A stretch of 33,675 nt of DNA from a virus, in IMG/VR virus record IMGVR_UViG_3300009183_000033, positions 1 to 33,675 of that record, one strand, 5' to 3'. The notes under the pieces were generated by a model, which worked only from the letters and a program-made list of their open reading frames with translations, did not search any database and was not told the origin of the DNA. The position numbers and the translations under genes are program-made. The first letter of the stretch is position 1, and the number at the start of each line of letters is the position of its first letter. Of the stretch, positions 1-33,675 are shown in pieces.

Positions 1-123
1 CTTGGCTGTAATGCCGCTGTACGGGCAGCGTCATCCAATCCAAAAATGTGCCGTTGTTTGTAGAAGCCGCGTAAACCACCGGGTTCATTGATGGCAATAT
101 CCAAGTATGGTTGCAAATATTGC
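1..123. repeat. Terminal direct repeat, left copy (circle closure)
   Basis: Bases 1-123 are identical to 33553-33675. The repeat lies inside one protein-coding gene that becomes a single 586-codon reading frame when the ends are joined. This is what an assembler leaves when a circular or circularly permuted genome is output linearly. The true unique length is then about 33,552 bp. A physical 123-bp terminal repeat cannot be excluded from sequence alone, but a packaging end in the middle of an ejection-protein gene would be unusual. Confidence 0.93.
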
Positions 124-626
124 ATGGCTTCATCTGGTTTAATATTAAAATCTCTAGCCATATCCATGCCATTTTTTCTGACCAGATTGATTAACGCTAA
201 TTTATCTACGGCATTAGGGTTTTTTTCAGCCGCAATTACCAAAGGATGGTTGATCATTGCAATTTGACTGTCGTTGATTTTCTTTTGTTTAGCTGCAAAC
301 AACTTTATACGGTCTTGTTCAGCAGTAGATGCAGCACTTGATGCCGTTGACTGTGATGTATCAATTCTTGATTTAGATGTTCCTGCTGATACACCAGCTT
401 CAGTTTCTGCCCTCTCTCTTTCTGCAATTTTTATAGCCAATTCTTCAGGCATCAATTGTTGTAATCTGCTTAACTCAGTCCTAGACTTTTGAACTTCTAG
501 CGGATTTATTTGCTGTGCTTGTTGAAATGCTTGCCCACTTCTAGCAAGGTTTACCATGTCAGCAAGTGACATAGACGCAGGAGGTTTTACATTTTGTGCA
601 ACAGGGCTAACTGAAAAATCTGCCAT
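1..626 (-). CDS. Internal virion / DNA ejection protein, N-terminal part (split by contig end)
   Basis: An ATG at 626 (protein begins MADFSVSPVAQN) opens a frame that runs off position 1 and continues in the same frame at the other end of the window (32418-33675). Joined across the 123-bp repeat it gives 586 residues. The N-terminal part is hydrophilic and rich in Q, A, E and K, with likely coiled-coil stretches around residues 30-110, and ends with a more ordered segment (DEAMQYLQPYLDIAINEPGG). It directly follows the gp7-like ejection gene, with 9 bp between the stop-to-start boundaries. That is the position of P22 gp20, a protein ejected with the DNA. The assignment rests on position and composition; no catalytic motif is visible. 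Confidence 0.75.
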   Translation of the reverse strand, partial: MADFSVSPVAQNVKPPASMSLADMVNLARSGQAFQQAQQINPLEVQKSRTELSRLQQLMPEELAIKIAERERAETEAGVSAGTSKSRIDTSQSTASSAASTAEQDRIKLFAAKQKKINDSQIAMINHPLVIAAEKNPNAVDKLALINLVRKNGMDMARDFNIKPDEAMQYLQPYLDIAINEPGGLRGFYKQRHIFGLDDAARTAALQP

Positions 627-635
627 TTTTTATCC

Positions 636-1412
636 TTATCTTGCGCTGAAACTTAACTTCATGCCTTGCGCCCCACCCATGTCTGGGTTGGGTTGAGTAA
701 TTCCCTGTGGCGCATAAGTAGTTGGCGCAACGCCATAATTGGTTGGTGGCGCACCCCGTGATCCCAATAACGCAGGCAACATAAATGCATTACTAACGCC
801 TTGTGTGGCCCCTGAATAGGCATTTGCCGCACCAACTTGACCGCCAGCTAATGCATTACCAATTCCAATTGTTGCTTGACCAATGTTGCCAGCGGTGTTT
901 TGTGCAAGGTCTGAAACTTGTCCTTGCGCTTTTTGACCAATCCCAGCAATACCCGCTAAAGTGTTGTAAATGTTTGTTCTTTCACCTTGGAAACGGTTAA
1001 ACACATTGCCAAATTCTGTACTTGCCGCACCTTGACCGTAATTTACCAAGCCTTGCAAAGCATTACCGCCAATCAAACCACCAGCTTGATTTGCCAAGTT
1101 TGTGGTTGCCAAATTTCCTTGCTGAAGTCGGAAGTTGTAACTAGGATCAATTCCCGCTAGAAAATCTTCCTGACCAAATTGTTTAGTCAAGTAAGGCTTC
1201 ATGCCAGCAATATCGCTTAATGCGCTATAACCAGCTTCTCTATAAGGGCGCTGTTGTTCATTTTGAATATTGAACATTTCCCGTTGTTGGGCAATAGCTT
1301 CTCTTGTGGCGGCGGCTTGTGTTTCAGCGGCTTGTTTTGACGCTTTTGCGCCCATGTAGCCCGAAATAACACTACCAGCAGCTTGTGCGCCTGCAACATA
1401 CATCCAACTCAT
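636..1412 (-). CDS. gp7-like DNA transfer (ejection) protein
   Basis: The 258-residue product begins with a short hydrophobic Ala/Gly stretch (VAGAQAAGSVISGYMGAKAS), then a Q/A-rich helix (residues 24-55). A segment RPYREAGYSAL..I follows, and then a long Ala/Gly/Asn/Gln-rich region. This architecture is typical of proteins annotated as DNA transfer or internal virion proteins in podoviruses (P22 gp7 type), which are ejected ahead of the genome and help form a channel through the envelope. It sits between a cupin-like gene and the large ejection proteins, as gp7 sits before gp20 and gp16 in P22. Its ATG is 2 bp after the previous stop, which suggests translational coupling. Confidence 0.75.
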   Translation of the reverse strand: MSWMYVAGAQAAGSVISGYMGAKASKQAAETQAAATREAIAQQREMFNIQNEQQRPYREAGYSALSDIAGMKPYLTKQFGQEDFLAGIDPSYNFRLQQGNLATTNLANQAGGLIGGNALQGLVNYGQGAASTEFGNVFNRFQGERTNIYNTLAGIAGIGQKAQGQVSDLAQNTAGNIGQATIGIGNALAGGQVGAANAYSGATQGVSNAFMLPALLGSRGAPPTNYGVAPTTYAPQGITQPNPDMGGAQGMKLSFSAR

Positions 1413-1413
1413 A

Positions 1414-1878
1414 TTATTCCCCTTTAATCTTTAGCGGCTTCAATTTATTTGAAGAATCAAACAACGCAAGATCATCTTGTTCAATCATTTCTTTTTCAAT
1501 TTCATCCAAGTCGGTTTTGTCAGTCTTGTGAAATGTGATGCCAATTGCGTCAGTTACTGCCAAGGTCACCCGCTTAGTGCCGGGCTTGCTCTCAATAATG
1601 TCCCCCGCATACAAATGCACCATCCCCTTTTCAGACCACGCAATTATTTCACCTTTAGCGCACAAAAAATAGTGGTCTTGCTTATGAACTTTGCCAATAA
1701 TTAACGTGCCTGCTGGTCTAGTTAACTTTCTTGCGTACATCCCGCCATGAAAATAATGCTCTGTGTGCATGGAATCAGCCACCGCCTGCAATTCAGCTTG
1801 TGGCCTCTGCAACATTTCCATTTGCAATCTTTCGATCTGTTCACGGGTTGGAACATTGTTTATTAGTAAATCGTTCAT
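1414..1878 (-). CDS. Cupin-like conserved phage protein in the gp14 position
   Basis: The 154-residue product has an N-terminal helix (IERLQMEMLQRPQAELQAV), then a beta-rich core with cupin-style spacing: HYFHGGMYARKL, AGTLIIGKVHKQDHYFLC, GEIIAW, AGDIIESKPGTKRV. It ends in an acidic helix and a basic tail. Histidines at H41, H44, H65 and H68 could bind metal, as in small cupins. Its start overlaps the stop of the 74-aa gene by 4 bp (ATGA). The location between the gp10-like and gp7-like genes matches P22 gp14 in synteny, but no sequence kinship to gp14 is claimed. The function is unknown; a structural or assembly role is inferred from position. Confidence 0.7.
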   Translation of the reverse strand: MNDLLINNVPTREQIERLQMEMLQRPQAELQAVADSMHTEHYFHGGMYARKLTRPAGTLIIGKVHKQDHYFLCAKGEIIAWSEKGMVHLYAGDIIESKPGTKRVTLAVTDAIGITFHKTDKTDLDEIEKEMIEQDDLALFDSSNKLKPLKIKGE

Positions 1879-2099
1879 TGGTTGTAATATGGCACTTTGT
1901 ATGCCACACCATTGACGGTCACATTTATAAACCCCACAGGGTTTGCAGGCAATGTTGCTGACCCTGCTGTGGCAGTGGTCGCACTGGTGAAGTTCAACAA
2001 GTTAATGAAAAACTGTTGCCACGCCCTTGTTGGTCTTTTGGTCTGTCCATCCAAAAACTCCGACTGTGGATATGGTTGGCTTTGTGGGGTAGGTAACAT
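1875..2099 (-). CDS. Small conserved virion-module protein (gp26 position)
   Basis: This 74-residue protein has a proline- and glutamine-rich N-terminus ([15 protein letters not shown]), a short amphipathic helix (RAWQQFFINLLNF), and a C-terminal beta segment (NVTVNGVAYKVPYY) of the kind seen in small tail or fibre attachment proteins. It lies directly after the gp10-like gene with a 1-bp overlap (TAATG type). P22 encodes its tail-needle protein gp26 (233 aa) here. This product is far too short to be a gp26 homologue, so the phage may close its tail tip differently. Function is unassigned. Confidence 0.65.
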   Translation of the reverse strand: MLPTPQSQPYPQSEFLDGQTKRPTRAWQQFFINLLNFTSATTATAGSATLPANPVGFINVTVNGVAYKVPYYNQ

Positions 2100-3961
2100 T
2101 AATTTTCCCCTACGCTAGATTTTAAGTTGGCAGAAATGATGACCGCCTTAACAGGGTCAGAAATTGAAACCTCAAACACACGATCCCGCGCTGTACCCAA
2201 CCGCCGCCAAATGGCACGGTTTGCATACTTGCCAATCAAGCCTATGGTAGTCCAGTGTTCGTTTGACCAAGTAGAACCGCCGTTGTCTGACCACCGCAGC
2301 ATGGCTTGGGGGTTTTCCCCTTGACCTGTGGAAAGACCAACGCCGGGCTGGAATTGAATCTGCAATTCATCAAAATATTCCCGCTGGAAGTCTGACACTA
2401 AATGCGGTGCGCGGCGCAAACGCCTAACGTGCTGTCCATCATCTGTGTAGTTTAGCGGGTCAAGTTTGTAAATCTTGCCGTTGGAATAGTCCCCAACCAT
2501 CACCAAACCCTGAAACTGAACGCAACAATTACCCCGCGCACGTTCATATTGACCTAAGTTGTTTGTATACAACCACTTATGCCACATCCCTGATGCAACG
2601 TCATAAGCCCATGTAAGGTTAATTGAGGGAAAGCTGATTACATAAACTTCGTGACCCTCAAGCTGATAAGTCCATGCAATAGCATTGCTAATCACTTGAT
2701 TTGTCAAAGAATTTTCAACCGCATGGGTGGAAATCCTTGTGGGTACATAGCCATTCATTTGCACAATTTGGGCTTGACCCCTAATGTTTCGGCTTAAATA
2801 TGCAAAGGAATTGCCAAGCCGCGCCACGCTAAATTTGGCTGCAATGCCGTGCTGGGTGGATGTGCCGGGGATTCTTTGGAACGGGAAAGGGCTTGTTCCC
2901 GCATCAATCCACACTTCACTAGATACCTCACCCAACAAATAAATTTCACGGTGATCAACAATTAATGAAACCAAATCATCAGGCGCACCATCTTTACTAC
3001 CAAAACTTAAAGCTGGCGAAATTGGCGATAAAGCCGCAGATGCACCAAACTGCTGAGTATCTGGGCGGTTGTACACAAAGTAATTGTCCACAATATCCAC
3101 CGCGCTACCGCTAGTGAATGCCCCATCAGTGCTTGGCAAAACTGACCAATTTAAGCCATATAGCGTTCTTGAAGTGACTGTTTGGGAATTGTTGACCGTG
3201 TATGTTCCAACGCCCCCTGTGCCTGTTCCAAGGGCTGTAATGATGGTTTGCGCGGTTACTGTTGAACCTTGGATGGTTTGACCCACAGCCAAAGTTCCGC
3301 TAGTCACTGCGGTTACGGTCAAGGTTGTTGTAGAAATTGATCCTGTGACAACCGCCCCTGCTGTGGCGCTGTTCATTTGCGTGGAAGCCACAGTTTGACT
3401 TTGGTTTACAGTGTAAGTACCAATCCCGCCAGTTCCAGTACCCAAGGCAGTTATGACGGTTGATTGAGTTACGTTTACCCCAAACAAAGCCTGATTGATG
3501 GCAATTGTTCCATTAGTGATTGCGGTGACCGTTAAGGTTGTTCCGCTGATTGATCCAGTAAAAACCGCCGCAGATGGGCTAGAAATGCGCCATGTGTAGC
3601 GATTCTGACCGTCCACAATGTAAACATTCACGCCGTTGTCGGTGATGCCTACAATGCCAGAAGAAGTGTTTAATTGACCCACCATTGTGGTGGTGTAGGT
3701 GGAAGTCAAGGCATAGACATAAGGGCCACAGACCGCCACAAGAATGTCGCCACCAGACAAGGTACGCATTCCCCTGATTTCTTGCTGATTCTGAAAAAGC
3801 ACCAATGAAGTTAGCCCCGGCGTTGGGTACAACGCCACCACCCCGCGTTCACCTTGCTGTTTTAAAGGGTCGATTTCAGGCACAAAGTTGATGCACTCTT
3901 GGGCATCTTGGTAGATGCTGGGCGCTTCGTAGGATGGGCCAACAAAGCCAAAATCAGCCAT
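2099..3961 (-). CDS. P22 gp10-like packaged-DNA stabilisation / tail hub protein
   Basis: The 620-residue product begins [19 protein letters not shown], then [10 protein letters not shown] and [12 protein letters not shown], a signature of the P22 gp10 family. That protein forms the hexameric tail hub that plugs the portal channel and holds packaged DNA. The remainder is beta-propeller-like ([62 protein letters not shown]). P22 gp10 is about 472 residues. The excess here is mostly accounted for by two tandem Thr/Gly-rich repeats at residues 133-194 and 204-265 (annotated separately). The start overlaps the gp4-like stop by 1 bp. Family assignment is strong. Confidence 0.9.
3167..3565 (-). repeat. 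Two tandem Ig-like-style domain repeats inserted in the gp10-like protein
   Basis: The translated region holds two copies of a block of about 62 residues. Each starts (V)xTGSISxTTLTVTA, contains [20 protein letters not shown], and ends SQTVxS. The copies are separated by about 9 residues and also repeat at the DNA level. A third, diverged copy lies in the neighbouring gp4-like gene (4501-4704). Removing these two copies brings the gp10-like protein close to P22 gp10 in length. The block looks like a small beta-sandwich decoration domain. Binding to host or environmental glycans is an inference. Confidence 0.85.
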
Positions 3962-4935
3962 TATCTAAAGCCCCCATCCATGATAAAGCCAGCGTCTTTA
4001 GCCCGTCCAACCATCAAGGCATCAGGATAGCGCGACACTTGTGCTGGGCGCATATTGGTGCGCTTGATCGTGGCTTTTGCTTGACCAGCAAAGGCGTTAA
4101 TCATTGTGATTTGGGCGGTAGAAGCCTTGCCATACATAGGCATCAGGCGTTCAGCCAAGCACCACCGCAGCGCCATGTTGTAGCCTTGTGGCAACGCGAT
4201 TGTGTCGTATAGCGAACCAAACGTGCGGAAAATTGTGCTAGTAAACAAATGCAGTTCACCAGATGATGGGTTGGGGAAGACATACAACGTTCCCAAATTT
4301 TCGCTGGGTTGGTAATAAATCATCTTTGCCCAAGGGCCGTTCAATTGCTTGATTCCCAAGGATTGATATTCTTCCAAACTTAGGATTGCCACAGGGTAAT
4401 CCAAATAGCCACCAGCTATATTTGAGCCGCCTTGCTGCGTAGCCACGCGAACAAACGCAGATTCAATGGTCAAGGGGCGTTCATAGTAGGCAGTGATTGT
4501 TGTGCTTGCCACGGTCTGGGAAATGCTGACAGTGTATGTGCCGCCCTCATTGACGTTACCACCCGCGCCAGTGCCAAAACCCACAATGGTTGTGCCTGCG
4601 GCAATGCCTGTGCCAGTGATGGTCATGCCCATTGTGATAGCGCCAGTAATTACGCCATTAGCAGGAACGGTCAAGGTTGTGCCTGCAATTGATCCTGTAA
4701 AGGATGCCCCCACTGACCCAGATGGGCCAAGTGTGTATTGCACGGTGTTTTGAACAGTCTGGAAAATAATCTCAGTCTTGTAGAAGACCATCATGTTTTC
4801 GTTTGACCACTGGGCGCACATATCATTCAGCATATCGAATGAATCTTGTGCATCCTCTGCTGATGGCGATTCGCCAGCCGCCAATGCACCAATATCTTTA
4901 AGCGCCCTGCTGATAATGTCGTAAGGAGTCGTCAT
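3961..4935 (-). CDS. P22 gp4-like tail accessory / head-completion protein
   Basis: The 324-residue product opens with [18 protein letters not shown] and [20 protein letters not shown], the helical start typical of the P22 gp4 tail accessory family. In P22, gp4 forms the ring between portal and gp10. Residues 78-145 carry a Thr/Gly-rich repeat related to the pair in the next gene. The distal part ([45 protein letters not shown]) resembles the longer gp4 homologues of environmental podoviruses. P22 gp4 itself is only about 166 residues. Neighbouring gp10 and the shared inserted domain suggest the two proteins contact each other, as in P22. Confidence 0.85.
4501..4704 (-). repeat. Single diverged copy of the gp10 repeat domain, within the gp4-like protein
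   Basis: The translation reads [14 protein letters not shown], then GTGAGG, then [15 protein letters not shown]. It matches the order and key residues of the two repeats in the adjacent gp10-like gene (TGSIxGTTLTV, GTGxGG, GTYTV, SQTVAS). It is inserted between the conserved gp4-like N-terminus (ending [13 protein letters not shown]) and the segment starting YERPLTIES. Confidence 0.82.
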
Positions 4936-4944
4936 GGCATTTTC

Positions 4945-5259
4945 TCAAAGATTAACGCTAAAAATCTGATCTTTCCAAGGAACATCAGTGTTTATGGCGT
5001 TTTTTAGGTAGTCCAATTGCTCTTGTAATCGGGATTTTAAAGACTTTGGGTTGTCTTGCATATACATTTCTGTAAGGCAGGCGGTTATGGTGGATTCCCT
5101 AATTTCAGTGTAAGGAATGGTAATTTTTCCAGCAACATCTGCATGACCTTGGCTTTGCACTTCATGGGTTTCGTCTTTAGCAGTCACCAAGTAATGAACG
5201 CTAATCAATTCCTCATTAATGGAGGATGTTTGCAGAATCTTCCATTCAAATGTTGTCAT
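4945..5259 (-). CDS. Conserved hypothetical protein of the fibre-to-tail module
   Basis: I chose the ATG at 5259 (protein MTTFEWKILQTSS), 104 residues, because AAGGAAC lies 7 bases upstream. The longer frame from 5283 begins inside the previous gene. The product is beta-rich at its start (FEWKILQ, ELISVHYLVTAKDET, HADVAGKITIPYTEI), then helical (ESTITACLTEMYMQ, LKSRLQEQLDYLKNA), and ends IFSVNL. This layout resembles small proteins beside tail-fibre genes in environmental phages. No catalytic or signal motif is visible. It lies directly upstream of the gp4-like gene with 9 bp between. Confidence 0.7.
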   Translation of the reverse strand: MTTFEWKILQTSSINEELISVHYLVTAKDETHEVQSQGHADVAGKITIPYTEIRESTITACLTEMYMQDNPKSLKSRLQEQLDYLKNAINTDVPWKDQIFSVNL

Positions 5260-5269
5260 TTTATGTTCC

Positions 5270-5626
5270 TTAAATAGATTCAATCCATGTCAATGTTGAT
5301 TCGTCCCAACTGTAAAACTTACCATCTGTGGGCATGGCAACAGGCGCAGTCCATTGGCAAGTTTCTTCAACCAATGTCCAGCTTGGGTATGGTTGTGGAG
5401 GAATGAACGCATCACGTTGACTGTCGTATGTGTAACCAATGCCAGCGTAGTTTTTGCGGATATTGCCGTTGTAACTGGTTTGCTTCCATTCGCCACCAAA
5501 TAACTTTTCACAAAATGCCGCACCAATATATTCTTTTTCTGTGCCATCAACAGATGCTGTGTCAGTGTTGGCAACCACAATGACTTGCGTGACAATCCCG
5601 TTTTCAATCTTTGCAAAATGTGCCAT
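5270..5626 (-). CDS. Conserved phage protein of the tail-fibre region
   Basis: The 118-residue protein begins MAHFAKIENGIVTQVIVVAN and contains FCEKLFGGEWKQTSYNGN, RKNYAGIGYTYDSQRDAF, PPQPYPSW and a Trp-rich end (TCQWTAP, YSWDESTLTW). The same order of motifs recurs in proteins common in marine and freshwater cyanophages and podoviruses, usually near tail fibres. Those are generally uncharacterised virion-associated proteins. The stop/start junction with the 75-aa gene overlaps by 1 bp. I recognise the family but know no tested function. Confidence 0.75.
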   Translation of the reverse strand: MAHFAKIENGIVTQVIVVANTDTASVDGTEKEYIGAAFCEKLFGGEWKQTSYNGNIRKNYAGIGYTYDSQRDAFIPPQPYPSWTLVEETCQWTAPVAMPTDGKFYSWDESTLTWIESI

Positions 5627-5853
5627 TAGTTTTTCCCCGAAAGTTTTTCAATTTGTGCGGTTGTCCAAATGGTTGCAATGGAATCTTCAAACGCTTTAAT
5701 CTTTTCCATTGTTGCGTCTATTTCTTCCCATGTTGGGCATGGGCGGTCATCTTCCCATCTTGTAATGTCTCGGTTGCTGACTTCCCACTTTGCGTTGGGG
5801 CGTAACAATTGCATTGCTGTGTCGATGCCGTAGAGTTGGTAAATTTTGGTCAT
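5626..5853 (-). CDS. Small XkdW-like protein
   Basis: The 75-residue product starts MTKIYQLYGIDTAMQLLRPN and continues with a short beta/loop part (AKWEVSNRDITRWEDDRP), a PTWEEIDATMEKI helix and a charged C-terminus. The pattern PNA.W followed by I..W...P.PTWEEI resembles small XkdW-type proteins encoded beside tail-fibre genes. The resemblance is weak and from memory. The gene sits between the glycine-rich adhesin and the 118-aa protein and overlaps the latter by 1 bp, so it is probably co-translated. A role in fibre assembly is a guess from position. Confidence 0.6.
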   Translation of the reverse strand: MTKIYQLYGIDTAMQLLRPNAKWEVSNRDITRWEDDRPCPTWEEIDATMEKIKAFEDSIATIWTTAQIEKLSGKN

Positions 5854-5854
5854 A

Positions 5855-7360
5855 TTAATTTAGTTTCAAAATCACAATCCCAGAACCACCACCACCACCA
5901 ACAGTATCCGCACCAGCACCACCGCCAGTATTGATAGTTCCACTTACGCCATACGCGCCACCACCACCGCTTCCGCCAGTACCGCTAGTGTATCCACCGC
6001 CACCACCAGCGTATGTAACGGATGACCCAGAAATACTTGACGCTGTACCGTTACCACCGTTTGATCCACTGCCAGCCGCACCAGCACCACCGCCACCGCC
6101 ACCTGTGCCAGCAGTAGCGCCTGCGCCAGCATTACCTTGACCAGATGTCCCCGCGCCGCCAGTTCCAGTGCCCGCTGGAAAAGCATTTCCACCGCCACCC
6201 GAACCACCAGAATTTCCAGTAGTGCCGTTAACATTGCCCCCTGAACTTCCACCGCCGCCGACAGATGTGATAGAGCTAAATACCGAATCAGAACCGTTTG
6301 CGCCATAGTTGGCTGTAATAACAGCCCCCGAATTACTAGCGCCGCCTGCGCCAACCGTAACTGTATAAGCTGTTCCAGCGGTTACTGAAAAAGAAGTTGC
6401 GGTTCTAAATCCACCAGCCCCAGCGCCACCAGCGGCGTAATAAGCACCGCCACCACCGCCAGCCACCACAAGGTAGTCAACAGAAGTGATGCCAACAGGT
6501 GCTACCCATGTTGCAGTAGATAAAAATTCAATAACATTGCCTCTAGGCATAGTGTAAGAAATAATAACAATGCCTGAGCCGCCAGCACCACCATTAAATC
6601 CAGCCCCAGTAGAAGAACCACCGCCACCGCCACCACCAGTATTAGAAGTTCCATTAAAGCCGTTAGTAGTTGCAGAACCATTTCCACCACCACCAGCGCC
6701 ACCAGAACCAGCAATGCCCCCACCCGGGCCATTTGCGCCACCACCGCCACCGCCAGCATAAGTAACAGATGAACCAGAAATGCTTGATGCTGTGCCAGCA
6801 CCGCCATTTCCCGAATTACTTCCAGACCCATTTGCGCCTACTGCATTTGCACCACCACCACCGCCTGAATTACCAGTACTAGCGGTATTGCCGCCTGAAC
6901 CACCATTATTCCCTTGGGATGGAGAGGTGCTTGGTGTATTTCCCGCACCTCCAGCGCCAGTTCCACCATACGCATTACCACCGCCAGAACCGCCAGAAGA
7001 ACCAGTTCCAGAGTTAAAACCACCACCGCCACCACCGCCAGTAGATGTAACCGTACTAAATACGGAATTTGAGCCATTAGTGCCATTTGTTGCACTTGCT
7101 GTTGAACCAGCACCGCCACCACCAACAGTCACGGTATATGTAGTTCCTGCGGTAACAGCTAACGATGTCCCTGTTCTAAAACCACCTGCACCACCACCAC
7201 CACCAGCCCAAGCACCACCACCACCACCAGCAACAACCAAATAATCTACACTGGTAACACCCGCTGGACACTTCCAAGAACCAGACGCAAGGAATGATTC
7301 AATAATGGTGTAAGGGGCAGCCGCACCGCCAGCAAGAAAAAAGTTTTTAGCGGCAAACAT
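5855..7360 (-). CDS. Glycine-rich tail adhesin with two duplicated modules
   Basis: The 501-residue product consists of two related halves. Each starts with a conserved segment (SGSWKCPAGVTSVDYLVVAG in the first, TATWVAPVGITSVDYLVVAG in the second), then GGFRT.TS..VTAGT.YTVTVG, then a long region of GGGG/GGSGG clusters with SISGSSVTYAGGGGG, and closes with a hydrophobic strand (GSGIVIISY, GSGIVILKL). Glycine-rich domains of this type occur in phage tail fibres and adhesins. Polyglycine-type folds present variable loops for receptor binding, as in T-even gp38. It overlaps the preceding fibre gene by 1 bp (TAATG). The Gly codons make CCACCACC runs on the plus strand that give long spurious antisense frames. 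Confidence 0.83.
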   Translation of the reverse strand: MFAAKNFFLAGGAAAPYTIIESFLASGSWKCPAGVTSVDYLVVAGGGGGAWAGGGGGAGGFRTGTSLAVTAGTTYTVTVGGGGAGSTASATNGTNGSNSVFSTVTSTGGGGGGGFNSGTGSSGGSGGGNAYGGTGAGGAGNTPSTSPSQGNNGGSGGNTASTGNSGGGGGANAVGANGSGSNSGNGGAGTASSISGSSVTYAGGGGGGANGPGGGIAGSGGAGGGGNGSATTNGFNGTSNTGGGGGGGSSTGAGFNGGAGGSGIVIISYTMPRGNVIEFLSTATWVAPVGITSVDYLVVAGGGGGAYYAAGGAGAGGFRTATSFSVTAGTAYTVTVGAGGASNSGAVITANYGANGSDSVFSSITSVGGGGSSGGNVNGTTGNSGGSGGGGNAFPAGTGTGGAGTSGQGNAGAGATAGTGGGGGGAGAAGSGSNGGNGTASSISGSSVTYAGGGGGYTSGTGGSGGGGAYGVSGTINTGGGAGADTVGGGGGSGIVILKLN

Positions 7361-9573
7361 TAAGGCGTGTACCCTTGTGCAGCAGAACCATACCAGTTTG
7401 TTCCATCAGCAATAAAGGTCAAAATATCCATCTTGCCAGCAGTTGCAGTTATTGTTGGTGCGCCAGCAGTTCCCCATTTCACACTTGTGAATGTTGCTGT
7501 GCCGTTACCTGTGGAAGCTGCTTGTTTAAGCAAAAGAACAAATGACTTTCCAGCAGTTGCTGTTGGCATGGTGAATGTGCAAGCTGTTGATGCTGTCAAG
7601 GTTGCTGTTTGCACCGTGCCATTAGTCAAAGACAAAGTGTTTGATGTTGTGACCGTACCAATAGCAACCACAGATTCCACATAATTAGTCACCGTGGGAT
7701 TGTTAATGATTGGGCTTGTTATACCTGTAACAGTCAAATATCCAGTAGATGGAATAAAAGAAAGTTTGGTGGATGCGGTTTTTGCTGGCAAATTACCCGT
7801 GGTGGTGGTTACCCATGTTGGATAAACAGCAGTCGCGGTGGTTGTATCGTCAGTAATTCCAATGTTTGTGGTATTGGTTGCGTTTGTTGCATTAGTTACA
7901 GCGGTTGTGCTAATGGCAGCAACAATTTGTGCTGCGGTTGCCGCTGTAAATGCACTTGTGCCGTTTCCATAAGCCAAACCAGTTAATGTTGCAACGCCAG
8001 TTCCACCATTTCCAGCCACCAAAGTGCCAGCAACAGAAACCGCGCCTTGTGTGGCAGTGGATGGGGTTAAACCAGTTGATCCAAACGTAATACTAGTAAC
8101 CGCAGAACTGGTTAAAGCCGCCCAAGATGGCGCTGCGCCTGTATTTCCAATCAAAACCTGTCCAGTTGTTCCTGCGGAAGTTGCCACAGGTGCGCCAGCC
8201 GCGCCACCGCCATAAACAACACCATATTGGGTTAAAGCCCCAGAAGATGCCCAAGTCGATGTGCTGGAAAAGTAAGGAATACCGCCTGATGTACCAGCCA
8301 CGGTCAAAGCCAAAGTGCCAGAACTAGTTACAGGTGAACCAGTGACAGAAATCAAACCGCCTGTGAAACTCTGACCAACAGAAGTAACTGTTCCAGTTGT
8401 GGGTGTTGCCCAAGATGGAATGCCTGCCGCCAAAGTTAACACTTGACCATTTGAACCAGCAGTAAGCATTGCAGTTGTGCCTGCCGCGCTTTGATATGGC
8501 ACTGAACCCGCCGCACCACCAGCAAGATTAGTTGCCGTTGTTGCCAACGTAGCAGTAGCCGCATTGCCTGATGTGTTTTGGTTAAAAGTAGGCCAAGTGA
8601 ATGTGCCAGTGGAGAAATTACCCGATTGGGGCGTTCCTAAAATTGGCGTTACCAAGGTTGGTGAAGTAGCAAATACCAATGATCCACTGCCTGTTTCATC
8701 ACTTACCGCCGCCAATAAATTGGCGCTGGATGGCGTTGCAAGCCAAGTGGCTACACCAGCACCCAAACCCGTAATTGACCCAACAGCGGGGGTAACAGTG
8801 GTGTTTCCAGCCAATGTTAATTGCCCTTGGGCGTTTACAGTAAATGTGCCAACTTGCGTTGCCGAACCATAGGCGGCAGCGGTAACAGCAGTATTTGTAA
8901 TGCTGAACTGTGTGGCTGCTAATGTAAGACCAGTGCCAGCGGTGTAGGAGGATGCAACAGAAAAATTCGACCAATTTATGGCAGTAACGCCTAGTGTGCC
9001 GCCCGGTTGCGCCGTACAAAACCAAGCCGTTCCAGCCTGCGTACCCTCAATTACAAAAACAATTGCGCCAATAAATTCTTCCCATACATCAGCGCCAATG
9101 CTGCGAGTCCATGCGCCTGATGCCGCCACATAAATGCCATTGTCTGCCGCATTTGTTTGGTTTTTTACCAAAACCGTTTCGCCAGCCACCAATGTCACCG
9201 TGTCAATAGTCAACAAACCCGACAAGGTGGGAATGTTTGCCATAGATGCCACAGTCACAGGCGCTTTCCAGCTTAATCCTGCGGCGTAATAGTCCACATA
9301 TTGTTTGTTTGCAATGTCAGTTGCCGCCGCTGGTGCTGCCGCCACAGTGCCAGATGTAAAAGCCGCCGTGCTTGGAGTTGTTGCCCCAATTGTGGTGCTA
9401 TTAATCGTGCTGTTTGTGATGTTTAAGCCTGATTGATTAGGCGAAATTGAAGCAAAAAATGGCGTACCCGCTGGCCCAATTAGTGAAATCAGGTCAAAGG
9501 TTGGGGCTGGTTGGAAAATGCCCTGTACAGGAACAATATTTGTCGTTGATGTAACGGCGGCTTCGTTGGACAT
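7360..9573 (-). CDS. Large repetitive tail fibre protein
   Basis: The 737-residue product begins with a short ordered N-terminus (residues 1-50) and a GATTPST motif (63-69). An ANKQYVD motif (88-94) and a LSWKAPV segment follow, a pattern frequent in T4-like and lambdoid fibre proteins. The rest is low-complexity Thr/Ala/Gly/Ser repeats (GTGLTLAATQFSI, GNGGTGVATLTGLAYGNG, TSPTLVTPILGTP). The C-terminal part (ACTFTMPTATAGKSFVLLLKQ, GKMDILTFIADGTNWYGSAA) resembles the closing domain of many phage fibres. It probably forms the trimeric receptor-contacting fibre. No chaperone motif or endosialidase motif is seen. Confidence 0.85.
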   Translation of the reverse strand: MSNEAAVTSTTNIVPVQGIFQPAPTFDLISLIGPAGTPFFASISPNQSGLNITNSTINSTTIGATTPSTAAFTSGTVAAAPAAATDIANKQYVDYYAAGLSWKAPVTVASMANIPTLSGLLTIDTVTLVAGETVLVKNQTNAADNGIYVAASGAWTRSIGADVWEEFIGAIVFVIEGTQAGTAWFCTAQPGGTLGVTAINWSNFSVASSYTAGTGLTLAATQFSITNTAVTAAAYGSATQVGTFTVNAQGQLTLAGNTTVTPAVGSITGLGAGVATWLATPSSANLLAAVSDETGSGSLVFATSPTLVTPILGTPQSGNFSTGTFTWPTFNQNTSGNAATATLATTATNLAGGAAGSVPYQSAAGTTAMLTAGSNGQVLTLAAGIPSWATPTTGTVTSVGQSFTGGLISVTGSPVTSSGTLALTVAGTSGGIPYFSSTSTWASSGALTQYGVVYGGGAAGAPVATSAGTTGQVLIGNTGAAPSWAALTSSAVTSITFGSTGLTPSTATQGAVSVAGTLVAGNGGTGVATLTGLAYGNGTSAFTAATAAQIVAAISTTAVTNATNATNTTNIGITDDTTTATAVYPTWVTTTTGNLPAKTASTKLSFIPSTGYLTVTGITSPIINNPTVTNYVESVVAIGTVTTSNTLSLTNGTVQTATLTASTACTFTMPTATAGKSFVLLLKQAASTGNGTATFTSVKWGTAGAPTITATAGKMDILTFIADGTNWYGSAAQGYTP

Positions 9574-9585
9574 TCCAACCCCCTT

Positions 9586-9924
9586 TTAACCCGCTTGTGC
9601 GGCTGTGATGTAAAGTGTATTTGTGCTTGAACTGATAGCTTTAATGTAGAAAGGCGCTTTGGGGGCAGCAATCAACAAAGGAAAATTCATGGCTGCTGGC
9701 AACACAAAAGAACCGCTACCGCCCGTGGATGCCACGGTTGGGGTGGTTACTGTGCTGGAATTAGACAATTCCACCGCCGCAACGCCAGAACCTGTGTTCA
9801 ATAGTGCAACATAGTTAGTTTGATCGTTAGTGTTGGGTTCAATCAACAGCGCAGAACTGGCTGAAGTTGTCAAATTTAAGGCGTAAGTGCGACCACTTGG
9901 GCGCATAGCTTGGACATTAACCAT
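9586..9924 (-). CDS. Small beta-rich virion protein (decoration or fibre-base candidate)
   Basis: The 112-residue protein MVNVQAMRPSGRTYALNLTT is almost wholly beta-prone: ALLIEPNTNDQTNYVALLN, GVAAVELSNSSTVTTPT, PLLIAAPKAPFYIKAIS and STNTLYITAAQ. It lacks any signal peptide or cysteine. It is the first gene beyond the coat-region terminator and a TATAAT element, and it precedes the large fibre gene by 12 bp. Its size and fold resemble small virion proteins that decorate heads or connect fibres. It has an SD (TGAGGAAC) 7 bases before the ATG. Function is inferred from position. Confidence 0.72.
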   Translation of the reverse strand: MVNVQAMRPSGRTYALNLTTSASSALLIEPNTNDQTNYVALLNTGSGVAAVELSNSSTVTTPTVASTGGSGSFVLPAAMNFPLLIAAPKAPFYIKAISSSTNTLYITAAQAG

Positions 9925-9948
9925 TTTCAGTTCCTCAAAAGTTTCTTA

Positions 9949-9954
9949 ATTATA
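9949..9954 (-). promoter_or_regulatory. Candidate -10 box for the fibre/tail operon
   Basis: The minus strand reads TATAAT exactly at 9954-9949, 25 bases before the ATG of the 112-aa gene and just downstream of the terminator at 9966-9995. No convincing -35 hexamer lies 16-18 bases upstream (that stretch is the terminator stem). The site would therefore need an activator or another contact, or it is chance in an AT-rich gap. Confidence 0.4.
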
Positions 9955-9965
9955 GGCGTACAAAT

Positions 9966-9995
9966 GGAAAAAGCCACCCCTTTTAAGGATGGCTT
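9966..9995 (-). terminator. Intrinsic terminator downstream of the coat gene cluster
   Basis: On the minus strand a 9-bp stem AAGCCATCC / GGGTGGCTT (one T-G wobble, 7-base loop) at 9995-9971 is followed directly by a short T tract (TTTTT overlapping the stem end). It lies 18 bp after the stop of the 143-aa gene. It would separate very high coat-level transcription from the fibre and tail genes. Confidence 0.75.
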
Positions 9996-10013
9996 CTTCT
10001 AACTCATTCCCGA

Positions 10014-10445
10014 TTAAAACTCGGAAAAATCGTAACCGTAAACAAAAATGTCCACAGTGCCGCTAGTGACTGCTGTGCCTACTCGGACATACAGCGTTTG
10101 TGCTGTCAGTCGAGTTGCCTTAGTGCCAGCAACCACGGTTGAGTTGGTGACATAAGTTGAAGAAGTGTTGCTGGTCAAAGATGCGTTGGTCACAATCTCA
10201 GTGCCTGTTCCCGCTGGTGCTGTCCAGATAGCCAATGCGCCGCCGCTAACGTCTACGTTTGCGTTGGTGATAGCTACGAATTGCACGTTGTAGGATGAAG
10301 TGTTAAACACTGGGAGAGTAACTGCTGCATCACCTGTTGCAGAAATTGGAACTGAATTTGCAAATGCCAAAAGGCGCACTGCTTGGTTAGTTGCCAAATT
10401 GCTTGGGTGAATCGTTTGGGTAGTTGCTGGGCCGGGATTTGCCAT
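10014..10445 (-). CDS. Small beta-rich capsid-module protein (head decoration candidate)
   Basis: The 143-residue product MANPGPATTQTIHPSNLA is rich in Ala, Thr, Val and Ser, with alternating strands (AVTLPVFNTSSYNVQFVAIT, GALAIWTAPAG, TRLTAQTLYVRVG, VDIFVYGYDF). It directly follows the coat gene with a 26-bp gap holding a good SD (TAAGGAAAAC). It precedes the intrinsic terminator, so it would be expressed at coat-like levels. Both facts suggest an abundant head protein. No homologue is recognised with certainty. Confidence 0.72.
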   Translation of the reverse strand: MANPGPATTQTIHPSNLATNQAVRLLAFANSVPISATGDAAVTLPVFNTSSYNVQFVAITNANVDVSGGALAIWTAPAGTGTEIVTNASLTSNTSSTYVTNSTVVAGTKATRLTAQTLYVRVGTAVTSGTVDIFVYGYDFSEF

Positions 10446-10471
10446 GATATGTTTTCCTTAAAATTGGTTAA

Positions 10472-11719
10472 TTAAGCTGCGACACGGCAGGCAAGTTCGG
10501 GGTACAGCGGGGCCCAGCCATACAGCACATCAACGCGAGTCGGAATTGAATCGTTGTTGATAGTGTATTGACGAACCACACGCATTGACAGACCCAATTC
10601 CTTATCGCTTGCGCGACCAGCAAAGTGAACGCCATCAGGCAATTCCAAATCAGCACAGGCTAATGTGAAAGCATTTTTGTGCATCACGATATTCTGTGGA
10701 GACACAGTGCCAGTGTTGTTGAATGGAGTCACAACAGCGGTTGCGCTGGTGGTAGCAACGTTAACGTTTTGGAACTGACCAGCAGTAATCACGGCAGGGC
10801 TTACGGTCACAGAAGTTGTGCCAGAAGTTGCCACGGTTACAGGTGCGGTCACCACAAAGTTACGCAGGCGGTTGCTACCATAGGCTTGACGGTTCTGTGG
10901 GTTGACAGCGAAAACGCCAGCAATCGTAATCACATCACCTTGTTTCAAGCCAGCAGTTGCTGTGGTTGCGGTCAGTGCAATGGTGGAAGTGGATGCCCAG
11001 CCGCTGGATATGAAGCCAGTTGCTGTGGTGGTAGCGCAAGCCAAGGTAGCGGTTGCATAAGAACCGAATGTTTGCGCCACAACGTTTTGATCCATCTTCC
11101 AGTTCATGCCTGCGGAGTCACGACCCATCATGCCTTTGGTGTACTGGCTTGCGATTTTGTCTGAGGGAACAAACAAACCTTTCAAGCTGTCAACAATGGT
11201 TGCGCCTGTGAATGGTTCAACGATACATGAACGGCGACCATCACGGGGTGCGCCCTCGCTGTCCAGATAAGCGCCAGCAGTCAGATATGTGATCAAACCT
11301 GTGGGCGGTGTGCCAGCAGTGCCAACAATATTGGCGGTGTTGTTCTTTGCCATTGTCAGACCGTCAAAGTCAATTTTGTTGGCAATAGCCGCAACAGCAG
11401 GCTTCAACACGCGATCACTGAACATATCCAGAGACAAAGCCAAGTCTTGGCTAGTGAACTGGGTATCAACGTGGAACTGTGTGGACAGGGTGACAGGCAC
11501 TGATGTTTCGTTGAAATCTTCAACGTTCAAAGCAGGGCCAGATGTGCCGATGAAACGACCGGGTTTGCGGACGTTCAAAGTTGCACCGATCTTTGCGCCA
11601 GTAACGGCAAATTGATCGTCATAGTTTCTTTCGACTTCGCTAGAGAAAGTCAATTCGTTTTCCAAGACCATCAACGCTTCGTTGGTGATCATGCTGATGG
11701 TTAGCAGATTATTTGCCAT
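10472..11719 (-). CDS. Major capsid (coat) protein, P22 gp5-like
   Basis: The 415-residue product (P22 coat is 430) begins MANNLLTISMITNEALMVLE and continues NYDDQFAVTGAKIGATLNVR, KPGRFIGTSGPAL and STQFHVDTQFTSQDLALSLD, a clear signature of the P22 coat family (HK97 fold). The Thr/Ala/Val-rich segment at about residues 220-340 sits where P22 coat has its inserted I-domain. It ends with GWAPLYPELACRVAA. The SD is TTAAGGAAAC, 4 bases before the ATG. The gene lies 23 bp downstream of scaffold, as expected for a scaffold-coat pair. Confidence 0.93.
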   Translation of the reverse strand: MANNLLTISMITNEALMVLENELTFSSEVERNYDDQFAVTGAKIGATLNVRKPGRFIGTSGPALNVEDFNETSVPVTLSTQFHVDTQFTSQDLALSLDMFSDRVLKPAVAAIANKIDFDGLTMAKNNTANIVGTAGTPPTGLITYLTAGAYLDSEGAPRDGRRSCIVEPFTGATIVDSLKGLFVPSDKIASQYTKGMMGRDSAGMNWKMDQNVVAQTFGSYATATLACATTTATGFISSGWASTSTIALTATTATAGLKQGDVITIAGVFAVNPQNRQAYGSNRLRNFVVTAPVTVATSGTTSVTVSPAVITAGQFQNVNVATTSATAVVTPFNNTGTVSPQNIVMHKNAFTLACADLELPDGVHFAGRASDKELGLSMRVVRQYTINNDSIPTRVDVLYGWAPLYPELACRVAA

Positions 11720-11742
11720 TTTGTTTCCTTAAAAGAATGGGT

Positions 11743-12642
11743 TTAGCGAATCTTTCCAGCCAATCGTGCTGCCCTCCAAGCCTGATATGAACCATGAAAT
11801 TGACCATCACTGGTCAGGTTTACATCACGCCCGTTGGCTGCTGATCTGATTGGATTGATCGGCGCGGGTGCTTTACTTTTCCCAACAACAGGCTTTGCAT
11901 CAGTCTTTTCGTACTGCGCTTCCAACCTCCCAATTGCTCTCAAGGCGGCGGTTAAGGTCATGCCTTGCAGTTTTACAGCGTAGTCAGGATTTTCAGCAAG
12001 GTGGTACAGGATGCGTGGGCCAACATCTGATTCAAAGATCGCGTCCCGCACTTCGTTACTAACAGTAACGTCTGTGGAATTGACCATATCGTCAAAGTCT
12101 GGCATTTCAGCTTTAGCTGCCTTTACCCGTTGACCCCATGCGTCTATCAGCTTGGAATGTTCGGCGGCGGCTTTAGCCTGCACTTCCTTTTGCTTCTCTT
12201 CCTGCAATCGCTGTTCCACTCGATAGTCAGTCAACGCCTTGGCGTATTCGTACATATCGCTGAACTGCTCTGGCAAAGGTTCTGTTTCGAACACTGGTTC
12301 AGCTTTGGGCTGAAACTGCGCCTCCAAGTCCCTTACCTTTGCTTCCAAAGTTTCCCTTGCTTCACGTTCCTTTCGGGCTTCTTCCCGTGCGGCTTCGCGT
12401 TGCTTGGTTATCTCTGAAAACCGTCTTTCCAGCTTGGGATTTTGTTTTTTATCCTCTGTTGCTGTCGCTTCGTTCTCTACCTCTGTCGGCTCACTCTGTC
12501 CTTGCTCAACCTCTTGCGGCTCTGCCTGTTCGACAGCCTCGCTTGGGAGTGGATCAGCTAAACCCATTCGTTTGGCATTAAATTCAGCTAAATTTTCACT
12601 TGTCACCACATTGGCGGCAAGTCGTTCTGCTACTTCTGACAT
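11743..12642 (-). CDS. Scaffolding protein, P22 gp8-like
   Basis: The 299-residue product is strongly charged and predicted mostly helical. It has an acidic N-terminal half (EAVEQAEPQEVEQGQSEPTE), a long E/K/R/A coiled coil (ITKQREAAREEARKEREARE), a Q/E/A-rich centre, and a basic C-terminus (AWRAARLAGKIR) where P22-type scaffolds bind coat. P22 gp8 is 303 residues. It sits just before coat in the same operon. The SD is GAGGAAAC, 4 bases before the ATG. Motifs are limited, as usual for scaffolds, but size, composition and position agree. Confidence 0.88.
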   Translation of the reverse strand: MSEVAERLAANVVTSENLAEFNAKRMGLADPLPSEAVEQAEPQEVEQGQSEPTEVENEATATEDKKQNPKLERRFSEITKQREAAREEARKEREARETLEAKVRDLEAQFQPKAEPVFETEPLPEQFSDMYEYAKALTDYRVEQRLQEEKQKEVQAKAAAEHSKLIDAWGQRVKAAKAEMPDFDDMVNSTDVTVSNEVRDAIFESDVGPRILYHLAENPDYAVKLQGMTLTAALRAIGRLEAQYEKTDAKPVVGKSKAPAPINPIRSAANGRDVNLTSDGQFHGSYQAWRAARLAGKIR

Positions 12643-12664
12643 TGAGTTTCCTCAAAGAATTCAC

Positions 12665-12681
12665 CCAGTTGACCCAACTGG
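12665..12681 (-). promoter_or_regulatory. Hairpin in the scaffold mRNA leader
   Basis: CCAGTTG-ACC-CAACTGG is a perfect 7-bp inverted repeat with a 3-base loop in the 77-bp gap upstream of the scaffold gene. It has no T tract, so it is not a classic terminator. It could be an RNA-processing or stability element that lets scaffold and coat be expressed apart from portal. Confidence 0.5.
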
Positions 12682-12719
12682 TAAGGTTTTGCGGTTTTTA
12701 CCACGAAATCAATTATGCG

Positions 12720-13193
12720 TCAATCTTTTTTGTGAATCACTTTTCTAGCCACAATTCCATGCCCAACATCATATTCTTTTTCATATCTTTGGGCTTTTGT
12801 TATTGGGTATAAATATTTTTTTGCCCCCGGTTTAATATCAAATTGCGATCCTTGTGGCACTAAATGTTTTTTCTGTAATTCTCTAAATTGCTTTTCATCA
12901 ACAATAAGGGGTTCTCCAATATGTGCTGATCCTATTGCTTTTGCACTTCCCTCGCCAGTACGAACAATAGCCATATGTTTATTTACATATGGGCGCAATG
13001 AATCAGATTCTCTAGATTCATAGGCTTTTTTTCCATCAACAATTAAATCAGCATAAGGTAAACCAGCAGATTTATCTGACTTAACATTTATTCCCATGCT
13101 ATGCGGAACTTCTGATGAAGTTTTTAATTGCCCACGTTTTTCCATGAATTCACGATCAAATTGCGCCTTGTTTTCACTAGTTACGGTTGGCAT
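12720..13193 (-). CDS. ASCH/PUA-like domain protein between portal and scaffold
   Basis: The 157-residue protein starts MPTVTSENKAQFDREFMEKR. The core at residues 44-95 reads LPYADLIVDGKKAYESRESD, then HMAIVRTG and AIGSAHIGEP. The GKKAYESRE element followed by a hydrophobic strand and a G-rich turn matches the ASCH (PUA-like beta-barrel) pattern GxKxxExR. ASCH proteins bind RNA or modified nucleotides, and at least one subgroup (YqfB) is an N4-acetylcytidine amidohydrolase. The C-terminus is basic (GAKKYLYPITKAQRYEKEY, KVIHKKD). It is not part of the P22 head module, so it is an extra gene carried among late genes. Activity is unproven. Confidence 0.65.
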   Translation of the reverse strand: MPTVTSENKAQFDREFMEKRGQLKTSSEVPHSMGINVKSDKSAGLPYADLIVDGKKAYESRESDSLRPYVNKHMAIVRTGEGSAKAIGSAHIGEPLIVDEKQFRELQKKHLVPQGSQFDIKPGAKKYLYPITKAQRYEKEYDVGHGIVARKVIHKKD

Positions 13194-13202
13194 ATTGTTA
13201 CC

Positions 13203-15422
13203 TTATTGCATGGGTTGTTCAAATGTTTGCTGTGCTGGCGGTTGCATTTGTTCCTGCATTGGCTGCGCCATTTGTTGCGGTTGAATTGGTTGTTGCATTT
13301 GCTCTTGCGGCAATGTTAATGGATTTGCGCCGTGCGAAATGTCCTGTGCGGCAATCATTGCATATTGTTGCTGTTCAGCGTTAAGGCGTTCAATCTCCAT
13401 CAACAATTGATCAGGAGACATTCTCGCAATCAGCATCTTGACCAATGCATCAATCTCAGTTTTGTTTTGGCTAGTAACAGCCCGGGTATTTTGGTCATTG
13501 ACCTTAACCTCTGCCATTGTTTCAGTATTGTGCGCCCGTGCAGTAACGTCCATGAGTTTGCGTCTAGTAGCGCCCTCTTCGCGAATCTGGGCAACCTGAC
13601 CACGGTTGTTGATTTCCAACTGGGCGGCTTGCAATTGCTGTTGCATCTGCTGCACTTGTTGCTGTGCTTGCGCCAAACGCATCTGCACTTCAGGCGGTAT
13701 ATCGGATTTCTCATCAATATTAGCCATTGGGTTCATGGAGGCAAGGCGGTCTGCAATCACATCAGCACCGGGGAAGTCCATGTTCCTAAACACCAAGTCA
13801 CCCGCAATGTTGAACAATTCTGCGTTGCCTGTAAGCAAGGGCATCATGGCTTCAACTGCTTGCTGGCGCTTGCTTTGGAAGCCCGGCCCTGTGTCCATCA
13901 CCACATCATATTCACCCACAGTCACATCATTAAGAACCTCGCCAACTTCATTCTTTTGGTTGATTTCGGTCATGTCAGGTTGACCATCTGAACCAATGAT
14001 TCGCATTACCCGTTCTGTGTCGTAAATTTTGGGTATCAAGTCCAACAGGATTTTGCCTGTATGCCGAATGGATCGGGTCATGTTGTCGTAGAAGTGGAAA
14101 TTGCTTAGATCAGTCTGGTTTTGCTGACCTTGCAAGGCTTTGCCTGAAATGTTGCCGCTTGGTAGTTGGTTTGGATCAAGGATGCCCAACACCATCTGCA
14201 AGTCTGCGGAAATGGCGGCAGCGGCTTCCATGATGCCAGCGGGTGGTGGTTCGGGTTGCAGGCGGGTAGGCACTGGGGCTGGTACGCCCTCAATGTCTTT
14301 CTGCTTGTAACGCAACACAGGGCTTGACTTAATGTTAGCCAGCGCCCATTCGTTTTCGTGTCCCTCGTCTTGACCCTCTGCCAGCAGCCATTTAGCCTTT
14401 GGTGCAAGGGCAACCGATTCGGTCATGCTGGTGCGCCAGAAGTTGTACATACGCTGCGGGTCTTTGGCAAACCGCACCAAGCCATATTTCTTGCGCTTAT
14501 CATCAACAATGACTTGTGCGCCATAGCATGGAACGACAGGGATGTACTTGCCTGCCCATGTCTTTTCTTCCAATATTTCTATGGCAGTCATCTTGACCCA
14601 CTTCACCGCCTTGCGAAACGATTCACGTTCATCAACCACGGTCAAGCCAGCGGCTTCCACACGTTCAAAGAACCTTTCCGAATCGGCAAATTGGCGTGTG
14701 CCATCACTTAGCAAATACAGCTTGGCACGTTCACGTTCAACATAAAAGAATTCAGCTATCCGAATATCTTCCTTGGTGATCCAGCTTGCTGTGTCATCAC
14801 CCGTAGAACGCTGGGTAAAGTTAGCACCATCATCAGCATCAGGGTAATAATCCTTGAAAACCTTTTTGTCCAATACTGTGGTGATCAAACAACGTTCAGC
14901 GTCTGACCCATCAGGCAGTATTGAATTGGGGTCAAAGTACACGGTGAACGGATTATCAATCGTGTCAATGTAGATTTCTTGATCAAATGAATCCTCGCTT
15001 GTGTAGCGGGTATTGATGCGCCAGTAGCCCCAACCCATCCGCACGGCGTAATCAAAGGCGGTGTCATAGGCGGTGTCAGCATTGGAATTAACCTCAATGT
15101 GACGGGTCATGCCCTCAATCACTTGGGCTATCTTGTAATCAGCCAAGTTATTCACAGGGTGAACTTTGATGCGTGGGCGTTGCATCCGTTGCTGGTTTGT
15201 TACCTGTCGCACATAGGCATCAATCTTGTTGATGGTCAAGCAAGGTCGTGCCTCTACGTTTCTGCTGTTCTGTATCTCAACAGGCCATTGATCACCAGCG
15301 GCAAACTTAATATCCTGCAATGCCTCTGCGCGATTGGTGGAATCTGCGTCATTGACCAACCGCCAAAACTCTATGGCTTTGTTGATTCTGTCGTCTTTGC
15401 CTGCTGCGTCTTGGTAAGCCAT
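13203..15422 (-). CDS. Portal protein, P22 gp1-like
   Basis: The 739-residue product (P22 portal is 725) opens MAYQDAAGKDDRINKAIEFW, with DIKFAAGDQWP and RPCLTINKIDAYVRQVTNQQ. This is the signature of P22-type portals, the dodecameric ring through which DNA is packaged. Residues 100-480 hold the stem/wing and clip domains (WGYWRINTRYTSEDSFDQEI, NPFTVYFDPNSILPDGSDAE). The C-terminal part is a long Q-rich coiled coil (LAQAQQQVQQMQQQLQAAQL) with a Gln/Pro/Met-rich tail, equivalent to the barrel of P22 portal. It follows the large terminase by 19 bp. Confidence 0.93.
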   Translation of the reverse strand: MAYQDAAGKDDRINKAIEFWRLVNDADSTNRAEALQDIKFAAGDQWPVEIQNSRNVEARPCLTINKIDAYVRQVTNQQRMQRPRIKVHPVNNLADYKIAQVIEGMTRHIEVNSNADTAYDTAFDYAVRMGWGYWRINTRYTSEDSFDQEIYIDTIDNPFTVYFDPNSILPDGSDAERCLITTVLDKKVFKDYYPDADDGANFTQRSTGDDTASWITKEDIRIAEFFYVERERAKLYLLSDGTRQFADSERFFERVEAAGLTVVDERESFRKAVKWVKMTAIEILEEKTWAGKYIPVVPCYGAQVIVDDKRKKYGLVRFAKDPQRMYNFWRTSMTESVALAPKAKWLLAEGQDEGHENEWALANIKSSPVLRYKQKDIEGVPAPVPTRLQPEPPPAGIMEAAAAISADLQMVLGILDPNQLPSGNISGKALQGQQNQTDLSNFHFYDNMTRSIRHTGKILLDLIPKIYDTERVMRIIGSDGQPDMTEINQKNEVGEVLNDVTVGEYDVVMDTGPGFQSKRQQAVEAMMPLLTGNAELFNIAGDLVFRNMDFPGADVIADRLASMNPMANIDEKSDIPPEVQMRLAQAQQQVQQMQQQLQAAQLEINNRGQVAQIREEGATRRKLMDVTARAHNTETMAEVKVNDQNTRAVTSQNKTEIDALVKMLIARMSPDQLLMEIERLNAEQQQYAMIAAQDISHGANPLTLPQEQMQQPIQPQQMAQPMQEQMQPPAQQTFEQPMQ

Positions 15423-15440
15423 ATTTGCCCCTTTTGGGAA

Positions 15441-16715
15441 TTATCCCATCCAACCGCCTGCCATTGCAACTTGTGCCTTGGGCTTGCGTTTAGGTGTGTC
15501 TTGAATCATCAGGGCAATGTAGCGAAATGCGTCTGCCCCGTGCGAATAGTGGTCATGTAATGGGTTGCGGCTGAACTGTCCTGTTACTAGGTCAACCTCA
15601 TATCGGTAGTGGCGCAAGCAGTTAATCCCCTCTGCGGCGTGTTCACGGTCAAACCAACAGCTTGGGAATATTGTCCTAGCGGCGTTGATTGAGTCAAGGA
15701 TTGGCACTCTGGGCAGAATTCGCGTCTTATATCCTGCCGCCCTCACAATGTCATCAATAGAACGCCCAGCCGCTGCTAGTGTTTGGTTCTCAGCGTCATG
15801 GGGTAGCCACACCGTGTCGTACACATAGCCAAAGGTCTGCATGGTTGCCAAGTAATGGGTCATGGTCTTTTGGCTATCCTCAATGTACCTAATCAGGCGG
15901 GTTTCCATGCCCACAAACTGCAAGAACCAGATTGATGTGCTGTCAGACCAGCCAAGGTCAAAGATGGCGTGGACAGGCTTTGTAGCGTCATAAGCCACAC
16001 GGGTTAGCCTGCCCTCCACTTCAGCCTGTTGTAGTTCCTTGGCAAAGATAGCCCCATCAACCGATTGGCGGCATAAGCCCTCCCATACTTGGTTATAGGC
16101 TTCAAGGTCACGGTTTCTAAGTGCATCCTTTTCCAGCTTCAGCGTGTCAGGAAACCAAGGATTGTCTGACCAGTTGATCTTGATTTGTATGCAGTCATCA
16201 GGCGGGTTAAGCACAAACCGCTGATAAGTTTCATCTGTTTCCAACTCAGGATTGAACGAAATCCATATTTCGCTACCCTGCTTGCGAATCGTTGGGATCA
16301 AGATGTTCCAGCTTAATCGGCTAGTGGTCTGGGCTTCCTCTACCCAACAAATGTCTACGCCCTCATAGGATTTGATGTTGGCAATGTTGTTCTTCAAGCC
16401 AGCAAAGGCAAACTCTGTACCGTTCCTGCCCCTGATGCTGTTTTGGGTTATCTCATAGAAACCAAGCAATCCAAGAGTTTCAATCTGGTCACAAAGTAAC
16501 TTGTGGACTGAATCCTTGATGCTGGTCTGAAATTCTCGCGCACACAGAATGCGTAACTGGTCTTTAGCGCCCTTGATCAGTAACGCCCTAGCTATGCCCC
16601 ATGACTTAGCCCCACCCCTGCCGCCGTAGGCTACCTTATAGCGGGATGGCTTGAACAAGCCTTGTAACTTGATTGGAAACTCAGCATTGGCAATGGCGCT
16701 TGATACATCACTCAT
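15441..16715 (-). CDS. Terminase large subunit (PBSX/phage terminase-3 type)
   Basis: The 424-residue ATPase-nuclease packages DNA into the head through the portal. Visible motifs are a Walker A variant YGGRGGAKS (residues 30-38), Walker B with catalytic glutamates VDICWVEEA (120-128), and a coupling segment WISFNPE (151-157). The RNase H-like nuclease domain starts IFDLGWSDSTSIW (D253) and has a late acidic motif HGADAFRYIALM. Length and motifs fit the PBSX-type large terminases rather than P22 gp2 (499 aa). It overlaps the small subunit by 8 bp. Confidence 0.93.
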   Translation of the reverse strand: MSDVSSAIANAEFPIKLQGLFKPSRYKVAYGGRGGAKSWGIARALLIKGAKDQLRILCAREFQTSIKDSVHKLLCDQIETLGLLGFYEITQNSIRGRNGTEFAFAGLKNNIANIKSYEGVDICWVEEAQTTSRLSWNILIPTIRKQGSEIWISFNPELETDETYQRFVLNPPDDCIQIKINWSDNPWFPDTLKLEKDALRNRDLEAYNQVWEGLCRQSVDGAIFAKELQQAEVEGRLTRVAYDATKPVHAIFDLGWSDSTSIWFLQFVGMETRLIRYIEDSQKTMTHYLATMQTFGYVYDTVWLPHDAENQTLAAAGRSIDDIVRAAGYKTRILPRVPILDSINAARTIFPSCWFDREHAAEGINCLRHYRYEVDLVTGQFSRNPLHDHYSHGADAFRYIALMIQDTPKRKPKAQVAMAGGWMG

Positions 16716-17127
16716 TGGGCTTTACAAATGTCACCTGAATACCTGTAAGCAATGGCGCACCGTCCGCGCCCGTGATTTCTTGCTTTGTGCTTTCCCGATA
16801 CTTCTTTGGAAACCTTGCAGCCATTGACCGCGACCATAGCGATGGGTTCAAACGATCACTTTCCTTGTTCTCCACCATGTAGGCTTGGGCTTGTTCTTCC
16901 CACCATGCTTGCTCATATCCCTTGGCATCCTCCAAGGCTTGCGAAAATTCAGGATGCCTATCACGCCATTCGTACAATGTTCTTACTGGCGTTTGCAATT
17001 GGTAACATATTTGCTCAATAGATTTACCAATGCGTCCTAATTCCACAACCTTGTCGCAATATGCTGGATCATAGGTAGATGGGCGACCTACTGGGCGCTT
17101 TTCTAGGACGGGTACGGTATCGGTCAT
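16708..17127 (-). CDS. Terminase small subunit
   Basis: The 139-residue product has an N-terminal DNA-binding region (KRPVGRPSTYDPAYCDKVVE) followed by a helix-turn-helix (GKSIEQICYQLQTPVRTLYE WR), then a helical part (HPEFSQALEDAKGYEQAWWE). The tail is typical of terminase small subunits (SRSMAARFPKKYRESTKQE, then TGADGAPLLTGIQVTFV). It would recognise the packaging site and activate the large subunit. The start overlaps the stop of the upstream 51-aa gene by 4 bp (ATGA), and its end overlaps terL, so all three are probably translationally coupled. Confidence 0.88.
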   Translation of the reverse strand: MTDTVPVLEKRPVGRPSTYDPAYCDKVVELGRIGKSIEQICYQLQTPVRTLYEWRDRHPEFSQALEDAKGYEQAWWEEQAQAYMVENKESDRLNPSLWSRSMAARFPKKYRESTKQEITGADGAPLLTGIQVTFVKPNE

Positions 17128-17279
17128 TTCTTTTTCGGCGCGGCTTTTTTAGCCTTTTCCGCTTCTCTCTTAACCGAATAACCAATGGCAACAGCTTGCT
17201 TTGCAGGCTTGCCAGCTTCTATTTCAGCCTTGATGTTCGCTTTCAGCGCCTTGGGTGTCATTGACTTGATCAGCGGCAT
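17124..17279 (-). CDS. Small basic protein (51 aa), DUF6496-like
   Basis: A short frame from the ATG at 17279 encodes 51 residues beginning MPLIKSMTPKALKANIKAEI, then a GKPAKQAVAIGYSVKREAEK core and a lysine/alanine tail ending APKKK. The (S/P)xKQAVAIGYS pattern recurs in small basic proteins of many environmental phages and resembles DUF6496. The protein could bind DNA or RNA, which is an inference from charge. It overlaps the 62-aa gene upstream by 56 bp in another frame and the small terminase by 4 bp (ATGA). Confidence 0.72.
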   Translation of the reverse strand: MPLIKSMTPKALKANIKAEIEAGKPAKQAVAIGYSVKREAEKAKKAAPKKK

Positions 17280-17412
17280 TTGGTTTCTCCAATTCGTTTA
17301 ACCAATATTGACAGTCCTGAATTGCCCCGCCAATCGCATGGAGGTTTAACTCCAATTGCTTGGCTTGGGCAGTCAAAAACTCAATGCGGCTTTTTAGTGA
17401 TTCAACGTTCAA
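17224..17412 (-). CDS. Small coiled-coil protein (62 aa)
   Basis: The frame starts at a TTG whose TTGA overlaps the stop of the preceding gene. The product MNVESLKSRIEFLTAQAKQL continues with ELNLHAIGGAIQDCQYWLNE, a heptad-like helix with the AIGGAIQDC.YWL motif seen in many small phage proteins of unknown function. It ends in an acidic, disordered tail. Its last 56 bp overlap the next small gene. The non-ATG start and overlap lower confidence in exact limits, but the coherent heptad pattern supports it as real. Confidence 0.62.
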   Translation of the reverse strand: MNVESLKSRIEFLTAQAKQLELNLHAIGGAIQDCQYWLNELEKPNAADQVNDTQGAESEHQG

Positions 17413-17885
17413 GCTGCACCATGCACAATGGAAAAGTTGATGATTACAGCTTCAGAATATGAAGTGGCAGTAGTCAAATTTCGCAATGTAATCAAGGCAG
17501 AACCAGCAGCCAAGTAAGAAACGTAAGTGGTGTATGCACCAGCCGCGCTACCAGTTGTATTACTAGAAACATTGACAATAATTGTGTCATTGATGGAGAT
17601 TGTGCTGTTGGTCAAAATGAACGACACAGCGGTGCTTCCTGCCAACGCTGCATTGTTCATTGTGATGCGGCCAGCAGACTTGTTAAGAGTTACCCCTGTG
17701 GACTTGTCTGTTAGCTGCGTAACCGCACCTTGTCCGGCTGCTGAATAACCAATTTCGCTGGTGGCATACACGGTTGTGCCAATAACAGTTGATGGTGTGG
17801 TTGCACCAATAGGGGTGTTGTCTAGTGTTCCACCCACGATTTCTTGGTCTTTGTACGCTGCGCCAATTGCAATTGAGTTTGACAT
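17409..17885 (-). CDS. Beta-rich putative virion protein with GATTPST motif
   Basis: The 158-residue product MSNSIAIGAAYKDQEIVGGT contains a GATTPST motif at residues 27-33, shared with residues 63-69 of the large tail fibre. A Thr/Ser/Ala/Asn-rich beta region follows (GRITMNNAALAGSTAVSFIL, STISINDTIIVNVSSN, TTATSYSEAVIINFSIVHG). The last part resembles the closing strands of phage fibre or head-decoration proteins. The position among small genes ahead of the terminase is unusual for a fibre. The SD is AAAGGAAAA, 5 bases before the ATG. Confidence 0.7.
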   Translation of the reverse strand: MSNSIAIGAAYKDQEIVGGTLDNTPIGATTPSTVIGTTVYATSEIGYSAAGQGAVTQLTDKSTGVTLNKSAGRITMNNAALAGSTAVSFILTNSTISINDTIIVNVSSNTTGSAAGAYTTYVSYLAAGSALITLRNLTTATSYSEAVIINFSIVHGAA

Positions 17886-17896
17886 GATATTTTCCT

Positions 17897-18169
17897 TTAA
17901 CAGTTCCAGTTTTTAAGGGATGCCTTGGCTCTTTCCGCTGGGCCTTTGGCGTTTTTAACTACTCCCTCCATCCTAGCGCAAAAACTGGCTTTTCGTCCAG
18001 CATCTGCTTTAGTCTTGGGGTTGGGGGCAGGCGGTTTAAGATTTGAATTGTTCTTTGCGTTGTATTCAGCACGACCTTTAGCAGTCATTCCAGCACCCTT
18101 TTCTGTCGGGTTATAGGTCTTGCCCTTACCCGTGGTGGTGTGTGAAATGGGCTTGTCGTGCTTCTTCAT
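17897..18169 (-). CDS. DUF6321-like basic phage protein
   Basis: This 90-residue, lysine-rich protein contains GRAEYNAKNNSNLKPPAPNP followed by SFCARMEGVVKNAKGPAERA and ends LKNWNC. The KASFCARMxGV...S/ALKxWNC pattern is characteristic of a small family in cyanophages and freshwater phages (DUF6321). No enzymatic motif is visible; two conserved cysteines (C68 and the C-terminal C90) stand out. It overlaps the 53-aa gene by 4 bp (ATGA). The family is recognised from memory and its role is unknown. Confidence 0.72.
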   Translation of the reverse strand: MKKHDKPISHTTTGKGKTYNPTEKGAGMTAKGRAEYNAKNNSNLKPPAPNPKTKADAGRKASFCARMEGVVKNAKGPAERAKASLKNWNC

Positions 18170-18327
18170 TTTTTGGCAGTCTTGGCTGATTGCTTAAATG
18201 CGGCGGCAGTAGGTGCGCCCTTTGCGCCCGGCGTTCTCATGCGTTCAGGCTTTTTGCCCGCAGCCTTTTGCGCCTCTATACGTTCCTGTTTTGCATGAAT
18301 ATTTGCATAAAGTCCAGTTTTTGCCAT
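18166..18327 (-). CDS. Small basic conserved phage protein (53 aa)
   Basis: I place the start at the ATG at 18327 (MAKTGLYANIHAKQERIEAQ) because its A overlaps the TAA of the GroES-like gene (TAATG). The longer frame from 18348 reads back into that gene. The product has a GKKPERMRTPGAKGAPTAAA segment and a Lys-rich end. The pattern MxKTGLYANIHAKQxRI...RxPGxKGAPT is common in tiny phage proteins near head genes. Function unknown; it may bind nucleic acid or be a minor head protein. Confidence 0.72.
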   Translation of the reverse strand: MAKTGLYANIHAKQERIEAQKAAGKKPERMRTPGAKGAPTAAAFKQSAKTAKK

Positions 18328-18584
18328 TACGCCTCCACTACCGCACAAATGTCGGCTTCTTGAATGATTTGATAATCCTGCCCATCAATGTGATGCACAG
18401 GCCAGTTCAGATAATCCCCGTTGCCATACTTGATGAAGTCGCCAACCTGAATTTGATCTGCATCTGGGCCAACCGCAACCACTGTTCCCTCGTTAAATGA
18501 TTCTTTGTTGTTGACATAGATAATGTCTGACAACTTGCGAACATTAGGGCGAACAACTACGCGATCATGCAATGGCTGGATCAT
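18327..18584 (-). CDS. GroES-like co-chaperonin
   Basis: The 85-residue product begins MIQPLHDRVVVRP, matching the GroES hallmark PLHDRVxV. A loop KLSDIIYVNN stands where GroES has its mobile GroEL-binding loop (GGIVLT). Then come GTVVAVGP, VGDFIKYGNG and the closing QEADICAVVEA, equivalent to the ESDILAIVEA end of bacterial GroES. E. coli GroES is 97 residues, and here the roof hairpin is shortened. By analogy with T4 gp31 it may replace or compete with host GroES on GroEL to fold the phage coat protein. The overlap with the 74-aa gene is 20 bp. Confidence 0.9.
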   Translation of the reverse strand: MIQPLHDRVVVRPNVRKLSDIIYVNNKESFNEGTVVAVGPDADQIQVGDFIKYGNGDYLNWPVHHIDGQDYQIIQEADICAVVEA

Positions 18585-18789
18585 TTTTTGGCTTTCTACC
18601 GCGCTTTTTAGGCTCAGAAATAGTGTCGGTCATAATGTCATACACAGGCAAATCGACCATCACACGTTCAATTAATGCGTGTTCTCCGCACCAATCGTTC
18701 ATGTGCCTGTTAATTGTCTGTGGATAACGGCGGCAACTGCCCATGATCTGAGCATTCAGAAAAAACTTACAGTCGGCGCAGCTTGCCAT
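18565..18789 (-). CDS. Cysteine-rich zinc-binding small protein
   Basis: The 74-residue product has MASCADCKFFLNAQIMGSCR followed by RYP and NDWCGEH. Cysteines at 4, 7, 19 and 34 form a CxxC-x11-C-x14-C zinc-site pattern. The C-terminus is a basic KKRGRKPKN AT-hook-like segment, which would favour DNA or RNA binding. CxxCkFf..GxCRRyP...WCGEf proteins are widespread in Pseudomonadota phages with unknown role. Its start overlaps the stop of the 70-aa gene by 1 bp, and its end overlaps the co-chaperonin gene. Confidence 0.75.
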   Translation of the reverse strand: MASCADCKFFLNAQIMGSCRRYPQTINRHMNDWCGEHALIERVMVDLPVYDIMTDTISEPKKRGRKPKNDPAIA

Positions 18790-19001
18790 TACTGGCTACA
18801 TTTCCGATCATGGGTGTAGCAAACGCCGCTTGAACGTCCACCGTCAAATGCCTTGTCAGCACCTGTCATGTTGGTTTTGGCGGCTGGAATGCCCTTTTTA
18901 GCGCTTCCTTGCTCACCTGTGCTGTCTGATGCCTTGGGGTTGCCTGCCATCATTGCTTTTGTGCCGTAACCCTTGGGTTCATTCTTCATCATGTTTTTCA
19001 T
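18789..19001 (-). CDS. Small Gly/Lys/Met-rich protein (70 aa)
   Basis: The product MKNMMKNEPKGYGTKAMMAG is hydrophilic and probably disordered. It has a GADKAFDGGRSSGVCYTHDR end with a lone CYTHDRKC pair of cysteines. An SD (AAGGA) stands 7 bases before the ATG at 19001. I do not recognise the family. It lies in a run of small basic proteins between the ferritin-like gene and the co-chaperonin and is probably co-transcribed with them. Confidence 0.62.
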   Translation of the reverse strand: MKNMMKNEPKGYGTKAMMAGNPKASDSTGEQGSAKKGIPAAKTNMTGADKAFDGGRSSGVCYTHDRKCSQ

Positions 19002-19010
19002 GGTTTTTCC

Positions 19011-19370
19011 TTAGTCAAGATACTTCAGTTTATACAAGGTTGAATTGATCAAGTCGGCGATTTCATCCACCAAATTTTGCAATTCTGTGTCTTGTGGCAG
19101 TTCCTTGCGGGATTCTTCCACAAATTCTTTCATGTTTTCCAAATACTTTACTGGGTCTTTTTCAGTATGAAATTCTTCAGGAAATTTTTTAAGCTGATCA
19201 TATTTGCCCATGTACGCTTCGGCATATCTATCAACCAAGTCAATAATTTTTGCATAATATTTTTTCAACGCCTTATGTTTTGCATAGTTGGTGCTTGACC
19301 AATGCATGAAATGCGTCACCGTTGAACTGTGCAACAGGTGCGCTACGAATTCGGCTACTTCATCATTCAT
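19011..19370 (-). CDS. DUF5856-like ferritin/Dps-type helical protein
   Basis: The 119-residue product is all-helical and reads MNDEVAEFVAHLLHSSTVTH, then FMHWSSTNYAKHKALKKYY, IIDLVDRYAEAYMGKYDQL and TELQNLVDEIADLINSTLYK. The order of HLLHSSTVTH..HW, YAKHKAL..YY and DLVDRYAEAY motifs matches a phage family (DUF5856) related to Dps/ferritin-like four-helix bundles. The spaced His/Asp/Glu residues could bind metal. It is the first gene after the strong terminator and may be the first late gene. An oxidative or iron-handling role is only an inference from the fold. Confidence 0.75.
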   Translation of the reverse strand: MNDEVAEFVAHLLHSSTVTHFMHWSSTNYAKHKALKKYYAKIIDLVDRYAEAYMGKYDQLKKFPEEFHTEKDPVKYLENMKEFVEESRKELPQDTELQNLVDEIADLINSTLYKLKYLD

Positions 19371-19384
19371 ATTGCCACTATATC

Positions 19385-19411
19385 AAAAAAAGGGGGGTTG
19401 CAACACCCCCC
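19385..19411 (-). terminator. Strong intrinsic terminator between early/replication and late genes
   Basis: On the minus strand GGGGGGT-(loop)-ACCCCCC, six G-C pairs plus one A-T, is followed at once by seven T residues (complement of a91-a85). It begins 1-2 bases after the stop of the HNH-like gene. Genes of the same strand resume 15 bp further on, so late genes need either read-through/antitermination or their own promoter. Confidence 0.92.
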
Positions 19412-19412
19412 A

Positions 19413-19796
19413 TCAAGACAACTGCACATCCATTGTAAACGTGGGAATTGGTACGTCAACAGGCCAATTGCCATCATTGAAAAGTTTTGCAACCGTGGCA
19501 ATGTGGGCGTGATGCCACTTTTCCTGTCGTTCTTCTTTGGTCAAGTCTTTGCCTTGATCAATTTCAAAATGGCATTTGAGGCACAACGCAGCCACCAAAT
19601 TGTCATCAGCTTTGATTCCTCTGCCTTTGCCGCCACCCCAATTGGTGTGCGCTGCCTGCACCATATTTCCTGACCCGCAGGCTTGGCAGTCAAGTCCCGC
19701 CACCAGTTTCAGTAATTTTTTGCTTCGGATGTATTGGTGTTTTGCGTACAACGATTGTCTCCAGTGTGGTGAATCTGTGTTCATTAGCGCATTCAA
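19413..19796 (-). CDS. HNH/Ref-like zinc nuclease
   Basis: The 127-residue product has LVAGLDCQACGSGNMVQAAH, then GKGRGIKADDNLVAALC and LKCHFEIDQGKDL. Zinc cysteines are C37, C40, C72 and C75. The AAH (H50), KADDN (D64-D65) and CHxxID (H76) residues fit the HNH nuclease arrangement found in lambdoid DUF968/Ref-like proteins, which act in late DNA processing or recombination. The start (19796, or an internal ATG at 19784) lies 107 bp inside the preceding zinc-ribbon gene. The true start could lie further in, but no ATG is available before the core. It ends just ahead of the terminator. Confidence 0.8.
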   Translation of the reverse strand: MNALMNTDSPHWRQSLYAKHQYIRSKKLLKLVAGLDCQACGSGNMVQAAHTNWGGGKGRGIKADDNLVAALCLKCHFEIDQGKDLTKEERQEKWHHAHIATVAKLFNDGNWPVDVPIPTFTMDVQLS

Positions 19797-19875
19797 GCCT
19801 GCGCCTGCGTGTGTTGCCTGTTGAAACTCGCGTTTCTTTTGTAATCGTCCATGTGCCGCATTCTGGGCATTTCAT
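19690..19875 (-). CDS. NrdR-like zinc-ribbon protein lacking the ATP-cone
   Basis: The 61-residue product MKCPECGTWTITKETRVSTG continues NTRRRRLECANEHRFTTLE. This closely follows the N-terminal zinc ribbon of NrdR (xCPxC...RRRRxCxxCxxRFTTxE), the repressor of ribonucleotide reductase genes. C3, C6, C29 and perhaps H33 would bind zinc. The ATP-cone of NrdR (about 90 further residues) is missing, so nucleotide sensing is not expected. It may bind DNA on its own or be a small regulator. Its last 107 bp overlap the HNH gene in another frame, and its start overlaps the 109-aa gene by 4 bp. Confidence 0.7.
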   Translation of the reverse strand: MKCPECGTWTITKETRVSTGNTRRRRLECANEHRFTTLETIVVRKTPIHPKQKITETGGGT

Positions 19876-20201
19876 TGGTGCGCCCTATCTTGCATCCTAT
19901 TTGTGGCTTCGCGTGTGCGCCAAATCTCAATATCAAGCCTTGCCGCCTCAATTTCCCATTTAAGGGTTTCTTCTTGTTCAATTGCCACCGCCAACCCACT
20001 TAACAGTTTTTGATAAACAGGACTTGCGTAGGCTTCGCGTTCTTGGGCGTTGGCGGCTTCAAACCCCATTTCTAAGGCATCTTTCATCAGCAGCGCCTTT
20101 TGGCTTTTGCGAAATTCTTCAAGATAAACCCGCTGGGCTTTGGCTTCACCAAAAGCTGCGGCTTTATTGCGTATTTCTTGGGCGGCTTGTTCAGGTTTCA
20201 C
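19872..20201 (-). CDS. Conserved helical protein of the replication operon (109 aa)
   Basis: The product MKPEQAAQEIRNKAAAFGEA continues with KAQRVYLEEFRKSQKALLM and AQEREAYASPVYQKLLSGLA, ending in a charged helix (EETLKWEIEAARLDIEIWRT). It is nearly all helical with no cysteines or membrane segment. Proteins with the order RVYLEEFRKSxKAxLM...AQEREAYAxPxY are common beside Holliday-junction-type nucleases in Burkholderiales phages, but I know no function. It overlaps its neighbours on both sides by 4 bp, indicating tight translational coupling. Confidence 0.75.
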   Translation of the reverse strand: MKPEQAAQEIRNKAAAFGEAKAQRVYLEEFRKSQKALLMKDALEMGFEAANAQEREAYASPVYQKLLSGLAVAIEQEETLKWEIEAARLDIEIWRTREATNRMQDRAHQ

Positions 20202-20464
20202 TTCAATATTCCAATCATGCGTAGGGCGGCTTCAGGGCTATCAACCCTTGCCAAGGTACTACCAGACCAATTCTCGAAAAAATCGGCTTGTAGGGCTGTT
20301 AAACGCTTCCTAGCGTCTGTTTTGATCTCCACCAAGAACGTGTGGGACTTGTAGCCAACCAAAAGGTCAACTGGCAGGCTGATGACCCACACAAAAGCGC
20401 CAGCATCCCTTAAAGCCTTAACAATGGCTTCTTGGTTTGCGTCAGTTCTTTTTGCGTGTCTCAT
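20198..20464 (-). CDS. PD-(D/E)XK (VRR-NUC/resolvase-like) nuclease
   Basis: The 88-residue product MRHAKRTDANQEAIVKALRD has an E12 helix, then VDLLVGY with D33, HTFLVEIK with E46 and K48, and a following LTALQADFFENW helix. E-(D)-ExK order and spacing fit compact PD-(D/E)XK nucleases of the VRR-NUC or Holliday-junction-resolvase-like group found in phage recombination operons. It would cleave branched DNA or flaps. It is probably expressed with the replication genes; it overlaps the next gene by 4 bp and the previous one by 23 bp. Confidence 0.82.
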   Translation of the reverse strand: MRHAKRTDANQEAIVKALRDAGAFVWVISLPVDLLVGYKSHTFLVEIKTDARKRLTALQADFFENWSGSTLARVDSPEAALRMIGILK

Positions 20465-20645
20465 GATTCATGTCTTGGCGTAATTGATCAGCGGCGGCGC
20501 GACCACGTTTTTTTGCTATGTCGGATAAGGTCATCTGCCACCACCCAGTGGCTTTCTGTTTGCCCTCCTCTGTCACTTTCTTGCGATACCGCTTGACCCA
20601 TTCCCGCGCTTCCGTGATCCGCATCCACTCTTTCGATGTGTCCAT
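20442..20645 (-). CDS. Conserved basic protein (67 aa), overlapping its upstream gene
   Basis: I start it at the ATG at 20645 (MDTSKEWMRITEAREWVKRY), since AGGGGA stands 5 bases upstream. The TTG at 20648 is an alternative. It continues with KATGWWQMTLSDIAKKRGRA and ends DQLRQDMNHETRKKN. The basic helical pattern EWMRxTEARxWVKRY...DIAxxRGxxAAxxLRxDM looks like a conserved phage protein. Its first 158 bp lie inside the frame of the 86-aa gene (20488-20748), so the two either truly overlap or were once a single gene joined by a frameshift. Confidence 0.68.
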   Translation of the reverse strand: MDTSKEWMRITEAREWVKRYRKKVTEEGKQKATGWWQMTLSDIAKKRGRAAADQLRQDMNHETRKKN

Positions 20646-20748
20646 CAATGTCCCCTGTCATTTCTAGCGCCTTTCTGACTGTGTGGCTTGGGTAAGCTAC
20701 GCCATCGCGCACACGGTCAAGGATAGCCATTGCGTTTTCATAGGTCAT
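20488..20748 (-). CDS. Short conserved protein with an atypical overlapping C-terminus
   Basis: The 86-residue frame starts MTYENAMAILDRVRDGVAYP and continues SHTVRKALEMTGDI. This N-terminal part resembles conserved phage proteins (MxYxxAMAILDRVRxGxxxP...ALxxTGD). After about residue 36 the composition changes to a sequence without obvious pattern (SQESDRGGQTESHWVV), while the +1-shifted frame carries a conserved-looking protein. So either the C-terminal half is only the overlap, or a frameshift joins the two. It overlaps the glycosyltransferase stop by 4 bp (ATGA). Confidence 0.55.
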   Translation of the reverse strand: MTYENAMAILDRVRDGVAYPSHTVRKALEMTGDIDGHIERVDADHGSAGMGQAVSQESDRGGQTESHWVVADDLIRHSKKTWSRRR

Positions 20749-21758
20749 TGCAATATTCCCTTTACGGCTTCAAGAACTTGGTTTTTTTCTGATTTAATTA
20801 TTTCAACGTTTGACTGCTGAATAGTTAAGTAATGTTTATATGACTGATTGTCAGAATCCAGCATTTCCATTTTTTCTTTAAGTTCTTCACCGTTTGCAAC
20901 AATTTGAAAAGGATCTATGGCATAACCACTTTTTTCAATTACCAAAGTGCAACGGCTATCGTAAAACATTAAAACATTGTTCATTACGCATTCATAGAAT
21001 CTGTTTGCCATGAACGCATAATTTGTATGTGTATGTTCATCTTCAAAATAAATTGAATACTTATAATCTTTTAATCTAAGTCCTATGGGTTCAAAAAGAT
21101 CAGCTTCTTTTTCTGTCCATATTATTTTTTCAATAAACTTGGCTTGTATGCCAGCATCTTTGTATTTCAAATGATTTTTTGCTGATGAACTAAGAATATA
21201 ATTTACGTTGTTGTAGTTCAGCATATCTTTTATGCGGTGTTTTCTGAAAGTGCCGTAATAAATTACATCTTGTTTTGCAACGTTGCTGTTAAAAAAAACA
21301 TTTTCATCAAAGACCAGTGTGTTTAGATTAACTGTATGCCAATCTTTGATCCAATCATTTAACGTTAGGCCATTCATTTTTTTGCGGAGAATCCAACCAC
21401 GGTATCCAGTGCGCGGATTGTTGCAAATCATGTTGTAGGGTTTGTTATTCAACAAAAGCCATTTACGCAGCAAAATATTGTCTTCAATGTCATGGTCATT
21501 GACCAACCAATACATTTCGGCATCAACATTCTTTTGCAAAATTTCCAAATACTTGTTGTATTTCATGTACGGGGATGAATAGGCACAAATGATTTTGTCG
21601 TATTTTTTTTCCAACGCTTGGGGAATTTCTGATTCGTGACTTACAAAATCACATTCCAAGTAATCGCGCAAAATTAAAGAATTTTTAACGTGAACAATTG
21701 AAGTAATTGTGTCAGCTTGCATACGTTTTTCACATGATTCAATAATTAACGTTTTCAT
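20745..21758 (-). CDS. Putative GT-B-like glycosyltransferase (possible DNA modification)
   Basis: The 337-residue product starts MKTLIIESCEKRMQADT. It has an N-terminal alpha/beta half (KYDKIICAYSSPYMKYNKYL, AEMYWLVNDHDIEDN), then VIYYGTFRKHRIKDMLNYNN, NYILSSSAKNHLKYK and NYAFMANRFYECVMNNVLMFYD. The YGTFRKxR, YEDEH.H and NRFYECxxNNVLxFYD elements match the nucleotide-sugar-binding C-terminal half of GT-B transferases in phages. No signal peptide or membrane segment is visible. It stands between the helicase loader and small replication genes (ATGA overlap upstream), and its base composition is clearly more AT-rich than its neighbours, suggesting later acquisition. Target could be phage DNA or a protein/surface glycan. 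Confidence 0.65.
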   Translation of the reverse strand: MKTLIIESCEKRMQADTITSIVHVKNSLILRDYLECDFVSHESEIPQALEKKYDKIICAYSSPYMKYNKYLEILQKNVDAEMYWLVNDHDIEDNILLRKWLLLNNKPYNMICNNPRTGYRGWILRKKMNGLTLNDWIKDWHTVNLNTLVFDENVFFNSNVAKQDVIYYGTFRKHRIKDMLNYNNVNYILSSSAKNHLKYKDAGIQAKFIEKIIWTEKEADLFEPIGLRLKDYKYSIYFEDEHTHTNYAFMANRFYECVMNNVLMFYDSRCTLVIEKSGYAIDPFQIVANGEELKEKMEMLDSDNQSYKHYLTIQQSNVEIIKSEKNQVLEAVKGILQ

Positions 21759-22117
21759 AATGTTCTTCTTAATTCTGCAAGTTTGCGTTTGGCCTCTGCA
21801 ACCACTTCAGGGTCAACAGGTTTAGGGTTGTAGGTGATCTGTTGTTCATCCCGTGGGATGGCTGGGCCTGCGTTGCAAAATTCCCTAAATTTAATTGCAC
21901 TTGGCACAAAGTCAGAGTTAAGGCGATCAATCGCGTAATCCATGCTGGGTCGGTAGGTTAAGAACTTGCCAAGCTGCCGCTGCCATTCAGTGCGGACATT
22001 AACCAAATCAATGCCATCCCAATGCCTTGCAAAGTTTGCGCCGTAGATAGCACTCATGCGGGTGAAGATGTAATCAAAGCCAGCGTCCACATCACACCAA
22101 TCGTTTGGGTTCTTCAT
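21755..22117 (-). CDS. Helicase loader, lambda P-like
   Basis: The 120-residue product MKNPNDWCDVDAGFDYIFTR has FTRMSAIYGANFARHWDG, then RTEWQRQLGKFLTYRPSMDY, AIDRLNSDFVPSAIKFREFC and a basic C-terminal helix. The IFxRMxxIYGxxFxxxW...WxxxLGxF...P..xxFRExC pattern is that of short P-type replication proteins, which bring host DnaB to the initiator. It overlaps the O-like gene by 26 bp and is followed by the glycosyltransferase (4-bp overlap). The phage has no DNA polymerase, helicase or primase that I can see, consistent with use of the host replisome. Confidence 0.82.
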   Translation of the reverse strand: MKNPNDWCDVDAGFDYIFTRMSAIYGANFARHWDGIDLVNVRTEWQRQLGKFLTYRPSMDYAIDRLNSDFVPSAIKFREFCNAGPAIPRDEQQITYNPKPVDPEVVAEAKRKLAELRRTL

Positions 22118-22838
22118 GAATCACCTCCAAGGTTTCGGTTTTAGCCCAAAAGGGCGCTGCTTTTGGCCCTGACATTCCCCTTGTCAACAGGTTCATGTTG
22201 GCGGCGGCTTTTTGATTTGCTGTCTGTTTTTCAGTAACCCATTCAGCTTTTAACCCTTGGCTACCTCTGGTACACCATTCAATTAAAAATTGGTCAAGTG
22301 TCCAGTTAAGTTTGCCAGCTTCAGCCCGTGCGCCTTTGAGTACGGTTTCGGTGACTGATGCTTTTTTGGTTTTCCGCAATTGCAGCCAATCCTGCCAAAC
22401 CTGTGGAGTTACGTCATGGGGGCAGGCAACGCTAGTTGCCCTCTCTTTAATTGGTTTATCGTTTATCGTTATTGGTTTATCGTTTATAGTTGCCTTAGCG
22501 ATGGGTTGCGAGTCGGTAGCCACTGGGTTCTTTTTGCGTCCACCAAGGCGACCATTAGCCCTATTTTTCTCAGCCATCGCATGATATTGCTCAATAATTA
22601 ATTCACATCGACCATGATGCCAGCCTGTTTCAGTTAGCTTAAACATATCCTGTAAGACAACCTTGACCACCTTGGTATCCAACCGCAAGCGCTTGGCAAC
22701 CCACTGGGTATCCAGCGGGATTTGATTTTCAGTGTCGTAATACATATCCAAAAGTCGGCGGTAAGCCAAATCTTCATCATTGGATAAATGTGCGGTGGCG
22801 GCTCGGTAGTCGCCAATATTAAATTGGTAATAATGCAT
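22092..22838 (-). CDS. Replication initiator, DUF1376 (lambda O-like)
   Basis: The 248-residue product MHYYQFNIGDYRAATAHLSN continues LAYRRLLDMYYDTENQIPLD, the DUF1376 winged-helix start found in phage replication proteins that fill the lambda O role. A low-complexity stretch at about residues 117-129 contains TINDKPI twice, from two tandem 21-bp DNA repeats. A helical C-terminal half (TPQVWQDWLQLRKTKKASVT, EAGKLNWTLDQFLIEWCTRG) is the usual loader-interaction region. The SD GAGG is 8 bases before the ATG. Together with the P-like gene it would start replication from an internal origin. Confidence 0.87.
   Translation of the reverse strand: MHYYQFNIGDYRAATAHLSNDEDLAYRRLLDMYYDTENQIPLDTQWVAKRLRLDTKVVKVVLQDMFKLTETGWHHGRCELIIEQYHAMAEKNRANGRLGGRKKNPVATDSQPIAKATINDKPITINDKPIKERATSVACPHDVTPQVWQDWLQLRKTKKASVTETVLKGARAEAGKLNWTLDQFLIEWCTRGSQGLKAEWVTEKQTANQKAAANMNLLTRGMSGPKAAPFWAKTETLEVIHEEPKRLV
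22450..22491. repeat. Two tandem 21-bp repeats, candidate origin iterons
   Basis: Copies at 22450-22470 and 22471-22491 differ at one base. Each contains the core ATTGGTTTATCGTTTAT, itself built on TTTATCG. They lie in the middle of the O-like gene, the same place as the lambda origin iterons, and are AT-rich compared with the flanks. They could also be only a protein-level repeat (TINDKPI twice). Confidence 0.6.
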
Positions 22839-22853
22839 TTTCAGACCTCAACA

Positions 22854-22918
22854 AGACCCTAAAAGAAACCTCGGCAGGAGGGGTCTGTTCTCTTTTCAGC
22901 AAGGGGATCAATCCTTGC
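22854..22918 (-). promoter_or_regulatory. Paired hairpins in the cro-to-replication leader
   Basis: The 101-bp gap between the Cro-like and O-like genes contains two inverted repeats. AGACCC (22854-22859) pairs with GGGTCT (22881-22886), and GCAAGG (22899-22904) pairs with CCTTGC (22913-22918). In lambda the same interval has nutR and terminator tR1. These stems could serve attenuation or antitermination here. No T tract follows, and no clear boxA was found. Confidence 0.45.
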
Positions 22919-22939
22919 CTAGCCGTGTTTCAAACAATG

Positions 22940-23098
22940 TTAAACCACAAACCACTCAGGTCGCAAGTCTTTTAGCTGTCGCAACCTCAATTCAGGGATT
23001 TTTTCTTTCCATTGGCACACCGCTGGCTTGGAAACACCTAATATTTTGGCAAGCTCACTCTGTGACCCTGCGAGTTTGGTAAGTTCTTGTTTTGTCAT
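22940..23098 (-). CDS. Cro-like HTH repressor (52 aa)
   Basis: A short frame from the ATG at 23098 encodes MTKQELTKLAGSQSELAKIL, then GVSKPAVCQWKEKIPELRLR and QLKDLRPEWFVV. SQSELAKILGVSKPAVCQW is a full helix-turn-helix of the P22/lambdoid Cro type, and LRxxQLKxLRPEWF is the C-terminal dimer region. P22 Cro is 61 residues. It is the first gene of the leftward unit, beside an operator-like palindrome pair, and has no evident SD before its start; the -10 box ends only 6 bases upstream, so it may be made from a leaderless mRNA. Confidence 0.85.
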   Translation of the reverse strand: MTKQELTKLAGSQSELAKILGVSKPAVCQWKEKIPELRLRQLKDLRPEWFVV

Positions 23099-23104
23099 TG
23101 CTTA

Positions 23105-23132
23105 ATTGTAAGGTAGATTAACAAAATAGCAA
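23105..23132 (-). promoter_or_regulatory. Leftward early promoter (cro/replication)
   Basis: On the minus strand TTGCTA (23132-23127) and TACAAT (23110-23105) are separated by 16 bases, a fair sigma70 match (4/6 and 5/6). The start point would fall at or within a few bases of the Cro-like ATG at 23098. The spacer contains the operator-like sequence at 23108-23122. Confidence 0.65.
23108..23122. promoter_or_regulatory. Operator-like imperfect palindrome at the leftward promoter
   Basis: The minus strand reads GTTAATCTACCTTAC. Its half-sites GTTAA and CTTAC are degenerate forms of the perfect GTTAAG...CTTAAC operator at 23182-23197. It overlaps the leftward -10 and spacer, so binding would block this promoter. 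Confidence 0.5.
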
Positions 23133-23171
23133 CATTAGGGTTTGTCCCTACAAAATAATTGCAAATAGTGC

Positions 23172-23200
23172 TTGACCTGTGGTTAAGTAATCTTAACAAT
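23172..23200 (+). promoter_or_regulatory. Rightward early promoter
   Basis: TTGACC (23172-23177), a 17-base spacer and AACAAT (23195-23200) give a sigma70-like promoter pointing to the plus-strand operon. Its first gene starts at 23246 with SD AAGGAA (23235-23240). The -10 is weak (4/6); the -35 is good (5/6). Confidence 0.65.
23182..23197. promoter_or_regulatory. Perfect operator palindrome within the rightward promoter
   Basis: GTTAAG-TAAT-CTTAAC is a perfect 6+4+6 inverted repeat lying between the -35 and -10 of the rightward promoter, the classic site for a Cro/CI-type dimer. A related degenerate site occurs in the leftward promoter. A separate repeat, TAGGG-TTTGT-CCCTA (23136-23150), lies between the two promoters and may be another regulatory site. 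Confidence 0.7.
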
Positions 23201-23245
23201 ACACCCATTCCCCAGCAAAACGCATAGGGTCTTTAAGGAAACAAA

Positions 23246-23533
23246 ATGAACATTACCGAAAACCTTATTAGCCGCATTGAAGAATACCGCGCTACTAACA
23301 AACAACCTTGCAAAAATTACGCAACGCAAGAAGCCGCAGAAAAAGCTACCGCAAAAGCCGCTGACGCTGCTGGCAAATATTTTGACCGTGATGGCAAAGC
23401 ACCCCGCTACGTTGTGTTCTTAGTCCCCGCATGGGGTCGTTGGGTTGGCGCATTGGACTACACAGAAATGTTTCGCCGATCAACCGCAAATGGCGGCTAC
23501 CTTGGCGCAATCACAGGCTTCTACACTTATTAA
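23246..23533 (+). CDS. First early-operon protein, conserved hypothetical (95 aa)
   Basis: The product MNITENLISRIEEYRATNKQ continues AAEKATAKAADAAGKYFDRD, RYVVFLVPAWGRWVGALDYT and EMFRRSTANGGYLGAITGFYTY. The Ala/Lys-rich helix followed by a YxVFxVPxWGRWVGA strand and a C-terminal GGYLG segment is a recurrent small phage protein whose role is not known. It starts the rightward early transcript with SD AAGGAA 5 bases before the ATG, so it is probably among the first proteins made. Early takeover or anti-defence is possible but unproven. Confidence 0.78.
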   Translation: MNITENLISRIEEYRATNKQPCKNYATQEAAEKATAKAADAAGKYFDRDGKAPRYVVFLVPAWGRWVGALDYTEMFRRSTANGGYLGAITGFYTY

Positions 23534-23540
23534 ACCAAAT

Positions 23541-23560
23541 GGGCGCAAGCCCCTATTTTT
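23541..23560 (+). terminator. Weak attenuator-like hairpin after the first early gene
   Basis: GGGC-GCAA-GCCC (4 G/C pairs, GNRA loop) followed by CTATTTTT lies 8 bases past the stop at 23533. The stem is short, so it is at best a partial terminator that lowers downstream expression. Confidence 0.4.
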
Positions 23561-23582
23561 GAACCTTTAAGGAGAATTAAAA

Positions 23583-23810
23583 ATGACACAAACTACTACC
23601 ATCACCGCAATTATTGCCAACAACGCATGGCTGTTGCGTTTGGTTGATGGCCCTTACATGAGCCTTGAACAAATTCAACAACACTTTCCTGATGCAAAAC
23701 ACCATCTTCCTTTCTTTAAAGAATATGGCGATGCTTGCGTTCAATATGTTATTCGTGGCAAGGACACAATGAACTACGACTTCACACAACATCAGCAGTT
23801 TCAATTTTAA
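23583..23810 (+). CDS. Small early protein (75 aa), unknown
   Basis: The product MTQTTTITAIIANNAWLLRL continues VDGPYMSLEQIQQHFPDAKH and ends YVIRGKDTMNYDFTQHQQFQF. It has a short beta start, a helix with a His/Phe-rich centre and an aromatic tail. No signal peptide, membrane segment or cysteine pair is seen. SD AAGGAG is 8 bases before the ATG. I do not recognise the family. It is co-transcribed with the first early gene. Confidence 0.7.
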   Translation: MTQTTTITAIIANNAWLLRLVDGPYMSLEQIQQHFPDAKHHLPFFKEYGDACVQYVIRGKDTMNYDFTQHQQFQF

Positions 23811-23819
23811 GGGGTAATC

Positions 23820-23936
23820 ATGTTTGAAATTGAAAAGTACACCAAACCAACCAACTGGGCGCAAGTCGCCCTGTGGATCGTGTCCATTGCAGCCATTGTA
23901 GTGGTGTTGTTAGATGTTTTGTATTGGAGAGCATGA
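23820..23936 (+). CDS. Small single-pass membrane protein (38 aa)
   Basis: A short frame gives MFEIEKYTKPTNWAQVALWI followed by a hydrophobic segment VSIAAIVVVLLDVLYWRA. About residues 15-35 form one transmembrane helix and the N-terminus is charged. Its ATG lies 10 bases after the stop of the preceding gene, following GGGGTA, a plausible SD. Its stop overlaps the next start by 4 bp (ATGA). Tiny early membrane proteins often alter host envelope functions, but no function can be read from this sequence. Confidence 0.68.
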   Translation: MFEIEKYTKPTNWAQVALWIVSIAAIVVVLLDVLYWRA

Positions 23937-24208
23937 TGTTAGATGATGGCGATGAGGGCGAATTTATCACCTACATAATTTGGGATGAGGTCACCGTTAA
24001 ATGGTCTTGGTCTGAGGGTGAAGACCATGAAACAGATGGCTACTTTGACATTTTTGTTTACAAAGATGGTTTAGACATTACCTACGACATTCCCAAACTG
24101 CATTTCAAATGGATTGAAGCAGAAGTTAAAAAACAAGCAGGCTATGAACTACCTAGCCACCAGCGTGTGGCAAGTGCCATCAACGGTCATTTCAACAAAA
24201 CTTTTTAA
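23933..24208 (+). CDS. Acidic early protein (91 aa), unknown
   Basis: I choose the ATG at 23933 (MMLDDGDEGEFITYIIWDEV) because it overlaps the stop of the 38-aa gene (ATGA); the longer frame extends into that gene. The product is very acidic at its start, then has aromatic strands (TVKWSWSEGEDHETDGYFDI, YDIPKLHFKWIEAEVKKQ) and ends HQRVASAINGHFNKTF. The DGY..I......DIxYDIPKLxF pattern occurs in small phage proteins of unknown role. Acidic early proteins can mimic DNA, but this one has no supporting motif. Confidence 0.68.
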   Translation: MMLDDGDEGEFITYIIWDEVTVKWSWSEGEDHETDGYFDIFVYKDGLDITYDIPKLHFKWIEAEVKKQAGYELPSHQRVASAINGHFNKTF

Positions 24209-24216
24209 GGATCAAA

Positions 24217-24504
24217 ATGAAATATGCACTTTTACTTTTGGCATTAGTCGGTTGCGCCAGCCAGCAACCAGCGCCCATTTACAGCTTACGCCCTGATCCA
24301 TTGCCTGTGGTGCAAAACACCATGCAAGAACTAGTGATGGATAAGCAAATCCAGCCTATGGGCAGGAATGAAGTTATTGATGGGGTTAAGCAATGCGAAT
24401 CCGCAGGGCTTCGTGCCATCCCCATCTACGCAAAACGCAAGATCAATGGATACACGGTGGAAACCGTTGTGGAAGTGACTTGTGGCCCACGTTACGCATA
24501 CTAA
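24217..24504 (+). CDS. Early lipoprotein (95 aa)
   Basis: MKYALLLLALVGC is a signal peptide with a good lipobox (LVGC, cysteine 13), so the mature protein should be lipid-anchored. The remainder has NTMQELVMDKQIQPMGRNEV, a segment with two cysteines (C61 and C89) that may form a disulphide, and GYTVETVVEVTCGP strands. SD AAGGATC is 4 bases upstream of the ATG. It is part of the early operon before erf, so it is unlikely to be a late lysis spanin. Superinfection exclusion by masking an outer-membrane receptor (as with Cor and Llp of T1/T5) is a possible role, from analogy only. Confidence 0.75.
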   Translation: MKYALLLLALVGCASQQPAPIYSLRPDPLPVVQNTMQELVMDKQIQPMGRNEVIDGVKQCESAGLRAIPIYAKRKINGYTVETVVEVTCGPRYAY

Positions 24505-24513
24505 GGAGAAACC

Positions 24514-25080
24514 ATGAAACAAATTGCAACCGCACTGGTCAAAGCACAAAAGGCGTTTGGGCCTGCTTTAAAGTCCTCTACTAACCCGCATTTCAAATCC
24601 CGCTACGCTGACCTGTCTGCCTGCGTGGAAGCTGTTATAGACGCTTTAAACAATAACGGAATAGCGTTGATTCAGAAATCTTATGATTGCGTTGATGGCA
24701 TCATGATTGAAACCGTGTTTGTGCATGAGTCAGGCGAAATGCTAGAAACTGGCGTTCTTAGATTTCCATTAATGAAAAACGATCCCCAAGGCGCAATGGC
24801 GTGTTTAACTTATGCGCGGCGCGGTTCGTTGATGGCTGCTTGCGGCATTGCCCCAGAAGATGATGATGGCAATAGCGCCAGCCGCCGCACCGAAATCAAG
24901 TCCACGGTTAATGAAAGCCAATTGGCTGACCTGATGGCGGCGATGGATGAAACCACCACATTAGAAGAATTGCAAAAGACTTACAAAACAGCTTATGCCG
25001 CAGCCAATGGTGACCCAGCTTGGCAAAAGAAAGTAATTAAAAGCAAAGATGACAAAAAAGCACAGTTGGAGGGCAAATGA
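24514..25080 (+). CDS. erf: ERF-family single-strand annealing protein
   Basis: The 188-residue product MKQIATALVKAQKAFGPALK has STNPHFKSRYADLSACVEAV, then NNNGIALIQKS and GAMACLTYARRGSLMAACGI. These are the hallmark segments of the ERF superfamily (P22 Erf type): the NPxFKSxYADL motif, a central IALxQ strand and the TYARRYxLxxxxGIxxEDDDGN-like motif at residues 99-125. It anneals complementary single strands for recombination and circularisation. The C-terminus is a helical segment (TTLEELQKTYKTAYAAANGD) with a basic tail. It precedes YqaJ exonuclease and SSB-like genes, a lambda Red-type set. Confidence 0.92.
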   Translation: MKQIATALVKAQKAFGPALKSSTNPHFKSRYADLSACVEAVIDALNNNGIALIQKSYDCVDGIMIETVFVHESGEMLETGVLRFPLMKNDPQGAMACLTYARRGSLMAACGIAPEDDDGNSASRRTEIKSTVNESQLADLMAAMDETTTLEELQKTYKTAYAAANGDPAWQKKVIKSKDDKKAQLEGK

Positions 25081-25298
25081 TTACCTACACTTATAAAGAT
25101 GTGATTCCAAATGTGGAAGCCATATATGACTGTTTTATTGAAGATGAAAAAGCGGAATTTATGTTAATTGCTGCTTTAAGTTTTGCTGCTGAAATTAACA
25201 CTCATCTTGGATTGAATTTAAAAACAATAAATGCTTTGTTTAGTCAGTGTGAAAAAGATTATATAAAAAATGTGCTTGAAGAATTGGAGGGCAAATGA
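25077..25298 (+). CDS. Small acidic helical protein (73 aa) between erf and exonuclease
   Basis: The product MITYTYKDVIPNVEAIYDCF is mainly helical (MLIAALSFAAEINTHLGLNL, KTINALFSQCEKDYIKNVLE) and overlaps erf by 4 bp (ATGA). It ends EELEGK, like the end of erf (QLEGK), because the gene junctions share a GGAGGGCAAATGA-type sequence that supplies both SD and overlap. No known motif is recognised. The codon use is more AT-rich than erf or the exonuclease. A modulator of the annealing/exonuclease pair is a guess by position. Confidence 0.65.
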   Translation: MITYTYKDVIPNVEAIYDCFIEDEKAEFMLIAALSFAAEINTHLGLNLKTINALFSQCEKDYIKNVLEELEGK

Positions 25299-25516
25299 AA
25301 CACGAAATATCACTTGACACATTGGTCATGGCAAAACGCGCCTTGGAAGAATTAACCCAGTGGCATTTGGAAAGGGCGGTTAAAGATATACCTGAGTTTG
25401 ACCGCACCGCTGATTTGCGTAAACGTGCCTACAAAGCCGCCAGCCAAATTGACTTGTCTATATACACCCTTTTATTAACAAAATTGGAGATTACAGATGG
25501 AACAGGGAACAAGTGA
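25295..25516 (+). CDS. Small helical protein (73 aa) preceding the exonuclease
   Basis: The product MKHEISLDTLVMAKRALEEL continues TQWHLERAVKDIPEFDRTAD and ends in a helix YKAASQIDLSIYTLLLTKLE. It starts in an ATGA overlap, shares 20 bp with the exonuclease start, and so is tightly coupled with it. Nothing beyond predicted helices is visible. It is probably an accessory of the recombination operon, but its function is not known. Confidence 0.65.
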   Translation: MKHEISLDTLVMAKRALEELTQWHLERAVKDIPEFDRTADLRKRAYKAASQIDLSIYTLLLTKLEITDGTGNK

Positions 25517-26108
25517 ATGGTTTGCCGCTAGATGCGGCAAGGTCACCGCCAGCCGCGTGGCAGACATTATTGCCAAGACCAAGACAGGGCCAAGCGCCAG
25601 CAGGGAAAACTATCTTGCCCAAATTGTGTGTGAACGCATGACAGGCAAACCCGCAGAGTCATATAGCAATGCTGCGATGGCTTGGGGTACTGAACAAGAA
25701 CCTTTTGCCCGTGCCGCCTATGAGTCTGCTAAAGACGTTTTAGTTGAAGAAGTAGGGTTTGTATTGCACCCCAACATTTCAGAGGCTGGTGCGTCCCCTG
25801 ATGGCCTTGTGGGGTTGTTTGGATTGGTTGAAATAAAAGCGCCCAACACCGCCACACACATCCAGACTTTGCTAGATCAAAAAGTGCCTGAAAAGTACAA
25901 CACGCAGATGCAATGGCAAATGGCTTGCACTCAGCGCCAATGGTGTGACTTTGTAAGTTTTGACCCACGCATGGCAGAGGGCTTACAACTGTTCATCAAA
26001 CGGGTTGAATTTGACCCACTCTATGTAGCCAGCCTTGAAAAAGAAATCTTGAATTTCTTATTTGATGTTGAACACAAAATCACCCAACTTAACAAACTGA
26101 AAGACTGA
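25497..26108 (+). CDS. YqaJ-type lambda-Exo-like exonuclease
   Basis: The 203-residue product MEQGTSEWFAARCGKVTASR has the YqaJ opening QGTxEWxxxRxGxxTAS, then NAAMAWGTEQEPFARAAYES (E66, E68), GASPDGLVGLFGLVEIK with D102, E112 and K114 as the PD-(D/E)XK catalytic set, and YNTQMQWQMACTQRQWCDFV (conserved Gln). It degrades one strand of duplex ends to give the 3' tails that ERF anneals. About 20 bp of its start lie in the upstream gene. It is directly followed by the SSB-like gene. Confidence 0.92.
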   Translation: MEQGTSEWFAARCGKVTASRVADIIAKTKTGPSASRENYLAQIVCERMTGKPAESYSNAAMAWGTEQEPFARAAYESAKDVLVEEVGFVLHPNISEAGASPDGLVGLFGLVEIKAPNTATHIQTLLDQKVPEKYNTQMQWQMACTQRQWCDFVSFDPRMAEGLQLFIKRVEFDPLYVASLEKEILNFLFDVEHKITQLNKLKD

Positions 26109-26109
26109 C

Positions 26110-26370
26110 ATGATCAAAATCAAAGACTTAGTAGCAACAAACGGTAATTACAAAAACAAAGACGGTGAAGAAAAAGCACGTTGGATCAACATTGGCGCAT
26201 TGTTTCAAGATGGCAACAAACTTAGTATCAAACTTGAAAGCATTCCTGTGGGTGGAAATTGGAATGGTTGGGTTAGTTGCGTTGACCCTAAACCAGTTGA
26301 TGGCAGCGAAAGACGGTTGCCAAAAAAGTATGACGGTTTTGAAGATATGCCCAACGACATACCCTTTTAA
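26110..26370 (+). CDS. SSB-like protein with acidic C-terminal tip
   Basis: The 86-residue product MIKIKDLVATNGNYKNKDGE continues EKARWINIGALFQDGNKLSI, KLESIPVGGNWNGWVSC and ends GFEDMPNDIPF. The N-terminal part has short beta strands with W/K/G spacing like a compact OB-like domain, as in small phage proteins that follow YqaJ. The acidic tail ending in D-I-P-F matches the conserved C-terminal tip of bacterial SSB that recruits host recombination and replication proteins. The combination points to an SSB analogue. At 86 residues it is far smaller than E. coli SSB (178), so the fold is not certain. Confidence 0.72.
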   Translation: MIKIKDLVATNGNYKNKDGEEKARWINIGALFQDGNKLSIKLESIPVGGNWNGWVSCVDPKPVDGSERRLPKKYDGFEDMPNDIPF

Positions 26371-26379
26371 GGAACAACC

Positions 26380-26679
26380 ATGCTGCATCCAAGAGTCAGA
26401 AACACCGACCCTTTGACCAGTTGGCAGGCGGCAGGGTCTGCAAAAGACCTTGCCAGCCGCCACGCCCAGATCATTGTGGATTGCTTAACCAAACATGGCG
26501 CACTGGGTAAAGATGGCATAGCTGCCCACACAGGGCTGGAATCCATGCAAGTCGCTAGGCGGCTGCATGAACTAGAACGCGATGGCGAAATCAGCTTGAC
26601 AGGTCAGGTTGTCAAATCCAAGTCAGGGCGCATGGAACGCGAATGGAAGATCACACCAATGCAAAGGGAATTAATATGA
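26380..26679 (+). CDS. Winged-helix-like DNA-binding protein (99 aa)
   Basis: The product MLHPRVRNTDPLTSWQAAGS has an RNTDPxTSxxAA start typical of small phage helix-turn-helix proteins that follow recombination genes. The body KDGIAAHTGLESMQVARRLH has a recognisable helix-turn-helix, with LERDGEISLTGQVVKSKSGR as the wing. This could be a transcriptional regulator of the early operon. SD AAGGAAC is 5 bases before the ATG. It overlaps the next gene by 4 bp. Confidence 0.75.
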   Translation: MLHPRVRNTDPLTSWQAAGSAKDLASRHAQIIVDCLTKHGALGKDGIAAHTGLESMQVARRLHELERDGEISLTGQVVKSKSGRMEREWKITPMQRELI

Positions 26680-26849
26680 TCCGCAAACGTCAAATTCTAG
26701 ACTTGCAGCCTAAGACAGACCAACAGTTTTATGATGAATTGCGAAATGGTGTGATTGAAGAAGTGGCGCAGGAAATTAAAAAGTTCACCGCATTTGGGCA
26801 AGATACTTTAGATGGTTTGGTTATTTACATCAGGGGGATGAAGAAATGA
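26676..26849 (+). CDS. Small phage protein (57 aa), unknown
   Basis: I start it at the ATG at 26676 (MIRKRQILDLQPKTDQQFYD), which overlaps the stop of the winged-helix gene (ATGA); the longer frame starts inside that gene. The protein is helical (ELRNGVIEEVAQEIKKF) and ends FGQDTLDGLVIYIRGMKK. No motif is recognised. It is followed by another 4-bp overlap, so four small genes in a row are translationally coupled. Confidence 0.66.
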   Translation: MIRKRQILDLQPKTDQQFYDELRNGVIEEVAQEIKKFTAFGQDTLDGLVIYIRGMKK

Positions 26850-26995
26850 CAAAAGCACAACAAGTATTTGAGGCAATGATGAGGGCTAAAGGTCACACTG
26901 ACTTTAGTGGCACAAAAGGCAGATACCACAGTCCTGCTATACAAACCCGCTGGAATTACTTTTTACTAGGTTGGGAAATGCGAGGTGTGCAATGA
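26846..26995 (+). CDS. Small conserved phage protein (49 aa)
   Basis: A frame from the ATGA overlap at 26846 encodes MTKAQQVFEAMMRAKGHTDF, then SGTKGRYHSPAIQTRWNYFL and LGWEMRGVQ. The FEAxMRAKGHTDF...Y..P..QTRWxYFxLGWEMR pattern occurs in small Pseudomonadota phage proteins of unknown role. It is flanked by ATGA overlaps on both sides. The strong conservation pattern supports it as a real gene despite its short length. Confidence 0.75.
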   Translation: MTKAQQVFEAMMRAKGHTDFSGTKGRYHSPAIQTRWNYFLLGWEMRGVQ

Positions 26996-27162
26996 TTGCC
27001 ACAGTCCTAGCCTTGGTAATTGGCGCAATTATTGGGGTTGGGACAATGGTTCTTTTTGCTATGCTGTTGGCACACGTTCAAAATGTGGACAGTCCACCAG
27101 ATTGGAGAAATGCCCCCCCCAACGATTCTTTGGATGAAGACCCTCCCAATACGCCCCAATAG
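26992..27162 (+). CDS. Small inner-membrane protein at the end of the early operon
   Basis: Starting at the ATGA overlap (26992), the 56-residue protein MIATVLALVIGAIIGVGTMV has one long transmembrane helix (about residues 3-30) and a Pro/Asp-rich cytoplasmic tail ending DEDPPNTPQ. It resembles DUF3789-like single-span phage proteins. Its last 104 bp run against the endolysin gene on the other strand, so the two transcription units overlap tail to tail. A run of eight C residues at 27113-27120 falls in the shared part. Confidence 0.72.
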   Translation: MIATVLALVIGAIIGVGTMVLFAMLLAHVQNVDSPPDWRNAPPNDSLDEDPPNTPQ

Positions 27163-27403
27163 GGGAAAGAGTCGCCTTATCCCAGATTATCTGCCCATCC
27201 CTGAAGAAATTCAAGTCAATGGCACAGCGCTTGAGGTGGATGCTGTTCATGGTCTTAGAACGCCCTGCTTTGAAGTGCAAAGCCTGCTGTTCTGGAGTCC
27301 GCGCTAGTTCCCCACCAGTGACCATAAAACCCTGTTCTGTGGCGTACTGGATCAGTTTGCAGGCATCTAGCAAGAAAGCCGCTTGTTCGGTGCTTAAACT
27401 CAT
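27059..27403 (-). CDS. Endolysin, M15-type (VanY-like) peptidase
   Basis: The 114-residue product MSLSTEQAAFLLDACKLIQY has FMVTGGELARTPEQQ, then SIHLKRCAIDLNFF with H56 and D63, and a late DCPHFE with H107. The SxHxxxxAxD...H set is the zinc and catalytic pattern of L-Ala-D-Glu peptidases of the phage M15 family, which cleave the peptide bridges of peptidoglycan. It has no signal sequence, so it needs a holin, and its start overlaps the holin stop by 4 bp (ATGA). It ends within the convergent plus-strand gene. Confidence 0.9.
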   Translation of the reverse strand: MSLSTEQAAFLLDACKLIQYATEQGFMVTGGELARTPEQQALHFKAGRSKTMNSIHLKRCAIDLNFFRDGQIIWDKATLSPIGAYWEGLHPKNRWGGHFSNLVDCPHFERVPTA

Positions 27404-27909
27404 TTTTTCCTCATTTCCATAATCTTTTCAGCAGTCCTGCCTGCGAAATATGCGCCCATCACTAGCTGACCCCAGCCAGCCAGCAAATTTACATATCCCT
27501 CGTTAGCGTTGTAACCAAAAGCTGACATGGTTGTAAAAATAAAATAAGCCGCCAAAATAGCTATAAGGCTTATAGGGCGTATGTTCTTGGATAACCATGA
27601 ATCAGATGCCATATCCGCTGCCCAACGGTCTGTGATGTTGTTTGCGTCACTTTGGGCGGCTTTTGCCAACAGATCAAGTTCAGCCAGTTCCATCTTGGCT
27701 TTTTCAATGCCCAATTCCAGCAGACGTTCTTCATGTTCAAACTGAAGCTGGCGCAGCTTGGATACATCTTCAGGCGTTGGGTTATCAGGAATCTTTACGC
27801 CAAGGGTGTTTTCAACTACTTCCTTGCCTTTGGCTTGGATTGCGCTGGATAGCAGTCCTAAACCGTTTTGGGCAAGGCTACCAAGAAGTGAGGCTACGAT
27901 AGGTAACAT
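27400..27909 (-). CDS. Holin, 3TM type
   Basis: The 169-residue product opens MLPIVASLLGSLAQNGLGLL, then a charged coiled-coil region (residues 55-85, FEHEERLLELGIEKAKMELA). After DSWLSKNIRPISLIAILAAY it has two membrane stretches (PISLIAILAAYFIFTTMSAF and YVNLLAGWGQLVMGAYFAGR), ending in a basic tail AEKIMEMRKK. The order SWLSKNIRPxSLxxL...GxYxxGRxxEK matches the 3TM holin family seen in phages and gene-transfer agents. It would open the membrane to release the endolysin. It is adjacent to the endolysin gene in the order expected for a lysis pair. Confidence 0.85.
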   Translation of the reverse strand: MLPIVASLLGSLAQNGLGLLSSAIQAKGKEVVENTLGVKIPDNPTPEDVSKLRQLQFEHEERLLELGIEKAKMELAELDLLAKAAQSDANNITDRWAADMASDSWLSKNIRPISLIAILAAYFIFTTMSAFGYNANEGYVNLLAGWGQLVMGAYFAGRTAEKIMEMRKK

Positions 27910-28099
27910 TTGATTTCTTCTCCAAAATTTTAATATCTACACAAATCGCTTGAACTGTTCTGCCTAGTTTAATCAATTCAATTTTCTGTTGTGCAATTTC
28001 TTGCTCACATTTTTTCTCTTCTAGCGTGTAAATTTCTGACTGAAAAAACGCACATTCCAGCCCAACGCAAATATACAGCAAAGGTATGTAAATTGTCAT
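27878..28099 (-). CDS. Small protein with N-terminal hydrophobic segment and coiled coil (73 aa)
   Basis: The product MTIYIPLLYICVGLECAFFQ has a hydrophobic start (residues 3-14) and three cysteines within 30 residues (C11, C16, C31). A coiled-coil-like helix LEEKKCEQEIAQQKIELIKL follows. It resembles small secreted phage proteins with ECAFF..P..FYxTxxxCE, of unknown function. Being between the holin and other TM/coiled-coil genes, it is a weak candidate for a spanin component, but the only cysteines near the start lack a clear lipobox. It overlaps holin by 32 bp and the next gene by 4 bp. Confidence 0.58.
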   Translation of the reverse strand: MTIYIPLLYICVGLECAFFQSEIYTLEEKKCEQEIAQQKIELIKLGRTVQAICVDIKILEKKSNVTYRSLTSW

Positions 28100-28443
28100 T
28101 TATCTTCTTTTTTGAATGTGGTTTTCATTCCTGCCCTATCTTCTAAAATTGCAATGTGCAAACGGTTAACTTGAATGTCATCACGATTTTTTTGGATTTC
28201 TTTTTCCAAGTCTTGGCGTAACTTTTCCCTTGCCAACTCTGCGCCCGTATTACTAGCTTGTTTGTTGTCAGAAGTCACTACCAAGCTAATTTTGCTGTTA
28301 AGAATGGTGACTTCATGCGAAAGATTAGACAGCGCCGACATAAGGTAAACCACGCACGAAAACAATAAAGGCAATAAAGCAAATGTGATTTTTTCAACCA
28401 AAGCGCTTTTGGTTTCCATCGCTTGAATTTTTTCGTCACTCAT
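28096..28443 (-). CDS. Membrane-anchored coiled-coil protein (115 aa)
   Basis: The product MSDEKIQAMETKSALVEKIT has one membrane span (FALLPLLFSCVVYLMSALSN) followed by a long charged coiled coil (ELAREKLRQDLEKEIQKNRD, DIQVNRLHIAILEDRAG). N-in topology with a periplasmic coiled coil is the layout of inner-membrane spanins (Rz), so this is a candidate i-spanin. No partner with a lipobox follows directly. It may also be a non-spanin lysis-cassette helper. It overlaps the 95-aa gene by 8 bp and the next by 4 bp. Confidence 0.62.
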   Translation of the reverse strand: MSDEKIQAMETKSALVEKITFALLPLLFSCVVYLMSALSNLSHEVTILNSKISLVVTSDNKQASNTGAELAREKLRQDLEKEIQKNRDDIQVNRLHIAILEDRAGMKTTFKKEDK

Positions 28444-28723
28444 TTTTTTCCTCCGCTTTGTTGATTAGCCTCTGCACTACTTCTTGCTGGCGCTTTGTCT
28501 CTTGCTTTGCCTCAAGAATATCTAAATACATCATTCCAAGGATTGGCAACAGTAACCCAAACACCACCACCATACTTAAAAAAGCAATCAAGAACCCCAC
28601 TTGATGATCCTCATTTGTCGGATTGCTTGGAACAATAGGTGGAGGTATATAGTAACTATCATCACTCCCCCGATTATTAGCGCTTTGTCTTGAAGATTGT
28701 TTAGCATTTGCTTTCGTTGCCAT
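28436..28723 (-). CDS. Small transmembrane protein of the lysis region (95 aa)
   Basis: The product MATKANAKQSSRQSANNRGS has a hydrophilic N-terminus, a Pro-rich stretch (SYYIPPPIVPSNP), one transmembrane helix (about residues 43-67, GFLIAFLSMVVVFGLLLPIL) and a charged tail with a short coiled coil (EAKQETKRQQEVVQRLINKA). Its first 136 bp lie in the frame of the neighbouring 149-aa gene, so the genes overlap. The single-span, basic-tail layout is common in lysis or virion-entry modules. Function unassigned. Confidence 0.63.
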   Translation of the reverse strand: MATKANAKQSSRQSANNRGSDDSYYIPPPIVPSNPTNEDHQVGFLIAFLSMVVVFGLLLPILGMMYLDILEAKQETKRQQEVVQRLINKAEEKNE

Positions 28724-29037
28724 AATGCAGCCCTATCCTTTGCTTCTTGCGCTAATCTTTCCTTTTCTTGTTCAGCTTGCAACCGTTCAAATTCATCCTG
28801 AAACCTTGTCCAAACCGCACCAAGGGCTGGATCAACGCCGTAGATCAACAATTCTCTTAACTCTACTGCTTGGCGTTCCAACTCCATTTCTTGAAAAATG
28901 TTGTCAAGGGCTTGGGCTTTTAGTGACTTACCCTTTGGCGGCGATTTCTTTTGTTCGGCAGCGGCAGTTTTGACTTGCTCGTGGGAATCAAAAAATTTGC
29001 CGATGTAACCAGAAATTTCCATTGTGATGGCAGACAC
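28588..29037 (-). CDS. Helical protein with C-terminal membrane helix (149 aa; possible non-standard start)
   Basis: From the GTG at 29037 the product reads MSAITMEISGYIGKFFDSHE, then a Lys/Pro stretch (AEQKKSPPKGKSLKAQALDN) and a long charged coiled coil (FERLQAEQEKERLAQEAKDR). It ends with a hydrophobic helix (KALIIGGVMIVTIYLHLLF) and a short basic tail. In-frame codons upstream (IDPFTAALAAIAAIKQAVSF) continue the same helical style as homologues that begin MDPFTA. That suggests the true start is an ATT at 29127 overlapping the previous stop. It overlaps the 95-aa gene by 136 bp. A role in lysis or ejection is unproven. Confidence 0.58.
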   Translation of the reverse strand: MSAITMEISGYIGKFFDSHEQVKTAAAEQKKSPPKGKSLKAQALDNIFQEMELERQAVELRELLIYGVDPALGAVWTRFQDEFERLQAEQEKERLAQEAKDRAALWQRKQMLNNLQDKALIIGGVMIVTIYLHLLFQAIRQMRIIKWGS

Positions 29038-29122
29038 ATCTTTGGATGCCGCTTTACAGTCCTTGTAAAACGATACCGCCTGCTTAATTGCAGCGATGGC
29101 GGCAAGGGCTGCGGTGAATGGA

Positions 29123-29347
29123 TCAATTTTTGCCTACCCAATGGCTTATATAGCCCACAGCAGAGGACAAAGCAGAAACCAGCGCCATGCCCACCCACAG
29201 GCCGCCACGCCCTTGATTTGCTAGTGCCACTAGCTTTTCAATGGATAATTCTAATTTGTCAATCTTGGTTTCCATTTGATCAAATCGGCGTTCATAGTCC
29301 TGAACCTTTTGCCAAAGTACACCGTACTTAACTGGATCAATTTCCAT
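29123..29347 (-). CDS. Coiled-coil protein with C-terminal membrane helix (74 aa)
   Basis: I start it at the ATG at 29347 (MEIDPVKYGVLWQKVQDYER); a TTG at 29353 overlapping the previous stop is an alternative. A heptad helix (FDQMETKIDKLELSIEKLVA) precedes a hydrophobic span (LWVGMALVSALSSAVGYISH). The arrangement is like that of short phage proteins (XhlA/DUF7201-like) which sit beside tail-collar and lysis genes. It ends WVGKN, with its stop TGA within the ATTGA junction to the next gene. Confidence 0.66.
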   Translation of the reverse strand: MEIDPVKYGVLWQKVQDYERRFDQMETKIDKLELSIEKLVALANQGRGGLWVGMALVSALSSAVGYISHWVGKN

Positions 29348-29349
29348 GA

Positions 29350-30087
29350 TCAAGACTTCATGACATACGCAAGCGCGTAATAGGGTGGCAGATTTGCGTT
29401 AGTACCAGACACGCCAGCGGTTGCGTTTGTGGTTGCAACAGTGATGCCTGTGGTTGCTGTACCTGTGTTATCAGTCGAATTGCTAACAAAACACGGTGTA
29501 GAAGTGCCACTTTGAGGGGATGTGGTTGTTGCTTTTAAATATGTGTGATTATGACCGGGGTCAGTAACAACAGAAGTTGCCGTGTGCGTGTGGCTAACCA
29601 CAATTGCATCTGCTGAACCGCCAGTAGCCGCCACAGAATAAGTTGATCCTGCGCCCACCACAAATTTGTCGCGCAAGTCAGGTGTGCCGTTTGTGCCATC
29701 ACACAAATACCAACCCAATGGAACGCTACCAATTGACCCATACCACAACGAAATCATGCCTGTGGGTATGGTTGTGCCCGTGCTAGTGTTTGCCACCCCA
29801 ATGATTCCATACAAGTTGTCGTATGTGCCAAGGGTTACAGCGGCAGAAGTCTTGACCACAAACTTATAGAAAAACCCATAAGTCAACCAAACTTCATTGG
29901 GCAGGCGACCAGACGAATCCAACACAATAGGATTTGAATTGGCTACCGTGCCGTTAATGTCTGTGTAAGTCGCCAAGGGCGTAGTTGAACCAGCTTGGTA
30001 GGTGTAGATCAAGCCACCATTCAATGGCAAACCTGTGTTGTCAAAGAATTGCTGACCGTTGCCAATAGGCGAAAGATTAACTGCCAT
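29350..30087 (-). CDS. Tail fibre with phage collar domain
   Basis: The 245-residue product MAVNLSPIGNGQQFFDNTGL has an N-terminal part (GLIYTYQAGSTTPLATYTDI, ANSNPIVLDSSGRLPNEVWL) that resembles the head-binding domain of P22 tailspike-type proteins. The collar segment starts PTGMISLWYGSIGSVPLGWY, has GWYLCDG (125-131) and TPDLRDKFVVGAG, then His-rich SHTHTA (165-170) and GHNHTY (178-183). HxH motifs in collar-domain fibres bind a metal in T4 gp12. It ends LPPYYALAYVMKS, the usual collar-domain close. A receptor-binding short fibre is likely. Confidence 0.87.
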   Translation of the reverse strand: MAVNLSPIGNGQQFFDNTGLPLNGGLIYTYQAGSTTPLATYTDINGTVANSNPIVLDSSGRLPNEVWLTYGFFYKFVVKTSAAVTLGTYDNLYGIIGVANTSTGTTIPTGMISLWYGSIGSVPLGWYLCDGTNGTPDLRDKFVVGAGSTYSVAATGGSADAIVVSHTHTATSVVTDPGHNHTYLKATTTSPQSGTSTPCFVSNSTDNTGTATTGITVATTNATAGVSGTNANLPPYYALAYVMKS

Positions 30088-30096
30088 GATGCGTCC

Positions 30097-32418
30097 TTAT
30101 TTGTTTATCAATTCTTTGATTGGAACAAAGCGTGATTGTGCGTTTTTAAATGCTTCAGCTTCAGCTTTTTCAATTTTCTTTTGCTTACCTTTTTCTAATT
30201 TTGCGCCAATTATTTCATGGGTAGCAAGCGCAGGCAATCCAAAACCAGAACCGCCTGTGGCAAATTCAGCAGCCGCCGCACTACCTTTTTGCAAAATTTG
30301 TTGACCAATTTTCCCAGATAATTTTTGTTCAACATTTATTTTTTGCACAGCCGCACCGGGATACCCCGTGTCTGTTTTTAAAATATGCGACACATTATGC
30401 AAATCTCTCAAACTGCCCATTTCATCTGCACTAAACAATCGCGGCATAACTTCACGATTGTCATTCATGAACTTAGTTAATTGTTTTGGTTGGTTTGCCA
30501 ATGCAGCTATGTTGCTTGCAAATTGTGATTTGATGTTTGCCAATGCTTGGTTGCCAGCAAACTGTAATTCTGGCGGCATATTTTTTAGCGTATCAATCAC
30601 ATGGGTAAATTGCTCAACAGACATATTGGCAATATTTTGAGAAATTTTTTCTTTATCAACTTTGCGGTTTATGTTGTTTGGGCCGCTGTCTTCTAAAATT
30701 GCAGATATGCCTTTTGGATTGTCCAATGTGTTTTTACGCAATTCAACCAAACTTCTGGCATCTTTGTAAATTGGTGAATTGGTATCTAGGTTTGCCAATA
30801 CATCTTCATCCACCGCAATTTTTAAAGCACGGTGCAAATTTGCATTTTTCCTATCGTAATTTTCATTTAAAAACTGACGAAAATTTTCTGCTGTTTTGGC
30901 ATTAGTAGGCAATAAATTTCCATCTTTATCAATCATGTTTAATTGCTTCATTCTGGCTGCTGCAATTTTTGATAGACCAATGGTTTCTGAGTTTGCCAAA
31001 GTCAAAGATTCATCATTTAAAACTTTTAATATGTTGTTTGATTCAACAGGGATAGCTGAGGCTTGAGAATCTCTTTTCTCATATATCTTTTTTGTTTCTT
31101 TGTTAAAGTAATCTTCTAATTTTTTTAATGGATCAAGGATTGCCTCGCCACGTTTAAATTTTGCGCTTTCATCCAAGCCCACAATACCGCCTGTTCTTTG
31201 TGCTTGTTGATCAGCAAATGCTTGCAACCGCCTTTGTTCATCTTTAAACTTTTCAGAAAGATAATTACCTAACGGCGTATCAGATTTAGAGGTTTGATAA
31301 TTTGTTGCGCGTTCTTTTCCTTTACCCTCTAATGCGGCTAAATCAGCGGCATGATCTTCACCTAATACACGTTGCATGGCTTTTGCTCTTGCAAACTGTT
31401 CATCTAATGGCAACCCACTTTCAGCGTATTCAACAGGTTTAAATTCAGAATCTACGCGGGTTGGTTTTGCTGTACCAAGATCAGCTTGCCCAATTACTTG
31501 TCCATTTGTGTCATAAATTGGTTGTTGAACCGATTCGGCATCATTGGCTATGTTTGCATTTGCTCGCTGTTGTTCATAATTTTGATTTAATTGTTCGGCA
31601 TTTTGTTTTAAGTTGCCGCCCCTAGCCTCAAATTGCGCTTGCAATTGTTCTGGCGTTAAACCGCCAACTTTATATGGCTTGTAGTTTGTTGTCCCCGGCG
31701 CGATTGCCTCAACCGTAGCCCCAACCGCTTGCTGAATTGGTTTTGGCACAAACTGTTGTACTGTCCCAGCCGCTAATTTTGCTTCTTTGACAATTGGATT
31801 AACAACAGCCGCAATTGGTTTTTTTAGTAAAGGCGTGGCAAACATACCTGAACCAATCATGCTTTGAATATCTTGTTTTGGAATATTCAAACCAATTTTT
31901 GATTGATTTTGATAAATCCAATCAGCACCTTTGTTAATATTTTCACCAATGAAATTCATCAATTGTTGACTAGCTTCATTTTTATAAGCAGGGTTGTCGG
32001 TAACGCCAAAAAGTTTTCCAAAAGGTTTTTCAAGTGCAGTAGTTACCATATTGCCCATACGTTCAGCCTCTTCAGGTGAAGCTTGTGCAAATCTTCCACT
32101 GTTATAAAAAAGCTGTCCAGCTAAGGGCAGTACACCACCAATAGTCATGTCAGCCAAAGACGCAGTGCTTGCGCCAAAGTCTTGAACTCCTCTTAGGAAT
32201 TTGTTTGCTGATGCCTTTACGGTAGCAGGCGAGGTTTTAACTTCTGGAACATCACTTGTTGCACTTCCTAAAATTAATTTTTCTATTTCATCTTCTTCAG
32301 TTTTGGGCTTTTTTCGCCCAGCAGAAGTTGCCATACTTCTTGATGGATATGCTGTTGCAGGCGGTTCTGCACTACCGCGAATTAAAGTTTCTATTGGGTC
32401 TTCTGTGATATTTGACAT
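30097..32418 (-). CDS. Large internal virion / ejection protein (773 aa)
   Basis: The product begins with two related short blocks (EDPIETLIRGSAEPPAT and EDEIEKLILGSATSDVPE). It has a hydrophobic, glycine-containing region (DMTIGGVLPLAGQLFYNSGR), helical Q/N/A-rich stretches (EQLQAQFEARGGNLKQNAEQ, LNQNYEQQRANANIANDAES), long charged helices (EDYFNKETKKIYEKRDSQAS, SNNILKVLNDESLTLANSET) and a basic end (LEKGKQKKIEKAEAEAFKNA). The size, position as last of the ejection group and composition agree with P22 gp16-like proteins. No muramidase catalytic motif is visible, so cell-wall activity is not claimed. It overlaps the upstream gene by 1 bp. Confidence 0.78.
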   Translation of the reverse strand: MSNITEDPIETLIRGSAEPPATAYPSRSMATSAGRKKPKTEEDEIEKLILGSATSDVPEVKTSPATVKASANKFLRGVQDFGASTASLADMTIGGVLPLAGQLFYNSGRFAQASPEEAERMGNMVTTALEKPFGKLFGVTDNPAYKNEASQQLMNFIGENINKGADWIYQNQSKIGLNIPKQDIQSMIGSGMFATPLLKKPIAAVVNPIVKEAKLAAGTVQQFVPKPIQQAVGATVEAIAPGTTNYKPYKVGGLTPEQLQAQFEARGGNLKQNAEQLNQNYEQQRANANIANDAESVQQPIYDTNGQVIGQADLGTAKPTRVDSEFKPVEYAESGLPLDEQFARAKAMQRVLGEDHAADLAALEGKGKERATNYQTSKSDTPLGNYLSEKFKDEQRRLQAFADQQAQRTGGIVGLDESAKFKRGEAILDPLKKLEDYFNKETKKIYEKRDSQASAIPVESNNILKVLNDESLTLANSETIGLSKIAAARMKQLNMIDKDGNLLPTNAKTAENFRQFLNENYDRKNANLHRALKIAVDEDVLANLDTNSPIYKDARSLVELRKNTLDNPKGISAILEDSGPNNINRKVDKEKISQNIANMSVEQFTHVIDTLKNMPPELQFAGNQALANIKSQFASNIAALANQPKQLTKFMNDNREVMPRLFSADEMGSLRDLHNVSHILKTDTGYPGAAVQKINVEQKLSGKIGQQILQKGSAAAAEFATGGSGFGLPALATHEIIGAKLEKGKQKKIEKAEAEAFKNAQSRFVPIKELINK

Positions 32419-33675
32419 TACAAAGTTCCATCGCTAATAAGTTTTTTGATGTTTCTGTACTTTTCAAAATATTCTTTTCTTTGTGGCGAATTCTCTGGAT
32501 ACCCAATAATTTGGTCAACCATTTGTTTTTTCTTTTTGGGGTCTTTAATTAATTTATCTAGCGCCATAATTTCAAACACTTTAGCGTCAGAGTTATTACT
32601 CCACATTTGAGTAAAACTTCCCATATTGCTTTCGCCAAATTTTCTAACATATTTATCGGCAGCTTGTCCTAATTTATCGCGAGCCTCAATGTCGCCATAT
32701 GTTTGAACTGCAATTTTTTGCAAAACATCTGGGGGATAAACTTCATTACCTAATGCCGCAGCAGTCATTTGTTTGCCAGCATCAGAAGATAAAGCCTGCG
32801 GATTGTTTCCAATTAAAGCAATTTGTAAATTTGCTAGTTGTTTGCTCAATAATTTATATTGACTGTCATCAAGTAATTTATTGAAATATTGTTCAATTGT
32901 TAAACCTTTACCAGCTTTAGAAATTGTGTCTTGCAACAATTGATCAGTGGTAGCAACAATCTTTTCAACGTTGCCACGAATGGGATTGACTGTATTACGG
33001 TTTGCAATAACACTGCGAACATATTCACCACCAGCAGTTTGCGCTTCTTTTTCGCCTTGCTCATATCTCATTACAGTTTGACCCGCCACACGTACAGGGA
33101 ATCTTGGTCGAACTGGTTGACTGTAAACAGGCAAATTTGTTTCTGCTACTGCTGGCAAGTTTGTAACAACTGCACTTTGTTTTGGCGCAACTGCTGACCC
33201 ATCCCCCACACGCGGCGCAACCTTTGCTGGCGCAGGCACAGCAGATGGTGCGGCTGATGGTGGTGCGGCTGATGGTGGCGCGGCTGCTGGTGCGGATGAT
33301 GATGGGCCTTGTACTGACGGAAACACAGCACCAGATCCGCCAGCTTGATCAGCAGGGCGAATAGATGTGATTTGTCCATTGGAATTTTTGGTAACAATAA
33401 CTTGATTTCCTGCTGCGTCAAGTGCCATTGATTCGTTGGGCATAAGTTGTCTGCTGTATGAAGTGCCCGGTAAAGCCACTCCGGGACGAAATTGAGAAAA
33501 CTCATTTGTTGAGGCAACGTAACCGCTTGTTCCAGTATCCACAGCTATGCCGCTTGGCTGTAATGCCGCTGTACGGGCAGCGTCATCCAATCCAAAAATG
33601 TGCCGTTGTTTGTAGAAGCCGCGTAAACCACCGGGTTCATTGATGGCAATATCCAAGTATGGTTGCAAATATTGC
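32418..33675 (-). CDS. Internal virion / DNA ejection protein, C-terminal part (split by contig end)
   Basis: This segment continues from the ATG at 626 through the circle junction. The C-terminal 419 residues start near GFYKQRHIFGLDDAARTAAL and have an Ala/Pro/Ser linker (about residues 125-160 of this part, SSSAPAAAPPSAAPPSAAPS). A mostly helical domain follows (EYVRSVIANRNTVNPIRGNV, TIEQYFNKLLDDSQYKLLSK) and the protein ends with a basic helix (DPKKKKQMVDQIIGYPENSP). The frame and sequence agree across the join, giving a full product of about 586 residues. The role is as for the N-terminal entry: a gp20-like position between the gp7-like and 773-aa ejection genes. No enzyme motif is recognised. 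Confidence 0.78.
   Translation of the reverse strand, partial: QYLQPYLDIAINEPGGLRGFYKQRHIFGLDDAARTAALQPSGIAVDTGTSGYVASTNEFSQFRPGVALPGTSYSRQLMPNESMALDAAGNQVIVTKNSNGQITSIRPADQAGGSGAVFPSVQGPSSSAPAAAPPSAAPPSAAPSAVPAPAKVAPRVGDGSAVAPKQSAVVTNLPAVAETNLPVYSQPVRPRFPVRVAGQTVMRYEQGEKEAQTAGGEYVRSVIANRNTVNPIRGNVEKIVATTDQLLQDTISKAGKGLTIEQYFNKLLDDSQYKLLSKQLANLQIALIGNNPQALSSDAGKQMTAAALGNEVYPPDVLQKIAVQTYGDIEARDKLGQAADKYVRKFGESNMGSFTQMWSNNSDAKVFEIMALDKLIKDPKKKKQMVDQIIGYPENSPQRKEYFEKYRNIKKLISDGTL
33553..33675. repeat. Terminal direct repeat, right copy
   Basis: This is identical to bases 1-123. Taken together the two copies close the genome into a circle, and the gene they interrupt remains open across the join. 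Confidence 0.93.

Follow-up and report, generated by a model that had tools for sequence, protein, structure and literature searches.

The window analysed here, a whole stretch of 33,675 nucleotides of viral DNA, carries on its minus strand a gene for a 337-aa BGT-like GT-B glycosyltransferase (20745–21758; ATG at 21758, TGA ending at 20745), hereafter GT, which we read, with a probability of roughly 0.6, as an accessory UDP-sugar-dependent DNA glycosyltransferase that serves as a horizontally exchanged anti-restriction cassette. The protein itself is almost certainly a GT-B glycosyltransferase related to the DNA beta-glucosyltransferase (BGT) of phage T4, and DNA is its probable target. What the computational analyses bring out is a predicted GT-B fold, homology to BGT, an operon position shared with methyltransferases and Mom, and the lack of a recognisable dCMP hydroxymethylase; the UDP-sugar donor, the DNA target and the protective role we infer. 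The open reading frame had been noticed in a first-pass annotation made from the sequence alone, which left out the strand, and both motifs quoted there are present, YYGTFRKHR at residues 167–175 and NRFYECVMNNVLMFYD at residues 252–267. The window very probably represents a complete genome whose ends join into a circle, because its first 123 bp (1–123) are repeated exactly as its last 123 bp and one gene crosses the junction of the two ends in frame. The genome encodes P22-like portal and coat proteins and a terminase. One genome scan yielded no more than two MAG contigs, from betaproteobacterial and cyanobacterial bins; since two contigs are too few, the naming of a host was dropped.

Single-sequence searches of Pfam, PHROGs and the PDB gave no match for the window GT. 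An AlphaFold2 model computed from 29 sequences reached a pLDDT of 88.4 and a pTM of 0.87, and in a Foldseek comparison with 350,542 PDB chains its six best matches were all T4 BGT (E 1.2e-10 to 7e-8, TM 0.66–0.69). The significant PDB matches were GT-B fold glycosyltransferases, in line with the fold that had been proposed from the motifs, and an earlier, weaker structure model likewise ranked BGT first. Phage glycosyltransferases commonly act on the envelope or lipopolysaccharide, in superinfection exclusion or serotype conversion, and HepE and BshA are indeed found among the fold matches. However, BGT lies clearly above both: the first non-BGT match is HepE with an E-value of 6.5e-6, four orders of magnitude weaker than the best BGT. 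Moreover, in almost every lineage seen the GT gene lies within or close to genes for replication and recombination, and an envelope role of the window protein is thus very improbable. The suspected kinship to phage DNA glucosyltransferases was also recovered at the profile level, where the GT family aligned with eight true BGTs with a probability of 97.7% (hhalign, E 1.9e-12). A narrower profile from which the distant members were left out gave 84% (E 8e-6), a profile search of the PDB placed BGT first (E 0.05), and in a tblastn search of 50,697 phage records with the GT member of Citrobacter phage Ci1 the best non-self matches were BGTs (E 2e-3 and weaker). In structural alignments the window GT and BGT are 14–18% identical. 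Profile homology to T4 BGT without any pairwise or Pfam match to it places the protein in a distant branch of the BGT family (GT63), and we know of no biochemistry for members of this branch.

The GT gene is represented at more than 50 loci, identified in two scans of viral contigs, with identities of 57–85%. Synonymous divergence (dS) is saturated at a dN of about 0.10, and dozens of positions do not vary across the family. Together, these observations mean that the open reading frame is not a chance one, and the gene appears to be under strong purifying selection. Most of the phages that carry it have genomes of 33–52 kb. A distant homologue is present in Cronobacter phages S13 and LPCS28 and in Citrobacter phage Ci1 (26–27% identity over the full length, tblastn E 2e-15), with two contigs, L093 and L094, encoding intermediate members. 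In the latter contig (L094:4177-5696), the bridging member directly follows a ParB-like gene and precedes the terminase small and large subunits, outside the replication operon proper.

In structures of BGT, Arg191, Arg195, Arg269 and Glu272 bind UDP and Asp100 is the catalytic base; D100A is named in the title of one BGT PDB entry. The position that aligns with Asp100 is Asp88 of the window GT (21495–21497, minus strand), which is aspartate in 50 of 53 members and glutamate in the other three, namely those from S13, Ci1 and L094. Arg172 and Arg175 in YGTFR-KHR (21234–21245, minus strand) align with Arg191 and Arg195, and Arg253 and Glu256 in NRFYE (20991–21002, minus strand) with Arg269 and Glu272; all four are invariant (53/53). 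Judged by these alignments, the UDP-site and catalytic-acid positions of BGT are kept in the GT family. A catalytically dead relic that binds DNA, a reading to which the absence of a known acceptor is the one pointer, is hardly credible in view of the full conservation of donor-site and catalytic positions and the strong purifying selection. The acceptor side is another matter. The base-flipping loop of BGT (INFFGG, with Asn70 and the GG turn) is replaced by SPYMKYN in the window GT, and acceptor handling is therefore expected to be unlike that of BGT. Such a loop would suit an enzyme in which the donor site of BGT was kept and the acceptor side re-purposed, so that a protein or RNA, for instance a tRNA, a defence protein or a polymerase of the host, would receive the sugar early in infection. 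GT-B enzymes use many acceptors, and the lack of a base-making partner in the complete genomes, as well as the undiminished palindrome avoidance of small GT-carrying phages, both described below, are also compatible with a protein or RNA target. Against it stand the nearest relatives in fold and sequence, which are DNA glucosyltransferases, the S13 branch, which resembles a modified-DNA phage, and the operon position of the gene. A protein or RNA target is thus rather unlikely.

The operon in which the GT gene resides is transcribed from the minus strand. Upstream are the genes for a DUF1376/O-like primosomal replication protein (22092–22838) and a P-like helicase loader (21755–22117; phrog_109, E 5e-4), and downstream are an 86-aa gene (20488–20748), an endonuclease-like small replication/recombination gene (20198–20464; phrog_93) and an HNH endonuclease gene (19413–19796; phrog_131, E 8.5e-25). 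Recombination genes for an ERF annealing protein and a YqaJ exonuclease are divergently oriented (24514–26108, plus strand). The translational coupling described in the first-pass annotation takes the form of 4-bp ATGA overlaps on both sides, the GT start overlapping the stop of the helicase loader at 21758 and the GT stop overlapping the start of the 86-aa gene at 20748. Two minus-strand open reading frames, at 20442–20648 and 20488–20748, overlap in different frames; one has a DUF7696 match and the other is conserved at 72–78% in relatives. Further downstream, also on the minus strand, 18327–18584 and 19011–19370 encode a GroES-like co-chaperonin and a PHROG 858 protein ('starvation-inducible regulator'), of which S13 also has a relative. 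A DUF1376 replication gene lies near GT in 34 of 54 clustered loci (the window counted), and in other lineages the neighbours encode a TOPRIM-AAA protein, a helicase, a DNA ligase, or a RecE-like exonuclease and other recombination functions.

Of 80 contigs retrieved by the window DUF1376 protein alone, 61 have enough downstream sequence, and GT was found in none of these. The operon position of GT, or slot, is bordered upstream by the P-like gene and downstream by the 86-aa gene. In contig L118, the P-like gene is followed by a 319-aa C5-cytosine methyltransferase (C5-MTase; PF00145, E 1e-33; L118:1217-2176) and then by the small genes of the window. The flanking proteins of L118 are 71%, 72%, 91% and 94% identical to those of the window, the first three values referring to the P-like helicase loader, the 86-aa protein and the endonuclease-like protein, respectively. 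The same swappable slot is seen in L137, L162 and L164, among others. Mom occupies it in L125 (7099-7755) and L166 (PF25680, E 1e-36), and an N6/N4 methyltransferase in L134 (2083-3033) and L184 (PF01555, E ~1e-51). Over the 94 slots that are bounded on both sides, 25 contain GT, 43 no large gene, 8 a C5-MTase, 5 Mom and 2 an N6/N4-MTase, the rest being filled by other or unassigned genes. Large occupants besides GT are, by their domain matches, mostly predicted DNA-modifying enzymes, and the place after the P-like gene can be regarded as a swappable DNA-modification cassette position. That GT shares this position with C5-MTase, Mom and N6/N4-MTase, all of which modify DNA, argues most strongly for DNA as its target and speaks against a protein or RNA target. 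A 225-aa protein that by eye is GT8-type (GT-A)-like is encoded in the same operon at L004:8101-8778, L006:8101-8778, L008:7362-8042 and L141:3282-3962, the L006 copy having no Pfam match. A PAPS-reductase-like gene (PF01507 in L126), separated from the slot by a few genes on its downstream side, is present at L118:2713-3438, L126:5084-5935 and ten further loci, possibly pointing to a sulfur-based modification.

If DNA is the target, the question is what provides the acceptor. To our knowledge, all known phage DNA glucosyltransferases act on a base that was pre-hydroxylated by a companion enzyme, and a gene of the gp42 or thymidylate-synthase type was present in every true BGT phage examined over its whole genome. 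As the first-pass annotation had noted for hydroxymethylases, no such gene was found in the window genome, nor was a C5-methyltransferase or thymidylate synthase. A PF00303 search detected none in the window and in nearly all related records, and it did detect its positive controls, gp42 of T4 and S16 and the thymidylate-synthase-like genes of the nattely and LR756500 phages. The exception is G036 (contig L050), which has, besides a full thymidylate synthase gene, the broken C-terminal part of another (12533-12745, 13730-14677). C5-methyltransferases (PF00145) were found in 0 of 44 records, and the pattern of a 5mC-TET hypermodification system is thus not seen. TET/JBP domains (PF12851) were found in 0 of 18 records in a search whose positive controls were silent as well, which makes this weak evidence. 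At the HMM level, GT and terminase are the only proteins common to five complete GT genomes, so that no obligatory phage partner is visible to the methods used. In the literature searched, no paper on a hydroxymethylase-free BGT was found. A bolder reading, which we put forward tentatively as rather unlikely, is a self-sufficient BGT-like DNA glycosyltransferase that would work without a phage hydroxymethylase, on a plain base or on a base hydroxylated otherwise, and that would have spread through small phages as an anti-restriction cassette of a single gene. Another version, which is included in the probability of the main reading and is itself doubtful, is T4-like glycosylation of hydroxymethylcytosine (hmC) or hydroxymethyluracil (hmU), for which the host, or a phage enzyme that escaped recognition, would supply the hydroxymethyl base. 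The BGT homology and the retained catalytic-acid position agree with it. So does the finding that a C5-MTase is present within 4 kb in 0 of 33 GT loci with DUF1376 compared to 12 of 80 GT-less ones (Fisher nominal p-value = 0.017, uncorrected for kinship or for the different retrieval of the two sets), a pattern compatible with both enzymes acting on cytosine C5. GT and Mom occur together once (L049), and GT and an N6/N4-MTase cluster also once (L048). The small set of genes shared by the five complete genomes is a point against an hmC or hmU acceptor, and we know of no bulk hmC or hmU in free-living bacteria.

The distant homologues in cultured phages bear directly on this point. The GT gene of S13 (S13_057; KC954775, 42631-43560) is flanked by uvsY and uvsW in a Straboviridae genome of 182 kb, and its product, like WNL62995.1 of the S13/LPCS28/Ci1 group, is an uncharacterised protein. 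In T4 and related phages, the hmC genes are located between gene 43 and uvsX. These two genes are adjacent in S13, gp42 was not found in S13 or Ci1, and the single thymidylate synthase of S13 is of the td type. At the same time, S13 has Alc (E 5e-50), and DenA and DenB are annotated in its genome; these three genes would fit an hmC or hmU acceptor. A 2021 survey of Tevenvirinae bases sets S13 apart, argues that DenB and Alc may indicate non-canonical bases and, in the passages considered, does not mention the GT gene (PMC8056088). From its gene content and its palindrome usage, given below, S13 looks like a modified-DNA phage without a known route, for which the GT family is the sole candidate seen here, and S13-type cultured phages likely carry a DNA modification not yet known. 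The gene just upstream of the S13 and Ci1 GT was considered as a partner and rejected, as it has no PHROG match and is limited to S13/Ci1-type phages. With respect to an hmC or hmU acceptor in the window phage, the S13 branch also provides a counterargument, since window proteins with S13 matches are few: besides GT, there are one clear match, the PHROG 858 protein, which two of the five complete genomes lack, and one marginal match.

Palindrome usage gave a different picture for the window lineage. The observed/expected (O/E) ratio of 6-mer palindromes is 0.83–0.86 in S13, 0.89 in T4, 0.73 in RB49, 0.69 in RB43, 0.59 in T7 and, over 17 kb of Enterococcus phage nattely, 0.86, compared to 0.52 in the window genome (0.07 for GC-rich 6-mers). 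S13 is thus like T4 and unlike RB49, RB43 and T7, and nattely belongs to the same group as VPE25, whose DNA resists bisulfite conversion (PMC4999554). The median ratio of GT-carrying phages, 0.55, is hardly different from that of their GT-less relatives, 0.51 (p-value = 0.07). Palindrome avoidance in the window lineage thus argues against long-standing, genome-wide protection of the T4 type, and palindrome usage was discarded as support for DNA protection in this lineage. Relatives with Mom or a C5-MTase in the slot (G058, G059, G063, G064) avoid palindromes equally strongly, and quick turnover of cassettes could therefore explain the avoidance in the window. Such very strong avoidance also suggests hosts in which restriction pressure is heavy. 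The DNA-modifying role that had been proposed for the protein is favoured indirectly, by BGT homology, the shared slot and the S13 phages; palindrome usage in the window lineage speaks against an old, genome-wide protection.

Acquisition of the gene had been suspected from its AT-richness, and indeed its GC content is 0.325 compared to 0.461 for the rest of the window genome. AT-richness alone was rejected as proof, because GC3 spans 0.15 to 0.64 among family members, and a comparison with the terminases was used instead. The window and G006 are 84% identical in GT and 26% in terminase, and G027 and G029 are 87% and 27% identical, respectively. Similarity in GT is not paralleled by similarity in terminase, which implies that the gene moves between unrelated phages; together with the cassette slot, this sustains the idea of acquisition.

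Taken together, the main reading, an exchangeable DNA glycosyltransferase, predicts the following course of events. GT would be made from the phage replication operon alongside the replication proteins, would use a UDP-sugar of the host as donor, UDP-glucose being the simplest guess, and would transfer the sugar to a base in freshly replicated phage DNA, which would thereby be masked from host nucleases. The acceptor could be a base that an unrecognised enzyme or one of the host has hydroxylated, or else a group on unmodified DNA. A conserved and widely exchanged BGT branch without a hydroxylating companion would imply a new route to the acceptor or a new acceptor. If the main reading is true, it would represent a one-gene DNA-masking cassette, useful for studies of counter-defence and as a labelling enzyme, and since S13-type phages have already been cultured, the question is directly testable.

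Among known systems, the T4 alpha-glucosyltransferase and RB69-type arabinosyltransferases are phage DNA sugar transferases like the proposed GT, and were absent from its best fold or sequence matches. T4 BGT (CAZy GT63; PDB 1J39, 1QKJ) shares with GT the GT-B fold, an alignment over nearly the full length, the UDP-site and catalytic positions and an early/replication gene context. It differs in its base-flipping loop and in the low sequence identity, in the size of the T4 genome (about 170 kb) and in the presence of a dCMP hydroxymethylase, which GT does not have next to it. The S13, LPCS28 and Ci1 proteins belong to the same family as the window GT and have the same invariant residues, and S13 and Ci1 resemble the window in their apparent lack of gp42. 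Unlike the window, S13 has its GT gene between uvsY and uvsW of a far larger genome, together with Alc, DenA, DenB and relaxed palindrome avoidance. The BGT of Enterococcus phages VPE25 and nattely (about 42% identical to T4 BGT) is likewise encoded outside the T4-like phages, and differs from the window GT in that nattely has a thymidylate-synthase-like gene close upstream; VPE25 DNA resists bisulfite conversion (PMC4999554). Finally, Mom, C5-MTase and N6/N4-MTase of the related phages occupy the same operon position as GT, between the P-like gene and the small endonuclease genes, and yet are unrelated enzymes with other chemistry.
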